Shown: piece after piece, positions 1 to 64,000 of the stretch
Layout: the number at the start of each line of letters is the position of its first letter
Position numbering within the stretch: the stretch's first letter is position 1
Origin: Microvirga sp. KLBC 81
Lineage (GTDB): Bacteria; Pseudomonadota; Alphaproteobacteria; Rhizobiales; Beijerinckiaceae
Assembly (NCBI RefSeq): GCF_003075415.1
Contig: NZ_QDAH01000008.1
Span: forward strand, 1-64,000
DNA length: 64,000 nt
Reading direction: 5' to 3'
Program-made: the position numbers and the translations under genes
Notes under the pieces: generated by a model
The model's database searches: none
What the model saw: only the letters and a program-made list of their open reading frames with translations
What the model was told of the DNA's origin: nothing

Positions 1-74
1 TCCATCTGGCCTTCACCACGCTTGGATGTGCTCTCATTTGCTTCAACCAATGCAAACGGTTTTGTTAGGCGCTC

Positions 75-746
75 TTAATCCGCCCCGGCCGGGGAGGGGC
101 GCTGGGTCACGCCGATCTTGGAGGCTGCGATGACGGCCTGGGTGCGGCTGTCGACGCCGAGCTTGTCGAGAATCGCGGAGACATGGGCCTTCACCGTGGC
201 CTCGGAGACGCCGAGCTCGTAGGCGATCTGCTTGTTGAGCAGGCCTTCCGAGAGCATGGTCAGCACGCGGACCTGCTGGGGCGTGAGGGTGCCGAGACGC
301 CGGACCAGATCGGCGGTCTCCACGTCCTCGGCGGCGGAGAGGTCCACATCCGGCGGGGTCCAGGTATCGCCGGCGAGCACCGCCTGGATCGCACCGCCGA
401 TATTGTCGATGTCGATCGATTTCGGAATGAAGCCCGAGGCGCCGAAATCCATGGCCCGACGGATCACGTTGGGCTCCTCCGTGGCGGAGACGATCACGAC
501 CGGAAGCTCGGGATATTGCGCCCTCAAGGACATGAGCCCCGAGAAGCCCTGAACGCCCGGCATCGTCAGATCGAGGAGGATCAGGTCGACGTCTCGCTCC
601 TGAGCGAGCGCGGCATTGAGGTCGTCCATGCCGCTGGCCTCGATGACCCGGGCCTGGGGCATGATGGACGCGACGGCCTGTCTCAGCGCGCCGCGAAACA
701 GGGGGTGGTCATCGGCGATGATGATCGTGGTGTTTTGACCCTGCAC
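75..746 (-). CDS. LuxR/NarL-family two-component response regulator
   Basis: A 223-residue cytoplasmic transcription regulator. The N-terminal receiver (about residues 7-125) has the acidic pair ADDH near residue 12, the phospho-acceptor Asp at residue 59 in LLDLTMPG, and the Lys of FIPKS. The C-terminal LuxR-type helix-turn-helix (about 154-212) contains LTPQQVRVL, NKQIAYELGVSEATVKAH and KLGV. It starts with GTG preceded by a GAGAAGG ribosome-binding site. Its kinase is not adjacent. The symporter/histidine kinase at 24.6-28.2 kb belongs to a class often paired with NarL-type regulators, but pairing the two here is only a guess. The regulon is unknown. Confidence 0.9.
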   Translation of the reverse strand: MQGQNTTIIIADDHPLFRGALRQAVASIMPQARVIEASGMDDLNAALAQERDVDLILLDLTMPGVQGFSGLMSLRAQYPELPVVIVSATEEPNVIRRAMDFGASGFIPKSIDIDNIGGAIQAVLAGDTWTPPDVDLSAAEDVETADLVRRLGTLTPQQVRVLTMLSEGLLNKQIAYELGVSEATVKAHVSAILDKLGVDSRTQAVIAASKIGVTQRPSPAGAD

Positions 747-871
747 TGCTGCCTTCTCCCACGAGAGCTTTTGTGAGCCTTAGCCGCATCTCTCATGAAA
801 TAGCAAGGCGGCAATCAAGACCACGGCCATTCTACCGAGAAAGACAGGCGAATAATATACGGGCATGTGGG

Positions 872-1324
872 TTATGCCCCGATCAGGTGGAGGACGATAT
901 CCCTCCGATGTGGCCTGTCCCGATGCTCGGCCAGATACAGCCCCTGCCAGGCGCCGAGGGTCATCTGCCCCTCCATGACGGGAATGCTGACCGACACGCC
1001 CGAGATGACGGTGCGGATATGGGCCGGCATGTCGTCCGGACCTTCCGTTGAGTGAATGTAGCCTGCGTCCCGAGGCGCCATCCGGTCGAAGGCGGTCATC
1101 AGGTCGAGGCGCACATCCGGGTCGGCATTCTCCTGGATCAGCAGAGAGGCCGAGGTGTGGCGGCAGAAGACCGTCAGCAAGCCATGCAGAATACCGGTGC
1201 CGAACACCCAGCGGGAGACGGCCTCGGTGATCTCCACGAGCCCCTGACCGTCGGTATCGACCTGGAGCCGCCCATTGACCTGCTGGGTCACGCTGCCCTC
1301 GGAGAGGGTTTCCACATTCAGCAT
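872..1324 (-). CDS. YjbQ/UPF0047 family protein
   Basis: A 150-residue single-domain protein with the family's conserved motifs: CRHTSASLLIQENAD in the middle and the EGPDDMPAHIRT segment that carries the metal-binding His. Members are small trimeric proteins; some substitute weakly for thiamine-phosphate synthase, but the physiological role is not settled. The start codon lies 2 bp after the ligase stop, so it is probably the last gene of the exonuclease-ligase-YjbQ transcription unit. Confidence 0.9.
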   Translation of the reverse strand: MLNVETLSEGSVTQQVNGRLQVDTDGQGLVEITEAVSRWVFGTGILHGLLTVFCRHTSASLLIQENADPDVRLDLMTAFDRMAPRDAGYIHSTEGPDDMPAHIRTVISGVSVSIPVMEGQMTLGAWQGLYLAEHRDRPHRRDIVLHLIGA

Positions 1325-1326
1325 CG

Positions 1327-3168
1327 TCAGGCCTCCTGATCCTTCAACGGGTGGATCTCCTTTTCACCCCGCTCCAAAATCTTTTCCAGGGTCTCGATCC
1401 GGTCGGCTTCCGCCGCAGGCTTGTCCCACCGGATGCGGTTGATGCGGGGAAAGCGCATGGCGACGCCGGATTTATGACGGCTCGAGCGTTGCAGGCCCTC
1501 GAATGCCACCTCCAGCACGAGCCCGCGATCCTTGCCGTATTCCACTTCCCGCACGGGGCCGAAACGGTTGACCGTGTGATTGCGGACATAGCGATCGAGC
1601 TTCATCAACTCCTCGTCCGTGAAGCCGTGATAGGCCTTGCCGACAGGCACCAGCTCCTCGCCGTTGGGCCCGTCGCGCCAGACGCCGAAGGTGTAGTCGG
1701 AATAGAACGATGAGCGCTTTCCGTGCCCGCGCTGGCCATACATCATCACCGCATCGACGAGATAAGGATCGCGCTTCCACTTGTACCAATAGCCCTTGGG
1801 GCGACCGGGAAGATACGGGCTGTTCGCCCGCTTGATCATGCAGCCTTCGATGGCATCCGCATCAAGTCCTGCGCCGACGGAAGCAGGGTTGGCCCGTGCA
1901 GCGGCAAGGTCTTCCCAGGTCTCGAACGGCACCATGGGCGAGAGATCGATTCGTGGATCATCGATGCGCGCCACGAGCGCTTCGAGACGCTTGCGCCGTT
2001 CGATGAAGGGAAGATCACGCAGATCCTCGTCGCCTTCGGTGAGAATGTCATAGACGCGCAAGTGCGCCGGAAATTCCGCGATGAGCTTCGGCGTCACGGC
2101 TTTCCGGTTGAGGCGCTGCTGCAGGACGTTGAAGCTCTGCACACGGCCTTCGCGCACGATCAGCAATTCGCCGTCGATGGCGCCCTCAAAAGTGAGTGCT
2201 TCCAAAAGATCAGGAAACGCGCGGGATACATCCTCGCCCGTGCGCGAATAGATGCGCCGCACCGGACGTCCATGACTGTCATGGCCAGAGACGGCCTGCA
2301 GGCGAATGCCGTCCCATTTCCATTCGGCGAGGAAGTCTGACGCTTCGAGCTTCTCGAAATCCTCTTCCTCCAGCGGATGCGAGAGCATCGGCGGGCGAAA
2401 CGGCGCGGGATTGCCGGTTTCAGGTTTCGGACCACGCCCTTCGACCCAGGCAAAGAGATCTTCATAAGGCGCCTCCAGCCCGTGCCAGATCAGCTCCACT
2501 TCATCGGGCTCGATGCCGCCGAGCTGCGCCACCGCCGTTTTCGCCAGCCTTGCCGAGACACCCACGCGCAGCTCGCGCGTGATGAGCTTGAGCAAAGCCC
2601 AGCGCCCTGTCTCGTCGAGCGCATCGAGCCAGCCTGCGACCTTCGCAGGCAGGTCGCTCTTGCTCGTGGTGGCGAGGGTCTCCACCACTTCCGTCAGCGT
2701 GGGCACATCCGGCGGATTGTTGTGGCCGATTGCATGCACGGCTTCCTCCCTCCCCCTTGAGGGGAGGGCTGGGGTGGGGGTGGGAGTGCCACGCTGGTCC
2801 AGTCCTGCGCTCACACCCCCCTCTCCGTCTCTACCCCACAAGGGGGGAGAGGGTCGGTTGGCGCCGTCGGATATCCTAGCCGCCTCATCATGCCCCGGCG
2901 AAGGCCAGATCAGCGCCACCGTCTCGGCGAGGTCACCCACATAATCGTGCGACATGCGGAACAGGATCGGATCGACGCGCTCCTCAGCGAGCCCTCGGAT
3001 CAGGCCGGGTTTGGCCTCCTTGAACATCAGCGCATTGGTCATGGCGGCGAGCGCATAGCCGCGCTCGGGATCGGGCGTATGGCGGAAGTAATCCATGATG
3101 AGCCGCAGCTTCGCATTGCGGCGCGGTTCGTATGCCAAGCGGTCGAGGAGAGCGGCGAAGCGGTTCAT
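1327..3168 (-). CDS. ATP-dependent DNA ligase of the ligase-associated DNA damage response set
   Basis: About 613 residues. The enzyme seals nicked DNA through a covalent Lys-AMP intermediate. The adenylation motif EWKWDGIR is near residue 284, followed by GELLI (motif III) and YKWKRDPY (motif V), then an OB-fold domain. The N-terminal ~200 residues are the extra domain seen in this ligase family. The ATG at 3168 overlaps the exonuclease stop (ATGA), so I prefer it to a longer in-frame reading that begins with low-complexity Arg/Gly/Ala residues. Oddity: residues ~99-141 are Pro/Gly/Arg-rich and derive from an intergenic-type palindromic repeat read in frame, between the N-terminal domain and the catalytic core. 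Confidence 0.92.
   Translation of the reverse strand: MNRFAALLDRLAYEPRRNAKLRLIMDYFRHTPDPERGYALAAMTNALMFKEAKPGLIRGLAEERVDPILFRMSHDYVGDLAETVALIWPSPGHDEAARISDGANRPSPPLWGRDGEGGVSAGLDQRGTPTPTPALPSRGREEAVHAIGHNNPPDVPTLTEVVETLATTSKSDLPAKVAGWLDALDETGRWALLKLITRELRVGVSARLAKTAVAQLGGIEPDEVELIWHGLEAPYEDLFAWVEGRGPKPETGNPAPFRPPMLSHPLEEEDFEKLEASDFLAEWKWDGIRLQAVSGHDSHGRPVRRIYSRTGEDVSRAFPDLLEALTFEGAIDGELLIVREGRVQSFNVLQQRLNRKAVTPKLIAEFPAHLRVYDILTEGDEDLRDLPFIERRKRLEALVARIDDPRIDLSPMVPFETWEDLAAARANPASVGAGLDADAIEGCMIKRANSPYLPGRPKGYWYKWKRDPYLVDAVMMYGQRGHGKRSSFYSDYTFGVWRDGPNGEELVPVGKAYHGFTDEELMKLDRYVRNHTVNRFGPVREVEYGKDRGLVLEVAFEGLQRSSRHKSGVAMRFPRINRIRWDKPAAEADRIETLEKILERGEKEIHPLKDQEA
2744..2858. repeat. Palindromic repeat element inserted in frame in the ligase gene
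   Basis: The arms are C-rich then G-rich: CCTCCCTCCCCCTTGAGGGG at one end and CCCCACAAGGGGGGAGAGGG at the other, with a GGGGTGGGGGTGGGAG tract inside. It is translated as a Gly/Pro/Arg-rich segment containing PSPPLWGRDGEGGV and TPTPALPSRGRE. This has the look of a dispersed alphaproteobacterial intergenic repeat. It keeps the reading frame open. Confidence 0.75.
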
Positions 3169-4208
3169 GCCTCGCCTCCTGCGGGCGCGGCTCCCTCCAC
3201 CTCGCCCTCGTCGCCATAGCCCAGCATGTGCAGGGGCCGCGCGCGAATGCCATGCGTCGTGCACCAATGAACCAGCGCATCCTCCTGGCCATGCGTGACC
3301 CAGACTTCGCCTGCGCCGGTTTCGCGGATCGTGCGGCAGAGGTCATCCCAGTCGGAATGATCGGAGATCACGAGCGGCAGCTCGGCGCCCTTCTGCCGAG
3401 CGCGCGCCCGCACGCGCATCCAGCCGGAGGCGAAGCACGTCACGGGATCGGGAAAGCGGCGGGACCAGAGATCCTGGATGGAGGAGGGCGGGCAGATCAC
3501 GATGGCACCCGCGAGTTTGGACCGCTCGGAAGCGACGACCCTGGGTGTTTCACCCAAAGGTACGCCTTCGGATTTGTAGAGTTCCGTCAGGCGCTCCATG
3601 GCGCCATGCAGATAGATTGGCTGCTCGTAGCCTTCCTCTCGCAGCAGCGCCATGACACGCTGCGCCTTGCCGAGGGCATAGGCCCCGACGATGTGAGTGC
3701 GCTCGGGGAAGAGAGCGACGGAATCGAGGAGCTTGCGTATCTCGGCCCGTGTATCGGGATGGCGGAACACGGGGAGGCCGAAGGTGGCTTCCGTGATGAA
3801 CACATCGCAAGGCACGACTTCATAGGGAAGGCAGGTAGGATCCTCGGCGCGCTTGTAGTCGCCCGAGACGACGACACGGGTGCCGCCCGCTTCGATGGAA
3901 ATTTGGGCCGAGCCCAGCACATGGCCCGCGGGCGTGAAGCGCACGGTCACGTCGCCGAGGCGTAGGCTCTCGCCGAGGGGCGCCTCCTGGGTCGAGCCAG
4001 CAAAATCTTCGCCATAGCGCACGCCCATGATGCGCAGGGTCTCCCGCGTCGCCAGCACGGCCCTGTGGCCGGAGCGGGCATGGTCGGAATGGCCGTGGGT
4101 AATCAGTGCCCGCTTCACCGGCCGGACCGGGTCGATATGGAAGTCACCTAAGGGGCAGTAGAGCCCTTGCGGGGTCTGGGTGAGGATGTCGGTGGAGCGC
4201 AACGCCAT
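3165..4208 (-). CDS. Ligase-associated DNA damage response exonuclease (metallo-beta-lactamase/beta-CASP fold)
   Basis: 347 residues. The metal-binding HGHSDH motif is near residue 40, with VFTPAGHVLGSAQI-type and VVSGDYK motifs downstream and a beta-CASP-like C-terminal half. The family (TIGR04122 type) is encoded with an ATP-dependent ligase, a DEXH helicase and a PdeM phosphoesterase; a DNA end-processing role is inferred from fold and association. Its stop overlaps the ligase start by 4 bp, so the two are translationally coupled. The nearest recognisable upstream promoter is the LexA-type promoter about 510 bp away. Confidence 0.92.
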   Translation of the reverse strand: MALRSTDILTQTPQGLYCPLGDFHIDPVRPVKRALITHGHSDHARSGHRAVLATRETLRIMGVRYGEDFAGSTQEAPLGESLRLGDVTVRFTPAGHVLGSAQISIEAGGTRVVVSGDYKRAEDPTCLPYEVVPCDVFITEATFGLPVFRHPDTRAEIRKLLDSVALFPERTHIVGAYALGKAQRVMALLREEGYEQPIYLHGAMERLTELYKSEGVPLGETPRVVASERSKLAGAIVICPPSSIQDLWSRRFPDPVTCFASGWMRVRARARQKGAELPLVISDHSDWDDLCRTIRETGAGEVWVTHGQEDALVHWCTTHGIRARPLHMLGYGDEGEVEGAAPAGGEA

Positions 4209-4721
4209 GAGAGGAATATAGGGTCGGGCAGGGGGATGTCAGGCTCGGGAGCGGAGCTTTGCCTCTCGCATTCGGGCGTCCGATGAAAAGGGGCAAGCAT
4301 CATCGGCCTCGGGGCTTGAGAGCCTCCAAGGGGCATCCAGCGAGGGAAGCGCGGGACGCGGCTTGAGCTTCGCGCACCTGGGCGGGGGCGCGAAGAGTTC
4401 GGGGCGGGGTCCGCCCGAACGGGAAGCTCCAACCGCCTCCCGCGCACGGCTTTTTTCATCCTGAGCCCCGCGCTCCAGCCCGTCAGGGACGAACCCTCAG
4501 AGGGCCTTACGGCGCCTGTCTGCGCAGCCCCGGGTGCACCGGTGCCGGCGAGGCTTGAGAGGCCGATGGCAGGAGCCTGCCCGAACAGGTCCTCCAGCCC
4601 GCATCCTCTGCTCAGGACCCCGGCATGCGGGGGCAGCGTCTTTCCCTGCAGCGGCCAGAACCGTATCCCGCCTCCTTCGACCGACGCCTCGGGCGCGTCC
4701 CTCGTGAGACAGAACACAGCA

Positions 4722-4765
4722 CCTATAGCCAAGTCTAGGACAATTGTCAAGAACAAAAAGAGAAC
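4722..4765 (-). promoter_or_regulatory. LexA (SOS) box abutting a sigma70 promoter
   Basis: Read on the minus strand: GTTC-TCTTTTT-GTTC (4765-4751) is immediately followed by TTGACA (4750-4745), a 17-bp spacer and TATAGG (4727-4722). The direct repeat GTTC-N7-GTTC is the established alphaproteobacterial LexA site. Spacing and hexamers are near ideal. Transcription would start near 4715 and run toward the exonuclease/ligase pair. Confidence 0.75.
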
Positions 4766-4808
4766 ATTCCTTGGCTGCTCCCGGAGTGGCCTGAAGAGGC
4801 TCCTCCCT

Positions 4809-4898
4809 GTCATCACCGGCCTCGTACCGGTGATCTCGTTTCTGAGAGGCACTGCGCTTCTCATCATCGGGATGGCCGGGACAAGCCCGGCCATGACG
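4809..4898. repeat. Dispersed two-hairpin intergenic repeat (family A)
   Basis: Two hairpins: TCACCGG/CCGGTGA (4813-4833) and ATGGCCGGG-ACAA-GCCCGGCCAT (4872-4894). The same architecture recurs at 21904-22010, 24546-24636 and 28289-28398. Confidence 0.8.
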
Positions 4899-4964
4899 AG
4901 AGAGGCGGCCCCGCTTTCGAATGCCTGAATTGACAGCCCGTCGTCTCTGCCTCATGGCAGAGCC

Positions 4965-5894
4965 ATGCCGTTGACTACTTCCTTCCGATCCTCCGGCGAT
5001 GTCCTCGCCGACCGCCGCTATGAATATGCCAGCGCCGCCTTCGACGAGCGCGAATTCGAGGCTGCCGCCGATCTGGCCCGGCAGGTGCTGGAACTTGCGC
5101 CGCGCTTTGCCCCGGCCCATGCCCTTCTGGGGCGCGCGGCGGCGAAGCTGGGCTTGCAGGACGAGGCTGCGCAAGCCCTGCGCCGGGCGCTGGAACTCGA
5201 ACCGGAGGACGTCCTGGGCGTCCGTCTCGATCTCGCCCGCCTCGGCGCGTTGCCGCCCGATGAGGCGATGACGGACGGCTATGTGCGGGCATTGTTCGAT
5301 GAGTATGCGCCCAAGTTCGACCGGCACCTCACGAAGAGCCTGGCCTATTGCGGGCCGGAGCTGATCGCCGATGCGCTGCGTCGCGCCTGCTCCAGGCAGA
5401 TCAGGGATTGCCGGTTCGGGCTCACCCTCGATCTCGGTTGCGGCACGGGACTGATGGGGCAGGCGCTCGACGGTCTTTGTGAGGCGCTGGCCGGCGTCGA
5501 TCTCTCGCCGCGCATGCTGGAGAAAGCGTCGAAGACGAAGCTCTATCATGAGCTCCACGAAGGAGAGCTTGTCTCCTTCCTGAAGGGACGCGCCGATGCG
5601 CAAGCCGATCTCGTGGTGGCGGCGGATGTGTTCGTCTACATGGCGGCGCTCGACGATGCATTCCGCGAGGCGCATCGCGTGCTGAAGCGCGGAGGCCTCT
5701 TCGCCTTCACGGTCCAGGCGCATCAAGGCGAAGGCTTCGTTCTTGGGGCTGATGCGCGCTATGCCCATAGCGAAAGCTATCTGCGAAGGCTTGCTGAAGA
5801 GAATGGCTTTGCGACACTCATCCTCGATCGGGTCTCGACCCGGGAGGATCGCGGCGTCCCGGTTCCCGGGTTCCTTGTGGTGCTGCAGCGCTGA
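4965..5894 (+). CDS. TPR-containing SAM-dependent methyltransferase
   Basis: 309 residues. Two tetratricopeptide-like repeats occupy about residues 18-90 (FEAAADLARQVLELAP, LGLQDEAAQALRRALELEP). A class I methyltransferase follows, with the SAM-binding motif LDLGCGTGLMG near 155-165 and VDLSPRML. The acceptor is not predictable; TPR-methyltransferase fusions of this type often act on proteins or small molecules of unknown identity. It converges on the SDR gene, with a bidirectional palindrome between them. Confidence 0.88.
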   Translation: MPLTTSFRSSGDVLADRRYEYASAAFDEREFEAAADLARQVLELAPRFAPAHALLGRAAAKLGLQDEAAQALRRALELEPEDVLGVRLDLARLGALPPDEAMTDGYVRALFDEYAPKFDRHLTKSLAYCGPELIADALRRACSRQIRDCRFGLTLDLGCGTGLMGQALDGLCEALAGVDLSPRMLEKASKTKLYHELHEGELVSFLKGRADAQADLVVAADVFVYMAALDDAFREAHRVLKRGGLFAFTVQAHQGEGFVLGADARYAHSESYLRRLAEENGFATLILDRVSTREDRGVPVPGFLVVLQR

Positions 5895-5922
5895 TCTTTT
5901 CAGTGCTTCAAAATTCTCCTGA

Positions 5923-6023
5923 CCTCATCCTGAGGAGGCGCGTCAGCGCCGTCTCGAAGGAGGATCCAGTGTGCTCTGGAATCTCCTTCGAGACGCAGCC
6001 TACGGCTGCTCCTCAGGATGAGG
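5923..6023. repeat. Nested inverted repeat between convergent genes
   Basis: Outer arms CCTCATCCTGAGGAG (5923-5937) and CTCCTCAGGATGAGG (6009-6023); inner arms GTCTCGAAGGAG (5951-5962) and CTCCTTCGAGAC (5983-5994). Typical of alphaproteobacterial dispersed palindromes. Its position suggests it may also end transcription from both sides. Confidence 0.8.
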
Positions 6024-6042
6024 GTGTGCTTGTGAGAGACCC

Positions 6043-6861
6043 TTACTCAGCCGGCGTCGACGGGTGTGGCGCGCTCTCGTAGCAGCCGATCACCGACTGG
6101 TCGAAGTCGATGACCGAGCCGGTCATCATGCCGGATTCGTTGCTGGCCAGGAACGCGACCGCGCGGGCGACTTCCGCCGTTTCGAGCAGACGACCGAAGG
6201 GCTGCTCCTTCGCGGCCCTTTCGAGCCAGCCATCCTGCGCGCCGTGATAGGTGCGCAGGGTCTTGTCCTCACCCGGCGTGTTCATCCAGCCGATGTTGAG
6301 GGCGTTCACGCGGATGCGCCAGGGCATGAGGCTGAAGGCGGCGTTCTTCGTCAATGTCGCCAGTGCTCCCTTGGAGCCGCTATAGGCGGTGATGAAGGGC
6401 TGGCCGCCATGGGCCGACATGGACAGGATATTGACCATGGTGCCTTCGATCTTCTCGCGCCGCATGATCTTGGCCGCATCCTGCATCAGGAAGAACGGCG
6501 CGCGCACGTTCACCGCGAACATGCGGTCGAACAGTTCCGGGCTCGTGTCGAAGATCGTGCCGCGGTCGGTGATGCCGGCCGCGTTCACGAGAACGTCGAC
6601 GCGCCCGAACGCGCTGTCGGCGCGGACCATCACCTGGCGCGTGTCGTCCATATGGGAGAGATCCGCCTTCACGAATTCCGTGCGGCAGCCCTGCGCCGTG
6701 ATCTCCCGCGCCACGGCCTCGCCCCGCTCCGCGTTGCGGCCGCAGATGACGAGGCCCGCAGCGCCGCGCTCGGCGAGCGTACGGGCAATGGTTTCCCCGA
6801 GCCCCTGCGTGCCCCCGGTCACGACGGCGACGGCATTCTCGAACTGCGCTGAATTGGTCAT
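6043..6861 (-). CDS. SDR family NAD(P)-dependent oxidoreductase
   Basis: 272 residues; classical short-chain dehydrogenase. Cofactor motif TGGTQGLG is near the N-terminus, NAAG follows, and the catalytic Tyr-x3-Lys lies in YSGSK. The start was chosen at MTNSAQFENAV because AGGAGGAAACGCCA precedes that ATG; a longer frame exists but lacks such a site. The gene is divergent from the DEXH helicase gene and lies between the two halves of the repair gene set. The substrate is unknown. Confidence 0.88.
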   Translation of the reverse strand: MTNSAQFENAVAVVTGGTQGLGETIARTLAERGAAGLVICGRNAERGEAVAREITAQGCRTEFVKADLSHMDDTRQVMVRADSAFGRVDVLVNAAGITDRGTIFDTSPELFDRMFAVNVRAPFFLMQDAAKIMRREKIEGTMVNILSMSAHGGQPFITAYSGSKGALATLTKNAAFSLMPWRIRVNALNIGWMNTPGEDKTLRTYHGAQDGWLERAAKEQPFGRLLETAEVARAVAFLASNESGMMTGSVIDFDQSVIGCYESAPHPSTPAE

Positions 6862-7003
6862 TGGCGTTTCCTCCTGATCGTTTTCAGTTTTCCTAAGCTG
6901 AAGGTATCTCGCGGAAGATGGCAAGGCGGCAAAGGATTGGCTTCACACCGGAAATTGAGCCTCCCGTAGCGAAACTCTCCCTTCCCGCTTATCTTGTAAG
7001 GGA

Positions 7004-9517
7004 ATGTCCAAACCGTCCGCATCCCTTCTCCCAAAAATCTTCAGGGACTGGTTCAAGAGCCGAGGCTGGGAGCCTCGCGAGCATCAGCTGCAGCTTCTCG
7101 CCAAGGCCGAGGCGGGCCGCTCGGTGCTGCTCGTGGCGCCCACGGGTGCAGGCAAGACACTGGCCGGCTTCCTGCCGAGCCTCGTGGAACTGGCGGATCG
7201 GGAGCCGCGCCGCGGCACGGCCAAAGAAGGCCGGGGGCTTCACACCCTCTACATCTCGCCCTTGAAGGCACTCGCGACCGATATCGCCCGCAACCTCGAA
7301 ACACCGGTTCAGGAGATGGGGCTTCCGATCCGCATAGAGACGCGCACGGGCGATACGCCCTCTCACAAGCGCGCGCGACAGATCGAGCGGCCGCCGGACA
7401 TCCTGCTGACGACCCCGGAACAGCTGGCGCTGCTTCTCGCCCATCGCGAGGCCACGGACTTCTTCAAGGACCTGCGCCGCGTGGTGCTGGATGAGCTGCA
7501 TTCGCTCGTGACGTCGAAACGTGGTGATCTTCTCTCGCTCGGTCTGGCGCGGCTTTTGAGCTTGGCTCCGCAGGCGACGGCCGTCGGATTGTCGGCGACC
7601 GTGCGCGAGCCGGACGATCTGCGGCGCTATCTGGTGCCTCAACGCGAGGATGAGACGAGCCTCGCCGATCTCGTCGTGGTCGAAGGCGGCGCGCAGCCTG
7701 ACATCCGCATGCTCGAACTCGATGAGCGCCTGCCGCTTGCCGGCCACACGGCCTCTCTGTCGATGCCGGCGATCTACGAGTTGATCAAGCAGCACAAGAC
7801 CACGCTCGTCTTCGTCAACACGCGGCTGCAGGCGGAATACACGTTCCAGGAGCTCTGGAAGCTCAACGACGATGGCTTGGCCATCGCCCTCCATCATGGT
7901 TCGCTCGATGTCACGCAGCGCCGCCGCGTCGAGGAGGCGATGGCGGCGGGCAAGCTCAAAGCCGTCGTGTGTACCGCCACCCTCGATCTCGGCATCGACT
8001 GGGGCGATGTGGATCTCGTGGTGAATGTGGGCGCGCCGAAAGGCGCCTCGCGCATCATGCAGCGGATCGGCCGCTCCAACCACCGCATGGACGAGCCGTC
8101 GCAGGCCTATCTCGTGCCGGCCAATCGCTTCGAAATCCTGGAATGCCGCGCCGCCTTGGATGCCGTGCACGAGGCGGCGCAGGATACGCCCGATGCCCGC
8201 ATCGGCGCGCTAGACGTGCTCTGCCAGCACATTCTCGGGCGAGCCTGCGCCGATCCGTTCAAGCTCGAAGATCTCTACGAGGAAGTGCGATCCGCCGCGC
8301 CCTACGCATCGCTCTCCTGGGAGGATTTCGAGGCCTGCGTCGCGTTTGTGGCCACCGGCGGCTATGCCCTTCGCGCCTATGAGCGCTTCGCCAAGATCGT
8401 GAAGGGCAATGATGGCTTGTGGCGCGTGCGTGACGGCAAGGTGGCGCAGCAATATCGCCTGAATGTCGGCACCATCGTCGAAGCCACGATGATCAAGGTG
8501 CGGCTCGGCAAGACGTCGCGCGCGAGGCCCGGAACGGTGCTGCCGCGCGGGCGCATTCTCGGCGAGATCGAGGAATATTTCGCCGAAACGCTGACGCCCG
8601 GAGACACCTTTCTCTTCGCAGGCGAGGTGCTGCGGTTCGAAGGAATCGCGGAAGACGAGGTGCTGGTCACGCGGGCGGCCTCGGGAACGGATCCCATGAT
8701 CCCATCCTATGAGGGCGGCAAGTTTCCGCTCTCCACCTTTCTCGCGGCGCGGGTGCGCGAAATCCTCGCCGATCCCTTCGAATGGGATCGTCTGCCGCCG
8801 CAGATGACGGAATGGCTGCTGCAGCAGCGCCGCCGCTCCATCGTGCCGGGGCCCCGCGATCTTCTGGTCGAGACATTCCCGCGCGGCAATCGTTTCTACA
8901 TGACCTGTTTTCCCTTCGAGGGCCGTCTCGCGCACCAGACGCTCGGCATGCTGCTGACAAGACGCCTGGAGCGGGCGCGGCTGAAGCCTCTGGGCTTCGT
9001 GGCGAACGATTACGGCATCGCGGTCTACGCCTCGGGCGACATCGCCGCACGGGCGGCGCGGGAGCCCGGCTTCATGGACGAGCTCTTCTCCGAGGACATG
9101 CTGGGCGACGACCTGGAGGATTGGCTTGCCGAATCCTCCCTCATGAAGCGCACCTTCCGCCAATGCGCCGTGATCGCGGGCCTTATCGAGCGCCGCTTCC
9201 CAGGGGAACAGAAGACGGGACGGCAGGTCACGATCTCGACCGATCTCGTCTATGATGTCCTGCGCAAGCACGAGCCCGACCATGTGCTGCTCCGCGCCGC
9301 GCGGGCGGATGCGGCAACGGGACTCCTGGACGTGAGGCGTCTCGGCATGATGCTTCAGCGCATCCGGGGGCGAATCATCCACAAACCGCTCGACCGGGTT
9401 TCTCCTTTGAGCGTGTCCGTCATGCTGGAGATCGGCCGCGAGCGCGTCTATAGCGACAATGCGGACGAGATTCTGGCCGAGGCGGAAGCGGCGCTTCTCG
9501 ACGAGGCTTTGGCGTGA
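7004..9517 (+). CDS. Ligase-associated DNA damage response DEXH-box helicase (Lhr-like)
   Basis: 837 residues; superfamily 2 helicase. Walker A is APTGAGKT near residue 47 and the DEXH box is DELH near residue 162. SATV (motif III), FVNTRLQAE and IGRSNHR (motif VI) follow, then the Lhr-type C-terminal extension. This is the third member of the ligase-exonuclease-helicase-PdeM set. It overlaps the next gene by GTGA, so the helicase and PdeM are coupled. They sit 2.8 kb from the other pair on the opposite strand. Confidence 0.93.
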   Translation: MSKPSASLLPKIFRDWFKSRGWEPREHQLQLLAKAEAGRSVLLVAPTGAGKTLAGFLPSLVELADREPRRGTAKEGRGLHTLYISPLKALATDIARNLETPVQEMGLPIRIETRTGDTPSHKRARQIERPPDILLTTPEQLALLLAHREATDFFKDLRRVVLDELHSLVTSKRGDLLSLGLARLLSLAPQATAVGLSATVREPDDLRRYLVPQREDETSLADLVVVEGGAQPDIRMLELDERLPLAGHTASLSMPAIYELIKQHKTTLVFVNTRLQAEYTFQELWKLNDDGLAIALHHGSLDVTQRRRVEEAMAAGKLKAVVCTATLDLGIDWGDVDLVVNVGAPKGASRIMQRIGRSNHRMDEPSQAYLVPANRFEILECRAALDAVHEAAQDTPDARIGALDVLCQHILGRACADPFKLEDLYEEVRSAAPYASLSWEDFEACVAFVATGGYALRAYERFAKIVKGNDGLWRVRDGKVAQQYRLNVGTIVEATMIKVRLGKTSRARPGTVLPRGRILGEIEEYFAETLTPGDTFLFAGEVLRFEGIAEDEVLVTRAASGTDPMIPSYEGGKFPLSTFLAARVREILADPFEWDRLPPQMTEWLLQQRRRSIVPGPRDLLVETFPRGNRFYMTCFPFEGRLAHQTLGMLLTRRLERARLKPLGFVANDYGIAVYASGDIAARAAREPGFMDELFSEDMLGDDLEDWLAESSLMKRTFRQCAVIAGLIERRFPGEQKTGRQVTISTDLVYDVLRKHEPDHVLLRAARADAATGLLDVRRLGMMLQRIRGRIIHKPLDRVSPLSVSVMLEIGRERVYSDNADEILAEAEAALLDEALA

Positions 9518-10215
9518 CGGCATTGCGAAAGAACAAACAGACAACGCACGAAATCGAGCTTGCGGGGCAGCTGGCCCTCCTGGACCTGTCCGGGGGCCTC
9601 TATCTGCCCGCGCATGACGCCTTGCTCGTGGCCGATCTGCATTTCGAGAAAGGCTCCTCCTTCGCGCGACGCGGCATGATGCTGCCTCCTTATGACACGC
9701 GCGAGACCTTGAGCGCGTTGTCGGATGTGGTGTCCCGCTTTGATCCGCGTGTCGTCATCGCGCTCGGCGACAGCTTCCACGATATCGGTGGGCCCGATCG
9801 GCTGGGCGATGAGGAGCGCTCCACGCTGTCCGGCGTTCAGGCCGGCCGCGAGTGGATCTGGGTGACAGGCAATCACGACCGCATCCTGCCGGAGAGCATC
9901 GGAGGCCAGGTGGTGGAGGAGATGGCGCTCGGTTCCCTCACCCTGCGCCACGAGCCTGTCGCAGGAGAGCAGGCGGAAGTGGCAGGGCATCTGCATCCCG
10001 TCGGCAAGGTGGTGATGCGCGGACGCGCCACGCGCCGTCGCTGCTTCCTGACCGATGGCACACGCTGCGTCATGCCGGCTCTCGGCGCCTATGCGGGCGG
10101 CCTCAATGCGTGCGATGCCGCTTTCAAGCCGCTCTTCCCGAACGGCTTCACGGCGCATCTCATCGGCACGGAGCGCATCTTCGCCATCGCGAAGGCGATG
10201 CTCTGCCGCGACTGA
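9514..10215 (+). CDS. pdeM: Ligase-associated DNA damage response endonuclease PdeM
   Basis: 233 residues; calcineurin-like metallophosphoesterase. Visible metal-ligand motifs are DLHFEKG (about residue 43), ALGDSFHD, GNHD and GHLHP. The GTG start overlaps the helicase stop by 4 bp. The family assignment (TIGR04123 type) rests on these motifs and on the neighbouring helicase. Confidence 0.92.
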   Translation: MTALRKNKQTTHEIELAGQLALLDLSGGLYLPAHDALLVADLHFEKGSSFARRGMMLPPYDTRETLSALSDVVSRFDPRVVIALGDSFHDIGGPDRLGDEERSTLSGVQAGREWIWVTGNHDRILPESIGGQVVEEMALGSLTLRHEPVAGEQAEVAGHLHPVGKVVMRGRATRRRCFLTDGTRCVMPALGAYAGGLNACDAAFKPLFPNGFTAHLIGTERIFAIAKAMLCRD

Positions 10216-10219
10216 CCCG

Positions 10220-11044
10220 TCAGTCCCGCCGGAAGATCACGCTGGCGAGCCAGCCGAAGAAGATGGCGACCAGCGCGGTGGCAAGCCCGTAGAAAAGCGA
10301 CCAGTCGCGGGCGACGGAACCGATCTGCTCCTCGAAGTCTGTTTTGACCAGCTCGAAATGGGTGATCGTGCTGGCCAGGATCACCGTGTCGGCGAAGAGG
10401 GTGACTTCCACGCTGTAATCGCCGGGCGGGGCTGTTGCCGGGAGCGGGATGCTCGCCCGGAAGATATCGGCGGTCAGGAAGGTCACCCCGCGTTCGTCTT
10501 CCAGATAGAGACCTGCCTGCGCCTTGAGGCGATAGAGGGCCTCCCGGAACTGTTTGTCTGCGCCAGCTCCGCGCTCGTTCGTAAAATCCGGCGCGTTGAT
10601 GATGGCTCGAAGGCCGATCTTCTGACGCTGGCGTAATTGAACGCTCGTGATCTTCTCGATGGGCCTTGATGTGAAAACGCCCAAATAGGCAGGGGCTTGC
10701 GGAAACTTTTGCCGCTCCTGATTGATCCAGATCGGGCCCAGTCGCTCCTTCTCGCGGACGACCAGGAACTGACGTGGTCCGCGAACCGTGACGACCACGT
10801 CATAGCCCGTGGCGCGGGCGACGGTCTGTGCGTCCCGCTCAATGGCGCCGAACACGGCAATGGAGGTGCCCGTGTAGTTGGAGTTGATGAGAACACGGTG
10901 GTTCGAGAGCGACGTGATCAGGGTCTCCGCCGAGGCGGAGGCGATGGAGGCAAGCACGATCAGGAGGAGGCCAGAGCATCGGACCCAAAAGTGGATTCCA
11001 CTTTTGGGATTGATCCGATGCTTCCTCCTCTCAGGAGTCCTCAC
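10220..11044 (-). CDS. TIGR02186 family membrane-anchored protein
   Basis: 274 residues. It has an N-terminal signal peptide or anchor (hydrophobic core LLLIVLASIASASA, residues ~26-39), a periplasmic domain containing NHRVLINSNYTGTSIAVFGA, and one C-terminal transmembrane helix (YGLATALVAIFFGWLASVIF) before a short basic tail. The GTG start overlaps the TauE stop (GTGA). Families of this kind are regularly linked to TauE/SafE exporters; the function is unknown. Oddity: residues ~9-25 (HRINPKSGIHFWVRCSG) come from a dispersed palindromic repeat, so the signal-peptide n-region is repeat-derived. Confidence 0.88.
   Translation of the reverse strand: MRTPERRKHRINPKSGIHFWVRCSGLLLIVLASIASASAETLITSLSNHRVLINSNYTGTSIAVFGAIERDAQTVARATGYDVVVTVRGPRQFLVVREKERLGPIWINQERQKFPQAPAYLGVFTSRPIEKITSVQLRQRQKIGLRAIINAPDFTNERGAGADKQFREALYRLKAQAGLYLEDERGVTFLTADIFRASIPLPATAPPGDYSVEVTLFADTVILASTITHFELVKTDFEEQIGSVARDWSLFYGLATALVAIFFGWLASVIFRRD
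10973..11022. repeat. Palindromic repeat (family B, single unit) inside a signal-peptide coding region
   Basis: An inverted repeat reading AGAGCATCGGACCCAAAAGT at one end and closing with CCACTTTTGGG and GATCCGATGCT. Near-identical units occur at 15558-15609 and 34504-34553 in non-coding DNA. Here it overlaps the first ~25 codons of the TIGR02186 gene. Confidence 0.85.
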
Positions 11045-11970
11045 TGGCGCAACTCCTGTACGGTAATCGAGAACGGCTCCTGCGGCTGGAGGACGAGCTC
11101 GAGCGCAAAGCGCAGGCCCACGGCCAGCAGCAGGATGGCGAGCAGGAAGCGAAACACTTCAGCTCTCAAGTTGCGCCCCATGCGTGCCCCGAACTGGGCG
11201 CCAAAGACACCGCCGATGATGAGCAGGATCGCCAGAACCATGTCGACAGCCTGGTTCTGCACCGCATGCAGGATGAGGGCCACGAAGGTCGTGCAGACGA
11301 TCTGGAACTGGGAAGTGCCCACGACCACGTTGGTGGGAACGCGGAAGATATACAGAAGCGCCGGCACGATGATGAAGCCGCCGCCGATGCCGAGCAGGGC
11401 GCCCGCAAAGCCGATAAAGAGCGAAAGGCCGAGGATCGGAATGACGCTCACATAAAGTTTGGAGCGGTAAAAGCGCATCCGCAACGGCCAGCCGAGATAG
11501 GCGGCGTGCTCGCCCGCCTGCCGGCGCAATCGCACGGTGCCGCCCCGCCGCTTCGTCCAGAACTCCCGAATGCTCTCTTTGAGCATGAGGCTGCCGACGA
11601 CGGTAAAAAGCGTCACATAGGAAACCACGATCACGAGATCGAGCTGTCCTGCGCGCCGGGCGGCCGCAAAGAACCACACGCCGAGCGCCGAGCCGACGAA
11701 GCCTCCGGCGACCAGGATCGCGCCGAGCTTGTGATCGAGCGCATCGCGCCTGATGGCACCGAGCACGCTGGTTGTCGAGGAGGCCACGATCTGGGCCGAT
11801 TGGGTCGCCACGGCCACGGCCGGGGGGATGCCGAGAAAGATCAGGAGCGGCGTCATGAGGAACCCGCCGCCGATGCCGAAGAGGCCTGAAATGAAGCCGA
11901 CCGCCGCACCCATCCCGAGGATGAGAAGAACGCTCACAGGCATTTCAGCGATCGGCAGATAGATTTGCAA
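11041..11970 (-). CDS. TauE/SafE family sulfite or anion exporter
   Basis: 309 residues, about 8 transmembrane segments, with the duplicated family signature: GFISGLFGIGGGFLMTPLL near residue 22 and GFAGALLGIGGGFIIVPALL near residue 190. Each is followed by a Thr/Ser-Gln-containing helix (ATQSAQIV, GTSQFQIV). Members move sulfite, sulfoacetate or other small anions across the inner membrane; the substrate here is unknown. It forms a two-gene operon with the TIGR02186 protein. Confidence 0.9.
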   Translation of the reverse strand: MQIYLPIAEMPVSVLLILGMGAAVGFISGLFGIGGGFLMTPLLIFLGIPPAVAVATQSAQIVASSTTSVLGAIRRDALDHKLGAILVAGGFVGSALGVWFFAAARRAGQLDLVIVVSYVTLFTVVGSLMLKESIREFWTKRRGGTVRLRRQAGEHAAYLGWPLRMRFYRSKLYVSVIPILGLSLFIGFAGALLGIGGGFIIVPALLYIFRVPTNVVVGTSQFQIVCTTFVALILHAVQNQAVDMVLAILLIIGGVFGAQFGARMGRNLRAEVFRFLLAILLLAVGLRFALELVLQPQEPFSITVQELRQ

Positions 11971-12085
11971 TCCGGATCCCCTTGCCGGTCCCTTAAGCCG
12001 GTGCAGACACGGCGTGGTTACGATGATGCGCGGAGCGGTTTAAAGGACAAGTGCTGAACGTAAGCTGACCGCTTCCGCTCCGCCG

Positions 12086-15000
12086 TCAACTCCTGTTGCC
12101 CTGAGTTCGATCCAGAGCCGCCGTCTGGCCGTCCAAAGAAGCGGGCGCTTCGTTGGCCAGGGGATCGACGGGGCGGGGATGCCACTGCTCAAGGGAGCCC
12201 TTCACCGCCGTCAGTTCGGCAGCGCTCAGCCGTCCGGCAAGCTCGTCCCGCTTCTTGGCGGCGTCCTGGTCGCCTTGAGCGGCGGCCAGGGCGAACCACT
12301 TGTAGGCCTTGGGGAGATCCTGCTTGGCTCCGAAGCCGCGGGCGAGAAGAACGCCCATGTTGAACTGGCTATCCTTGAGGCCAGCTTCGGCGGCTTCGTT
12401 GTACCAGCGTAGAGCGGCGGCGTGATCCGGCTTGCCGTTCCAGCCGGAGGCGAGAAGCGTGGCCAGATTGTGCATGGCGCGGATGTTGCCGCCCTGGGCC
12501 GCCCGCTCGTACCACATGACGGCCTGCTTCGGATCCCGCGCGATGCCGATCCCCTTCTCCATGATCATCGCCAAGCGCTCCTGCGCCGGGGGAAACCCGG
12601 CCTGGGCGGCCCGCTCGTAGAGATGGATCGCAAGGATCATGTCCCGGGGCATGTCACGCCCCTCCGCTGCGCGGGACGCAACGGTGTAAATCGCTGTCGC
12701 ATCGCCTGCGAGCGCAGCCTGCCTGAGAACGGTCGGAACCTGGGCCGGAATTTCATGGACGGTTGCAGGATCGACCAGGAACTTCGCGGTCGCCGGCAGG
12801 GTCGGAGTTGCGGGCGCCACAAGGCTCGACGGCTGGAAGAGAGCTGTTTTGTCTGGAGAGGCGGTGATGCTGCCCGTCTGCGCGGTGTCCTCGTGCGGCT
12901 TCGCCTTGGCGAGAGGAACCGGCGTCTGCTGAGTGGGCTTCGCGGATGAGATCAGTGACAGAGGCGAGGGTGCAAGTCCGCTGGAAATGACTCCGCTGGA
13001 AATGACCTGCGCCGTTCCTGTCACCAGGATCGTGAGACCGAGGCCGAGAAGAAGCGAGCGGCGATGAGCCTCGATGCTTCTGCGGATGCGCTCGATGAGG
13101 GAGGCCGGCGTGTAGGATGGGGATTCTTCCGCGTCGATGGCTTCGATCTCGTCGGCACTCACTTCTTCTTCCGGCTGAAGCGTGAAGAAAGGCTGATCGG
13201 TTTTGTCGGCCTGCGCGGCCCGGCGCGCGGCCGCGATGAAGCCGGCGCGCACATTGCCAAGATCCGCCTCATCGAGGGCAGGCGGAGTCACCACGATCTC
13301 TGATGTTTGCGGTTTCGCGTCATCGTCCGGGCGCGCCGTCGCGACTTCTTCGATTTGGGACAGGGTGACGGCATGCAGTCGGCGGACGGCCGCTTCCAGC
13401 CGGTCTGCAGGCTGCATCTGCTCAGGGGAGGCGGGGAGGATCGCCTGAGGGATTGCACCGGATGCATGGGCGACAGCGCCTTGCCCGGGAAAGCGCGCAA
13501 CAAGCGTCTCCAAGGTATCGTGAACGGCCCGCAGGGTCTCCTGGGTCTTCTTGTCGGCGCGGCTCTGCAGAGCCTTCAGCTCCACGAAACCCTGTTTCAA
13601 CGCATCGACGTCGCTTGAGTCAGGCAGGTTCGGCTGCAAATCCTTCAGCGCGGCTTTCGCAGCACGCTCTGCGATACCGGCGGCATCGTTCTGCAGGTTG
13701 CGAAGGTGACTTGTCGTCTCTTCGAGAACCTTCTGTAGGGGCTCGTCCGATCTTTCCGCCAGGCGCTCGGCAAGGGAGGTGATCTGCCGCTCAAGCGTAT
13801 CGAGGCTTGAAGGCTTGGGAGGCGCGCGATCGAGCTTCTCGTCAATCGTGCGCAGCATCAGTTCCACCGACGCGGTGTCCGCCTGCCGGCCAACCTGACG
13901 CAGTTCCTCCTCGATCCTGTCGAAGCGCTTCATCAGCGGCTCGTGCGAAGGAGCTTCCTTCTCGGCCACGGCCTGAACCTGCCCGGACAAGCGCTCGATC
14001 ATGGCGTTAAGGGCATCGTTTTGCGCGAAGCGGTTCTCGGACAGGCTCGCCATGCGCTCGGTCAGAAGCACCAGATGATCGGTGATCGGATCGAGATTCA
14101 CGGGCTCGGGTGCAGGCCGGTTCACGAGCACCGCAAGATTGCGGCGGATGCCCTCGAGCTGCGCCGGGACGTCGTTCGCCCCCTGGGCTTCGACGGTGCG
14201 GTTCAGGGCTGCGCAGACATTTTCGAGCGAAGTCTTGAGCGCGGAGAAATCGTTGCGTCCGACCTGATGGATGCGCAGATCTGCGATCTGACGGCCGAGG
14301 GTCGTCACTTCTTCCGACAGGCGTTCGATCTGGCGAGGCTCGGCGCGCTGGGACAGATCATGACGCATGTCCACGATCTGGCTGCTGAGAAAGTCGATCA
14401 CCGTGCGGTCGATTCCGGTCTCGGCGATTCTGTCGATCTTGGCCTTGAGTTGATCGATCTCGCCGCCGATGCGCCCGTGCAGGCCATCGTTGATCTCCCC
14501 CGACAGAGCCTGGATCTGACGGTAGAGAGCCGCCGTGGACTGGGCGAGGATCAGGAGATCCCTGCTGGCGGCACCCTGGCCCATGTCCCTGACGATGTTC
14601 TTCAGAGCGTGGTCGATTTCGGCGATTTCCTCGCGCGTCGCGAGGTTGTCCATGCTCGTGCGCAGCCGCTCGATCTCGGCGCGGATTGTGCCGACGGCGG
14701 GAATCCATGTCTTGTCGGGTTCTGTCTGGCGCTCGGCGACCGCTTGGCGCTCGACCGTGTCGAGGCGGTTTTTCAAAGTGGAGAGAGCCTGCGAGAGGGC
14801 CGTGGCCATGCGGTCCTGGTGATCCGCCGAAGCGCGTGCCGTCTCGTTCAGGCGCTCCTCGGTCTGCTCGATCCAGCTTGCCATGGATTCGAGCGCGATC
14901 GCCGTGCGGGAGGCGTGGTCCTGAGCTTGGCGCTCGCTCTCCGCCGTCGCCGCTGCCATCAAGGCCTCGAAGTTTCGCTCCAGTTCGGGACGGGCGGCTT

Positions 15001-15205
15001 TCGAAGGGCGGGGCATGGCGGTGCCGGCATCCTGGCCTGCAGGCTTGCGCTCCTGGGCAGGTGAGGCGCGCCTTTCGTCCCTGGCAGCCAGAATGGCCGC
15101 TGCCCATTCCTCGAGGCTCAATCCTGCCTGGCGGGCGGCGGCTTTGGCCAGTTCACGGGCGTCAATGTCCAGATCGTCGAGGTTCGAAAGGACGTGTCGT
15201 CTCAT
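12086..15205 (-). CDS. PodJ-like polar organising protein with coiled coils and Sel1 repeats
   Basis: 1039 residues. The N-terminus (DARELAKAAARQAGLSLEEW) resembles the start of alphaproteobacterial localisation factors. Residues ~60-620 are Gln/Glu/Arg-rich coiled coil. One transmembrane helix lies near 712-732 (LLLGLGLTILVTGTAQVI). After a Pro/Thr linker, four Sel1-type repeats at ~850-1010 show the AxxG..A...L..M pattern (for example DPKQAVMWYERAAQGGN). This cytoplasmic coiled coil / TM / periplasmic Sel1 layout matches PodJ, which organises the cell pole in Caulobacter. The role here is inferred from architecture. Confidence 0.85.
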   Translation of the reverse strand: MRRHVLSNLDDLDIDARELAKAAARQAGLSLEEWAAAILAARDERRASPAQERKPAGQDAGTAMPRPSKAARPELERNFEALMAAATAESERQAQDHASRTAIALESMASWIEQTEERLNETARASADHQDRMATALSQALSTLKNRLDTVERQAVAERQTEPDKTWIPAVGTIRAEIERLRTSMDNLATREEIAEIDHALKNIVRDMGQGAASRDLLILAQSTAALYRQIQALSGEINDGLHGRIGGEIDQLKAKIDRIAETGIDRTVIDFLSSQIVDMRHDLSQRAEPRQIERLSEEVTTLGRQIADLRIHQVGRNDFSALKTSLENVCAALNRTVEAQGANDVPAQLEGIRRNLAVLVNRPAPEPVNLDPITDHLVLLTERMASLSENRFAQNDALNAMIERLSGQVQAVAEKEAPSHEPLMKRFDRIEEELRQVGRQADTASVELMLRTIDEKLDRAPPKPSSLDTLERQITSLAERLAERSDEPLQKVLEETTSHLRNLQNDAAGIAERAAKAALKDLQPNLPDSSDVDALKQGFVELKALQSRADKKTQETLRAVHDTLETLVARFPGQGAVAHASGAIPQAILPASPEQMQPADRLEAAVRRLHAVTLSQIEEVATARPDDDAKPQTSEIVVTPPALDEADLGNVRAGFIAAARRAAQADKTDQPFFTLQPEEEVSADEIEAIDAEESPSYTPASLIERIRRSIEAHRRSLLLGLGLTILVTGTAQVISSGVISSGLAPSPLSLISSAKPTQQTPVPLAKAKPHEDTAQTGSITASPDKTALFQPSSLVAPATPTLPATAKFLVDPATVHEIPAQVPTVLRQAALAGDATAIYTVASRAAEGRDMPRDMILAIHLYERAAQAGFPPAQERLAMIMEKGIGIARDPKQAVMWYERAAQGGNIRAMHNLATLLASGWNGKPDHAAALRWYNEAAEAGLKDSQFNMGVLLARGFGAKQDLPKAYKWFALAAAQGDQDAAKKRDELAGRLSAAELTAVKGSLEQWHPRPVDPLANEAPASLDGQTAALDRTQGNRS

Positions 15206-15393
15206 GGCCGCGCTCGCGGGGGATACTACGAACTCTCCCGGCCGGCGTCGGGCCCCCTACCTCTGCCAACCGTGACGGTCATGAACCCGCGATTGAAGGC
15301 GAATCACTTGGCCTTCAGGTCACCGAGCCGACGGCGCAGCTTTCGACGAACGTAGTAAAAAAGCCGTTAAGCGCTGGGGGTTAGAGCCTTTTT

Positions 15394-15417
15394 CGGTGAA
15401 GTGGCTCCGGTTCACCG
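15394..15417. repeat. Short palindrome CGGTGAA-N10-TTCACCG
   Basis: Seven-base arms, flanked by T-rich (GCCTTTTT) and A-rich (TCAAAAAA) runs, so it could act as a terminator in either direction. It resembles short dispersed palindromes of this bacterial order. Confidence 0.55.
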
Positions 15418-15473
15418 TCAAAAAATGCGGCAGCAGAGAAGAGATCTGATTCCGGGCCAAGGGAAACAGCTCT

Positions 15474-15609
15474 AGCGCATCGTGCGGACCCGAAGGGCCG
15501 CGTCAGCGAAAAGTGGCCCCGGTTTTCCGCTTTCAACGATGCGCTTTCTCTAGAAGGGAGCATCGGATCGATCCCCAAAAGTGCAGATCCACTTTTGGGT
15601 CCGATGCTC
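15474..15609. repeat. Composite dispersed repeat (family B, two units)
   Basis: Unit 1 begins AGCGCATCGTGCGGA and ends CGATGCGCT (15537-15545). Unit 2 begins GAGCATCGGATCGATCC and ends TTTTGGGTCCGATGCTC. The same two-unit order occurs at 34422-34553, and unit 2 alone at 10973-11022. Confidence 0.85.
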
Positions 15610-15653
15610 TAGCCCGGGAAGCCCCCTCCGAACGGGCAGTTTCCCCTTAGGTA

Positions 15654-15716
15654 GGTTGCAAGAAAAACCACTCCCCGTTGCTTGGGAACGGCATGTGGTT
15701 TGAAACACTTGCAACC
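15654..15716. promoter_or_regulatory. Nested inverted repeat upstream of merR
   Basis: Three nested arm pairs: GGTTGCAAG (15654) with CTTGCAACC (15708-15716), AAACCAC with GTGGTTT, and CCGTT with AACGG around a GCTTGGG loop. The right outer arm overlaps the -35 hexamer of the putative merR promoter. It could be an operator or a structured RNA. Confidence 0.55.
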
Positions 15717-15738
15717 AACATGTTGTATGTTCTATCAT
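15709..15738 (+). promoter_or_regulatory. Putative promoter of the MerR-family gene
   Basis: TTGCAA (15709-15714), an 18-bp spacer and TATCAT (15733-15738), 65 bp before the start codon in locally AT-rich sequence. Confidence 0.45.
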
Positions 15739-15802
15739 AACATTACAAATAATGGTGCTGATGCACTGGATCAAAAGAACAAACAACTGACGGGGCAATT
15801 CG

Positions 15803-16213
15803 ATGAACCAAAATGCAGCGGGTTCCAATCCTAACGAAATGGGTGAGGGCACGAAGTCTTTTACGATCGGCGATCTCGCCCGCGAATTCGGCGTGACGCT
15901 GCGCACCCTGCGCTTCTACGAGGACCGTGGCCTTCTCTCTCCCCGCCGCGACGGCACCGCCCGCATCTACGATGCCCGCGACCGTGAGCGCCTCTCCGTC
16001 ATCCTGAAGGGTAAGCAGCTCGGCTTCACCCTCACCGAGATCCGCGCCATGCTGGCCGAGGAGCGTTCAGCGAGCGGCCCGGCCATGAACCTCAGGCTCT
16101 CTCTCGATCAGGTCGAGGATCAGATCCGTCATCTCGAGCAGCAGAAGCTCGAGATCGAAGAGGCTCTCAAGGAGCTCAGGGCCCGCCGCGCCAGCTTGGC
16201 CGTCGCAGCCTGA
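15803..16213 (+). CDS. MerR family transcriptional regulator
   Basis: 136 residues. The winged helix-turn-helix (about 20-88) contains FTIGDLAREFGVTLRTLRFYEDRGLLSP, followed by a long dimerisation helix (LSLDQVEDQIRHLEQQKLEIEEAL). There is no C-terminal Cys cluster, so it is not a classical metal sensor. It lies upstream of the beta-oxidation genes on the same strand, and control of them is likely by position. The inducer is unknown, possibly an acyl-CoA. Confidence 0.9.
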   Translation: MNQNAAGSNPNEMGEGTKSFTIGDLAREFGVTLRTLRFYEDRGLLSPRRDGTARIYDARDRERLSVILKGKQLGFTLTEIRAMLAEERSASGPAMNLRLSLDQVEDQIRHLEQQKLEIEEALKELRARRASLAVAA

Positions 16214-16518
16214 AGCCGGCACCTTCCTCAATCTCTTTCTCGATGCGCCTGATGGCTGAGGGTGATTTCCGCCCGACGCCCTCGGGCGCATCCGCTTTCG
16301 AAGGCTTTCCTTGCGTGAGGGGGCCTTGTTCGTTGCGGAAGTCTAGTCGGCCTTTAGGGGAGGACGAGGGCTTGGACGTGCCCGACTTTCGTCCGTGTCG
16401 CACGAGATTTTGCGCCCTACCTCTTTCCAAAAGGAATAGATAGTTTATATGTGAACTATCTATTGAGTTGGCCGAGCGCCCGAAGGGCTGCCGCCAACCG
16501 AGTTGGGAGGAAGAGCGA
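16214..16518. other. Intergenic region holding an operator upstream of the beta-oxidation genes
   Basis: No gene seen. The main structure is the perfect 11-bp-arm palindrome at 16435-16464. GTTGGGAGGAAGAGCGA just before 16519 is the ribosome-binding site of the acyl-CoA dehydrogenase. Confidence 0.6.
16435..16464. promoter_or_regulatory. Palindromic operator, AATAGATAGTT-N8-AACTATCTATT
   Basis: Perfect 11-base arms (16435-16445 and 16454-16464) around TATATGTG, in an AT-rich island 55 bp before the acyl-CoA dehydrogenase start. Size and symmetry fit a dimeric repressor (TetR- or MerR-type). It is the best candidate control site for the three-gene beta-oxidation set. Confidence 0.7.
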
Positions 16519-18312
16519 ATGCCGGTTTACAAGGCCCCTGTCGAAGACGTCATGTTCCTCTTGAACGATGTCTTTCCCATCGAGCGCTACAACAACCTGC
16601 CCGGCTTTGCCGATGCGACGCCGGATGTGGTGGAGGCGATCCTCGCCGAGGGCGCCAAGCTCTGCGAAGAGGTGTTCGCGCCCCTCAATCTCACGGGCGA
16701 CCAGGAGGGTTGTACCCGTAACCCGGATGGCTCGGTGACCACGCCGAAGGGCTTCAGGCAAGCCTATGAGGCCTATGCCGCCGGCGGCTGGATGGGCCTG
16801 TCGGCGCCGGAGGAATTCGGCGGGCAGGGGCTGCCCTCCGTCCTCAACACGATCATGCAGGAATTCGTCTCCTCGGCGAACCTGGCGCTCGGCATGTATC
16901 CGGGCCTGACGCAAGGTGCCATTGCGGCGCTCCTGGTGCACGGCACCGAGGAGCAGAAGCGCACCTATCTGCCGAAGATGGTCGAGGGCGCCTGGACCGG
17001 CACCATGAACCTCACCGAACCCCATTGCGGCACGGATCTGGGCCTGCTCAAGACAAAGGCCGTTCCGAACGGCGACGGCTCCTATTCGATTTCCGGCACC
17101 AAGATCTTCATCTCCGCCGGTGAGCACGACATGGCGGAGAACATCGTCCATCTCGTTCTCGCACGCATCGAAGGCGCGCCTGCCGGCACGAAGGGCATCT
17201 CGCTCTTCGTGGTGCCGAAAGTTCTCGTCAACGCGGATGGTTCATTGGGTGGCAGGAACGGGGTGTCCTGCGGCTCGATCGAGCACAAGATGGGCATTCA
17301 CGGCAACGCCACCTGCGTCATGAATTTTGACGGCGCGAAGGGCTGGCTCGTGGGTGAGGAGAACCGCGGCCTGAATGCCATGTTCGTGATGATGAACGAG
17401 GCGCGCCTCGCGGTCGGCGTGCAGGGGCTCTCGCAATCCGAAGTCGCCTATCAGAATGCGGCGGCCTATGCGAAGGACCGCCTGCAGGGCCGGTCGCTCA
17501 CCGGCCCGAAATTCCCGGACAAGCCCGCCGATCCGATCATCGTGCATCCGGACGTGCGCCGTACGCTCCTCTCCATCAAGTCCTTCAACGAGGCGGCGCG
17601 CGCGCTCATCGTCTGGACCGGACTGAACAGCGACATCGCGCATCGCTCCTCGGATGAGGCGCAGCGCCAGACCGCCGAGGACTACATGGGCCTGATGACG
17701 CCGGTGGTGAAAGGCGTGCTCACCGATCTCGGCTTCGAGAACACCGTGAAGGCGCAGCAGATGTTCGGCGGCCACGGCTATATCGAGGAATCGGGCATGT
17801 CGCAGTTCGTGCGCGATGCCCGCATCGCCATGATCTATGAGGGCGCCAACGGCATCCAGGCCATGGACCTCGTCGGCCGCAAATTGGCGAAGGACGGCGG
17901 CCGGGCCGTCATGGCCTTCTTCAACGAGGTCGGCGCCTTCTGCCAGGAAAACGCGGGCGACGAGAGCCTAAAGGGCTTCATCGCGCCACTCCAGCAGGGA
18001 CTCGGTCATCTGCAGCAGGCCACCATGTGGTTCATGCAGAATGCGATGGCGAAGCCCGACAACGCGGGGGCCGGCGCGACCGACTATATGCATCTCTTCG
18101 GCACCGTTGCCATGGGCTACATGTGGGCCAAAATGGCAAAGGCCGCGCATGCCAAGAAAGCGCAGGGCAATGGCATGCCTGAGAAGATGGACGCGAAGCT
18201 GCTGACGGGCCGCTTCTTCATGGAGCGCATGATGCCCGAGACCGGCGTGCGCCTGGCCCGCATCTCGTCCGGTGCGGATGTCACCATGGCGATGCCGGTG
18301 GAAGCTTTCTGA
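16519..18312 (+). CDS. Acyl-CoA dehydrogenase with extended C-terminal domain
   Basis: 597 residues; FAD-dependent alpha,beta-dehydrogenation of acyl-CoA. The core has the signatures TGTMNLTEPHCGTDLG (substrate and FAD region) and FGGHGYIEESGMSQFVRDARIAMIYEGANGIQ split around the catalytic Glu of YEG. The N-terminal ~35-residue extension and the C-terminal ~130 residues are those of the large (~600 aa) subfamily, which also includes DmdC. The start was set at MPVYKAPVED by the GGGAGGAAGAGCGA site. It is the first of three beta-oxidation genes; chain-length specificity cannot be read. Confidence 0.93.
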   Translation: MPVYKAPVEDVMFLLNDVFPIERYNNLPGFADATPDVVEAILAEGAKLCEEVFAPLNLTGDQEGCTRNPDGSVTTPKGFRQAYEAYAAGGWMGLSAPEEFGGQGLPSVLNTIMQEFVSSANLALGMYPGLTQGAIAALLVHGTEEQKRTYLPKMVEGAWTGTMNLTEPHCGTDLGLLKTKAVPNGDGSYSISGTKIFISAGEHDMAENIVHLVLARIEGAPAGTKGISLFVVPKVLVNADGSLGGRNGVSCGSIEHKMGIHGNATCVMNFDGAKGWLVGEENRGLNAMFVMMNEARLAVGVQGLSQSEVAYQNAAAYAKDRLQGRSLTGPKFPDKPADPIIVHPDVRRTLLSIKSFNEAARALIVWTGLNSDIAHRSSDEAQRQTAEDYMGLMTPVVKGVLTDLGFENTVKAQQMFGGHGYIEESGMSQFVRDARIAMIYEGANGIQAMDLVGRKLAKDGGRAVMAFFNEVGAFCQENAGDESLKGFIAPLQQGLGHLQQATMWFMQNAMAKPDNAGAGATDYMHLFGTVAMGYMWAKMAKAAHAKKAQGNGMPEKMDAKLLTGRFFMERMMPETGVRLARISSGADVTMAMPVEAF

Positions 18313-18320
18313 TGACAAGC

Positions 18321-18423
18321 GTCATCCCGGCCGGAGCATCGCGAAAAGCCGGGATCGCGTGACGAGTATAGCGCTTCATTCTGAAAACGATCCCGGGTCG
18401 CGCTTCGCTTGCCCGGGATGACG
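18321..18423. repeat. Dispersed repeat with GTCATCCCGG / CCCGGGATGAC ends
   Basis: Outer arms at 18321-18330 and 18412-18422, with internal CCCGG-type hairpins. It sits between the acyl-CoA dehydrogenase and thiolase genes, so it lies inside the presumed transcript. Confidence 0.75.
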
Positions 18424-18445
18424 TCAATAACTCTGGGAGGCCCTC

Positions 18446-19654
18446 ATGGCCGAAGCATTTATCTATGACGCCGTTCGCACCCCGCGCGGGCGCGGCAAGC
18501 CGGATGGCTCACTCCACGAAGTGCCCACGGTCGATCTCGCCGTCACGGCGCTCGATGCGATCCGCAAGCGCAACGATCTCGATCCGATGCTGGTCGAAGA
18601 CGTGGTGCTCGGCTGCGTCGATCCGGTCGGCGAGGCGGGCGGTGACATCGCCCGTGCAGCGGCCCTCAAGGCCGGCTTCGGCAAGGAAGTGCCCGGCGTG
18701 CAGATCAACCGCTTCTGCGCCTCGGGACTCGATGCGGTAAACCTCGCCGCCGCCCAGGTCATGTCCGGCATGAAGGACATCGCGATTGGCGGCGGTGTCG
18801 AATCCATGAGCCGCGTCGGCATGGGCGCGTCCGGCGGCGCATGGCCAGTTGACCCCGGTATCGCGATTTCCAACTACTTCCTGCCTCAGGGGATCTCGGC
18901 GGATCTCATCGCCACGAAATACGGCTTCACCCGCGATGACGTCGATGCCTATGCGGTCGAGTCGCAGAAGCGCGCCGCGAAGGCATGGGACGAGGGGCGT
19001 TTCGCCAAGTCCATCGTTCCCGTGAAGGACGTGAACGGCCTCACGATCCTCGGCAAGGACGAGCACATGCGTCCGCAGACCGACATGCAGTCGCTGGGCC
19101 AGCTCAAGGCCGCCTTCGTGCAGATGGGCGAAATGGGTGGCTTCGATGCCGTTGCCATCGCGGCGCATCCGGATGTGGAGTTCATCGATCACGTGCACCA
19201 TGCGGGCAATTCGTCCGGCATCGTGGACGGCGCGTCCGCCGTGCTCATCGGTTCGAAGGAAGGCGGCACGAAGATGGGGTGCAAGCCCCGCGCGCGCCTG
19301 AAAGGTTTCGCCTCCATCGGCTCCGATCTCGCCCTCATGCTCACCGGGCCCATCGACGTGTCGGAGCTCGCGCTAAAAAAAGCGGGCATGACGAAGGACG
19401 ACATCGATCTCTTCGAGATCAATGAAGCATTCTCGGCCGTGGTGCTGCGCTATATGCAGGCGCTCGATCTCGATCCGGCGAAGGTCAACGTGAATGGCGG
19501 CGCGATTGCCATGGGTCATCCGCTCGGTGCCACCGGCGCCATGATCCTCGGCACGGTACTCGACGAACTGGAGCGCACCAACAAGCAGACGGCGCTGATC
19601 ACGCTCTGCGTCGCCGCCGGCATGGGAACGGCTGCCATCATCGAGCGCGTTTAA
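18446..19654 (+). CDS. Acetyl-CoA C-acyltransferase (thiolase)
   Basis: 402 residues; the last step of beta-oxidation, cleaving 3-ketoacyl-CoA with CoA. The nucleophile Cys ~91 is in NRFCASGLDAVN, His ~358 in GGAIAMGHPLGATGA, and the second Cys ~388 in TLCVAAGMGTA. A CTGGGAGGCCCTC ribosome-binding site precedes the ATG. It lies between its two pathway partners. Confidence 0.95.
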   Translation: MAEAFIYDAVRTPRGRGKPDGSLHEVPTVDLAVTALDAIRKRNDLDPMLVEDVVLGCVDPVGEAGGDIARAAALKAGFGKEVPGVQINRFCASGLDAVNLAAAQVMSGMKDIAIGGGVESMSRVGMGASGGAWPVDPGIAISNYFLPQGISADLIATKYGFTRDDVDAYAVESQKRAAKAWDEGRFAKSIVPVKDVNGLTILGKDEHMRPQTDMQSLGQLKAAFVQMGEMGGFDAVAIAAHPDVEFIDHVHHAGNSSGIVDGASAVLIGSKEGGTKMGCKPRARLKGFASIGSDLALMLTGPIDVSELALKKAGMTKDDIDLFEINEAFSAVVLRYMQALDLDPAKVNVNGGAIAMGHPLGATGAMILGTVLDELERTNKQTALITLCVAAGMGTAAIIERV

Positions 19655-19680
19655 GAAACAGCGGAGACGGGAGAACCCCC

Positions 19681-21888
19681 ATGACGAACTTCACCAATTT
19701 CCGCTTCGAGGTCGATGCCGACGGCATTGCGCTCGCGACCTGGGACATGCAGGGCCGCTCCATGAACGTCATCACCCCGCAGGTGATGGACGAGCTGTCC
19801 CAGATCATCGAAAAGGTTGCCGGTGACGAAGCCATCAAAGGTTGCGTTGTCACATCCGGCAAGGAATCCTTCTCCGGTGGCGCGGACCTCACCATGCTCC
19901 AGTCCTCCAACGCGCAGTATCTGCGGGTTGCCAAGGAGAAGGGTGAGGAGGCGGCCACTTCCTTCCTGTTCGAGGAATCGCGCAAGCTCTCGCTGCTCTA
20001 TCGACGTTTGGAGACCTGCGGCAAGCCGTTCGCGGCTGCGATCCACGGCGTGTGTCTCGGCGGCGCGTTCGAGCTGGCGCTCGCCTGCCATTTCCGCGTT
20101 CTGTCGGATGTCGACTCCACCCGCGTCGGTCTGCCCGAGGTGAAGGTCGGTCTCTTCCCGGGTGCTGGCGGCACGCAGCGCGTGGCGCGTCTGATGCAGA
20201 CCGGCGATGCGCTGCAGATGCTCTTCAAGGGCGAGCAGCTCCGTCCGCTCATGGCGCGCAACATGGGCCTCGTCCATGCCGTCGCGCCGCGCGATCAGAT
20301 CGTGCAGACCGCGAAGGACTGGATCAGACAAGGCGGTTCGGCCATCGCGCCCTGGGACCAAAAGGGCTACAAGCTGCCCTCGAACAAGGTCTATTCCGCC
20401 GCCGGCATGCAGATCTGGCCTCCGGCCAACGCCATCTATCGCCGCGAGACGCAGGACAATTACCCGGCGATCCGCGCGATCCTGGAAACGGTCTATCAGG
20501 GCCTGCAGCTGCCGATGGATCTCGCACTGAAGGTGGAATCGCGCTGGTTCGCCAAGATCCTGCGCTCGAAGGAAGCGGCGGCGATGATCCGCACCCTCTT
20601 CATCTCCATGCAGGACCTGAACAAGGGCGCGCGCCGTCCGAAGGACGTGCCGCCGACGACCATCCGGAAGGTCGGTGTCGTCGGCGCCGGCTTCATGGGC
20701 GCGAGCGTGGCTTACGTCACCGCCAATTCGGGTCTTGAGGTCGTGCTGATCGATCGTGACGTGGAGGCGGCGGAGAAGGGCAAGGCCCATTCGCACAAGC
20801 TCATGTCCGATCAGATCATGAAGGGCCGTGCCAAGACGGCTGATCGTGATGCTCTGCTCGGGCGCATCAAGGCAAGCGCCGATTACGGCGATCTTGCCGA
20901 TTGCGATCTCGTGATCGAGGCCGTGTTCGAGGACCTGGTTGTCAAGGCCGAGGTGATCCAGAAGGTGGAAGCTGCGATCCGCCCGGATTGCATCTTCGCC
21001 TCCAACACCTCGACGCTGCCGATCACCGGCCTTGCCAAGAACTCCAGGAATGCAGGCCAGTTCATCGGCATCCACTTCTTCTCGCCGGTCGAGAAGATGA
21101 TGCTGGTCGAGATCATCATGGGCAAACAGACAGGCGACGAGGCGCTCGCCACGGCGCTCGATTATGTGCGCCTGATCAAGAAGACGCCCATCGTCGTCAA
21201 CGACTCGCGGGGCTTTTTCGCCAATCGCTGCGTGCTGGCCTACATTCTCGAGGGCCATCTCATGTTCACGGAGGGCCTGCCGGCGGCGATGATCGAGCAG
21301 GCGGGCAAACAGGCCGGCATGCCAGTCGGTCCACTCTCGCTCAACGATGAAGTTGGTGTCGATCTTGGGCTCAAGATCCTCAAGGCCACGAAGGCGCAGC
21401 TTGGCGATGCCGCCATCGTGCCGCAGCAGGAAGAGCTGCTGACAACCCTCGTGGAGAAGGAGGGCCGCCTCGGACGCAAGAACCGGAAAGGGTTCTACGA
21501 TTATCCGGAGAACGGCCAGAAGCGTCTGTGGCCGGGACTGAAGGATCTTCAGTCGAAGCATGTGGAGCCGGAGCTCGTCGACATGCAGGAGCTTAAAGCA
21601 CGCCTTCTCGTGACGCAGGCTCTCGAAGCCGCCCGCACCTTCGAGGAGGGCGTGGTCACCGATCCGCGCGAGGCGGATGTCGGATCGATCCTCGGTTTCG
21701 GCTTCGCGCCTTATACAGGCGGTGCCTTGTCCTACATCGACTTCATGGGCGCCAAGACCTTCGTGGAGCTGTGCCAAGGGCTGCAGGCCAAGCATGGCGA
21801 GCGCTTTGCCCCGCCGAAGATGCTCCTCGACATGGCCGCTTCCGGTGAGACCTTCTACGGTCGCGCCGAAGCGAAGAAGGCAGCGTAA
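19681..21888 (+). CDS. FadB/FadJ-type enoyl-CoA hydratase/3-hydroxyacyl-CoA dehydrogenase
   Basis: 735 residues, bifunctional. The N-terminal crotonase domain (about 1-200) has the oxyanion segment GGAFELALACHFRV and the LPEVKVGLFPGAGGTQR motif with the catalytic Glu. The NAD-binding domain begins at VGVVGAGFMGASVAYV near residue 333, followed by ASNTSTLPI and FFSPVEKMMLVEII. The C-terminal HAD domain contains NRCVLAYILEGHLM and GRKNRKGFYDY. The gene is 26 bp after the thiolase, so all three genes probably form one operon. Confidence 0.95.
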   Translation: MTNFTNFRFEVDADGIALATWDMQGRSMNVITPQVMDELSQIIEKVAGDEAIKGCVVTSGKESFSGGADLTMLQSSNAQYLRVAKEKGEEAATSFLFEESRKLSLLYRRLETCGKPFAAAIHGVCLGGAFELALACHFRVLSDVDSTRVGLPEVKVGLFPGAGGTQRVARLMQTGDALQMLFKGEQLRPLMARNMGLVHAVAPRDQIVQTAKDWIRQGGSAIAPWDQKGYKLPSNKVYSAAGMQIWPPANAIYRRETQDNYPAIRAILETVYQGLQLPMDLALKVESRWFAKILRSKEAAAMIRTLFISMQDLNKGARRPKDVPPTTIRKVGVVGAGFMGASVAYVTANSGLEVVLIDRDVEAAEKGKAHSHKLMSDQIMKGRAKTADRDALLGRIKASADYGDLADCDLVIEAVFEDLVVKAEVIQKVEAAIRPDCIFASNTSTLPITGLAKNSRNAGQFIGIHFFSPVEKMMLVEIIMGKQTGDEALATALDYVRLIKKTPIVVNDSRGFFANRCVLAYILEGHLMFTEGLPAAMIEQAGKQAGMPVGPLSLNDEVGVDLGLKILKATKAQLGDAAIVPQQEELLTTLVEKEGRLGRKNRKGFYDYPENGQKRLWPGLKDLQSKHVEPELVDMQELKARLLVTQALEAARTFEEGVVTDPREADVGSILGFGFAPYTGGALSYIDFMGAKTFVELCQGLQAKHGERFAPPKMLLDMAASGETFYGRAEAKKAA

Positions 21889-21903
21889 GCATCATGGCTC
21901 TTC

Positions 21904-22010
21904 GTCACCACCGGCCTTGTGCCGGTGATCTCGATCAGTAAAGCGCCGAGCTTTTCCAATCGGGATGGCCGGGACAGATCCCCGGATCAAGTCCGGGGAC
22001 GGCCATGACG
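21904..22010. repeat. Dispersed two-hairpin intergenic repeat (family A)
   Basis: It has CCGGCCTTGTGCCGG and GGCCGGGACAGATCCCCGGATCAAGTCCGGGGACGGCC-type hairpins (given as arms GATGGCC and GGCCATGACG). It matches 4809-4898 and, most closely, 28289-28398. Confidence 0.8.
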
Positions 22011-22091
22011 GAACGGAGTATGAAGAGGGAAACTTGACCAATGCTCCGCAGCATCGCATGACGCGAAGACGGACACGAAGGAGCCTTCGCC

Positions 22092-22601
22092 ATGAAGCCG
22101 CACTTTGCCATGATGGCGGCCTACAATGCCTGGTGCAACGGGCGCATCTATGAGGCGGCCGCGCAGCTGTCGGACGAGGATTACCGCGCGGATCGCGGGG
22201 CGTTTTTCAAGTCCCTGCACGGCACGTTGAACCACATCCTCGTGGCTGACCGCATCTGGCTGAAACGCTTCACGGGCGAGGGAGAGGTCGCGAGCCGGCT
22301 CGATGCCATTCTGTTCGAGAGCCTGTCCGATCTTGAGGCGGCGCGCCGGAAGGAGGACGAGCGGATCGTTGCTTACATCGATGGCTTGTCCGAGGCCGAT
22401 CTCGCAGGAAAGATCCGCTATCGGACGATGTCGAGCCCGACCGAGATCGAACAGCCTCTGGCTCCGGCGCTCATGCACTTCTTCAATCACCAGACCCATC
22501 ATCGCGGCCAGGCCCATTGCCTGCTGACCGGCTTCGGTCTCGATGCGCCGTCTCTTGACCTCATTGCATTTCAGCGCATCAGCGGAATGGGCATGACATG
22601 A
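22092..22601 (+). CDS. DinB family protein
   Basis: 169 residues; four-helix-bundle metal-binding fold. The three family His ligands are visible: LNHILVAD near residue 46, and HQTHHRGQ near residue 136. Members are metal-dependent, often thiol-transferase-like, and mostly uncharacterised. Its stop overlaps the following thioesterase start (ATGA), so the two are co-translated. The DinB name does not imply SOS control; I see no LexA box upstream. Confidence 0.9.
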   Translation: MKPHFAMMAAYNAWCNGRIYEAAAQLSDEDYRADRGAFFKSLHGTLNHILVADRIWLKRFTGEGEVASRLDAILFESLSDLEAARRKEDERIVAYIDGLSEADLAGKIRYRTMSSPTEIEQPLAPALMHFFNHQTHHRGQAHCLLTGFGLDAPSLDLIAFQRISGMGMT

Positions 22602-23146
22602 ATCTGTGGCTGCGCGTTCTTCATCTCGTCATCGCTTCGTTCTTCAGAGCAAAGCTCCATCCGGTGAAGGACGTCTCGCGCCTCACATTTCGCGTGTGGC
22701 CGCACGATCTCGACACGTCGCTGCACATGAATAACGGGCGCTACTGGACCCTCATGGATCTGGGCCGCACCGACATTATGATCCGCTCGCGCCTCTGGCG
22801 CCCCATCCTGAAGCACGGCTGGGTTCCCGTGGTGAATGCGGGACAGATCCGCTTTCGGCGGGAGATGCGGCTGTTCCAGCCCTTCACCCTGGAAACGCGA
22901 ATTCTCACGTGGTCCGAGGGACATGTGGTGATGGAGCATCGGCTGGTCTCGAAGGCCAGAGATGGAAGCCCGGTTCTCAATGCCATCGCGCTGGTCAGGG
23001 CGGGACTCTATGACCGGAAAGAGCGTCGCTTCGTGCCCATGGGCCGCCTCCTGGCGGAAATCGGCCTGCAGGCGGAGCCTCACATGGCTGCGCCCGAGGT
23101 CGAGGCGTTTCTTCATGCGCAAGAGACGTTGAAGAGAGCGGCGTGA
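22598..23146 (+). CDS. Acyl-CoA thioesterase-like hotdog protein
   Basis: 182 residues. The core resembles the 4HBT/THEM6 group: RVWPHDLDTSLHMNNGRYWTLMDLGR carries the Asp and Asn of the active-site helix, and FTLETRILTW is a hotdog strand. The N-terminal MNLWLRVLHLVIASFF is hydrophobic and could anchor it to the membrane. It probably hydrolyses acyl-CoA, in line with the beta-oxidation genes upstream. It is coupled to the DinB gene. Confidence 0.82.
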   Translation: MNLWLRVLHLVIASFFRAKLHPVKDVSRLTFRVWPHDLDTSLHMNNGRYWTLMDLGRTDIMIRSRLWRPILKHGWVPVVNAGQIRFRREMRLFQPFTLETRILTWSEGHVVMEHRLVSKARDGSPVLNAIALVRAGLYDRKERRFVPMGRLLAEIGLQAEPHMAAPEVEAFLHAQETLKRAA

Positions 23147-23200
23147 TGGTTCAAGGTTAGGCCCATCTTCCTTTGACCTGAACCGTGAAGCTTGGAACCC

Positions 23201-23824
23201 ATGCCCCGCGTCATCGACTATTATTTCTCGCTCGTGAGCCCCTGGGCCTATATCGGCCATGCTCCCTTCATGGACATCGTGCAGCGGCACGGGGCTGAGG
23301 TGAACTTCAAGCCCGTGTTCCTGGGCCGCGTCTTCTCCGAGACCGGGGGGCTGCCGCTGCCGCAGCGCCACCCCGCCCGCCAGCGCTATCGCCTCGTCGA
23401 GCTCCAGCGCTGGCGCGAAAAGCGCGGGCTTTCCTTCCATATCAATCCGAAGCACTGGCCCTTCGACGTGAACCTGGCCGATCGCTACGTGATTGCCGTC
23501 ACCACCACGGGCAAGAGCCCGGATGCCTTCCTGCGCCGTGCGTTCGCGGCCATCTGGGAGGAGGAGCGCAATCTCGCCGATCCGCTCGTTCTCACCGAGC
23601 TTGCGGAGCAGGCGGGGCTCGACTCTTCGGCCTTGATGGATATCGCCACCGGCAGCACCACGGAGGCCATCTATGCGCTCAATCTCGAGAATGCCGTAGC
23701 GGCGGACGTGTTCGGCTCCCCGGCCTATGTGCTCGATGGAGAGGTGTTCTGGGGACAGGACCGCCTCGATCTGCTCGACGATGCCCTGAGCAGTGGCCGC
23801 GCGCCCTACAAGCCTGCCGTCTGA
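23201..23824 (+). CDS. 2-hydroxychromene-2-carboxylate isomerase family (DsbA-like fold)
   Basis: 207 residues; thioredoxin-fold protein of the kappa-class glutathione transferase/HCCA isomerase group. The N-terminal YYFSLVSPWAYIG holds the Ser (in place of Cys) that binds glutathione in this family, and VFGSPAYVLDGEVFWGQDRLDLL is the conserved C-terminal end. Start at MPRVIDYY, with an in-frame ATG three codons upstream as an alternative. No naphthalene-degradation genes are nearby, so the true substrate is open. Confidence 0.87.
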   Translation: MPRVIDYYFSLVSPWAYIGHAPFMDIVQRHGAEVNFKPVFLGRVFSETGGLPLPQRHPARQRYRLVELQRWREKRGLSFHINPKHWPFDVNLADRYVIAVTTTGKSPDAFLRRAFAAIWEEERNLADPLVLTELAEQAGLDSSALMDIATGSTTEAIYALNLENAVAADVFGSPAYVLDGEVFWGQDRLDLLDDALSSGRAPYKPAV

Positions 23825-23831
23825 GACGCCT

Positions 23832-24539
23832 ATGCAGCAGAGGAAGACCATCGGGCTCATCGGCGGGATGAGCTGGGAAAGCTCGGCCGAGTATTACCGC
23901 ATCATCAACCAGGAAATGCTGCGGCGCCTGGGCGGCGTGCATTCGGCGCGCAGCCTCATGTGGTCCGTCGATTTCGACGAGATCAAGCAGCTCCAGCATG
24001 CGGGCGAATGGGACAGGCTCGCCGAGGTGATGAAGAATGCGGCTCTTCATCTGGAGCGGGGAGGGGCCGATTTCATCGTGCTGTGCACCAACACGATGCA
24101 TCGCCTGGCGGATGCGATCACGTCTTCCGTCCGCATCCCGCTGCTCCACATCGCCGATCCCACGGCCGAGAAGATCAAGGCTGCGGGGATCCGGCGCGTG
24201 GGCCTGCTCGGCACGGCCTTCACCATGGAGCAGGACTTTTACAAGGGTCGCCTGCAGACGCAGCACGGCCTCGATGTGATCGTGCCCGATGCGGACGACA
24301 GGCAGATCGTGCACGACGTGATCTACAGAGAGCTCGTACTGGGAAAGATCGATCCAGAATCCAGGAAGGCCTATCGCGCCATCATCGCACGCCTGGTCGA
24401 GATGGGAGCCCAAGCCGTCATTCTCGGCTGCACCGAGATCATGCTGCTGGTGTCGGAAGAAGACAGCGCGGTGCCGCTCTTCGACACCACGACCATCCAC
24501 GCGATTGCTGCGGTCGATCACGCTTTGAAGTCTGATTGA
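23832..24539 (+). CDS. Aspartate/glutamate racemase family protein
   Basis: 235 residues. Cofactor-independent racemase fold with two catalytic Cys: LCTNTMHR near residue 83 and LGCTEIMLL near residue 196. GLIGGMSWESSAEYY is the family's phosphate/carboxylate-binding start. I chose MQQRKTIGL because the longer frame overlaps the preceding gene without a ribosome-binding site. Size and motifs fit a YgeA-like amino-acid racemase; the substrate is not certain. Confidence 0.88.
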   Translation: MQQRKTIGLIGGMSWESSAEYYRIINQEMLRRLGGVHSARSLMWSVDFDEIKQLQHAGEWDRLAEVMKNAALHLERGGADFIVLCTNTMHRLADAITSSVRIPLLHIADPTAEKIKAAGIRRVGLLGTAFTMEQDFYKGRLQTQHGLDVIVPDADDRQIVHDVIYRELVLGKIDPESRKAYRAIIARLVEMGAQAVILGCTEIMLLVSEEDSAVPLFDTTTIHAIAAVDHALKSD

Positions 24540-24545
24540 CACCCT

Positions 24546-24636
24546 CGTCATCACCGGGCTTGTCCCGGCCATCCCGTTCCGAAGTGCGCTGTGCTTTCCT
24601 TCATCGGGATCACCGGCACAAGCCCGGTGATGACGG
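24546..24636. repeat. Dispersed two-hairpin intergenic repeat (family A)
   Basis: TCACCGGGCTTGTCCCGG-type hairpin followed by GATCACCGGCACAAGCCCGGTGATGAC-type hairpin (arms ATCACCGG and CCGGTGAT). It lies between convergent genes. Confidence 0.8.
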
Positions 24637-24647
24637 TGCGTCGGTGT

Positions 24648-27600
24648 TTACTCCGCCGCCACTCTGGTGGCACGCCACTGCGTGAGCAGCGCGCGCAGGG
24701 CCGCAGGCTTCAAGGGCTTGTTCAGCACATGCACGTTCATAGACGCCGCTGCATCCCGCACGACCGGCGTGCGGTCGGCGGTCACGAGAATGGCCGGCGT
24801 CGCGACCTGTGTCTTCCAGCGCAAGGCCTTGATCAGCTCGAGGCCATCCGTGTCGTCGAGGTGGTAATCGGCGATGATCACTTCAGGCAGGCTCCTGTGG
24901 GTCCGGAGAACCTGATGGGCCGTGTCGAGATCGGACGCGGTCCACACGTCGCAGCCCCAGCCCGACAGCAGCAGGCGCATGCCTTCCAGAATCGCCGGCT
25001 CGTTGTCGATCACGAGCACGCGCAGTCCTGAGAGAACGGTCATCGGTGCCTTCGGCGGCTCGGGTGCGGCAATGGTTTCGGGCAGAGCCGCGACGACTGG
25101 CACCTCGACGCGGAAGACCGAGCCCCGCCCCACCTCCGACTTGAGGGTGACCGGATGCTTCAGCACGCGCCCGATGCGCTCCACGATCGAGAGCCCAAGA
25201 CCGAGGCCTCGCGCAGCCTTCGCGCCCTGGTCGAGGCGCTGGAACTCGCGGAAGACGATTCTCTGCTTCGAGGGCGGAATGCCGAGACCCGTATCCCAGA
25301 CCTCAAGGATGAGATGCGTGCCATGCCGGCGCGCGCCGACGAGAACGCGGCCCGCCGGCGTGTACTTGATCGCGTTGGACACAAGGTTCTGCAAAAGACG
25401 GCGCAGCAGACGGCGGTCGGAACGCACGGTGAGCGAGGAGGGAACGAAGGTGAGCTTTAAGCCCTTCTCCTTCGCAATCGGGTCGAACTCGCGCTGCAGC
25501 TGGCGGAGCAGCTCGTCCATGCGGAAGCTCGACCATTGCGGCTTCATCGCGCCCGTATCGAGGCGCGAGATGTCGAGAATGGCCGTGAGGATTTCCTCGA
25601 CCGCATCGAGCGAGGCGTCGATGTTCTCGGCGAGCGTCGCGTCACCTGCCTCGCGATCGCGCTCCACAAGCGATGTCGCATAGAGGCGCGCCGCATTGAG
25701 CGGCTGCAGAATGTCGTGCGATGCGGCGGCGAGGAAGCGCGTCTTGGAAATATTCGCTTCATCCGCTTCCGCCTTCGCGCTGCGCAGCGCCTCGTTGAGG
25801 CGCGTCAGCTCTTCCGTACGCTCGCGCACGCGCTGCTCGAGCGTCTCGTTGGCGCGGCGGCTTTCCTCTTCCGCCAGCACGGCCTCGGTCACATCCGTAT
25901 AGGTCGTCACGTGGCCGCCATCCGGCAACGGGTTCGAGCGGATCTCGATGACTTTTCCGGAGGGGTAGAGCTTGAGGCGCACAGGCTCCACATCATGCTG
26001 GAACGAGTGCAGGCGCGCGGCGACCTGATCATCGATCCGTCCCGGACCGTAGGATCCGCGCGCGGCGTTGTAGCGGACGATCCGGTCCATGCCGATGCCC
26101 ACCTGCACGAAGTTGGGTGGCATGTCGTAGAGATCGATGAAAGCCTGGTTCCAGGCGAGCAGCCGCAGGTCGCGGTCGATCACGGTGATGCCCTGCTTGG
26201 CATAGTTGAGGGCGTGCTGAAGCAGATCGCGGCTATGCTGAATGGCGGCCGACGCATCATCGAGCAGCTTGAGGGCCGCTTCCGTCGAAACGGTGCGGCG
26301 CCGCAGCAGAAGCGACAGCGCCAGACGCGAAGAGGCCGAGCCGATGGCGGAGGCGAGGAGGTGCTCCGCGTACCGCAGAAGGTGAATATCGGCTTCGGCA
26401 CGCGGTTCCAGACTCTGCCCGCGGCTGTGGCTGAAGCCCTCGAAGGAGCGGGTCGTGCGTTCCTCGCCCAGATAACGGGAAACGGTGGCGCGCAGTTCGT
26501 CGACGGTGACGCTCGCGCGGAAGAGACGGAAGCTCGGAGCAACGGAGGTATGCGGCTCTCCGACGAAAACATTCGCCTGGATCTGCTCCATCGCCGTGGC
26601 GGGGCGCCAGAGCGAGAAGCCGATATAGCAGAGAATGTTGAGGGAGAGACTCCAGACGACGCCGTGCGTGAGCTGAGGCAGGTCGACACCGAAAAGTGCG
26701 GTGGGTTTAAGAGCTTCGATGCCGAAGGGACCGGAGACCACCACGTCCGACCAGAACACGCCATCCCAGACGAGGCTCGGCAGCAGAAGCGTATAGAGCC
26801 AGGTGAGGAAGCCCACGACGAGGCCGACGCTGGCCCCGAGCGCGGTCCCGCGCGACCAGATGAGGCCGCCGATGAATACAGGCGCAACCTGCGCGACGGC
26901 AGCGAAAGAGAGAAGGCCGATGGCTGCGAGCGCAGCCTCGCCGGAAGCGCGGTAATAGGCATAGCCCAGCAGGATCACCAGCACGATCGAGATGCGCCGC
27001 ACGGCGATGACGAAGCTGCCCGGATCCACGCCGGCAAAGGCGCGGCGGCGCAGGACGATGGGCATGACGAGATGGTTGGAGATCATCACCGCGATGGCCA
27101 CGGAATCGACGATCACCATGGCTGTCGCAGCAGAGAACCCCCCCAGGAAGGTCAGCACGGCGATCGTGCCGGCCTGATCGGCCAGCGGCAGCGCCAGCAC
27201 GGTCATGTCGCGATCGATCCCATCGCCGGGGAACATCACCATGCCGGCAAGCGCGATCGGAATGACGAACAGGTTGATGAGGATGAGATAGAGCGGGAAC
27301 ATCCAGGCGGCCCGCTTCAGGTCACTGATGGAGTGGTTCTCAACCACCGTCACATGGAACTGGCGCGGCAGCAGCAGGGTGGCGCAACTCGAGAGCAGGA
27401 TGAGCGTGATGAAGCTGCCGAAGCCCGACGTCCGCTCGATCAAGCTGTCGCTTATGCCCTGAGCGACAAGGCGTTCCGTGATGCCGTTGTAGCCATCGAA
27501 CATCACGAAGGTCACGTAGCCGCCGACCACCAGGAAGGCGACGAGCTTCACGATGGACTCGATCGAGATCGCCATGATGAGCCCATCCTGATGCTCGGTG

Positions 27601-28157
27601 GCATCCGGATGGCGCGTGCCGAAGGCGACGGCGAAGCCTGCGAGGACAAGGGCGACGACGAGCGCGAGATCGCCGATGAAGGGCAGATCCGGCGGCGGCA
27701 TGCCGTTGGTTTTCGTCAGGAACACATCGAGGGACGACGAGACCGCCTTCAGCTGAAGCGCGATGTAGGGAACGGAGCCTATGAGCGCGATCAGGCTCAC
27801 GATGGCGGCGACGCGCTCGCTCTTGCCGTAGCGGGCAGCGACGAAGTCGGCGATGGAGGAGATGTTCTGCGTCTTGGCAACTTGGATCACACGCCGGACG
27901 AGGGCGTGCCCCAAAGTGATCACCAGGATCGGGCCGATATAGATGGCGAGAAAATCGAGGCCCGAGCGGCTGGCCAGCCCTACGGAGCCGTAGAAGGTCC
28001 AGGAGGTGCAATAAACCGCAAGCGCCAGCGAGGCGATGGTGGAGCGCCATGGCCCCTGGACGAAGCGCCTGCCTTCATTGTCGCCCCAATAGGCGACCGT
28101 GAACAGGAAGCAGAGATAAACCAGCGCCGATAAGACAACCGCCCAGGTGGCGACCAT
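24648..28157 (-). CDS. Hybrid sensor histidine kinase with N-terminal sodium:solute symporter domain
   Basis: 1169 residues. Residues ~1-500 form a 13-helix SSS/PutP-like transporter domain (GSVGLASRSGLDFLAIYIGP, FLGGFSAATAMVIVDS). A linker and PAS-like domain follow (~640-760, GITVIDRDLRLLAWNQ), then a coiled coil and HisKA with the phospho-acceptor His ~814 in ASHDILQPLNAA. The ATPase domain (~915-1025) has NLVSNAIKYT, WDTGLGIP and GLGLGLSI. The C-terminal receiver (~1045-1160) has Asp ~1096 in IIADYHLDD. The architecture couples transport or ligand sensing to phosphorelay. The signal and output regulator are unknown. Confidence 0.93.
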   Translation of the reverse strand: MVATWAVVLSALVYLCFLFTVAYWGDNEGRRFVQGPWRSTIASLALAVYCTSWTFYGSVGLASRSGLDFLAIYIGPILVITLGHALVRRVIQVAKTQNISSIADFVAARYGKSERVAAIVSLIALIGSVPYIALQLKAVSSSLDVFLTKTNGMPPPDLPFIGDLALVVALVLAGFAVAFGTRHPDATEHQDGLIMAISIESIVKLVAFLVVGGYVTFVMFDGYNGITERLVAQGISDSLIERTSGFGSFITLILLSSCATLLLPRQFHVTVVENHSISDLKRAAWMFPLYLILINLFVIPIALAGMVMFPGDGIDRDMTVLALPLADQAGTIAVLTFLGGFSAATAMVIVDSVAIAVMISNHLVMPIVLRRRAFAGVDPGSFVIAVRRISIVLVILLGYAYYRASGEAALAAIGLLSFAAVAQVAPVFIGGLIWSRGTALGASVGLVVGFLTWLYTLLLPSLVWDGVFWSDVVVSGPFGIEALKPTALFGVDLPQLTHGVVWSLSLNILCYIGFSLWRPATAMEQIQANVFVGEPHTSVAPSFRLFRASVTVDELRATVSRYLGEERTTRSFEGFSHSRGQSLEPRAEADIHLLRYAEHLLASAIGSASSRLALSLLLRRRTVSTEAALKLLDDASAAIQHSRDLLQHALNYAKQGITVIDRDLRLLAWNQAFIDLYDMPPNFVQVGIGMDRIVRYNAARGSYGPGRIDDQVAARLHSFQHDVEPVRLKLYPSGKVIEIRSNPLPDGGHVTTYTDVTEAVLAEEESRRANETLEQRVRERTEELTRLNEALRSAKAEADEANISKTRFLAAASHDILQPLNAARLYATSLVERDREAGDATLAENIDASLDAVEEILTAILDISRLDTGAMKPQWSSFRMDELLRQLQREFDPIAKEKGLKLTFVPSSLTVRSDRRLLRRLLQNLVSNAIKYTPAGRVLVGARRHGTHLILEVWDTGLGIPPSKQRIVFREFQRLDQGAKAARGLGLGLSIVERIGRVLKHPVTLKSEVGRGSVFRVEVPVVAALPETIAAPEPPKAPMTVLSGLRVLVIDNEPAILEGMRLLLSGWGCDVWTASDLDTAHQVLRTHRSLPEVIIADYHLDDTDGLELIKALRWKTQVATPAILVTADRTPVVRDAAASMNVHVLNKPLKPAALRALLTQWRATRVAAE

Positions 28158-28625
28158 ATGCCCAAAACCCCAAACTCTCAGCTGGAACCAGCTTTACTCT
28201 CTGAAGGGGCTGAACGCTACCGTCAGAGACTGCCCAGAAAGGGTGGGTCGGAAAGTCAAAGCGCCGCGCTCCGTCCATTAGACCTTCACGTCCTCACCGG
28301 CCTTGGGCCGGTGATCTCGTTTCGCTGAGGCGCAGCGCTCTTCGGATCGGGATGGCCGGGACAGATCCCTGGATCAAGTCCGGGGACGGCCATGACGAGG
28401 AGTGTGGTCCGCGCTTCACTGGTTCAAGCTCTCACCCAGCCAGACCACCTCACTCCTCCTTGTAAAAGGGGAGGGAACGGGCGGCTTGTCATTGATGAAC
28501 CAGGCTCTCAAGACAGCGCGAAGACACATCTCACTCTATCAGGGTGAATTGATATTCTGCGGCATGGATTATCATCCCTGTCGGAATGAGGTCATATGGA
28601 GGTCATCGAGTTTCAGGAGATCCCC
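28158..28625. other. Intergenic region upstream of doxX
   Basis: No gene seen. It holds a family A repeat (28289-28398) and a smaller CCTCCTTGTAAAAGGGGAGG hairpin near 28457-28476 that resembles half of the element inside the ligase gene. Confidence 0.6.
28289..28398. repeat. Dispersed two-hairpin intergenic repeat (family A)
   Basis: TCACCGGCCTTGGGCCGGTGA hairpin (arms TCACCGGCC/GGCCGGTGA) followed by a GGCC...CCGGGGACGGCCATGACG hairpin. It is the closest copy to 21904-22010. Confidence 0.8.
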
Positions 28626-29060
28626 ATGATCGATACCCGCACTGCTCCCTATGCCGCGCTCATCCTGCGCGTCACCCTCGGCGCTCTCTTCCTGGCCCAT
28701 GCCGGCCTGAAGATCTTCGTCTTCACCCCCGCCGGCACGGCTCAGTTCTTCGGCAGCCTCGGCCTGCCCGGGTTCCTCGCCTATGTGGTGATCCTGGCCG
28801 AGGTTGTCGGCGGTGTTGCCTTGATTGCTGGTTTCTATGCCCGCTGGGCAGCTTTGGCTCTCATCCCGATCCTGCTCGGCGCCATCTTCACGGTGCATGG
28901 CCCGGCCGGCTTCTTCTTCTCCAACCCGAATGGCGGCTGGGAATTCCTGGCGTTCTGGATCGTGGCGCTGCTGGCGCAGGCTCTCTTGGGTGAGGGCGCC
29001 TATGCCCTCAAGGCTGGATCGGAGAAGGCCTCTCCCGCGTTGTCCGTTCGCTCGGCTTGA
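28626..29060 (+). CDS. DoxX family membrane protein
   Basis: 144 residues, four transmembrane segments (ALILRVTLGALFLAHAGLKI, FLAYVVILAEVVGGVALIAG, LALIPILLGAIFTVHG, EFLAFWIVALLAQALLG). The family is associated with thiol redox and oxidoreductase complexes, but most members are uncharacterised. The ATG at 28626 was chosen for TTTCAGGAGATCCCC. It is followed at once by the VOC gene. Confidence 0.9.
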   Translation: MIDTRTAPYAALILRVTLGALFLAHAGLKIFVFTPAGTAQFFGSLGLPGFLAYVVILAEVVGGVALIAGFYARWAALALIPILLGAIFTVHGPAGFFFSNPNGGWEFLAFWIVALLAQALLGEGAYALKAGSEKASPALSVRSA

Positions 29061-29599
29061 GTGAAGCGGCCATGATCAAACCCATCTCCAATGAGGCCGC
29101 CGGACTTCCGGCGGCTCGTCCCATCGATCCGGGCGTCCGGATCGGCCATGTCCACCTCAAGGTGGCGGATCTCGAGCGCTCGCTCGCCTTCTATTGCGGC
29201 GTGCTCGGCTTCCAGTTGATGCAGCGCTATGGCCGTCAGGCCGCCTTCGTCGCGGCAGGCGGCTATCATCACCATATCGGCCTCAACACCTGGGAGAGCC
29301 AAGGCGGCTCCCCGCCGCCTCCCGGCACGACGGGGCTCTATCACGTGGCGATCCTCTATCCCACGCGGGCGGCTCTGGCCGATGCTCTCCATCGTCTGAT
29401 CGAGGCGCGCATTCCGCTGCAGGGCGCGAGCGACCATGGCGTGAGCGAGGCGCTTTACCTGAGCGATCCGGATGGAAACGGCATCGAGCTCTATGTCGAC
29501 CGTTCCGAGGACCAGTGGCCGCGCGCGCCGGATGGTGAACTCCAGATGGTTACCCGCCCCCTGGACCTGCGCAATCTTCTCGCCGCCCGCGAGGCTTGA
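29057..29599 (+). CDS. VOC (glyoxalase/extradiol dioxygenase fold) family protein
   Basis: 180 residues with two beta-alpha-beta3 modules. IGHVHLKVADLERSLAFYCGVLGF starts module one (His metal ligand in HVHL), GYHHHIGLNTW provides further ligands, and LYHVAILYP with SDPDGNGIELYVDR forms the second module. Residues match the catechol-2,3-dioxygenase-like subgroup (CatE). The TTG start overlaps the doxX stop (TTGA); an ATG at 29072 is an equally possible start. The substrate is unknown. Confidence 0.87.
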   Translation: MSEAAMIKPISNEAAGLPAARPIDPGVRIGHVHLKVADLERSLAFYCGVLGFQLMQRYGRQAAFVAAGGYHHHIGLNTWESQGGSPPPPGTTGLYHVAILYPTRAALADALHRLIEARIPLQGASDHGVSEALYLSDPDGNGIELYVDRSEDQWPRAPDGELQMVTRPLDLRNLLAAREA

Positions 29600-29657
29600 C
29601 GATATTCCTTGACCGGGCACCTTTATGCTTGTCGGCCAAGCTCAAGGAGGTCCGGTC

Positions 29658-30092
29658 ATGTGGAACGAGTTCAAGCAATTCGCCCTGCGCGGCAATGTGG
29701 TCGATCTTGCCATCGGCATCATCATCGGCGCAGCCTTCGGCAAGATTGTGGATTCCCTCGTCGGCGACGTCTTCATGCCGATCATCGGCGCCGTCACGGG
29801 CGGCCTCGATTTCTCGAACTACTTCACGGCGCTGTCCGGCAGCGTCACGGCGCAGTCGCTGGAGGAAGCCAAGAAGCAGGGCGCGGTGCTCGGCTGGGGC
29901 AACTTCATTACGGTCGCGATCAACTTCCTTATCATCGCGTGGATCCTGTTCCTCCTCGTCAAGGGCATGAATCGCCTGCGCCGCGCCGAGGATGCCAAGA
30001 CCGGCACGGCCGAGAAGCCGCCGGAAATCCCGGCGGATGTGAAGCTTCTCACCGAAATCCGCGATCTCCTGAAGACCGGCCGTACGGTGTGA
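29658..30092 (+). CDS. mscL: Large-conductance mechanosensitive channel
   Basis: 144 residues; pentameric inner-membrane emergency valve for hypo-osmotic shock. [20 protein letters not shown] is the conserved N-terminal helix and TM1 start, FMPIIG follows TM1, and TM2 is [25 protein letters not shown]. The C-terminal helix is TEIRDLLK. Start set by AAGGAGGTCCGGTC before the ATG. Length is normal for the family. Confidence 0.97.
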
Positions 30093-30209
30093 TCCATCAC
30101 CCGTTTCGATGGAACTCTTCGCTTCTTGTCATGAGTGACGTGTGAAGGCTTGCCTTCGGCGGGTGGACAGGTCATCCCTGTCCACCCTTATGCCAAGGAT
30201 CAGCCTCTG

Positions 30210-31412
30210 ATGAACGCATCCGTCTCGATTCCCTCGACCTTCAATCTGCGCGTGGAAGCTCTGCAGGCTCCCACCAGCGGCATCGTGGATGTGTTCTCCT
30301 ATGGAAGGAACAAGCCCGGCATCATCCCGCTCTGGGTCGGCGAGGGCGATTTGCCGACGCCTTCTTTCATCTGCGACGCGGCAACGCGCTCGCTGCAGGA
30401 CGGCGAGACCTTCTACACCTATCAGCGCGGCATCCCGGATCTGCGCCAGGCGATCGCGCGCTATCACGAGAAGGTCTATAGCAAGGCCTTTGATCCGGAG
30501 CGCTTCTTCGTCACCTCGGGCGGCATGCCTGCGATGCAGATTGCGTTTCGCATGGTCTGCGGCAATGGCGACGATGTGCTGATCCCCACGCCCGCATGGC
30601 CGAATTTCGCCGGTGCCATCACCATTGCAGGCGCGCGTCCCGTCGCCGTTCCCATGAACATCGACGAAAAAGGGTGGCATCTCGATTTCGAGCGGCTGGA
30701 AAAATCGATCACGCCGCGCACCCGCGCCGTCGTGTTGAACTCTCCCTCGAATCCCACCGGCTGGACCGCAAGCCGTGACGATCTGCGCGCCGTGCTCGAC
30801 ATGGCGCGCCGACACGGATTGTGGATCGTGGCCGACGAGATCTATGGCCGCTTCATCCACGATCCGGCACTCACCCTCGACGGGCGCGCGCCGTCCTTCC
30901 GCGATGTGATGGAAGCGGAGGATCGCATTCTCTTCATCCAGACCTTCTCGAAGAACTGGGCGATGACCGGGTGGCGTCTCGGTTGGCTCGAAGCGCCGCC
31001 TGTCCTGGGTCAGGTGATCGAGAACCTCGTCCAGTATCAGACCTCCGGCACGCCCACCTTCATCCAGCGCGCAGGCGTTGCGGCCATCGAGCAGGGCGAG
31101 GAGTTCCTGGCCGACCAGATCGCCAAGGCCAAGCGCGGGCGCGAGATCGTCAAGAAGCTGGCGGAAACGGGCCTCGTGGAGCTGCCGCCGCCCAACGGCG
31201 CGTTCTACGCCTTCCTGAAGATCAAGGGCGCGAAGAGCTCCAAGGACATCGCCTTCCGCCTCATCGACGAAGCGAATGTGGGCCTTGCCCCTGGAAACGC
31301 TTTCGGCGATGCGGGGGAGGGCTATTTGCGCCTTTGTTACTTGCGCAGGTCCGAGGATCTGGAAGAGGCGGTGAATCGCATCGGCGCAGCTCTGCCCAAG
31401 CTGGTGGTGTGA
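30210..31412 (+). CDS. PLP-dependent class I/II aminotransferase
   Basis: 400 residues, fold type I. The PLP-binding Lys is in FSKNWAMTGWRLGW, the substrate/PLP contacts in NSPSNPTGW and VADEIYGRF, and the C-terminal Arg in YLRLCYLRR. It resembles aspartate/aromatic-type aminotransferases. Start at MNASVSIPST; the frame runs upstream without a better site. The amino donor and acceptor are not determined by sequence alone. Confidence 0.9.
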   Translation: MNASVSIPSTFNLRVEALQAPTSGIVDVFSYGRNKPGIIPLWVGEGDLPTPSFICDAATRSLQDGETFYTYQRGIPDLRQAIARYHEKVYSKAFDPERFFVTSGGMPAMQIAFRMVCGNGDDVLIPTPAWPNFAGAITIAGARPVAVPMNIDEKGWHLDFERLEKSITPRTRAVVLNSPSNPTGWTASRDDLRAVLDMARRHGLWIVADEIYGRFIHDPALTLDGRAPSFRDVMEAEDRILFIQTFSKNWAMTGWRLGWLEAPPVLGQVIENLVQYQTSGTPTFIQRAGVAAIEQGEEFLADQIAKAKRGREIVKKLAETGLVELPPPNGAFYAFLKIKGAKSSKDIAFRLIDEANVGLAPGNAFGDAGEGYLRLCYLRRSEDLEEAVNRIGAALPKLVV

Positions 31413-31500
31413 GATCGTCGATGGCCGGCGGCAGCCTGCCAGTGCATACCCCGCCCGCAAATCTGACGATTGACCTGAACGCATGTGGCGGTCATTGAGT

Positions 31501-31527
31501 GAACAGAGCCTCTGAAGGGCTCTGTTC
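31501..31527. terminator. 10-bp perfect hairpin between the aminotransferase and abrB-like genes
   Basis: GAACAGAGCC - TCTGAAG - GGCTCTGTTC. There is no U-tract, so termination is uncertain. It argues that the downstream gene starts at 31538 and not at the GTG at 31499. Confidence 0.5.
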
Positions 31528-31537
31528 ATTGCTCGAC

Positions 31538-32587
31538 ATGCATCTCATTCTTGCTCACGTCGCTCAAATCCTGATCGCCGGTCTCGGCGGTCTCGTCTTT
31601 TACTGGCTCGGCGTTCCGGCCGCATGGCTGTCGGGCTCTGCCATTGCGGCTGCGTTGTGGGGCCTTTCGAGTTTCGCCGTGCCCATGCCGCGTGCGCTCG
31701 CTGATGCTGCGATGCTCGTCTCCGGTGCCGCCATGGGAGCCGCCGTTACGCCTGCTGCCATCGATGCCATGGGACGCTATCCAGGCAGCCTCATGCTTTT
31801 GGTGATCGGCGTCTTCGCGATTTCGCTTACCTCCTCGCTCTGGCTCACGCGCATTTCCGGCTGGCACAAGGCCGATGCTTTGCTGGCGTCCGTGCCCGGC
31901 GCGCTCTCGACGGTGCTCGCCGTCGCTGCGGACCGGAAGGCGGATGTGCCATCCGTCGCCATCGTGCAGAACGTGCGGCTCTTCGTGCTCATCGCACTTC
32001 TCCCGAGCGTTGTTGTCGCAACAGGTGGAGGGGGCAACATGAACGCGCTGATCGGACAGGGCATGCCGGTTGAAAGTCCGGGTGGCATGGCTTTCATCCT
32101 CATCGGCGGTCTTGCGCTCGGGCTCGTGTTCAAGAAGCTGAAGGTCGCCGCTCCCATTCTTCTGGGCGCAACCATCGTCAGCTCCGTCAGCCATGGCACC
32201 GAATTCGTCACCGGTGTCATTCCGCCGGTTCTTGCCACCGGAGGCCTCGTGCTGATCGGCCTCTTCATCGCCGAGCGCTTCCGCAACATTCAGCGCTCCA
32301 CCTTGCGGCGCGCACTCGTGGCGGCTTTGGGCTCTTTCTCGGTCGGCATGGGGGTTGCAGTGATCTTCGCGGCTCTCGCCGCATGGCTTGCCGGAGTGAG
32401 CTTCGCCAACAGCCTCGTCGCCTTCGCGCCCGGCGGCTTAGAGGCCATGACCGTGCTTGCGCTGATCCTCGGCCTCGATCCACTCTATGTCGGCATCCAC
32501 CACCTCGTCCGATTTTTGGGGATCGGCCTGGTGCTGCCATTCATCGTGGGCTGGCTGCAGCGCGGAAAACTGGCTGACGCCGAATAA
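31538..32587 (+). CDS. AbrB family membrane protein (ammonia-monooxygenase-like duplication family)
   Basis: About 349 residues and 10 transmembrane helices arranged as two repeats: WLSGSAIAAALWG near residue 30, and PILLGATIVSS in the second half, each with the Gly-rich helix (AGLGGLVFYWLGVPAAW; GGLALGLVFKKLKVAAP). The annotation 'AbrB' is historical; these are integral membrane proteins of unknown function, possibly transporters. An upstream GTG is in frame, but a stable hairpin covers that region. Confidence 0.85.
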   Translation: MHLILAHVAQILIAGLGGLVFYWLGVPAAWLSGSAIAAALWGLSSFAVPMPRALADAAMLVSGAAMGAAVTPAAIDAMGRYPGSLMLLVIGVFAISLTSSLWLTRISGWHKADALLASVPGALSTVLAVAADRKADVPSVAIVQNVRLFVLIALLPSVVVATGGGGNMNALIGQGMPVESPGGMAFILIGGLALGLVFKKLKVAAPILLGATIVSSVSHGTEFVTGVIPPVLATGGLVLIGLFIAERFRNIQRSTLRRALVAALGSFSVGMGVAVIFAALAAWLAGVSFANSLVAFAPGGLEAMTVLALILGLDPLYVGIHHLVRFLGIGLVLPFIVGWLQRGKLADAE

Positions 32588-32590
32588 CCC

Positions 32591-33463
32591 TCACGGCTTC
32601 TCGTTGCGCAGCCTCTCCACCGCCTCCATGCGAGGCTTTGCGGTCTCCCACAGACGTTTCGTCACGGCGGCAACGAGCGCTTCGGTGATGAGCAGGAGAC
32701 CTGTTGACGAGTCCCAGTTCGAGGGTGCCACGATGTGGGCAGGCAGCACGTGGCGGGCGACGCGCGCGATGGGCGAGAGCCAAGGATCGGTGAGCAGAAC
32801 GACCGTCGCGCCTTGCTTTGCCGCCGTTTCACACAAAGCCGTCACATCTTCCTGATAGCGGCGGATGTCGAAGGCGACGATCACGTCCTTTTTGCCGATT
32901 TCGATCATCCGGTCGCGCCAGAGAGCCGGCTGGCCTTCGATGAAATCCACTTGGCTTCGCACGATGCGGAAATGACTTTCCGCATAACGTGCAAGCGCAC
33001 CCGTGAAACGTCCGCCCGTGAAGTGGATGTGGCGGCGTGGGTCGCTCAAGAGTTCCACCACCGCGTCGAACTCGGCAGGCGCGATGTTTTCCACCGTTGC
33101 GCGCAGGTTGCCGATCACCGCCTCGGCGAAAGAAGCGAGCGCCGGGGCGCGCTGGCCCTTGTCCGAGGGGCTCGCCTTGGCGAGGGGGGAGAGGAGCTGC
33201 GCCTCGAGTTCCCCGCGCAGGTGCTTCTGGAAATCCGGGAAGCCGCTGAAGCCCAGCCTTGTCACGAAGCGCAGAACCGACGGAGCGGAAATCCCGGCGC
33301 GGGTGGCGAATTCCGCCACCGTATCAAGGCCGGCAAAGGGATAATGGCTGAGCAGCAGGTGTGCGGCCCGCTTCTCGCTGGGCGTGAAGGAATCCATTTC
33401 GAGGCGGATGCGCTCGGCCAGGCTTGGCGGATCGACAGGGGGGATCATGCTGTCATCTTTCAT
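32591..33463 (-). CDS. MurR/RpiR family transcriptional regulator
   Basis: 290 residues. N-terminal HTH_6 domain (~12-88, FTPSEKRAAHLLL, AGISAPSVLRFVTRLGFSGFPDFQKHL) and C-terminal SIS domain (~125-260, HFTGGRFTGALARYAESHF, KDVIVAFDIRRYQEDV). SIS domains bind phosphosugars in most members, though many rhizobial RpiR proteins control amine or amino acid use. It is divergent from the amidohydrolase gene, which heads the permease/GS/ALDH/ADH set, so it is the likely local regulator. An AAGGAGGGGG site lies upstream. Confidence 0.9.
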   Translation of the reverse strand: MKDDSMIPPVDPPSLAERIRLEMDSFTPSEKRAAHLLLSHYPFAGLDTVAEFATRAGISAPSVLRFVTRLGFSGFPDFQKHLRGELEAQLLSPLAKASPSDKGQRAPALASFAEAVIGNLRATVENIAPAEFDAVVELLSDPRRHIHFTGGRFTGALARYAESHFRIVRSQVDFIEGQPALWRDRMIEIGKKDVIVAFDIRRYQEDVTALCETAAKQGATVVLLTDPWLSPIARVARHVLPAHIVAPSNWDSSTGLLLITEALVAAVTKRLWETAKPRMEAVERLRNEKP

Positions 33464-33601
33464 GTTGGAATGTTTCGTCCCCCTCCTTGACGGTTTCCAA
33501 AAGCTGTACCAAAAATTTCAGCTAAGAAAAATCTGTAAGAAACGTACCAAGCGTTCAAACGAGGGCTTCAGCCTGCTCCCCGCAGGCAAACGGAGGACCG
33601 C
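33464..33601. promoter_or_regulatory. Divergent control region between rpiR-like and amidohydrolase genes
   Basis: AT-rich for this genome. It has an imperfect dyad AGCTG-N12-CAGCT and two GTACCAA copies (CTGTACCAAAAAT and ACGTACCAAGCG) about 40 bp apart, which are candidate RpiR operators. An ACGGAGGACCGC ribosome-binding site precedes the plus-strand gene. Confidence 0.5.
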
Positions 33602-34390
33602 ATGGCGCATGCGAGTCGGATGGCAGCCGGTCAGGAACCCGCTACCCAGGCGGCGGAGCCGGCTGCTCTCTTGGAGAACCCCCAGGGGCGCTCACCCATC
33701 CTGCTCATTTGCGAACACGCCTCCCGGCACCTCCCGGACCGTTACGGCACGCTCGGCCTGACCCCTGAGCAGCTCGAAAGCCATATCGCATGGGATCCCG
33801 GCGCGCTCGGGGTCGCCAAGGAGCTTTCCCGGCTTCTCGACGCGCCGCTGATCCATGCCACCGTCTCGCGCCTCGTGCTCGATCTCAACCGCGATCCGTC
33901 CGCTCCGGATTCCATCTGGACCCTGAGCGAGCGCACCTCCATTCCCGGCAACCAGAACCTCGATCCGGCCGAGCGCGCCTGTCGCGTTCGCGAGGTCTAT
34001 GATGCGTTTCACGGTGCTGTGGACCTCTTCATCGAGCCTCGCCTGAGGGCAGGGCAGACGCGCAGCATCGTATCCATCCATTCGTTCACGCCGGTTTACC
34101 GGGATGTACCGCGTCCCTGGCAGATCGGCCTCATCTACGATCACGACGCGCGCTTCGCGCTGAGCGTTGAGGCCGGATTGCGCAAGGATCCGGCCCTGAA
34201 TGTGGGCATGAACGAACCCTATTCGCCGGCGGACCGGGTGTTCCACACCCTTGAGCGCCACGCCGAGAGGCGCGGGCTCGCACCGCTGATGATCGAAATC
34301 CGCAATGATCTGATCCGCACGGAAGACGGACAGGCATCGTGGGCTCACCGTCTTGCGCCGCTTTTGAGGGAGGGCGCGCAGACGCTTTGA
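33602..34390 (+). CDS. N-formylglutamate amidohydrolase family protein
   Basis: 262 residues. Conserved zinc-peptidase-like motifs are LLICEHASRHLPDRYG (EHAS), VSRLVLDLNRDP, IVSIHSFTPVYRD (His ligand) and MIEIRNDLI. Named family members hydrolyse N-formylglutamate in histidine degradation, but no other hut genes are present here. Its place beside a glutamine-synthetase-family gene and two dehydrogenases suggests it cleaves a gamma-glutamyl amide instead; that is inference. The start is fixed by CGGAGGACCGC. Confidence 0.88.
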   Translation: MAHASRMAAGQEPATQAAEPAALLENPQGRSPILLICEHASRHLPDRYGTLGLTPEQLESHIAWDPGALGVAKELSRLLDAPLIHATVSRLVLDLNRDPSAPDSIWTLSERTSIPGNQNLDPAERACRVREVYDAFHGAVDLFIEPRLRAGQTRSIVSIHSFTPVYRDVPRPWQIGLIYDHDARFALSVEAGLRKDPALNVGMNEPYSPADRVFHTLERHAERRGLAPLMIEIRNDLIRTEDGQASWAHRLAPLLREGAQTL

Positions 34391-34396
34391 CGACAG

Positions 34397-34420
34397 CCAT
34401 GGCGCATGAGGTGCCATGGC
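34397..34420. terminator. GCCATGGC hairpin after the amidohydrolase gene
   Basis: GCCATGGC arms (34397-34404, 34413-34420) around GCATGAGGT-like sequence, directly before the family B repeat. There is no strong U-tract, so termination is uncertain. Confidence 0.4.
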
Positions 34421-34421
34421 T

Positions 34422-34553
34422 AGCGCATCGTGCGGAACCGAAGGTCCGCGTCAGCGAAAAGTGGATCCGGCTTTCCGCATGAACGATGCGCTACTGAGGA
34501 GATGAGCATCGGATCGATCCCAAAAGTGGCGTCCACTTTTGGGTCCGATGCTC
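34422..34553. repeat. Composite dispersed repeat (family B, two units)
   Basis: Unit 1 runs from AGCGCATCG (34422) to CGATGCGCT (34492); unit 2 from GAGCATCGG (34504) to CCGATGCTC (34553). It is nearly the same as 15474-15609. Confidence 0.85.
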
Positions 34554-34587
34554 GAGAGGGGACAGACTATTCGTGGAGGAAGAGTCG

Positions 34588-36123
34588 ATGTCAGTCGGAC
34601 AAGGAAGTCCTGGGGTTCACGCCCCGCCGGCCGGGGCGCAAGGCGCTGCCGGCGTCACCTACAATACCGTGGATGAGAGCTACTTCGAGGCACGGCGTCT
34701 CAGACGTCATGCGCGCGTGTGGTCGCTCTGGGCGCTCGGCGTGGGAGCCGTGATCTCGGGCCATTATTCGGGTTGGAACCTGGGCCTCGCCAATGGCTTC
34801 GGCTCCATGTTCTATGCGACCATCATCATCGCCATCATGTATCTCGGCCTGACCTTCTCCATCGCGGAGATGTCTCCGGCCCTGCCGCATACGGGCGGTG
34901 CCTACTCGTTCGCACGCACCTCCATGGGGCCGTGGGCGGGCTACATCACGGGCATTGCAGAGAACATCGAGTTCGTGCTGACACCGGCGGTGATCGTTTT
35001 CTTCATCGGCTCGTACCTGTCGGCGATCTTCGGCACGGCGCCGGAGTTCCAGCCGGTCTATTGGGTGCTCTGCTATGCCCTGTTCGTCGGTCTCAACATC
35101 GTCGGTGTCGAACTCTCGTTCAAGGTGACCGTCATCGTGACCCTGCTGGCGCTGGCATGCCTCGTCGTGTTCTACGTCGCGGTGCTGCTCTCCGGCCAGT
35201 TCGACTTCTCGCGCTGGGCGCTGAACATCGGCCCCGATGGCGCGGAGCTGCCGAATGGCGGCGGGCCGTTCCTGCCCATGGGCATCGGCGGCATCTTCGC
35301 CACCATGCCGTTCGCCGTGTGGCTCTTCCTCGCCATCGAGCAGTTGCCGCTGGCCGCGGAGGAATCCCACGATCCGCAGCGTGACATGCCCAAGGGCATC
35401 ATCGCCGGCATCCTGACGCTGATCGTCTCCGCCTTCTGCGTGGTCTTCCTGAACTCGGGGATTGCGCCGGGATCATTCGGCATCGCGAAGTCGGGCGAGC
35501 CGCTGCTCGACGGTTTCCGGACGCTCTTCGGCACGGATATCGCGAAGATCCTGGCGGCTGTCGCCGTGATCGGCCTCATCGCCTCGTTCCATACGATCAT
35601 CTTCGCCTTCGGACGGCAGATCTACTCGCTCTCGCGAGCCGGCTACTTCCCGTCCTTCCTGTCGGTCACGCACGGCACGCGCAAGTCGCCGCATATCGCG
35701 CTCATCACGGGTGCGCTGCTCGGCTTGGCGGTGATGCTGATCATCTGGTTCGTCAGGGGCTCGGAAGCCGGTGCGACCGTCATCGGCGGCACGCTGCTCA
35801 ACATGGCGGTGGCAGGCGCGATGCTGGCCTACTTCATGCAGGGCATGTCCTACATCGTGCTCAAGAAGAAGTTCCCGCATCTGGCGCGGCCCTACAAGAG
35901 CCCGTTCGGGATCGCAGGCGCGGTTGTTTGCATGGCCATTGCCGCCGTGACGCTGTACTTCCAGTTCACGGATCCCGTGTTCCAGACGGCCGTGATCGGC
36001 GTCGCGGTCTATTACGCGGTCATGATGGCCTATTTCCTGGTGCATGGACGCCACAAGCTCATCCTCTCGCCGGAGGAAGAGTTCGCCGTGTCCAAGGGCG
36101 AGGCCGAGTACAAGTCCTACTGA
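34588..36123 (+). CDS. APC-superfamily amino acid/ethanolamine permease
   Basis: 511 residues, about 12 transmembrane helices. GVGAVISGHYSGWNLGLANG (TM1), IAEMSPALPHTGGAYSFAR (TM2-3) and TGIAENIEFVLTPAVIVFFI match the ethanolamine permease (Eat, TIGR00908-like) branch of the APC superfamily. The first ~35 residues are a Gly/Pro/Ala-rich cytoplasmic tail. The start was chosen by GGAGGAAGAGTCG. It is the first gene of a co-directional set with the GS-like, ALDH and Fe-ADH genes, so it probably imports their substrate. Confidence 0.9.
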   Translation: MSVGQGSPGVHAPPAGAQGAAGVTYNTVDESYFEARRLRRHARVWSLWALGVGAVISGHYSGWNLGLANGFGSMFYATIIIAIMYLGLTFSIAEMSPALPHTGGAYSFARTSMGPWAGYITGIAENIEFVLTPAVIVFFIGSYLSAIFGTAPEFQPVYWVLCYALFVGLNIVGVELSFKVTVIVTLLALACLVVFYVAVLLSGQFDFSRWALNIGPDGAELPNGGGPFLPMGIGGIFATMPFAVWLFLAIEQLPLAAEESHDPQRDMPKGIIAGILTLIVSAFCVVFLNSGIAPGSFGIAKSGEPLLDGFRTLFGTDIAKILAAVAVIGLIASFHTIIFAFGRQIYSLSRAGYFPSFLSVTHGTRKSPHIALITGALLGLAVMLIIWFVRGSEAGATVIGGTLLNMAVAGAMLAYFMQGMSYIVLKKKFPHLARPYKSPFGIAGAVVCMAIAAVTLYFQFTDPVFQTAVIGVAVYYAVMMAYFLVHGRHKLILSPEEEFAVSKGEAEYKSY

Positions 36124-36125
36124 TG

Positions 36126-36160
36126 ACGATCGGGGGCGCGCATCCTGCGCGCTCCCTTCA
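36126..36160 (+). terminator. GC-rich hairpin between permease and GS-like gene
   Basis: GGGGGCGCGCA / TGCGCGCTCCC arms followed by TTCATCTTTCTC. It could be a terminator, an attenuator or an mRNA-stability element. Confidence 0.5.
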
Positions 36161-36183
36161 TCTTTCTCGTTGGGGTTTCGAGC

Positions 36184-37554
36184 ATGACCGCTCCCAAAAT
36201 CAAGAACGCTGCCGACGCAATCCAATACGTGCGCAGCCGCGACCTGCCTTTCGTGAAGATCGGCCTCACCGATGTCGACGGCATCATGCGCGGCAAGTAC
36301 ATGGCCCGCGACAAGTTCGAATCCGCCCTCGAAAAGGGGTTCGGTTTCTGCGACGTGGTGCTGGGCTGGGACTCCAACGATCAGCTTTATGACAACACGA
36401 CGCTGACCGGCTGGCATACGGCTTATCCCGATGCCACCGCGCGCGTGCTGCCGGAGACCATGCGCCTCGTCCCCTTCGAGAACGATCTCCCGTTCTTCCT
36501 CGCCGAGTTCGAGGGTTATGCGGAGCCGGCCTGCCCGCGCGGCGTGCTGCGGCGCGTGTTGAAGAAGGCGGAGGACATGGGCTTTGCCGTCTCGGCGGCG
36601 GCCGAGTTCGAGTTCTTCCTCTTCGAGGAAACGCCGCACTCCGTGCGCGAGAAGGATTACCGGAACCTCAGGAACATCACGCCGGGCTTCTTCGGCTATT
36701 CGGTGCTGCGCTCGGGCGTGCACGCGGATTTCTACCACGAGCTGCTCGACCTCGCGAACAAGATGGATTTCGAGATCGAGGGCCTGCACACGGAAACGGG
36801 CCCCGGTGTGCTGGAAGCCGCGATCCGTGTGGATGATGCGCTGAAAGCGGCCGACAAGGCAGTTCTGTTCAAGACCTACACCAAGATCCTCGCGCAGCGT
36901 CGCCGCTGGATGGCCACCTTCATGGCCAAGTGGTCGCGCGACTGGCCCGGGCAGTCCGGCCACCTGCACTCGTCGCTGCGCCACCTCGACACCGGCAAGG
37001 GCGCGTTCTATGACCCTAACGTCGAACACAACATGTCGGAGACCATGCGCTGGTATGTGGGCGGCCAGCAGAAGCTGATGCCCGAGATCCTCGCCATGGT
37101 GGCCTGCACGGTGAACAGCTACACCCGCCTCATTCCGGGCTTTTGGGCGCCGACGGATTCCGCCTGGGGCGTCGAGAACCGCACCACGGCGCTTCGCGTC
37201 ATTCCCGGTTCCGAGAAGTCGCAGCGCGTGGAGTATCGCGTCGCCGCCGCCGACATCAACCCGTATATCGCGCTTGCCGCCGCCATCGGATCCGGCCTCT
37301 GGGGCATCGAGAACCGCGTCGATCCTGGCGAGCCGATTAAAGGAAATGCCTATGCGGTGGAACATCCGAAGGAGCGGGCCCTGCCGCGCTCTCTCGGCGA
37401 GGCCGCCGAGCGCCTGAAGGGCTCCAAGGCTGCGCGTGAACTCTTCGGAGACACCTTCGTCGACCATTATGCCGCGACACGCGAATGGGAGGAGAGGGAG
37501 GCCCGCAAGGCCATCACCGACTGGCAGCTCGCACGCTACTTCGAAATCATCTAA
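36184..37554 (+). CDS. Glutamine synthetase family protein (probable gamma-glutamyl-amine/amino-alcohol ligase)
   Basis: 456 residues. It retains the catalytic metal/ATP/glutamate motifs: AAAEFEFFLFE (Glu ligands), ETGPGVLEAAI, SGHLHSSL (ATP/His), NSYTRLIPGFWAPTDSAWG and VEYRVAAADINPYIALAA. It lacks the GlnA adenylylation loop Tyr signature and is closest in plan to the GlnA3/PuuA/IpuC-type ligases that attach glutamate to amines. The neighbouring permease, Fe-ADH and ALDH point to gamma-glutamylation of an amino alcohol. This is not the housekeeping GS. Confidence 0.88.
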   Translation: MTAPKIKNAADAIQYVRSRDLPFVKIGLTDVDGIMRGKYMARDKFESALEKGFGFCDVVLGWDSNDQLYDNTTLTGWHTAYPDATARVLPETMRLVPFENDLPFFLAEFEGYAEPACPRGVLRRVLKKAEDMGFAVSAAAEFEFFLFEETPHSVREKDYRNLRNITPGFFGYSVLRSGVHADFYHELLDLANKMDFEIEGLHTETGPGVLEAAIRVDDALKAADKAVLFKTYTKILAQRRRWMATFMAKWSRDWPGQSGHLHSSLRHLDTGKGAFYDPNVEHNMSETMRWYVGGQQKLMPEILAMVACTVNSYTRLIPGFWAPTDSAWGVENRTTALRVIPGSEKSQRVEYRVAAADINPYIALAAAIGSGLWGIENRVDPGEPIKGNAYAVEHPKERALPRSLGEAAERLKGSKAARELFGDTFVDHYAATREWEEREARKAITDWQLARYFEII

Positions 37555-37581
37555 GAGACTTCAGGACTCAAACCAGGAGAA

Positions 37582-37612
37582 GACGATGGTCCTCATCAGA
37601 CCATCGTCTTTC
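37582..37612 (+). terminator. 11-bp perfect hairpin at the ALDH gene start
   Basis: AGACGATGGTC - CTCATCA - GACCATCGTCT followed by TTC. The left arm contains the ATG at 37586 that follows the AGGAGAAGACG site. It could attenuate transcription or hide the start codon. Confidence 0.55.
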
Positions 37613-39016
37613 AAACGTAAGATCATGGCTGATACCGATATCGTCTGTATTTCCCCCATCGACGGCCGCGAACTCGTCCGCCGGCCGATCATGACCGATG
37701 CCGCCATCGATGCGGCGATCACGACCGCCCGCGAAGCGCAAGTTGCGTGGCGCCACGTGCCTCTCTCCGAGCGCGCGAGCAAGGTGTCGGCCTTCCTTGA
37801 TGCTCTGCTTGCCATGAACCAGGAAGTCGTTCCGGAAATCGCTCAGATGATGGGCCGCCCGGTGCGCTATGGCGGTGAGTTCCGTGGTGTCGAGGAGCGC
37901 GCGCGCTACATGATCGGCATTGCGGAGAAGAGCCTGCAGAATATTCCCGCCGATGACGAGAAGGCGGGCTTCCGTCGCATGATCAAGCGCGAGCCCGTGG
38001 GCCTCGTGCTCGTGATCGCGCCCTGGAATTATCCTTATCTCACGGCCATCAACACCATCGTGCCAGCGCTCATGGCCGGTAACGCGGTGCTTCTGAAACA
38101 TGCGTCGCAGACGGTGCTCGCGGGCGAGCGCTTCCAGATGGCGATGGATCGCGCCGGCATGCCGAAAGGCGTGTTCCAGAACATGCATCTGAGCCACGGT
38201 CAGACGAGCCGCATTCTTGGCAATGGCCTCGTCGATCACTGCAACTTCACGGGCTCGGTCGGCGGTGGTCGCGCCATCGAGCGCGCGGCAGCAGGCTCCT
38301 TCACCTCGCTCGGCCTCGAGCTCGGCGGCAAGGACCCGGCCTATGTGCGCGAGGACGCGAATATCGACCACGCCATCGAGAACCTGGTCGATGGCGCCTT
38401 CTTCAACTCGGGCCAGTGCTGCTGCGGCATCGAGCGTATCTATGTGCACGAGAAGCACTATGACCGCTTCGTGGAAGGCGCAGTCGATCTCGTGAGCAAA
38501 TACGTGCTCGGCAATCCGCTTGAAGAGTCAACGACACTGGGTCCCATGGCGCATAAGCGCTTCGCAGATCTCGTGCGCGGGCAGAATGCGGAAGCGGCGG
38601 CGAAAGGGGCGAAGGCGCATATTGATACCAAGCGTTTTGCGGCTGACACAGGCAATACCGCCTATCTCGCGCCGCAGGTGCTCACCGACGTCGATCACTC
38701 CATGAGCGTCATGCGCGAGGAGAGTTTCGGCCCCACCGTCGGCATCATGAAAGTGAAGGGTGACGAGGAGGCGATCCGTCTCATGAACGACTCACCCTAT
38801 GGCCTCTCCGCTGCCATCTGGACCTCCGATGTGGATGCGGCCGAGGCCATCGGCGAGAAGCTCGAGACCGGCACCGTGTTCATGAATCGCTGCGACTATC
38901 TCGATCCCGCTCTCGCCTGGACAGGCGTGAAGGATACGGGCCGCGGTGCCAGCCTCTCGCGCCTCGCCTACGAGTCACTCACCCGTCCGAAATCGTACCA
39001 TCTCCGTCAGATCTGA
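37586..39016 (+). CDS. NAD-dependent aldehyde dehydrogenase
   Basis: About 476 residues. Motifs: IAPWNYPYLTAINTIVPALMAGN (cofactor-binding), FTGSVGGG, the catalytic Glu in LGLELGGKDPAY and the catalytic Cys in NSGQCCCGIERIYV. The ATG at 37586 has a strong AGGAGAAGACG site but lies in a hairpin; the ATG at 37625 (MADTDIVCIS) is the alternative and gives the usual ALDH N-terminus. In the cluster it would oxidise the aldehyde made by the Fe-ADH. Confidence 0.92.
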   Translation: MVLIRPSSFKRKIMADTDIVCISPIDGRELVRRPIMTDAAIDAAITTAREAQVAWRHVPLSERASKVSAFLDALLAMNQEVVPEIAQMMGRPVRYGGEFRGVEERARYMIGIAEKSLQNIPADDEKAGFRRMIKREPVGLVLVIAPWNYPYLTAINTIVPALMAGNAVLLKHASQTVLAGERFQMAMDRAGMPKGVFQNMHLSHGQTSRILGNGLVDHCNFTGSVGGGRAIERAAAGSFTSLGLELGGKDPAYVREDANIDHAIENLVDGAFFNSGQCCCGIERIYVHEKHYDRFVEGAVDLVSKYVLGNPLEESTTLGPMAHKRFADLVRGQNAEAAAKGAKAHIDTKRFAADTGNTAYLAPQVLTDVDHSMSVMREESFGPTVGIMKVKGDEEAIRLMNDSPYGLSAAIWTSDVDAAEAIGEKLETGTVFMNRCDYLDPALAWTGVKDTGRGASLSRLAYESLTRPKSYHLRQI

Positions 39017-39027
39017 TTGAAAGCATC

Positions 39028-40191
39028 ATGACCACGTCTCCCCGCTCCAACTGGAATTATCCCACGGCGGTCCGTTTCGGCGCAGGCCGCATTTCGGAAC
39101 TCACTGAGGCCTGCAAGTCGGTCGGCATGTCGTCGCCGCTCATCGTCACGGATCCGTTCCTCGCCACTCAAGCCATGACGAAAGCTGCGCTCGACCAGCT
39201 GATCACCGCTGGCTTCAAGGCTGCGATCTTCTCGGACATCAAGCCGAATCCGGTCGAGACGAATGTCTACAAGGGCCTCGAAGCGCTGAAAGCCGGCAAG
39301 CATGATGGCGTCGTCGCCTTCGGCGGCGGTTCGGCGCTCGATGCCGGCAAGGTCATCGCCTTCATGGCGGGCCAGACCCGTCCCATGTGGGACTTCGAGG
39401 ATATCGGCGATTGGTGGACCCGTGCGGATCCTTCAGGAATCCTGCCGATCATCGCCGTGCCGACGACCGCTGGCACGGGCTCGGAAGTGGGCCGCGCCGG
39501 CGTCATCACGCAGGAGTCCACGCACACCAAGAAGGTGATCTTCCATCCGCTCATGATGCCGAAGATCGTGATCTGCGATCCGGAACTCACAATCGGCATG
39601 CCGCCCCACATCACGGCAGGCACGGGTCTCGATGCGCTTGCGCATTGCATCGAGGCCTATTGCGCGCCCGGCTACCACCCGATGGCCGACGGCATCGCGG
39701 TCGAAGGCATTCGCCTCGTGAAGGAGTACCTGCCGCGCGCCTACCGGGACGGCAAGGACATCGAAGCCCGCGCGCAGATGATGTCGGCCGCCGCCATGGG
39801 CGCCACCGCGTTCCAGAAGGGCCTTGGCGCGATCCATGCGCTGTCGCATCCGACCGGTGCGCTCTACGATACGCATCATGGTCTGACGAACGCGGTCTTT
39901 ATGCCGTATGTGCTGGTTTATAACCGCAAGGCCATCGAGACGAAGATCGAGCGTCTCGCCGCCTATATCGGTCTCGAGCCGTCGTTCCAGGCCTTCCTCG
40001 ATTGGGTTCTGCAGCTGCGCAAGGATCTCGGCGTGCCGCACACGCTGGAGGGCTTGAAGGTCGACAGCGCGCGGTTCGACGAGATGTCCGAGATGGCGCC
40101 CAACGATCCCACTGCCGGCGGCAACCCGGTGCCGATCACCAAGGAGAGCGCGCGCAAGCTCTTCGAGGATGCGCTGGCCGGACGGCTTTGA
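39028..40191 (+). CDS. Iron-containing alcohol dehydrogenase
   Basis: 387 residues, group III ADH. GGGSALDAGKVIAFMAG binds the nucleotide, VPTTAGTGSEVGRAGVI follows, and metal ligands lie in GTGLDALAHCIEAY (Asp/His) and GAIHALSHPTGALYDTHHGLTNAV (His). It starts 11 bp after the ALDH stop. Role proposed from context: oxidation of a gamma-glutamylated amino alcohol to the aldehyde. It is followed by a convincing terminator. Confidence 0.93.
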   Translation: MTTSPRSNWNYPTAVRFGAGRISELTEACKSVGMSSPLIVTDPFLATQAMTKAALDQLITAGFKAAIFSDIKPNPVETNVYKGLEALKAGKHDGVVAFGGGSALDAGKVIAFMAGQTRPMWDFEDIGDWWTRADPSGILPIIAVPTTAGTGSEVGRAGVITQESTHTKKVIFHPLMMPKIVICDPELTIGMPPHITAGTGLDALAHCIEAYCAPGYHPMADGIAVEGIRLVKEYLPRAYRDGKDIEARAQMMSAAAMGATAFQKGLGAIHALSHPTGALYDTHHGLTNAVFMPYVLVYNRKAIETKIERLAAYIGLEPSFQAFLDWVLQLRKDLGVPHTLEGLKVDSARFDEMSEMAPNDPTAGGNPVPITKESARKLFEDALAGRL

Positions 40192-40223
40192 GTGTCGTTC
40201 TCGATTGCCTAAACAGCTAAAAG

Positions 40224-40257
40224 ACGGCGCATCGGATTTGCTGATGCGCCGTTCCTC
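40224..40257 (+). terminator. Rho-independent-type terminator after the Fe-ADH gene
   Basis: Arms ACGGCGCATC (40224-40233) and GATGCGCCGT (40243-40252), a 9-base loop, then TCCTCT. It marks the likely end of the permease-GS-ALDH-ADH operon. Confidence 0.65.
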
Positions 40258-40285
40258 TATCCGGCCTTATCATGGAGAAGGCATC

Positions 40286-40630
40286 GTGGAAAAAGGTCCA
40301 AGCCGCGATATTCAGGTCACCCTCACGCAAGCGGCTGGTCACCTTTCAGCAGAAAGCCCATTCAAGACTTTTTTCGAGCAAGGCGAGGAAATCGCTGTCG
40401 AACTCTATGCGCCCGTCGGCACCGACAAGCAGACGCCTCACGAGCGGGATGAGCTTTACATCATCGCGTCAGGACACGGCACCTTCAGCCGCGGCGAGGA
40501 GCTTGTCACCTTCGAGCCTGGCGATCTTCTGTATGTGCCGGCTTATATCCCGCATCGCTTCGAGACCTTCTCGGAGGATTTCAAGACATGGGTGATCTTC
40601 TACGGGCCAAAGCGCGCTCGGCCTGCATGA
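40286..40630 (+). CDS. Small cupin-domain protein
   Basis: About 114 residues with a single cupin barrel. Motif 1 is TPHERDELYIIASGHGTFSRGEE and motif 2 is FEPGDLLYVPAYIPHRFE. The GTG at 40286 is preceded by GGAGAAGGCATC and lies after the terminator; longer in-frame starts would run through the terminator hairpin. Metal ligands His/Glu/His are present. It may be transcribed separately from the upstream operon. No function assigned. Confidence 0.8.
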   Translation: MEKGPSRDIQVTLTQAAGHLSAESPFKTFFEQGEEIAVELYAPVGTDKQTPHERDELYIIASGHGTFSRGEELVTFEPGDLLYVPAYIPHRFETFSEDFKTWVIFYGPKRARPA

Positions 40631-40632
40631 AT

Positions 40633-40672
40633 AAAGAAAAAGACACCGCTGTTCTCCGCAGCGATGCCTCTT
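40633..40672. terminator. Bidirectional hairpin between cupin and FMN reductase genes
   Basis: Imperfect arms GACACCGCTG and CAGCGATGCC, with A-rich sequence (AAAGAAAAA) on the left and CTCTTGTGT on the right. It lies between convergent genes. Confidence 0.5.
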
Positions 40673-40695
40673 GTGTGTTGAGCGTTTGGCGCCGG

Positions 40696-41298
40696 TTACG
40701 CAGCCTGAGCCTTGGTCTGCAGCGACGCCTTGTGCTGGGCTCGGAGGCCCTTGAGGCTCTCAGCCCAGCGGTGCAGCTCGTCCAGCATCGTGGCAGCCGA
40801 GGTCTTGTAGATGTCGGCGGGCTTCAGCTTTCCATTTTCCAGGTTCTGGAACACCATCGGCATCGGCACGCCCTCCATAATGGGCATCACCTGGAGCGTG
40901 GTGAGGATCTGCTTGGTCATTTGAACTGAGCGCAGGCCGCCCGAGATGCCGCCATAGCTCACGAAACCGGCGGGAGTGTAGTTCCACTCGAGCGTGAGAT
41001 AGTTCAGCGCATTGAGCAGCGAGGGCGGAGGGCCGTAATTGTATTCGGGCGTGACGAACACGAAGGCATCGGCCGAAGCCACGCTCTCGCTCCAGGCCCT
41101 GGTGTGGGCGTGATGATAGTTCCTCAGGCGTGGATGCTCGGGCTCGTCAAAAACCGGCAGGTTGAAATCTGCGAGGTCCACCAGAACCGGGTCGAACTTG
41201 CCGTGCTCGGCGGCGAAGTCGTTGAACCACTGAGCGATGCTGGGGCCGACGCGTCCGGGGCGGGTGCTGGCCACGATGGTGTGAAGCTTGAGCGTCAT
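40696..41298 (-). CDS. NADPH-dependent FMN reductase / flavodoxin-like quinone reductase
   Basis: 200 residues. STRPGRVGPSIAQWF binds FMN phosphate, VFVTPEYNYGPPPSLLNALNYL is the family signature (PEYN), and SYGGISGGLRSVQ is the flavin-binding loop. It probably reduces quinones or flavins with NAD(P)H. It is divergent from an HxlR regulator with a symmetric operator between them, the usual arrangement for a redox- or aldehyde-responsive pair. Confidence 0.92.
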   Translation of the reverse strand: MTLKLHTIVASTRPGRVGPSIAQWFNDFAAEHGKFDPVLVDLADFNLPVFDEPEHPRLRNYHHAHTRAWSESVASADAFVFVTPEYNYGPPPSLLNALNYLTLEWNYTPAGFVSYGGISGGLRSVQMTKQILTTLQVMPIMEGVPMPMVFQNLENGKLKPADIYKTSAATMLDELHRWAESLKGLRAQHKASLQTKAQAA

Positions 41299-41326
41299 CT
41301 GAAATCCTGAATTTGCAACGGACCGG

Positions 41327-41384
41327 AACCGGGATTAGGTTCCCTTTGGTAACCGAGGCTCATTAAGTAACTTGCCGAGGCTCG
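41327..41384. promoter_or_regulatory. Putative HxlR operator region
   Basis: GGTTCCCTTTGGTAACC dyad near 41339 and a direct repeat of CCGAGGCTC (41355 and 41376 region) in the 103-bp divergent gap. HxlR regulators usually bind symmetric sites between themselves and the target gene. Confidence 0.5.
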
Positions 41385-41401
41385 TGCAAGGAGGCACTTT
41401 C

Positions 41402-41794
41402 ATGACACCCAGTCACATGCATGTGCCCACCAACTGCCGGACCGTGACGGAGATCCTGTCCCGGATCGGCGATAAGTGGAGTGTCCAGGTCGTGGTCCAG
41501 CTGGGCGGCGGACCTAAGAGATTCAATGAGTTACGGCGGGTCGTGAGCGGGATCTCGCAGCGGATGCTGACCTTGACGCTGCGGGGGCTGGAGCGCGACG
41601 GGCTCATCACGCGCACGGTCTATCCCACGATTCCGCCCCGGGTGGATTACCAGCTCACAGATCTGGGTTGCAGTCTTCTCAGGGCTGTACGGGCTCTGGG
41701 AGTCTGGGCCATTGAGAACCGGGACGAGATTCTGGAAGCGCGGCGGCGCTTCGATGAAGGTGCCGAGCCCAAGCCGCAATCCGATGCGGCCTGA
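41402..41794 (+). CDS. HxlR family transcriptional regulator
   Basis: 130 residues, MarR-like winged helix. The conserved Cys is in [54 protein letters not shown] and YQLTDLG complete the domain. Start set by AAGGAGGCACTTTC. The single N-terminal Cys is a sensing residue in characterised HxlR/YodB/QorR proteins, so control of the divergent reductase by quinones or electrophiles is likely but not shown. Confidence 0.92.
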
Positions 41795-41804
41795 GCTTGA
41801 GGCT

Positions 41805-42464
41805 TCAGGCAGCAGCTCGGCTGTTCAGCACATCCCAAAGGGCGGGGGCGTGGAAATCCTCGATGGTCGCATCCGCTCCCACATCCCGCATCTCCTGCGC
41901 GGTCAGGCCGGTCAGCATGCCGAAGGAGAAGAGGCCCGCAGCCTTGGCGGCTTTCATGCCGGAGGGGGAATCCTCGAAGGCGACAGCTTCGTCCGCACGC
42001 ACACCGAGCCGCTCCAGGGCCGTGAGGTAGGGCAGGGGATCGGGCTTCCCGCGCGCCACCTGATCGATGGTGATCTGAACCGGAAAACGTTCCGTGAGGC
42101 CAAGCACATCAAGCATATGCTCCGCATTGAGCCGCGGGGCATTGGTGACGAGCGCAACCTTGATACCGCGTTCTCTCGCCCAGTCGAGAAGAGCCACAAG
42201 CCCGTCCAGGGGCTTGAGATCGAGCGCCAAGCGGCGGAAGGCCGCCTCCTTCTCGTCAGCGAAAGCCTCTTGCTCCTCGATCGTGCGATGGGGCAGGAGG
42301 GTGGCGAAGATGGACTCGTTGGTGCGGCCGATGATGGTGGAGCGATAGATATGCTCGTCGACCGCCACACCTTCCGGGCTCAGAACCTCGGCAAAGGCCT
42401 GGAGGTGAACAGGATCGCTGTGCACCAGAGTGCCGTCCATGTCGAAAATCAGAGCCTTGAGCAT
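41805..42464 (-). CDS. HAD superfamily phosphatase (beta-phosphoglucomutase/phosphoglycolate-phosphatase-like)
   Basis: 219 residues. Motif I is IFDMDGTLVHSDPVH (nucleophile and acid Asp), motif II VALVTNAPR, motif III Lys in GKPDPLPYLTAL, and motif IV VAFEDSPSGMKAAKAAG. An alpha-helical cap lies between motifs I and II. It is convergent with the HxlR gene. The substrate is not predictable beyond small phosphorylated metabolites. Confidence 0.92.
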   Translation of the reverse strand: MLKALIFDMDGTLVHSDPVHLQAFAEVLSPEGVAVDEHIYRSTIIGRTNESIFATLLPHRTIEEQEAFADEKEAAFRRLALDLKPLDGLVALLDWARERGIKVALVTNAPRLNAEHMLDVLGLTERFPVQITIDQVARGKPDPLPYLTALERLGVRADEAVAFEDSPSGMKAAKAAGLFSFGMLTGLTAQEMRDVGADATIEDFHAPALWDVLNSRAAA

Positions 42465-42633
42465 TGTTCCGTCTCGCGAGGGGATTGTGGCTATCAGGTA
42501 AGCCGCTTCGGCTCAAAAGACACCCTGTTAGAATTGCAGGGCTGCCTTATAGATAATGTGAGGCCCCCGATCCAGGAACCATGATGTCGCTCAGGTCTTG
42601 CACTCTCCTCAAGATCAATGGCGAGGAAGCTCG

Positions 42634-43401
42634 ATGAGGGTGGTCGACAAGCTTAAGTTTCTCTACGAGGCGGATGCGCCGGAGGCTCACCGCTTCCGCT
42701 ACGCCCTTCTTATCTTCGATATCGTCACCATTCTTTTCATCGTCGTTTCTTCCTTCCTGCCGCACTCCATCCTGGTGCAGGGCATCGACATCATCATCGG
42801 CCTCATCGTGCTCGCCGACTTTTCTGCGCGCCTTGCGATCAGCCCGACACCCTGGAAGGATCTCCTGCACCCGGCCACCCTGGCCGACGTGGCGGCCATC
42901 ATCTCTTTCCTGGCTCCCATTGTCGGAGAGGGAATCGGTTTCCTGCGCATCCTGCGAACGGTACGGTTGCTTCGCACTTACCAGCTTCTCGCACGCCTGC
43001 GTGCCGATAGCGTTTTCTTCCGATGCAACGAAGAGCTGATCATCGCAGCGGTCAATCTCAGCGTCTTCATCTTCATCATGACCGGTTTTGTCTATGAAAC
43101 GCAGCGCTGGACCAATGAGAAGATCGGAAACTACGTCGACGCGCTCTACTTCACCATGGCGGCGCTTACCACCACCGGGTTCGGCGACATCACGCTCACG
43201 GGAACGCTCGGCCACCTGCTCTCCGTCATCATCATGATCTTCGGCGTGACGCTGTTCTTGCGCCTCGTGCAGGTGCTCTTGCGGCCCAGCAAGGTGCGCC
43301 ATCCCTGTCCGGTCTGCGGCCTGCAGCGGCATGACAGGGATGCCGTTCATTGCAAGGCCTGCGGCACCATCCTCAACATCCCTGACGAGGGCGCCGTGTA
43401 G
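42634..43401 (+). CDS. Voltage-sensor-type ion channel with C-terminal zinc ribbon
   Basis: 255 residues, six transmembrane helices. S4 is Arg-rich (FLRILRTVRLLRTYQLLARLR), the pore loop has the selectivity filter TTTGFGD near residue 183, and S6 is LLSVIIMIFGVTLFLRLVQ. The C-terminus carries a four-Cys zinc ribbon (CPVCGLQRHDRDAVHCKACG), unusual for small bacterial Kv-like channels. GAGGAAGCTCG precedes the start. Probably a K+-selective channel; the filter's second Thr and Phe differ from TVGYG. Confidence 0.88.
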   Translation: MRVVDKLKFLYEADAPEAHRFRYALLIFDIVTILFIVVSSFLPHSILVQGIDIIIGLIVLADFSARLAISPTPWKDLLHPATLADVAAIISFLAPIVGEGIGFLRILRTVRLLRTYQLLARLRADSVFFRCNEELIIAAVNLSVFIFIMTGFVYETQRWTNEKIGNYVDALYFTMAALTTTGFGDITLTGTLGHLLSVIIMIFGVTLFLRLVQVLLRPSKVRHPCPVCGLQRHDRDAVHCKACGTILNIPDEGAV

Positions 43402-43404
43402 GCG

Positions 43405-44520
43405 TTATGCGCCAGGAATGATCGCGATGCCGCGCTGAGCGGCAAAGCAAACCGAGATCGGTGTGCCTGGCGCAATCGTGTCCTTGCGGCCATATTGGAC
43501 CACGAACAGATTTCCGATGGGGCTCTCCACCTCATACTCCATCTGCGTGCCAAGATAGGAGGCCTTCCTCACCGTGCCCATGATCCTGCCGGAAGCGCCG
43601 GAAACGTCATCCAGCACGATGGCATCGGGACGGACCGCCAGCTTCACCGGGCCCAGTCCTGCGCCGCGACGGGGCAGCTGGATGTTCAGGTTGCCGATTT
43701 TCACATTGGCAATCGGTCCTGATTCATCGACCACTTCGCCGGAAATGATGTTGGCGTCGCCAATGAAGTCGGCAACGAAGAGATCCGCAGGCTCCTCATA
43801 GAGCTCCCGCGGCGTGCCCGTCTGCGCGATGCGGGCGTTCGACATCACGATGATATGGTCGGAGACGGCAAGCGCCTCCTCCTGATCATGCGTGACATAG
43901 GCGACCGTGAGGTTGAGGTTCTGCTGCAGTTCGCGGATGTCCTCGCGCACGCGGCGGCGCAGCTTGGCGTCGAGGTTGGAGAGCGGCTCGTCGAACAGCA
44001 GCACCTGCGGCTCGAGCACCAGGGCGCGCGCGACGGCGACGCGTTGCTGCTGGCCGCCGGAGAGTTCAGACGGCGCGCGCTTCTCAAGGCCTTTGAGGCC
44101 AATCAATTCGAGCTTCTCCATGGCCATCTCGCAGGCATCCTTCTTCGAGATGCCCTGCACGGTCGGGCCGTAGGCAACATTCTCCAGCACCGACATGTGC
44201 GGGAAGAGCGCATAGGATTGGAACACCATGCTCACGTCGCGATCCGCGGCGGAAAAATGCGTCACGTCGCGGTCGCCGATCAGGATCTGGCCTTCGCTCG
44301 CCATTTCGAGACCGGCGATCATGCGCAAGGTCGTGGTCTTGCCGCAGCCCGAGGGACCGAGCAGGGTGACGAGCCGGCCGGGCTCGATGGTGAAGGACAC
44401 GTTATCGACGGCCGTGACGCTGCCGTAGCGCTTCGTCACGCCACGGAACTCGACCGAAGCGGCCTGCTTCTTGGAGGCCGGGGAACGGGAAAGGGAGCTT
44501 AAGGATGACATGTGGTTCAT
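43405..44520 (-). CDS. ABC transporter ATP-binding protein (AfuC/FbpC/PotA-like)
   Basis: 371 residues. Walker A GPSGCGKTT, Q-loop VFQSYALFPHM, signature LSGGQQQR, Walker B VLLFDEPLSNLDA, H-loop VTHDQEEA, then a TOBE regulatory domain (~290-365). The ATG overlaps the permease stop (ATGA); a second in-frame ATG lies three codons later. It energises the fused permease encoded just upstream. Confidence 0.94.
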   Translation of the reverse strand: MNHMSSLSSLSRSPASKKQAASVEFRGVTKRYGSVTAVDNVSFTIEPGRLVTLLGPSGCGKTTTLRMIAGLEMASEGQILIGDRDVTHFSAADRDVSMVFQSYALFPHMSVLENVAYGPTVQGISKKDACEMAMEKLELIGLKGLEKRAPSELSGGQQQRVAVARALVLEPQVLLFDEPLSNLDAKLRRRVREDIRELQQNLNLTVAYVTHDQEEALAVSDHIIVMSNARIAQTGTPRELYEEPADLFVADFIGDANIISGEVVDESGPIANVKIGNLNIQLPRRGAGLGPVKLAVRPDAIVLDDVSGASGRIMGTVRKASYLGTQMEYEVESPIGNLFVVQYGRKDTIAPGTPISVCFAAQRGIAIIPGA

Positions 44521-46706
44521 GGAGTGGCTTGAGCGGCAACGGGGCTGGCTGACGTGCTGAGCGTACGGCGTCCGAGGCGCCGCTCGCCGACCGCAAGCTG
44601 AATCGCGAGGATCGCAAGCAGCATGACGATGATGAGCACGGTGGAATAGGCGATCGCGAGGCCGAACTCGCCCGCTTCGACACGGCCGACGATGTAGGTC
44701 GTCGCCATGTTGTATTCGGCAGTGACCAGGAAGATCACGGCGCTGACCGCCGTCATCGCGCGCACGAAGGAATAGACGAGCGAGGCGACGATGGCCGGGC
44801 GCAGAAGGGGCAGCACCACGCGGCGCATGGTGGTGGCCGAGCGGGCGCCGAGCGTGAGCGAGGCCTCGTCCAGGCTCTTGTCGATCTGGCTCAAGGTGGC
44901 GATGCCGGAGCGCACGCCCACGGGCATGTTGCGGAATACGAAGCACATCACGAGTACGAAGCCCGTGCCGGTGATCTCGATCGGCGGCACGTTGAAGGCG
45001 AGAATGTAGGACACACCCACCACGGTACCGGGGATCGCGAAGCTGAGCAGGGTGCCGAACTCGAAGGAACGCTGACCGGAGAAGCGCTGACGGGTGAGGA
45101 GATAAGCCGTCAGCAGGCCGATGGCTGCCGTGAGGGGCGCGGAAAGAGCCGCAATCTTCACGGTGGCGAAGAATGAATCCCAAGCCGATCCGGAGAAGTA
45201 GAGGCCCCAATCCGTTCGCTCGATACGGAAGGCGGTGAGGAAGTGCTCGAGGGTCGGCGTGTAGTCGCGGCCCATGGAGCGCACGAAGGCGCCGACCAGA
45301 ATGGTCGCGTAAACGGCGACCGTGAACAGCGCCCACGGAATGGCCGTGAAGTAGGAGGCCAGGGCCACGCGGCGGGGCAGGGGCAGGGGAATGCCGGCAT
45401 CCCCCTTTCCCGTCACTGTCGTGTAGACCTTCTTGCCGAGCCAGGCATGCTGCAGCCAGAAGGCGCCGAGCGTGAAGGCGAGCAGAATGATGGAGAGCAC
45501 AGCGGCGCGGCCTTGATCCTGTTGCGCACCGACGACGGCGAAGAAGATCTTGGTGGAGAGAACCTCGTAATTGCCGCCTAGCACGAGAGGATTGCCGAAA
45601 TCCGCGAGGCTTTCCACGAAGCCGAGGAGGAAGGCATTCGCGAGACCGGGGCGCATGAGCGGCAGGGTCACGGTGACGAAGGTTGTCCAGCTCTTCGCAC
45701 GAAGAGTCTGGGATGCCTCCTCCAGCGTCGGGCTGATGCCCTGCACCACGCCGATCAGAACGAGGAAGGCGATAGGTGTGAACGCGAGAAGCTGCGCGAT
45801 GAAGATGCCGGGAAAGCCATAGATCCAGCGTGAGCGCGGAACGCCGAACCACTCCCACAACAGGGAAGAGAGCGCGCCGGAGCGGCCGAAGATCAGGATG
45901 AGAGCAAGACCGATCACGAAAGGAGGCGTGATGATGGGAAGCACGCTCATCACGCGCAGGAGCTTCTTGTAACGGAAGGCCGTGCGTGTGGCGATGAGCG
46001 CGAAGGCAAGACCCAGAGCCGTGGTGCCGACACCGACGAGGAGGCCGAGAAACAGCGTGTTCCAGGCCACGCCGCAGCGCAGGTCGCTCGAGATGCAATC
46101 GAGTCCCCAGATCGACTTGTCCATGAACTTCGTCAGGAACACGAGAGGAGCGAAGTTGCCATCGTTGTCCGCAAACGCGCTCGCAAGGATCGTCGAGACC
46201 GGGAAGAAGACGAAGACGGTAATGAGTGCGACGACGATGCCAATGGAGGATGTGACGAAGGCATCACCGCGGCACCAGCCGCGCGCCGCAAGCCCATGAC
46301 TTAGAATGATAAGGAACGCGGTCGAGGTGAGTGCAGCACCATAGCCCATGCCGCCCTGGCTTGGTCCATTTCCGCCGGTGAGGGCTTTAAGGATGTCGAG
46401 CGTCCAGCCGTTCAGGCCGATGGTGAAGCCTTCGATCACGATCAGCGCGAGGCCCAAAAAGCCGGAGGCGATGAGCCATGTGCTGTTGTCTGCCCGCGAG
46501 GGCAGAAGGGCAGGGCGCAAGCTTATCAGAAGCGGCACGAGAATGGGCAGAAGCCACCAGGCGCCGTTCAGGCCATGAACGAGGGCCGATCCGCCGATGA
46601 CGTAGTCGGCAATGGTCGGAACGGCCGTGCGGTCGAAACCGTACCAAGGCAGGAGGGCAAAGCCGACCCAGCCTAGAACGATCCAGCCAAGGGTTGCCCG
46701 TGACAT
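44517..46706 (-). CDS. Fused ABC transporter permease (two membrane domains)
   Basis: 729 residues and at least 12 transmembrane helices. It has two BPD_transp_1 domains, each with an EAA loop that contacts the ATPase: LEEASQTLRAKSWTTF in the first and LDEASLTLGARSATTM in the second. The first ~150 residues add further helices not present in minimal FbpB proteins. The layout matches AfuB/FbpB-type fused permeases. It is coupled to the ATPase gene and lies 117 bp after the binding-protein gene. Confidence 0.93.
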   Translation of the reverse strand: MSRATLGWIVLGWVGFALLPWYGFDRTAVPTIADYVIGGSALVHGLNGAWWLLPILVPLLISLRPALLPSRADNSTWLIASGFLGLALIVIEGFTIGLNGWTLDILKALTGGNGPSQGGMGYGAALTSTAFLIILSHGLAARGWCRGDAFVTSSIGIVVALITVFVFFPVSTILASAFADNDGNFAPLVFLTKFMDKSIWGLDCISSDLRCGVAWNTLFLGLLVGVGTTALGLAFALIATRTAFRYKKLLRVMSVLPIITPPFVIGLALILIFGRSGALSSLLWEWFGVPRSRWIYGFPGIFIAQLLAFTPIAFLVLIGVVQGISPTLEEASQTLRAKSWTTFVTVTLPLMRPGLANAFLLGFVESLADFGNPLVLGGNYEVLSTKIFFAVVGAQQDQGRAAVLSIILLAFTLGAFWLQHAWLGKKVYTTVTGKGDAGIPLPLPRRVALASYFTAIPWALFTVAVYATILVGAFVRSMGRDYTPTLEHFLTAFRIERTDWGLYFSGSAWDSFFATVKIAALSAPLTAAIGLLTAYLLTRQRFSGQRSFEFGTLLSFAIPGTVVGVSYILAFNVPPIEITGTGFVLVMCFVFRNMPVGVRSGIATLSQIDKSLDEASLTLGARSATTMRRVVLPLLRPAIVASLVYSFVRAMTAVSAVIFLVTAEYNMATTYIVGRVEAGEFGLAIAYSTVLIIVMLLAILAIQLAVGERRLGRRTLSTSASPVAAQATP

Positions 46707-46823
46707 GTCTGTTCTCGCGTCAACGTCGATGCGGGTTCCATTGGGAATCCGACTTCGAAAGAACTGGTCAAGAAATGGCGTTCCGGCGAAGCGCTCTGGC
46801 TCCGCCGGAACGGATCGCTCAGC

Positions 46824-47870
46824 CTATTTCGGTAGGTTCTTCACCTCGGCGTCCCACTTGGACAGCAGGCGCTTGCGCTCTTCCGAGGAGCCGTATTTCG
46901 CGAAATCGAAGTTGATCAGCTTGATGTCGGTGAGCTTCGGAGCCTGCGGCGGGATCGGCGTGCTCTTGTTGGAAGGTACCTGATAGGACTTCGCTTCCGC
47001 GCCGATCTTCTGCGCGCCCGCCGTGAGAGCCCAGTCGTAGAACTTCCGTGCATTTTCCAGGTTCTTCGCGCCCTTGATGATCGACATGGAGCCGATCTCG
47101 TAGCCCGTACCTTCGCAGGGAGCCACGACCTTGATCGGCGCCTTGTCCACGACCATCGTCACCATGTCGTGCATGAAGGTGATGCCGGCAGTCGTCTCGC
47201 CCTGCGCCACGGCCTTGGCAGGCGCCGCGCCCGACTTGGTGTACTGGTTGACGTTCTTGTGCAGGGCCTTCAGGTACTCGAAGCCTTTGTCCTCGCCCAT
47301 GATCTGGACGATGGAAGCGAGCAGCGTATAGGCCGTGCCGGAGGAGTTCGGATCGGCAACCTGCACTTCGTCCTTCAGCTCGGGCTTGAGCAGGTCGGCC
47401 CAGCATTTCAGCTCGGGCACGTTGTTCGCCTTGGCGAGTTCGGTGTTATAGCCGAAGCCCAGCGCGCCGGAATAGATGCCGACGGTGCGCTGCTTCGACT
47501 GCTCCCACTGGCGCACGGCCCAGTCCTGAAGCTCACCCATCTTCGGAGATTTGTACTCCACCGTCAGGCCTTCCTCGGCGGCCTGCATGTGAGGATCGCC
47601 CGTGCCGCCCCACCAGATGTCGGCGCGCGGATTGGCGGCCTCCGCCTTGATCTGGGCGAAGATCTCGCCCGAGCTCTTGCGGGTCATGGATACCTTGATG
47701 CCGGTGTCACGCTCGAAGGCGCCCACCATGGCGCGGCACCATTCCTCCTGCACGCCGCAATACATGACGAGCGCGCCCTGAGCCTGGGCCGTTCCGGCCG
47801 ACAGGAAGGAGAGGGCGGTCATGGAGCCTGCCAGCATCGTGGCGGCAACGATATTCTTCTTCAGTGTCAT
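46824..47870 (-). CDS. Periplasmic substrate-binding protein (AfuA-like)
   Basis: 348 residues with a Sec signal peptide (MTLKKNIVAATMLAGS...AQA). The mature protein begins ALVMYCGVQEEWCRAMV; TRKSSGEIFAQIKAEAANPRADIWWGGTGDPH and NSSGTAYTLL are typical of the AfuA branch of the Fbp/iron-binding family. AfuA proteins bind hexose phosphates rather than Fe3+. I see no pair of adjacent Tyr iron ligands near the C-terminus, which favours an organic anion. An inositol-phosphatase-family gene upstream fits sugar-phosphate use. Confidence 0.9.
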   Translation of the reverse strand: MTLKKNIVAATMLAGSMTALSFLSAGTAQAQGALVMYCGVQEEWCRAMVGAFERDTGIKVSMTRKSSGEIFAQIKAEAANPRADIWWGGTGDPHMQAAEEGLTVEYKSPKMGELQDWAVRQWEQSKQRTVGIYSGALGFGYNTELAKANNVPELKCWADLLKPELKDEVQVADPNSSGTAYTLLASIVQIMGEDKGFEYLKALHKNVNQYTKSGAAPAKAVAQGETTAGITFMHDMVTMVVDKAPIKVVAPCEGTGYEIGSMSIIKGAKNLENARKFYDWALTAGAQKIGAEAKSYQVPSNKSTPIPPQAPKLTDIKLINFDFAKYGSSEERKRLLSKWDAEVKNLPK

Positions 47871-47996
47871 CGTTTTCCTCCCATAGGGTTTTATCGTTAT
47901 TGTTTTTATTGGTCGGCTAAGCTCCCTCCGATAGAGCGCTTGGTCAAGAGCCTAGCCGACGATGCGGAACTGAATCTTTGGACTCATTGCCCGGCG

Positions 47997-48791
47997 TCAG
48001 GGCTCCTTGGCGATGCCTGTTGCTGTCATCAGGGCTTCTGCGAGCTCCGGTGTGCAGGCGAGGATCGGGTTGCCCTCGCGCAATCCGTCCTTCGCCAGAA
48101 AGTTGTTGGTCCAGCCGCCGGCTTCCTCGATGATGAGAAGACCCGCCAAGGCATCCCATGAATTGATATGCAGCTCGCAATAGGCGTCGATCCGGCCGTC
48201 CGCCACATAGGCGAGGCCAAGCGTGCCCGAGCCTGCCCGGCGCACATTCGCGCCGCTCTTCTTCAGCCGCTCGACGACGGCGACGTAGGGCTCCGGAGGC
48301 AGGCGGGACGACCAGCCGGCCTCGACGGTGGCCTGGCGCATATCGGACAATCCGCTCACCTTGATCGCTTCGCCGTTGAGGATCGCGCCGCGTCCGCGCT
48401 GGGCGGTGTAGAGATCCGCATGCATCACGTCGTAGATCACGCCGATCTCGACCTGGCCGTCGCGCACAAAAGCAATGGAGATGGCAAAATGCGGGATGCC
48501 GCGGGCGAAGTTCGCCGTGCCGTCGATAGGGTCCACGACCCAGACATCACTGCCGAAAGAGCCACCACCTTCCTCGCCGAAGAACGAGTCCTTGGGAAAG
48601 AGAGCGCTCAAGCGGCGGCGGATCAACTCCTCGACCTCCGCATCGGTGACCGTCAGGAAGTCCTGCGGGCCCTTGAAATCCGGGCGCTGGGAGCGCGGGC
48701 GCTCCAGGAAGCGCTTGCGCGCCAGCACACCTGCCTCGCGCGCGATGGCGCAGGCGGCGGTAAATCTCATATCCAGGCTGTCGGTCGTCAT
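47997..48791 (-). CDS. Inositol monophosphatase family protein
   Basis: 264 residues, Mg2+-dependent Li+-sensitive-type fold. FFGEEGGG, WVVDPIDGTANFARGIPHFAISIAF split around DPIDGT, and INSWDALAGLLIIEEAGG supply the metal ligands. Start at MTTDSLDMRF behind a GAGGAA site; a longer frame is open but lacks support. It is the first gene in the same direction as the binding protein, permease and ATPase, so it could dephosphorylate what they import. Confidence 0.9.
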   Translation of the reverse strand: MTTDSLDMRFTAACAIAREAGVLARKRFLERPRSQRPDFKGPQDFLTVTDAEVEELIRRRLSALFPKDSFFGEEGGGSFGSDVWVVDPIDGTANFARGIPHFAISIAFVRDGQVEIGVIYDVMHADLYTAQRGRGAILNGEAIKVSGLSDMRQATVEAGWSSRLPPEPYVAVVERLKKSGANVRRAGSGTLGLAYVADGRIDAYCELHINSWDALAGLLIIEEAGGWTNNFLAKDGLREGNPILACTPELAEALMTATGIAKEP

Positions 48792-48919
48792 GGCGTTCAG
48801 GCGTTCCTCAAGGATCAAAAATGGCGGCCGGTTTGTTGTCAGACATTCACGATGGTTCGTGAGAATGCGGAGAGCCGCGTACTCCTTCAAACATGGAGAT
48901 GTCCCAAGAACCTGTCGAA

Positions 48920-48950
48920 TTGATCCTTTATTAGCCGGCTCAGGTATACT
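48920..48950 (+). promoter_or_regulatory. Putative promoter of the NUDIX gene
   Basis: TTGATC (48920-48925), a 19-bp spacer and a perfect-looking TATACT -10 (48945-48950), 40 bp before the start codon. Confidence 0.45.
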
Positions 48951-48990
48951 ATGTTATAGACTAACCGCGTGGAAACTCTACTCTCGTCGA

Positions 48991-49416
48991 ATGCCCCGGA
49001 CGCCAAAAGAAGAACTCAGCCAGGTCGCAGCGCTCCCCTTCCGCATCAAAGACGGCAAGGTCGAGGTGCTCCTCGTCACGTCCCGCGAGACCAGGCGCTG
49101 GCTGATCCCGAAGGGCTGGCCGATGAAGGGCAAGAAGCCGCACAAGGCTGCAGCCCAGGAAGCCGAGGAGGAGGCCGGCGTGAAGGGCGAGATCAAGCAG
49201 AAGCCGCTGGGCCATTATGATTACTGGAAGCGCCGCTCCACGCATTTCGATCTCTGCCGAGTGAATGTGTACCCCCTCGAAGTCTCCAAACAGCTCAAGT
49301 CCTGGCGGGAAAAGGGGCAGCGCCAAGCACAATGGTTCGAGGTCGAAGACGCCGCTCACCAAGTGCTGGAACCCGCTCTCGCGGAACTCATCCGCAGCCT
49401 GCCGGAGCACGTCTGA
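48991..49416 (+). CDS. NUDIX hydrolase (diphosphoinositol-polyphosphate-phosphatase-like)
   Basis: 141 residues. The NUDIX box is GWPMKGKKPHKAAAQEAEEEAGV; the usual Arg before the first box Glu is Gln here (AAQEAEEEAG). RRWLIPKGWP is typical of the DIPP/MutT-like subgroup that acts on polyphosphorylated compounds. The short ATG at 48991 was chosen because the frame upstream overlaps the divergent phosphatase gene antisense and because the promoter lies just before it. Confidence 0.88.
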   Translation: MPRTPKEELSQVAALPFRIKDGKVEVLLVTSRETRRWLIPKGWPMKGKKPHKAAAQEAEEEAGVKGEIKQKPLGHYDYWKRRSTHFDLCRVNVYPLEVSKQLKSWREKGQRQAQWFEVEDAAHQVLEPALAELIRSLPEHV

Positions 49417-49555
49417 CACGCCCGTTCTTTTGAGATAGCGCCCGGAAAATTGCACCCTTCCGGGAACGCAAAGCTCCCCAAGAAGTCTTTTCCCATATCG
49501 AGGCGGCCATGCAGCGCAGCTTGGCCGTTTTCAGGCATGCTGGAAGGAGATGTCG

Positions 49556-50728
49556 ATGAAGGCGCTTGTTTGGCACGGCACCACGGATATCCGCTGCGAT
49601 TCCGTTCCTGATCCGCAGATCGAGCATCCGCGCGACGCGATCATCAAGGTGACGAGCTGTGCCATCTGCGGCTCGGATCTCCACCTCTACGACCACTTCA
49701 TGCCGGGCATGAAGAGCGGCGATGTCATGGGTCACGAGATGATGGGCGAGGTGGTCGAGGTTGGACCTGAGACCAAGGGCAAGCTCAAGGTCGGAGACCG
49801 CATCGTCGTTCCGTTTACGATCATCTGCGGCGAGTGCGAGCAGTGCAAACGCGGCAACTTCTCCGTTTGCGAGCGCACGAACCGCAACGGCCACATTGCA
49901 GCCAAGGCCTTCGGTCACTCCACCGCCGGTCTTTTTGGCTACACGCATCTCACCGGTGGCTATCAGGGCGGGCAGGCCGAATATCTGCGTGTTCCCTTCG
50001 CCGATGCCACGCATATCAAGGTGCCAGACGGTATTCCTGACGAGAAGCTCCTCTTCCTCGGCGACATCTTCCCAACCGGCTGGCAGGCAGCCGTGCAATG
50101 CGACATTCAGCCGAGTGATACGGTGGCGATCTGGGGTGCAGGCCCTGTCGGTCAGATGGCGATCCGCAGCGCCGTCCTGCTCGGCGCGAAACAGGTGGTC
50201 GTGATCGATCGCGTGCCGGAGCGCCTCGCCATGGCGAAAGCGGGCGGCGCGATCACCATCAACTTCGATGAGGAAAGCGTTATCGAGCGCCTGAACGAGC
50301 TCACCAATGGCAGGGGCCCGGAGAAGTGCATCGATGCCGTCGGCATGGAGGCGCACGCGGCCGCCACTGTCGATGCCATGTATGACCGCGTGAAGCAGGC
50401 CGCGATGATGGAAACGGATCGCCCGCATGTCTTGCGTGAGATGGCTTATGTCTGCCGTCCGGCGGGAACGCTCTCGATTCCTGGTGTCTATGGCGGGCTT
50501 CTCGACAAGATCCCCTTCGGCGCAATCATGAACAAGGGACTCACCATCCGCACAGGTCAGACTCATGTGAACCGCTGGACCGATGATCTGCTGCGACGCA
50601 TCGAGGAAGGGCAGATCGATCCGTCCTTCGTGATCACGCATACCGTCGGGCTCGAAGACGGGCCTGAGATGTACAAGGTCTTCCGCGATAAGCAGGACGG
50701 CTGCATCAAGGTCGTGCTCAAACCTTAA
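49556..50728 (+). CDS. Zinc-dependent alcohol/formaldehyde dehydrogenase (MDR family)
   Basis: 390 residues. Catalytic zinc site: CAICGSDLH and [12 protein letters not shown]. Structural zinc site: four Cys in [15 protein letters not shown]. The cofactor loop is [12 protein letters not shown]. Length and the central insertion match the glutathione-independent formaldehyde-dehydrogenase-like subgroup. The ATG follows AAGGAGATGTCG. The next gene starts within about 12 bp, so they are probably co-transcribed. Confidence 0.92.
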
Positions 50729-50739
50729 AGGTGAACGTC

Positions 50740-51315
50740 ATGCGCTACGAAACCGAAAGAACCCGTCGGCGCGGTCATGCCGACACCGCGACGGACACGC
50801 TCGCGCGTGGCCTTGGAATCTTCTCGATTGCCCTTGGCATCGCAGAAATCGCCGCGCCTCGCGCCCTGGCGCGAGCGCTCGGCATGAAAGGGCAGGAAGG
50901 ATTGATCGCGGGCTATGGGCTGCGTGAGATCGCAACGGGCGTCGGCATTCTCGCGTCGAAAGATCCGACGCCCTGGATCTGGGGGCGTGTGGCTGGCGAT
51001 GGTCTCGACCTCGCAACGCTTGCCACGGCGCTCGAAGGCAACAATCCGAACAAGACCAATGTCGGCATCGCCATGGCGGCCGTTGCCGGCGTGACGGCGC
51101 TTGACGTGTACTGCGCGCAAACGCTCAGTCGCGAAAGTCCGCATCCGTTGCCGCCGATGCAGGATTATTCCGATCGCACCGGCTTCCCGCGTGGCGTGGA
51201 GCAGTCGCGCGGTGCGGCAAGCGATTTCGAGGTCCCCCGAGACTTCCGTACGCCGGAGGCCTTGAGACCCTACACACAACCCGACTTGCCACAGCGCCCG
51301 ATGCCGTCCATGTAA
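50740..51315 (+). CDS. Conserved hypothetical membrane-associated protein
   Basis: 191 residues. I do not recognise a named family. Three weakly hydrophobic segments (GLGIFSIALGIAEIAAP, GLREIATGVGILAS, TNVGIAMAAVAGVTALDVY) suggest a helical membrane protein, followed by a Pro-rich soluble tail (residues ~130-191). It starts directly after the Zn-ADH gene with AAAGGTGAACGTC before the ATG; an upstream GTG at 50731 is an alternative. Such proteins commonly accompany this type of ADH in alphaproteobacteria, as far as I recall. Confidence 0.7.
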   Translation: MRYETERTRRRGHADTATDTLARGLGIFSIALGIAEIAAPRALARALGMKGQEGLIAGYGLREIATGVGILASKDPTPWIWGRVAGDGLDLATLATALEGNNPNKTNVGIAMAAVAGVTALDVYCAQTLSRESPHPLPPMQDYSDRTGFPRGVEQSRGAASDFEVPRDFRTPEALRPYTQPDLPQRPMPSM

Positions 51316-51320
51316 ACGGG

Positions 51321-51770
51321 ATGGCAAAGCCGCAGGTTTTTACGATCGGTTACGAGGGAGCGGATGTTGACCGCTTCCTCACCACCCTGGAGGACGCGGG
51401 CGTCGAAACGCTCGCTGATGTGCGCGCCGTTGCGCTCTCCCGCAAGCGCGGTTTCTCGAAATCCGCTCTCCGGGATGCGCTTGCGACCCAGGGCATCGGC
51501 TACGAGCATTTCATCAAGCTCGGAACGCCCAAGGAAGGCCGCCAGGCGGCCCGGGCCGGCGACGGTGAGCTGATGCGCCGGATCTATTGCGACGAGGTTT
51601 TGGCCACGGAAGAAGCGCAAGCTGCCTTCCGGGATTTGGAGACCTTGGCTGCCGCAAAGCCGATCTGTCTTCTCTGCTTCGAGCGCGATCCTGCCAATTG
51701 CCACCGGCGGGTTCTGGCGCGGCGGCTTGAGGGCCTGGGCTTCGAGACGGTGGATTTGATGGTTCTGTAA
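51321..51770 (+). CDS. DUF488 family protein
   Basis: 149 residues. TIGYEGADVDRFLTTLEDAGVETLADVRA is the family start and ICLLCFERDPANCHRRVLARRL the Cys/His-containing end. The family is widespread and uncharacterised. It begins 6 bp after the preceding stop, so it is probably in the same transcript. Confidence 0.9.
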   Translation: MAKPQVFTIGYEGADVDRFLTTLEDAGVETLADVRAVALSRKRGFSKSALRDALATQGIGYEHFIKLGTPKEGRQAARAGDGELMRRIYCDEVLATEEAQAAFRDLETLAAAKPICLLCFERDPANCHRRVLARRLEGLGFETVDLMVL

Positions 51771-51849
51771 ACGAGCATGTCTTGCAGCCGGCAAGCTCGG
51801 CTTCAGTCCCCGATAGGACAGACTGGACAAGCAAGGCGAGGGCTCATAA

Positions 51850-52356
51850 GTGAGTCCCATGTTCGAAGCCAAACCCCTTCCTTCCTCCGCCAGCAAGCGC
51901 GACCTTTATGCCTCGCTTGCTCAACAGCTCGCCGCCCTCTTGGAGGGTGAGCCCGACGCTATTGCCAACGCGGCGAATATGTCGGCGCTGATCTATCAGA
52001 TCCTTCCCGACCTGAACTGGGCCGGATTTTATTTCATGCGCGGTTCGGAGCTCGTGCTGGGGCCGTTCCAGGGCAAGACGGCCTGCGTGCGGATCGCCGT
52101 CGGCCGTGGCGTTTGCGGTGCGGCCGTGGAGCGCAAGGCTTCCATCGTCGTGCCTGATGTTCATGCTTTCCCAGGTCATATCGCCTGCGACAGCGCCTCC
52201 CGCTCGGAGCTGGTGGTTCCTCTGATCAAGGACGGACGGGTCATCGGCGTTCTCGACCTCGACAGCCCGCATCCTGACCGGTTCGATGAAGAGGACCGTG
52301 AGGGATGCGAGCAACTCGTACAAATCTATCTCGAGGCCTCAGAGTTGCCGGCGTAA
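51850..52356 (+). CDS. GAF-domain free methionine-(R)-sulfoxide reductase
   Basis: 168 residues, one GAF domain. Three Cys match the fRMsr catalytic set: GKTACVRIAVGRGVCGAAV (~84 and ~94) and HIACDSASRSELVVPL (~118). LNWAGFYFMRG and the final VLDLDSPHPDRFDEEDREG are family hallmarks. It reduces free Met-R-sulfoxide using thioredoxin. The GTG start is used; an ATG at 51859 is possible. Confidence 0.93.
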   Translation: MSPMFEAKPLPSSASKRDLYASLAQQLAALLEGEPDAIANAANMSALIYQILPDLNWAGFYFMRGSELVLGPFQGKTACVRIAVGRGVCGAAVERKASIVVPDVHAFPGHIACDSASRSELVVPLIKDGRVIGVLDLDSPHPDRFDEEDREGCEQLVQIYLEASELPA

Positions 52357-52405
52357 GAGCGTTTGCTTCTCTGCCATGTGGCGGGGCAATCACGACGAAG
52401 CCTCC

Positions 52406-52435
52406 GATAGGCCGAATAGCTTCTATCGGCCTATC
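52406..52435. terminator. Hairpin after the Met-sulfoxide reductase gene
   Basis: GATAGGCCG-A-ATAG / CTAT-CGGCCTATC, a 13-bp stem with one bulged A and a CTT loop. There is no clear U-tract. Confidence 0.55.
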
Positions 52436-52552
52436 ACACCTGCAGGCTCGCTCTTTTGAATGTTCCCTTGGACGGCGGCATGCATTTGGCTCAGCAGCCG
52501 TGCATGCTGTCCATTAAAGCCATAAGAGGGATGATCGTGCCGAAGCATCCCT

Positions 52553-53968
52553 CTATAGATAGAAATCGCTGCTGGCCATGCTCGTGAGGCCAGCCATGCT
52601 CACCGCAAAATCGGCACTCTTGTCGCCGTTCACATCAGCCGAGAGAACACCACCTGAAAACCTGAGCTGTCCCGCCTTCGTGAACGCCGTTTGACCGATA
52701 AAGGCGAAAGCCTGATTGCCGGTGATCAACGTGTTGGCGTCGATGCTCCGCAGGTCGATATGATCTTCTCCACGCTTGAAATCATGGATCGTATCTCTCG
52801 TCAGTGCCGGAGAGTCGCTCGGGGTTCGAAATATGAAAGTGTCGGCGCCGGTACTGCCGTACATGCTGTCTTTGCCGCTCTGGCCAATAATCCTGTCGTT
52901 GCCGGTGCCGCCTTTGAGGATGTCGTTGCCACCGCGCCCGTAAAGCAAATCGTTGCCGCTCCGGCCCTGCAGATTGTTAGTGCCGTCATTGCCTTTGAGC
53001 ACATCGCTCGCCGACCCGCCGAGCACATTCTCGATCAGAGATCGGGGGTCATCATTGTAAAGAAGGGCGTTGGCGATGTTGCCGGCAGCGAGTTTGGAGC
53101 CGCCCCAGGAGAGTTTCGCGCGCTGCGCCTGAGACGTGATTGTCCACGCACCGGGTGCCAGATCGACTGTGAGACCAGTCGTATATTGCGAGAAGTTATA
53201 GGTGTCGTTCCCGCCGCCGTCCCACACGGTCTGGAAAATCCGGTTGTTGCCGGGAGCGCTCTGCAGGACGCCGTCAATGTAGCTTTGACCTGAGGGCGTC
53301 CAAGTGTATTTCGTGTTTCCGCTATTGGTCGTGTAATTCGCGCCATAGAGATGCTGAATCGCGGCGATGTCGTACATCATCAGCGACTGCGCATAGCCCC
53401 AGGTCTCGTTGACGTAGCCGGACGACAGGGAGGCGTTCACGTGGGATCTGTAGCTCATGACCGTGTATTCCATGGAATCACGGCTGAGCGGCATGATGGT
53501 GCTACCCTCATGCGGATGTTCCAGGCCGAGCGCGTGGCCGATCTCGTGAATGATCGTCAGATAAGCGTAGTTGCCCTTGCGCGGCGCGTCGTAGATTCGG
53601 CTGGAGTTGTTGATCCAAACATCCCCGCCTGCTTCCTGTGCGCTCGGAAAGTACGCCCAGGCTGTGCTGGGTTTATCCGAGCGGGCAAACCGAATATCCG
53701 CGTGCTGAGTTCTCGTCTCGGTGATCGCCGTGAAGGTCAGATTGGCGACCGAGGAATAGAGCTTGAGGGCCGCGCGCGCCGCAGCCTGCTGAGCGCTCAG
53801 GAACACACCAAAGTTGGTCAGCGGCTCGTTGCTGCCATAGGGATCGCTGTAATGGACGGAAGAGGTCGGAAAGCTGTAGGTCAGGCTGTTTGTCGCCCAT
53901 TTCCGGTCACCCAGAAGAGCGTTGATGTAGGTGCTGCTTGTCGTGGCGACGGACGAGGTGGAAGGCAT
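52553..53968 (-). CDS. M10 (serralysin-type) metalloprotease with RTX calcium-binding repeats
   Basis: 471 residues. Zinc motif HEIGHALGLEHPH near residue 138 and the Met-turn in EYTVMSYRS. The catalytic domain is followed by RTX nonapeptide repeats (~320-385: GGSASDVLKGNDG, GRSGNDLLYGRGGNDILKGG) and the M10 C-terminal domain ending DFYL, as expected for type I secretion without a signal peptide. No type I secretion genes are in the window. The ATG at 53968 is preferred over an upstream TTG. It is probably secreted; the target is unknown. Confidence 0.92.
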   Translation of the reverse strand: MPSTSSVATTSSTYINALLGDRKWATNSLTYSFPTSSVHYSDPYGSNEPLTNFGVFLSAQQAAARAALKLYSSVANLTFTAITETRTQHADIRFARSDKPSTAWAYFPSAQEAGGDVWINNSSRIYDAPRKGNYAYLTIIHEIGHALGLEHPHEGSTIMPLSRDSMEYTVMSYRSHVNASLSSGYVNETWGYAQSLMMYDIAAIQHLYGANYTTNSGNTKYTWTPSGQSYIDGVLQSAPGNNRIFQTVWDGGGNDTYNFSQYTTGLTVDLAPGAWTITSQAQRAKLSWGGSKLAAGNIANALLYNDDPRSLIENVLGGSASDVLKGNDGTNNLQGRSGNDLLYGRGGNDILKGGTGNDRIIGQSGKDSMYGSTGADTFIFRTPSDSPALTRDTIHDFKRGEDHIDLRSIDANTLITGNQAFAFIGQTAFTKAGQLRFSGGVLSADVNGDKSADFAVSMAGLTSMASSDFYL

Positions 53969-54327
53969 TGGTCGGCTCAATCTCGTTTAAAAAATGGATT
54001 GATTGGGCAGGAAATAACTTGGCTGTTGCGTCTGCTGATATTGATGAAAGGCAGAAACTTTGCGCATTCCAAAATTACGTAGAAGTGCAACCTGCATGCC
54101 CCACTCTTTGAAATCCTGATTGTTCTTGATGCGAAGCTTTTTGGCCTGTGAGAACTTTAGCCTAAATCTTCCGGGCCAAGAAGTGAGCTGGGTCGAACTT
54201 CCGCTTTCCTGGACGATCTGACGCAGCGAGGTCGGAACGCATATCCACGAGCATGCTGCGGCTCGCATGGCCCGCCTTATGTCAGATGATTCTTCAAGAG
54301 AAAATTCTGCCTTCAGAAGAAGGTCGC
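53969..54327. other. Intergenic region between the M10 protease and tRNA-Thr
   Basis: No convincing gene. An open minus-strand frame crosses it only because it reads through the tRNA. The sequence is less GC-rich than the left part of the window. It must contain the protease promoter, but no clear hexamers stand out. Confidence 0.5.
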
Positions 54328-54402
<75 letters not shown>

Positions 54403-54480
54403 ATCGTCCAGGTCGAGCCGGGTTCTGCTCCATAGCGAAGGAACCAGAAAACCTTTCAAACCAAGCTGCTTCGGAGCTTG

Positions 54481-54508
54481 TGTATAACTGGTCGCTCAAC
54501 ATGAGCAA
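54481..54508 (-). promoter_or_regulatory. Possible promoter of tRNA-Thr
   Basis: On the minus strand, TTGCTC (54508-54503), a 16-bp spacer and TATACA (54486-54481), about 80 bp before the mature tRNA 5' end. Confidence 0.4.
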
Positions 54509-54646
54509 GCAGTTTTGGATTGCTACTGTGTAGCGGCAGATGCGAAGGCATCCAGTGTGACGGATCGCGACGAGCCGGGGACCACCAGAGGGGGAACGAG
54601 GCTGAGCGGGTGTCGAGCGATAGGCCCAGACAATTTTGCAGCAGAA

Positions 54647-54727
54647 ACGAAAGGTCGTTGGCGAGACTATCCATGCCAGCGGCAAGGGTAGGACTCACAA
54701 GTCCATCCCTCCCGGTCATGCCGTGGC
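54647..54727. repeat. Duplicated ~85-nt element, copy 1
   Basis: Aligns over its length with 55870-55960: ACGAAAG start, an AGCGGCAAGGGTAGG middle, a GGACT-CACA-AGTCC hairpin, then CCCTCCCGGTCATGCCGTGGC. Differences in the hairpin are compensatory relative to copy 2. Confidence 0.6.
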
Positions 54728-54883
54728 GAGTATGCTTGGTTCCAGCTTCGATGCTTTCCTGGAGCGTTGCTTCGCCTGATCAGGGCGGACGGTGCCGAAG
54801 AACGTTCTCTTCGTCTAACCTCCTCATAGACCTCCAAGCCGCCGCCGCTGACAAGCTCTTTGCACCACGAAAGATGAAGTTAG

Positions 54884-55177
54884 TTAATTGCTGTTGTCAG
54901 CAATAGAGACCCTATACTGGGCCCGTAAGTCCTCAACGGCCTGAACAAGAGGGAGGCGACTTGCCTCGTGATTGGCCAGAATGTCCTGTCTGACAAAGTC
55001 CTTCAACTCCTCATCGGCGGGACTCATCTTGACCCGTTCCAGTTCCAAAGCGATCCTTTGATCCATGTTCTCCAGGGCATCCAGGAGGTAATCCAGTTTT
55101 GCCTGTGTCTCTGAACTAAGGAGTGCGGGATAGGTGTCCGCGATGGTCCGCGTTTCAGACTTGAGCATATGCTCCAT
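54884..55177 (-). CDS. Small hypothetical protein
   Basis: 97 residues, mostly helical and charged (ETQAKLDYLLDALENMDQRIALELERVKMSPADEE is one long predicted helix, cited in part). No recognised family, no signal peptide and no transmembrane segment. AAAAGGGGAAGTT precedes the ATG, which supports translation. It sits alone in an AT-richer accessory stretch. Confidence 0.6.
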   Translation of the reverse strand: MEHMLKSETRTIADTYPALLSSETQAKLDYLLDALENMDQRIALELERVKMSPADEELKDFVRQDILANHEASRLPLVQAVEDLRAQYRVSIADNSN

Positions 55178-55458
55178 AACTTCCCCTTTTCTAGAATCCT
55201 GGAAGACGCGATTTTCTCAACTGATCAAGAATAAGGGCATGTCATCATCTTACCTGCAACACTTGCGTCACGGTTTAATACGTCTTGGCTAGTCAGCAGT
55301 TACGGATCAGGTCCCGATATACCTCATTCGGGTAGCTGATCAGGCTGACGAGGATCATCGATTCTGCGGCCATCATCATCCTTGAACGATCGTCATGCCT
55401 GGGAGAGCTGAGCAATAGCGCGAAACGACCGAAGGTAGGGATGTGAATTTCTTCGCAT

Positions 55459-55737
55459 CTAACGCCGAGGCTTCTGCGCCTCAGCAGTTAATCTAGGCAT
55501 ATCCCTTATCATCCATGCGACCATTTCATCCGCGGTCTTGAGATGGTCAGGGATCGGGATGAACGGGCCATCCATGTCGTAGATTGTTGCCTGATCCTTC
55601 GGGTCTAAGATTGGGTCGATGGCGCTCTCTGGCTCGGGCTCTATGGTCATGCCACCGAACCACATGAGAAGCAGCAGAAGCATACCGAGAGAGCCGAGGA
55701 CGATGGCCAGAAGTGATATTGTTATATTCGCGACCAA
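55459..55737 (-). CDS. Small single-pass membrane protein, hypothetical
   Basis: 92 residues. One N-terminal transmembrane helix (ISLLAIVLGSLGMLLLLLMWF, residues ~7-27) is followed by an acidic, Pro-rich soluble domain (MTIEPEPESAIDPILDPKDQ) ending in a basic tail. No family recognised. Probably a real small gene because of its organised topology and reasonable codon use. Confidence 0.6.
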   Translation of the reverse strand: MVANITISLLAIVLGSLGMLLLLLMWFGGMTIEPEPESAIDPILDPKDQATIYDMDGPFIPIPDHLKTADEMVAWMIRDMPRLTAEAQKPRR

Positions 55738-55869
55738 CTCATCATCCTCATTACCAATAACTTAGCTGAGGCTCGTTGAAGCCTAACATCTCGCTATCTT
55801 TGCTCCAACAAGAACCATCTTGAGACAATCGGGTTAAGGCTGGAAGCAGCTTTCCGAGTCGCGGCTGAC

Positions 55870-55960
55870 ACGAAAGCGGGACTGGTGGATCCCGCTCACG
55901 CTAACAGCCGTGGGGGCAGGCTCATAAGCCCAGCCGTCTCCCTCCCGGTCACGCTATGGC
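55870..55960. repeat. Duplicated ~85-nt element, copy 2
   Basis: ACGAAAG start, CAGCCGTGGGGGCAGG middle, GGCT-CATA-AGCC hairpin and CTCCCTCCCGGTCACGCTATGGC end, parallel to copy 1 at 54647-54727. Confidence 0.6.
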
Positions 55961-56030
55961 CGAAATCAGTTTCTTAATTGTAGGTTTCTGATGGGCTACT
56001 CTTTAGGACTAGAGCATACCTCTTAGGTGT

Positions 56031-56046
56031 TAGACTGCTTAGTCTA
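56031..56046. promoter_or_regulatory. Palindrome TAGACT-N4-AGTCTA
   Basis: Perfect 6-base arms 78 bp before the start of the LuxR-type gene. Possibly an autoregulatory site. Confidence 0.4.
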
Positions 56047-56123
56047 TGTCTTGATCAAAGCTGATATTTGCTCCCTCATATAGGAACTTATTAACTTCAA
56101 GTGTGCATCTCGGGGGCGCATAT

Positions 56124-56894
56124 ATGTCAAACGAATTAGCCGAGCGCGAAGCCAGCAGATACACCAACTTTATCGGAGTCTCTGCCAGTCGCACCAAAAC
56201 GGCAAACGCCGTCATCATCTGCAACAATTCACTGATTGGTGTAGGCATTACGCATCTTTTAGCTGGAACCAGCTTTGTCACGACTGACCATTTTACCAAT
56301 GCTGCTCAAGCAGCCGAGACCTCTTACCTTTCGGTTCCTGATCTGTTTGTCATCAGTGCGAACGTCTCCCCCGAAGACACAGCTGAAGCGGTGAGACACC
56401 TGAGAGGGAAGTTCCCTAAGGTGCGTATTGTTGTGATTGCCGACCACTACAATCTTAGCTTTGTGAAGCTCTGTCGCGGTGCAGGAGTTGACGGCTTCTG
56501 CCTGACGGGGAGCAGCCGCGAAGTTCTCATCAAGTCCCTTGAGCTAATTATGGTCGGGGAACTTGTGCTGCCTTCCGCTTTGATGGCCTCTCTGCTGAAT
56601 GGCAGTGAGGCGATCCCTACACCTAAGTCCCGAGATAGCAGCGCTGATGCCAAGCTGCCTTCGGAAGACCCGAGGGTGAGGAAGCTCTCGGCAAGAGAGG
56701 CAGAGATACTGAGTCATCTCATGGACGGAGCGGCTAATAAGGTCATTGCGCGGAAGCTGGATGTCGCCGAAGCCACCATTAAAGTTCACATCAAAGCTAT
56801 CCTGAGGAAGATTGGAGCCGCCAATCGAACACAAGCCGCCATGTGGGCTTCGGAGCACCTTCCGACCAGAGATGCATCATCCCTCGCCGCCTAG
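56124..56894 (+). CDS. LuxR-type regulator with degenerate receiver domain
   Basis: 256 residues. The N-terminal ~130 residues have a receiver-like fold, but the position of the phospho-acceptor Asp reads LFVISANVS (~76) instead of the usual LLLD.xMP, and the acidic pair is NN in ICNNSLIG. The C-terminal HTH (~188-246) is intact: LSAREAEILSHLMDGAANKVIARKLDVAEATIKVH, then KIGAANRTQAA. It therefore probably acts without phosphorylation. It is flanked by accessory DNA with no kinase gene. Start chosen at MSNELAERE. Confidence 0.85.
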   Translation: MSNELAEREASRYTNFIGVSASRTKTANAVIICNNSLIGVGITHLLAGTSFVTTDHFTNAAQAAETSYLSVPDLFVISANVSPEDTAEAVRHLRGKFPKVRIVVIADHYNLSFVKLCRGAGVDGFCLTGSSREVLIKSLELIMVGELVLPSALMASLLNGSEAIPTPKSRDSSADAKLPSEDPRVRKLSAREAEILSHLMDGAANKVIARKLDVAEATIKVHIKAILRKIGAANRTQAAMWASEHLPTRDASSLAA

Positions 56895-57074
56895 CTGGAT
56901 AGTCAGGACGATCGATTCCTGGCTGAGCCTGCAACCAATCGAGAAACAGTCGACACCTATCCGCAAAGTAATATCTAAAACTCCCCTGACAGACCCACAG
57001 ATCAGTCAACCCTCTCAGATGCGGTCGCTAGTTTCCGAGAGGGTAGCAAAGGGTCTAGCCCTGATCTTCTGCGC

Positions 57075-57467
57075 CTATCCTGGGCCTACTTCTGCCCCAT
57101 CATAATTTGGAACGTCAGTAGGTGGCGGCTCAATAGGGCTTGGATAGCCGTACTGCGGAGGCGCTCGGCGCGACCAAGGCTCTGCGGTTGATACTTCGCC
57201 CGTAGGACCACAAATGCGATCGCGCCTCACAACCTCATCGCCATAGGTGTTGACCCGCCGTCTGACAACGGTTCGACACCTCTCGCTTTCAATCCCATGG
57301 GCAGGGTCTGAGTAGATGTTATGCTCATAGCTACGCTCAGTCCCGCCATAACGGTCATATTGATACTCACTGTATGAGACTTCGGTACCTGTGACGCAGC
57401 CGCCAAGCGAACTTGCAAGAGCTATCAAAGCGGCAGTGGAGCTTACTCGTTTGGACCAGCCCAACAT
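57075..57467 (-). CDS. Small lipoprotein, hypothetical
   Basis: 130 residues. The signal peptide ends in a lipobox (SSLGGC, Cys ~23), so it is probably lipid-anchored. The mature part is Tyr/Arg-rich with YSEYQYDRYGGTERSYEHN, a possible Cys pair (ERCRTVV, DRICGPTG) and a Pro-rich C-terminus. The ATG at 57467 follows AGGAGGCTCCCC, so the longer in-frame reading is not used. No family recognised. Confidence 0.75.
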   Translation of the reverse strand: MLGWSKRVSSTAALIALASSLGGCVTGTEVSYSEYQYDRYGGTERSYEHNIYSDPAHGIESERCRTVVRRRVNTYGDEVVRRDRICGPTGEVSTAEPWSRRAPPQYGYPSPIEPPPTDVPNYDGAEVGPG

Positions 57468-57778
57468 GGGGAGCCTCCTGTGCTGACTGGCGACGCAGAA
57501 AGCATCGTCCAGCATGACAAGAAGGTTCCGGCGGTACGATTGAACCGTATCTGAACGGTTCGCTGGCCGTGGCAGATTAGGCATCTTGACCTGTGGATGG
57601 AGATAGGCGTCAAGAACCTTTATCGGGATAGCCGCTATCTCACCCTTCGAGCGTGCCGAGGCGCCTCAGCGGCCCTCTGAGAATTAACTGAGGCCGATCT
57701 CAACAAGCTGGGAGTGCTTCCGGATGAAACTTCCGTAGCAGGTCGCTTTAGTTTCGGCTTTGAGCAGGCAAGCCTCAA

Positions 57779-58549
57779 TCAGCGGAATCCTCCCCCGCCA
57801 CTGACATAGACCGTATCGGCTGTCATGAATTGACATGCATCCGAGCACAGGAAGAGGACCAGTTCACCGATTTCGTCCGCTTCGGCGTTCCTCTTCATCG
57901 GAATGTCGTTCATCAGCCGCTCGGCCATCTCCTTCGACGTTCCCGATGCGGCTTGAAAACCCGTGTTGACCGCTGCCGGCGAGATTGAAAGGCACCGGAT
58001 CCCGCGATCCGCGAACTCGCGCGCCACGCCCATGGTCATCGTTACCACGGCGCCCTTTGCCGAGGCGTAATGGACCGATGTTCCCGGGCCGCCCCGCTTG
58101 TGCGCCATGCTAGCCACATTCACGATGGTACCGCCGCCATTCTCCAGCATGTGCGGAAGCACCTCCTGCATGCCGTAGAAAGTGCCTTTCACGTTCAGGT
58201 CAAAGCTTAGATCAAACAGCTCGTCGTCGATCTCAAGGAAGCCGCAGCGCTTCAATGCCGATCCGGCCGAGTTGAAGAGGAAGTGAATGCGCCCGAAGCG
58301 TTCCACGCCCGCTTGAACGAAGTTTCGGACGTCCGTGCGCCTGGTTACGTCGGTCTTGACGAAAATCGCCTCGCTTCCTTCGGCCTCGACAGCCCGCACG
58401 GTCTCAGCGCCGCCCGCATCATCGATATCGCCGCAAACGACCCGTGCGCCCTCGCGAGCGAAGATCACAGCCGCAGCCCGGCCGAGGCCACTTGCGGCTC
58501 CCGTTATCGCGATTGTCTTTCCTTTGAAATAGTTCGGTGTTCTCGCCAT
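57779..58549 (-). CDS. SDR family oxidoreductase
   Basis: 256 residues. TGAASGLGRAAAVI binds NAD(P), DIDD near residue 42 favours NAD+, NSAGSA follows, and the catalytic Tyr-x3-Lys is in HYASAKGAV. It is the last gene of the minus-strand catabolic set. The role, probably oxidation of a secondary alcohol intermediate, is inferred from context. Confidence 0.92.
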   Translation of the reverse strand: MARTPNYFKGKTIAITGAASGLGRAAAVIFAREGARVVCGDIDDAGGAETVRAVEAEGSEAIFVKTDVTRRTDVRNFVQAGVERFGRIHFLFNSAGSALKRCGFLEIDDELFDLSFDLNVKGTFYGMQEVLPHMLENGGGTIVNVASMAHKRGGPGTSVHYASAKGAVVTMTMGVAREFADRGIRCLSISPAAVNTGFQAASGTSKEMAERLMNDIPMKRNAEADEIGELVLFLCSDACQFMTADTVYVSGGGGFR

Positions 58550-58594
58550 CTTGTTCTCTTGAAGAAGCTGTTTGTTGCCACTCCCGCCGCACGC

Positions 58595-60073
58595 TTACGG
58601 AAGGGCTTCAGGAATCGCCGCGCTTTGGGCTTTGCAGTTCTCAGCCGCGTGAATGCCCGCGATGCGACCATAGACGGCACCGCGCAATACCGAAGTGGCG
58701 CCCGTGTACCGGCCGTAGTAGATGCCCATGGTCTCGCCGGCTGCATACAGGCCGGGTATCGCACGCCCATCATGGTCAACGACCTGCGCCGAGGTGTTGC
58801 AGCGAAGTCCGCCGAATGTGAAGCAGTTGGCGGAGCTGATCGGCCATGCGCGGTAGGGCGGCCTCGCGATGGGACGGGCCCAGTTGGATTTGGGCGGCTG
58901 TAGGCCGCGGGTCGCAAGCCCATCCTTCTCCAGCGGCTTGAATTCGCCTGGCGCGGTCGCGGCGTTGAACTCGGCTACCGTTCGTTCCAGGCTGTCGGCA
59001 GACACGCCGATCTGCTCAGCGAGTTGAGCCAGCGTATCCGCCTGATAGGGTTTCTCGTCCGTTCTGACCGTCCGCTGCCAGTTCGGCACATCGTCGAGAC
59101 CCGCGTCGGAGATTGCGTACGCGATACCGCCCGGCAGGCGATTGATGACCCGTGAGATGTTCTCGTAAATCGCGTCGACGGCGTCCGAGGCTTCGTCGAT
59201 GAAGCGCCTGCCGTTCTGATCGACGAGAATGCCGTAGGGAAACATGAACACGATCGGCTCGGAAACGCCGGACCGCGGATCGATCGGCTCCGCGTGGTAC
59301 TCGGTGAAGTCACCGCACGGTGCAGCGCCGACCGCCAGCCCCATCCGTATTCCTTCGCCCCTGTTGTAGTACCCGCCGCGCGCCACCGGCCGAACATAGC
59401 GCGACGCCGGGCCCAGATAACGGGCCTGCATCTCGGCGTTACCCTCGAAGCCGCCGCACGCAAGCACGACGGCTCCCATGAAGCGGTGATTGCGGCTCTC
59501 GCGCGATGTTGCACGCAAACCTACAATTCGACCGTCCTCGTTCTGAAGCAGTTCCTCCGCCGTCGTTTCGTAGAAGAACTCGACCCCGAGCTCGTCGGCT
59601 CCTTTTGCAAGTGCCTCCAGCAGTGCCCATCCGCCGCCGACCGGGCTGATGCGTGTCGTTGACTGCGTGATCAGGTAGCTCGCCATGTCCGAATAGGTGA
59701 TGCCGAACTGCTTCATCCATTGCAGTGTCGGCCCTGCTTGCGCGGCAAGGGTCGCGATGATCTCGGGATCGGTGAACGACAGCGATTTTACAATGGACGG
59801 CCATTGTTCATAAGGGCCCGCCGTTTCCTGAACCAAGCTCGGATCGAGGTGGAAGCCCGAGTTCGCCATGAAGTGCTCCTCGAAGTCGTCCGACACCTCA
59901 TTCTCGTTTTTCATCCGCAAGAATGCCTCGGTCCACCGCGTATTGCCGCCACGCTCTTCGAAAGGCGCGCGCTCAAGCACCGCGACCTTCGCGCCTGCTT
60001 GGGCTGCCGAGACCGCCGCTGACAGGCCGGCGATTCCGCAACCAGCAACAACGACATCATATGTCCGTATCAT
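58595..60073 (-). CDS. FAD-dependent oxidoreductase (fumarate reductase/ketosteroid dehydrogenase/TcuA fold)
   Basis: 492 residues. N-terminal FAD motif VVVAGCGIAGLSAAVSAA and ERAPFEERGGNTRW, substrate-domain residues in the middle, and the C-terminal FAD closure GLYAAGETMGIYYGRYTGATS. The family covers tricarballylate dehydrogenase, flavocytochrome c fumarate reductase and 3-ketosteroid Delta1-dehydrogenase; GGNTRW plus SAFLRM-like residues look closest to the TcuA branch. AGAGGACACC precedes the ATG. It probably introduces a double bond next to a carbonyl or carboxyl group. Confidence 0.9.
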   Translation of the reverse strand: MIRTYDVVVAGCGIAGLSAAVSAAQAGAKVAVLERAPFEERGGNTRWTEAFLRMKNENEVSDDFEEHFMANSGFHLDPSLVQETAGPYEQWPSIVKSLSFTDPEIIATLAAQAGPTLQWMKQFGITYSDMASYLITQSTTRISPVGGGWALLEALAKGADELGVEFFYETTAEELLQNEDGRIVGLRATSRESRNHRFMGAVVLACGGFEGNAEMQARYLGPASRYVRPVARGGYYNRGEGIRMGLAVGAAPCGDFTEYHAEPIDPRSGVSEPIVFMFPYGILVDQNGRRFIDEASDAVDAIYENISRVINRLPGGIAYAISDAGLDDVPNWQRTVRTDEKPYQADTLAQLAEQIGVSADSLERTVAEFNAATAPGEFKPLEKDGLATRGLQPPKSNWARPIARPPYRAWPISSANCFTFGGLRCNTSAQVVDHDGRAIPGLYAAGETMGIYYGRYTGATSVLRGAVYGRIAGIHAAENCKAQSAAIPEALP

Positions 60074-60097
60074 GGTGTCCTCTGTGATAAAGCTTGC

Positions 60098-60556
60098 TCA
60101 CGCTTTCGTTTCCCAGCGGGTGAAGCCGAGCTGGGACGGATCAGGCCGCATGTCCGCGTTCGACTGGCGCTCTTGAAGGACCCAGCGGCCTTCCTCCTGG
60201 ATCAGCTTGTCGGTATAGACGGTTTGCAGGTATAGTTTCGGGGCTTCCCCCTTGCTTACTCCTGCCAGCAGGAGATAAACGGAGCTGGAAACCGTTCCAT
60301 CGCCGTTGCGTTCGACAAGCACTTGGTTGTTCCAGTGTCGTGTCTGGATTCCCTTGTCGCTCCAACGCTTGAAATGGTCCGATGCGAAGACCTCCAGTTC
60401 GGCCCGGCCATTGCACTCGCCAAACGTGGACGAGAGATACCGCCCATCCTTCGCATAGCATTGTGCCCAGCCGCGGCCATCGCCCGAGTCGATCGCCCTC
60501 GCGTAGCGTGCGTAGAGTTGCATGATTTCAAAATAGTCGTTGGCCGATATGTCCAT
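60098..60556 (-). CDS. NTF2-like/SnoaL family protein
   Basis: 152 residues with the cone-shaped alpha+beta fold. IMQLYARYARAIDSGDGRGWAQCYAKDGRYLSS is the typical start of SnoaL_4 proteins, including ring-hydroxylating dioxygenase beta-subunit relatives. The start was chosen at MDISANDYF behind GGGAGGGCGTCCA. It may be a small isomerase, hydratase or accessory subunit; no catalytic residues can be assigned. Confidence 0.85.
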   Translation of the reverse strand: MDISANDYFEIMQLYARYARAIDSGDGRGWAQCYAKDGRYLSSTFGECNGRAELEVFASDHFKRWSDKGIQTRHWNNQVLVERNGDGTVSSSVYLLLAGVSKGEAPKLYLQTVYTDKLIQEEGRWVLQERQSNADMRPDPSQLGFTRWETKA

Positions 60557-60655
60557 TGGACGCCCTCCCGCGCCGCGTCGTTGTTCTGGCGTTTTTCCTT
60601 TCGCAGTGCCCGAACTGCGTCCGGGCACTGCCTTTTCGGGGTGAAGTGCTGGGAA

Positions 60656-62134
60656 TCAGACCTTGATGGCGAACGGGTCGCGCTCCTCGTCCGAAAAGTC
60701 GATCATGACGTTCTTCGTCTGGAGGAACTCTTCCAACGCAATAACGCCGCGTTCCTTTCCATAGCCGGAGTCCTTGAACCCGCCGAATGGCGCCATGACC
60801 GATGCCGCACGATAGGTGTTCACCCAAACCGTTCCGGCATGGATCGCGCGGGACATGCGCAGCGCACGTGAAAGGTTCGTTGTCCAGACGCCTGATGCGA
60901 GACCGTACTTCGTGTCGTTTGCAATGCTGATTGCCTCTTCTTCCGTGTCGAACGGAATGATCGAGAGCACCGGACCGAACACCTCCTCTTGAGCTAGCGT
61001 CATGGAGTTGTGGACATCGGTGAATATCGTCGGCTCGATAAAGAAGCCTTTCGCGAGATTTTCGCCGGTCGCAGCCTTTCCTCCGCAGGTGAGGGTCGCG
61101 CCCTCTTTTACGGCGTTGTCGATCGAGCCGAGGATCCGCTTGAACTGGGGCTCATTGGCGGCAGTGCCCATTTCAGTGCTCTTGTCGAGCGGGTTGCCCA
61201 GCTTGATCTTTCTCGCCCGCTCGACAAGCCGTTCAGAGACCTGCTTATAGACGCCACGCTGTACGAGGAGTCGTGACCCGGCGATGCAGGTCTGCCCCGT
61301 TGCGGCAAAGATTCCAGCCAGTGCACCGACAACAGCCCGGTCGAGTTCGGCATCGTCGAAGATGATGTTCGGGGACTTGCCGCCCAGCTCCAGAGTCACC
61401 GGCACCAGGGCTCTTCCCGCATCGGATGCGATCTGCCGACCGACAGCCGGACTTCCGGTGAAACTTACGCGGTCGACGCGGCCGCTCGTCAGAAGTGCCT
61501 GGCCCGCACGGTAATCGCCCGTGACGACGTTAACGACACCCGGTGGAAATCCGGCTTCCTTGATGAAGTTAGCGAATTCGAGCGTGGTGACTGAAGCGTG
61601 CTCAGATGGCTTGATGACCACGCAGTTGCCTGCGGCGAGCGCCGGTGCAAGCTTGTTGGACAGAAGGCCCATCGGCGAATTCCACGCCGTAATGAGCACG
61701 GCGACTCCCACCGGCTCGCGACGGGTGAAGTCGAATACATTCCGCTGGTCGAGCGGAATGGTATCACCGAAGATCTTGTCGGCGCAGCCGGCGAAGAAAC
61801 GGTACGCACGCGCCGCAAAGCCCATCTGGCTGTAGGTTTCACGGATCACCTTTCCGTTGTCGGTGGTTTCCATGATGGCCATGCGTTCGGCATTCGCATC
61901 CAGAATGTCGGCGAGCCTGTGAAGAAGCTTGGCGCGATCATAGCCGGAGGTCTTGCTCCAGACGGTGTCATAGGCATGACGCGCGGCGGCAATGGCATCA
62001 GCCACCTGGGCAGTGCTCGCCTGTGGGATCGATGCCCACTCTTCGCGCGTGTACGGATTGATGGCGGGGAAATACTCCTGGTTCTCGGTCCTCACCCGTT
62101 CGTTGTTGATGAAGAGATCATAAGTCGTAGCCAT
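60656..62134 (-). CDS. NAD(P)-dependent aldehyde dehydrogenase
   Basis: 492 residues. ITAWNSPMGLLSNKLAPALAAGN, FTGSPAVG, catalytic Glu in LELGGKSPNIIF, catalytic Cys in ATGQTCIAGSR, and the C-terminal PFGGFKDSGYGKERG. Normal length. AGGAAGGCAACGGCC precedes the ATG. It is paired with the adjacent Zn-ADH, so a two-step alcohol-to-acid oxidation is likely. Confidence 0.94.
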   Translation of the reverse strand: MATTYDLFINNERVRTENQEYFPAINPYTREEWASIPQASTAQVADAIAAARHAYDTVWSKTSGYDRAKLLHRLADILDANAERMAIMETTDNGKVIRETYSQMGFAARAYRFFAGCADKIFGDTIPLDQRNVFDFTRREPVGVAVLITAWNSPMGLLSNKLAPALAAGNCVVIKPSEHASVTTLEFANFIKEAGFPPGVVNVVTGDYRAGQALLTSGRVDRVSFTGSPAVGRQIASDAGRALVPVTLELGGKSPNIIFDDAELDRAVVGALAGIFAATGQTCIAGSRLLVQRGVYKQVSERLVERARKIKLGNPLDKSTEMGTAANEPQFKRILGSIDNAVKEGATLTCGGKAATGENLAKGFFIEPTIFTDVHNSMTLAQEEVFGPVLSIIPFDTEEEAISIANDTKYGLASGVWTTNLSRALRMSRAIHAGTVWVNTYRAASVMAPFGGFKDSGYGKERGVIALEEFLQTKNVMIDFSDEERDPFAIKV

Positions 62135-62188
62135 GGCCGTTGCCTTCCTGGGTCAAGATCTAAGCGTGGATGGAGCCTGATGACGTGT

Positions 62189-63325
62189 TCAGGCCGCGAT
62201 TCTCGGCCGCAAGGTCTGACGAACGACCTTTCCGGCTGAGAGGAGATCGAATCCCTTGTTGAGGGTAGAAAAACTGACATCGCCGCTACGGAGTCGGTCG
62301 ACGGGAAGGCGTCCCGCCAGATAAAGCTCCATGAACCGGGGGATATCGCGCTGCGGAACACAACTCCCCATGTAGCTGCCCTTGATGGTCCGCTCGTCAG
62401 ACACCATCGGTGCATGCGCGTAGGCGACTGTCTTCGTCGGATTGGGCAGACCGGCGCTGATGGTCGTGCCGCCTCGGCCCGTGATGGCATAGGCGGTCTC
62501 CATTGCCGGGATCGAGCCCGCCATTTCGAAGGCGAAATCGACGCCTCCGTCGGTTAGATTGCGCACCTCGTCCACCGTCCTGTCCGTGCCGGCGAGGACG
62601 GCGTGAGTGGCGCCGAGCGATATGGCCAACTCCAGCTTCTCGGTGCTGAGGTCTACGGCAATGATCGGATAGGCTCCGGAGGCGACAAGGCCGATCAATG
62701 CGTTCAAACCGACACCTCCGAGCCCCACCACCGCCGCGCTATCACCCGGACGGACCCTGCCCGTGTTCATCACGGCGCCGACGCCCGTCACTACGGCACA
62801 ACCGAACAGGGCTGCCACTTCCAACGGAACGCCCTTGTCGATCTTGACAAGCGAATTTTCCGCGACGACTGCATATTCCGCGAAGGTCGATAGTCCAGAG
62901 TAATGATGGATTTCGGCACCGTCGCACGAGATGCGCCGCGCCCCGGACTGGAGCGTTCCTTCCGCGCGCGCCTGCCAGGACCGTGTGCAGAGATTGGGGC
63001 GGCTGTTGGAGCAGTGGCGGCACTCGCCGCAACTGGCGACAAAGACAGCCACGACATGATCGCCAGGGCTGAACCGGCGCACACCTGCCCCGACTTCCCG
63101 CACGATGCCGGCCGCTTCGTGCCCCATCACAGTCGGAACCCTGCGCGGGCGCAGCCCCTCAATGGTCGACAGGTCGGAATGGCAGAGTCCGGCCGCCTCC
63201 ACCTCGATCAGAACTTCGCCCTCGCCGGGAGGATCGAGCTTGACCTCCTGGATGCGGAGTGGGAGCGATCTTTCATAGGGTTGCGGCAATCCTTGCTCGA
63301 AGAGAACAGCAGCTTTCATCAGCAT
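62189..63325 (-). CDS. Zn-dependent NAD(P)-alcohol dehydrogenase (MDR family)
   Basis: 378 residues. Catalytic zinc: CHSDLSTIEG and GHEAAGIVREVGAGV. Structural zinc Cys: CGECRHCSNSRPNLC. Cofactor loop: VVGLGGVGLNALIG. It resembles the class III/benzyl- or aryl-alcohol dehydrogenase branch. An in-frame ATG two codons downstream is also possible. It is the second gene of the visible minus-strand operon. Confidence 0.93.
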   Translation of the reverse strand: MLMKAAVLFEQGLPQPYERSLPLRIQEVKLDPPGEGEVLIEVEAAGLCHSDLSTIEGLRPRRVPTVMGHEAAGIVREVGAGVRRFSPGDHVVAVFVASCGECRHCSNSRPNLCTRSWQARAEGTLQSGARRISCDGAEIHHYSGLSTFAEYAVVAENSLVKIDKGVPLEVAALFGCAVVTGVGAVMNTGRVRPGDSAAVVGLGGVGLNALIGLVASGAYPIIAVDLSTEKLELAISLGATHAVLAGTDRTVDEVRNLTDGGVDFAFEMAGSIPAMETAYAITGRGGTTISAGLPNPTKTVAYAHAPMVSDERTIKGSYMGSCVPQRDIPRFMELYLAGRLPVDRLRSGDVSFSTLNKGFDLLSAGKVVRQTLRPRIAA

Positions 63326-63355
63326 GGTACTTGCATCCTGTTGATCTTACGGTGG

Positions 63356-64000
63356 TCAGGCGGCAGCGGGATCGACATCAAGACGCACGACATCTCCCTC
63401 GAGACTGCTGGACATCGCGGGATAGCGCTTGAGAACCAGCGGATCGTGTCCTGGAATGACATGATCTGGGCTATCGGCAAGCGAGAGGCACATCTGGTAG
63501 CCACGCACCGTGTCCTGGAAATTGTAGAGCACTGGGAAAGGGTTGTTCTGCTGGAAGTTGACGTAGAAATGCGAGGCATCGGACGCCAGCACGACCCAGC
63601 CGCGCCGGGTGTAGACACGCACCACTTGCATGCCGGCAGAATGACCCCCGACCTCATGAATGCTGACGCCTGGCGCGATCTCGCTCGACTTCTCATGGAA
63701 GGTGACGCTACCTTCGAACAAGCGCTTCACGACCGTGCAGACGTCGTCGACCAGGAAAAAGTTATTTAGCGCAGGTATGCCCATGTCCTGGCTAGTGACA
63801 TTGCGCATCTCGGCGACCTGCAGATGCACCTTGGCATTGACGAACTTGTCTATGTTGCCGGCATGGTCCCAGTGCATGTGAGTGATGACGACGTCCTCCA
63901 CGCCCGCAGGATCGATTCCGATTGCCTTCAAGCCGTCAGTGGGGCAGCGGATAAACTCATGCCCGCGCTGCTTGCATTTCCAATCGCGCGATCCGGTGTC
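63356..64000 (-). CDS. Metallo-beta-lactamase-fold hydrolase (AHL-lactonase-like), N-terminus outside the window
   Basis: 215 residues visible; the frame stays open to the window edge, and the reading DTGSRDWKCK near the edge fits the strand before the metal site. THMHWDHAGN gives the HxHxDH motif, GGHSAGMQVV and LASDASHFY supply further ligands, and PGHDPLVLKRYP is the lactonase-type end. The family includes AttM/AiiA-like lactonases; in this operon a lactone intermediate of a degradation pathway is a likely substrate. Confidence 0.87.
   Translation of the reverse strand, partial: DTGSRDWKCKQRGHEFIRCPTDGLKAIGIDPAGVEDVVITHMHWDHAGNIDKFVNAKVHLQVAEMRNVTSQDMGIPALNNFFLVDDVCTVVKRLFEGSVTFHEKSSEIAPGVSIHEVGGHSAGMQVVRVYTRRGWVVLASDASHFYVNFQQNNPFPVLYNFQDTVRGYQMCLSLADSPDHVIPGHDPLVLKRYPAMSSSLEGDVVRLDVDPAAA

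Follow-up and report, generated by a model that had tools for sequence, protein, structure and literature searches.

The region at positions 32,591 to 40,630 of the window, the 64,000 bp stretch of Microvirga sp. KLBC 81 DNA that was analysed, very probably holds an inducible operon for ethanolamine utilisation via gamma-glutamylation. The operon is an instance of an already described route and differs from that of Phaeobacter in its type of importer and in its cupin.

Gene Content and Proposed Pathway

Seven ORFs had been named in a preliminary description of the region. All were present at or very near the positions first assigned and each family assignment scored above the Pfam gathering threshold. 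The features were as follows.

32591..33463, minus strand: RpiR/MurR-family regulator with HTH_6 and SIS domains (PF01418 and PF01380 over cut-off), divergent from the operon
33464..33601, no strand: divergent promoter region with two stretches common to ten Microvirga sequences
33602..34390, plus strand: FGase-family amidohydrolase, predicted gamma-glutamylglycine amidohydrolase (GGAH) (PF05013, 133 bits)
34588..36123, plus strand: APC-family permease, predicted ethanolamine importer (AA_permease_2/AA_permease; best NCBIfam match TIGR00908)
36184..37554, plus strand: glutamine synthetase (GS)-like gamma-glutamyl-amine ligase, predicted ethanolamine gamma-glutamylase (Gln-synt_C PF00120, 324 bits)
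37625..39016, plus strand: aldehyde dehydrogenase (ALDH), predicted substrate gamma-glutamyl aldehyde (Aldedh PF00171, 383 bits)
39028..40191, plus strand: iron-type alcohol dehydrogenase (Fe-ADH), predicted gamma-glutamylethanolamide dehydrogenase (PF00465 and PF25137 over cut-off)
40244..40630, plus strand: small cupin, accessory at most (Cupin_2 PF07883, 41 bits)

Ethanolamine would be imported by the permease and joined, with ATP, to the gamma-carboxyl of glutamate by the GS-like ligase. The resulting gamma-glutamylethanolamide would be oxidised to the aldehyde by the Fe-ADH and the aldehyde to gamma-glutamylglycine by the ALDH, and the FGase-family hydrolase would split this into glycine and glutamate. 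The RpiR protein is a likely substrate-responsive regulator. The glutamyl cap would block the amine and keep the aldehyde bound, and an ammonia-lyase and a microcompartment would therefore be needless. The earlier statement that no ammonia-lyase is present held for EutB, which had no matches in the KLBC 81 genome; the control search found EutB in E. coli. We infer the substrate, every reaction and the regulation in this species from sequence comparison.

Comparison with Described Systems

By Pfam profile the operon contains PF00120, PF00465, PF00171 and PF05013, the same four enzyme families that are given for ethanolamine in Chromohalobacter salexigens (PMC9397018, Table 2). These roles are already assigned there to the iron dehydrogenase and to the formylglutamate-amidohydrolase family, and the novelty implied by the preliminary description was not upheld. 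C. salexigens differs from the window in having the TRAP binding protein Csal_0678, which binds ethanolamine (PMC4646407, excerpt). The pathway of C. salexigens and Agrobacterium tumefaciens is called demonstrated in PMC10132767; that of C. salexigens is called predicted in silico in PMC6529630.

The operon of the marine Phaeobacter sp. MED193 is listed as RpiR-GGAH-EtoVWX-ETAGA-GAADDH-GETADH (PMC10132767, excerpt). It resembles the window in regulator family and in order of roles, as compared by description, and in both the RpiR regulator adjoins the hydrolase gene. It has a three-part TRAP importer, EtoVWX, where the window has a single APC permease. In proteomic data five proteins of the Phaeobacter operon are induced by phosphoethanolamine, and ethanolamine is a ligand of EtoX, according to the same excerpt.

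In Streptomyces coelicolor GlnA4 makes gamma-glutamylethanolamide, and the first step has been assayed in Streptomyces (PMC6529630, excerpt). Its pathway (SCO1611-1615) shares with the window a GS-like ligase, two dehydrogenases and a predicted FGase-family hydrolase, and some Streptomyces species also have a putative ethanolamine transporter gene. Unlike the window, S. coelicolor has the regulator EpuRI, and a short-chain dehydrogenase and a glutamine amidotransferase are given in the legend to Fig. 2 of PMC6529630. The chemistry first proposed for the window is supported by its step-for-step match to the pathway published for C. salexigens, Phaeobacter and S. coelicolor, as excerpted, with homology as the link to Microvirga.

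E. coli PuuPABCD shares the sequence of gamma-glutamyl capping, oxidation and hydrolysis but uses the oxidase PuuB and the hydrolase PuuD, and its ligase PuuA is 30% identical to that of the window. The Ipu isopropylamine pathway likewise has a GS-like ligase (IpuC) and a monoamine substrate. Paenarthrobacter aurescens TC1 has an annotated IpuC with 39% identity to the window ligase and with different neighbours, among them an SDR and a P450. Among the matches listed, the ethanolamine and glutamylation literature did not mention Microvirga.

Conservation of the Core

The comparison began with 121 stretches, namely 120 loci (L037-L156) and the window. Five with weak GS matches (L072-L076) were removed by score, leaving 116. 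Thinning to less than 90% GS identity left 93 loci, of which 72 had flanks of 5 kb or more in both directions. Neighbouring genes were sought up to 7 kb from the GS gene. The sample is biased to close relatives, being the best 80 of at least 581 matches; its second part was 40 stretches from 39 of 49 other genomes of the class with a match.

At 47 of the 72 non-redundant loci strong ALDH and Fe-ADH matches shared the strand of the orthologous GS gene, and the grouping is therefore beyond chance. A looser count of 51/72 lets in the weak or opposite-strand ALDH or Fe-ADH matches of L041, L069, L071 and L115. In the GS tree the window grouped with Microvirga puerhi (100/99), the deeper forks being weakly supported. 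A sample of 289 genomes of the class gave 46, KLBC 81 counted, with a ligase at least 58% identical, which indicates that the gamma-glutamyl ethanolamine route is probably widespread. The sample included three others from the family of KLBC 81; none had the ligase at E 1e-80, which counts against the proposed pathway.

Ligase and Hydrolase

One other GS-family gene is present in the KLBC 81 genome; it is canonical and 27% identical to the ligase. Trp321 of the ligase takes the place of the GYEAP Glu of this canonical GS, and Trp occupies the position in 92 of 93 aligned relatives, with a gap in the other. The equivalents of the GS residues E327, D50 and Y179 were placed in the ligase by alignment and by motifs of the family. 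E327 alone was replaced, by Trp. The other two look retained, D50 as D70 (91/93 relatives) and Y179 as Y172 (93/93). All three residues have been used to argue against glutamine synthesis (PMC6529630, excerpt), and the apparent retention of two would count against an ethanolamine ligase.

The hydrolase scored 20.5 bits against the HutG equivalog model TIGR02017, far below the cut-off of 278.75, and a true HutG (L002, 362.1 bits) lies elsewhere in the genome. The ligase could instead be a glutamine synthetase and the hydrolase part of histidine degradation, in an incidental grouping. The D50- and Y179-like residues agree with this; the Trp at the E327 position, the HutG score and a gene association kept across families and classes speak against it. 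The reading was rejected because canonical copies of both genes lie elsewhere in the genome, and its probability is very slight.

For the predicted gamma-glutamylglycine hydrolase the sole solved FGase relative found was 2odf, Atu2144 (203 bits). Atu2144 is presumably an Agrobacterium gene from the ethanolamine cluster of that organism. A. tumefaciens C58 is named as having the gamma-glutamyl ethanolamine pathway (PMC10132767, excerpt). An FGase gene was present at 10 of the 72 loci, three of them Microvirga with the window included, and a class-I amidotransferase, by a profile built on matched segments, at 18. The loci divided into 9 with FGase only, 17 with amidotransferase only, 1 with both and 45 with neither. 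Mutual exclusion of the two was not significant in these 72 loci (Fisher one-sided p = 0.22), and the 45 loci with neither gene nearby count against the proposed pathway. In the halomonad Billgrantia (L134), a relative of C. salexigens, a class-I amidotransferase follows the Fe-ADH and no FGase was found nearby.

Importers and Substrate

TIGR00908, the ethanolamine permease family, was the best NCBIfam match of the permease (349.8 bits, cut-off 381.75). The earlier term ethanolamine-type is good for the nearest family only, because the score falls under the cut-off, and this shortfall would count against ethanolamine as substrate.

The TRAP binding protein next to the Billgrantia GS gene matched PDB 4uab/4xf5 at 532 bits. 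We take PDB 4uab to be the ethanolamine-binding protein Csal_0678 of C. salexigens. At seven more loci the TRAP protein shares 62-82% identity with that of Billgrantia. Binding proteins of the 4uab kind at 8 of the 93 orthologous loci are new comparative support for the pathway. The window ligase shares 66% identity with the Billgrantia GS adjoining this EtoX-like gene, and is orthologous by this measure to GS genes adjoining TRAP proteins of ethanolamine type, the ligand of 4uab being assumed. That the core is associated with transporters of ethanolamine type was observed, as were gene content, families and conservation. Counting against the proposed pathway, the TRAP binding protein is of another kind at 3 of the 11 loci that have one (19-21% identity or no match), and L126 has an EtoX-like protein with neither ALDH nor Fe-ADH nearby.

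There is a small chance that the same chemistry serves another amine, such as alaninol, 1-amino-2-propanol, 3-aminopropanol or primary amino alcohols more widely. The permease score under the TIGR00908 cut-off would allow this, ligases for other amines are related (annotated ipuC 39%, PuuA 30% identity), and the 4uab sequence is also filed as PDB entry 4xf5, presumably with an aminopropanol ligand. Orthologous cores, however, adjoin TRAP proteins close to one that we take to be ethanolamine-binding. The induction of Phaeobacter proteins by phosphoethanolamine (PMC10132767, excerpt) also favours ethanolamine.

Across the 72 loci an APC permease was found at 27, a TRAP binding protein at 9 and both at 0 (p = 0.010), a value resting on related loci, with three of the nine TRAP proteins not EtoX-like and the APC group mixing TIGR00908-like and TIGR00907-like subfamilies. 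There is an even chance that the ethanolamine route is modular, with a fixed core of ligase and two dehydrogenases, swappable APC or TRAP importers and, for gamma-glutamylglycine, two hydrolases unrelated to each other, one of the FGase fold and one a PuuD-like class-I amidotransferase; the window would be one such combination.

Regulator, Promoter Region and Cupin

RpiR relatives were found at 9 of 72 comparable loci, window counted. One of these, L110, also carries an EtoX-like TRAP protein. The promoter-region stretches CTGTAYCARAAATTYCA aligned in ten Microvirga sequences including the window, the second less strictly, and both were absent from the three non-Microvirga sequences of the alignment. 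A repeat search of 33464..33601 gave no inverted repeat that reached 8 nt. The two shared stretches are candidate RpiR operators.

The cupin had been included in the gene set. Its ORF and Cupin_2 family stood, and its place in the operon is doubtful: among nine close Microvirga relatives there was 82% identity in one, a 46% match in one and no significant match in seven. It was rejected as a core member, being clear in one and weaker in one of the nine.

Significance

The window operon opens no long-standing question. It points to more fitting names for genes that commonly carry the annotations glutamine synthetase and N-formylglutamate amidohydrolase. It would also extend to the Methylobacteriaceae a route already described for a common product of phospholipid breakdown.

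Gene content of the locus

The window lies on contig C8 of its own genome, which has a size of 6.86 Mb and is estimated to be 100% complete and 6.63% contaminated. The seven genes named in the preliminary description were all found at 32591-40630.

32591-33463, minus strand: RpiR regulator (family match), pointing away from the six-gene run
33602-40630, plus strand: run of six genes for an FGase-family (PF05013) hydrolase, APC permease, GS-like ligase, ALDH, Fe-ADH and cupin

Alignment of ten Microvirga sequences showed two short conserved stretches between the RpiR and hydrolase genes (33464-33601), which could be RpiR operators. The gap between the hydrolase and permease genes holds a dispersed repeat (34420-34565), roughly 140 bp long, which itself contains inverted repeats. 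With 40 of 410 own-genome candidates scored, 39 further near-full-length copies (82-88% identity) and nine short matches were found. The repeat may influence how far these two genes are transcribed together.

Comparison with published ethanolamine pathways

Table 2 of PMC9397018 gives the ethanolamine set of C. salexigens as a ligase (PF00120), an iron-dependent dehydrogenase (PF00465), an aldehyde dehydrogenase (PF00171) and a gamma-glutamylglycine/formylglutamate amidohydrolase (PF05013). The S. coelicolor counterparts named there are SCO1613, SCO1611, SCO1612 and SCO1615. The gene list of Phaeobacter MED193 is RpiR, GGAH, EtoV, EtoW, EtoX, ETAGA, GAADDH and GETADH (PMC10132767). The window has equal roles in equal order, but one permease stands where Phaeobacter has three TRAP genes. 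The gamma-glutamylation pathway proposed earlier is supported by this agreement with the sets in PMC9397018, PMC10132767 and PMC6529630.

In the papers cited here, the direct evidence is all from organisms other than the window host. For the ligase it is an assay and a deletion in Streptomyces, where GlnA4 produces gamma-glutamylethanolamide, is induced by ethanolamine and is required if the strain is to grow on that compound (PMC6529630). Ethanolamine is bound by Phaeobacter EtoX (Kd 7.9 uM; PMC10132767) and by C. salexigens Csal_0678, which is without the usual TRAP arginine (PMC4646407). Induction is reported for Streptomyces (PMC6529630) and for Phaeobacter, where phosphoethanolamine raises five of the listed proteins (PMC10132767).

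GS-like ligase

Housekeeping roles for the GS-like protein and the hydrolase are made very unlikely by a separate GS (the one other in the genome, 27% identical to the window ligase) and a true HutG (L002; 362.1 bits against a cut-off of 278.75). EutB had no match in the own genome.

Among the best 80 of at least 581 matches, the window ligase was 89-94% identical to nine of ten loci named Microvirga and 69% identical to the tenth (L133, a metagenome bin). On these identities the host most likely belongs to Microvirga or a near relative of it. In the class sample, the window's family is represented by three further genomes, none of which has the ligase at E 1e-80.

The E327 position of true GS, placed in the alignment by the GYEAP motif, is occupied by Trp in the window ligase. 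Of the 93 aligned sequences, 92 have Trp there and one has a gap. The equivalents of D50 (D70, 91/93) and Y179 (Y172, 93/93) appear to be kept, so the residues argue only in part against glutamine synthesis. D50 and Y179 are the other two GS residues cited beside E327, a position where PauA7 has Trp and GlnA4 has Phe (PMC6529630).

Conservation of the core and hydrolase

In 47 of the 72 comparable non-redundant loci, a strong ALDH and a strong Fe-ADH gene run in the same direction as the GS gene (singly, ALDH in 51 and Fe-ADH in 59). In L105 (Denitrobaculum) and L113 (Pelagibius) an SDR gene immediately follows the GS-like gene. The start of the ALDH-FeADH pair lies roughly 2.5 kb farther along in L105 and 3.3 kb farther along in L113.

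Near the ligase, profile searches found an FGase in 10 of the 72 loci, a class-I amidotransferase in 18, both in one (L094) and neither in 45. Some of these 45 may have a diverged hydrolase missed by the profiles, or one elsewhere in the genome. All four class-I members scanned matched Pfam GATase and three also matched Peptidase_C26.

An FGase paralogue (L003, G000:C10:65672-66289) is 43% identical to the window hydrolase, scores only 27.1 bits for HutG and may act on another gamma-glutamyl or N-acyl substrate. A Rhodobacteraceae plasmid (L158, CP081101.1) carries FGase-GS-ALDH with no Fe-ADH listed in the stretch, for which the gene table may be incomplete. The set is preceded by an aminotransferase gene and followed by genes for a polyamine-type ABC importer and N,N-dimethylformamidase; it may belong to a similar pathway that handles a different amine.

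Transporters

The window permease scored 32 bits below the TIGR00908 cut-off. TRAP genes precede the orthologous core in Billgrantia antri (L134), and their binding protein matches PDB 4uab/4xf5 (532 bits), 4uab presumably being C. salexigens Csal_0678. Seven other loci encode a TRAP protein 62-82% identical to that of Billgrantia. In all, 11 loci have a TRAP binding protein, and in the other three it is of a different kind. Among the eight EtoX-like loci, L109, L114 and L115 have their TRAP genes on the opposite strand. L110 (Thalassospira) combines a relative of the window RpiR with an EtoX-like protein. The cluster of some Streptomyces includes a putative ethanolamine permease gene (PMC6529630).

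Proposed pathway

Ethanolamine would be imported and capped with glutamate at the expense of ATP. The capped alcohol would be oxidised to the aldehyde and then the acid, and glycine and glutamate released. Because capping would block the amine and hold the aldehyde covalently, we infer that no microcompartment would be needed. This reading is favoured by the conserved core, the EtoX-like TRAP proteins beside orthologous cores, the separate GS and HutG, the lack of an EutB match and the Trp at the E327 position. Against it stand the apparently kept D50 and Y179 equivalents, the permease score, the small share of loci with an FGase near the ligase and the missing ligase in the three further genomes of the family. 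By gene content the set is already in print and offers little novelty, and the window operon is best read as one more example of this already described type of pathway, differing in its permease.
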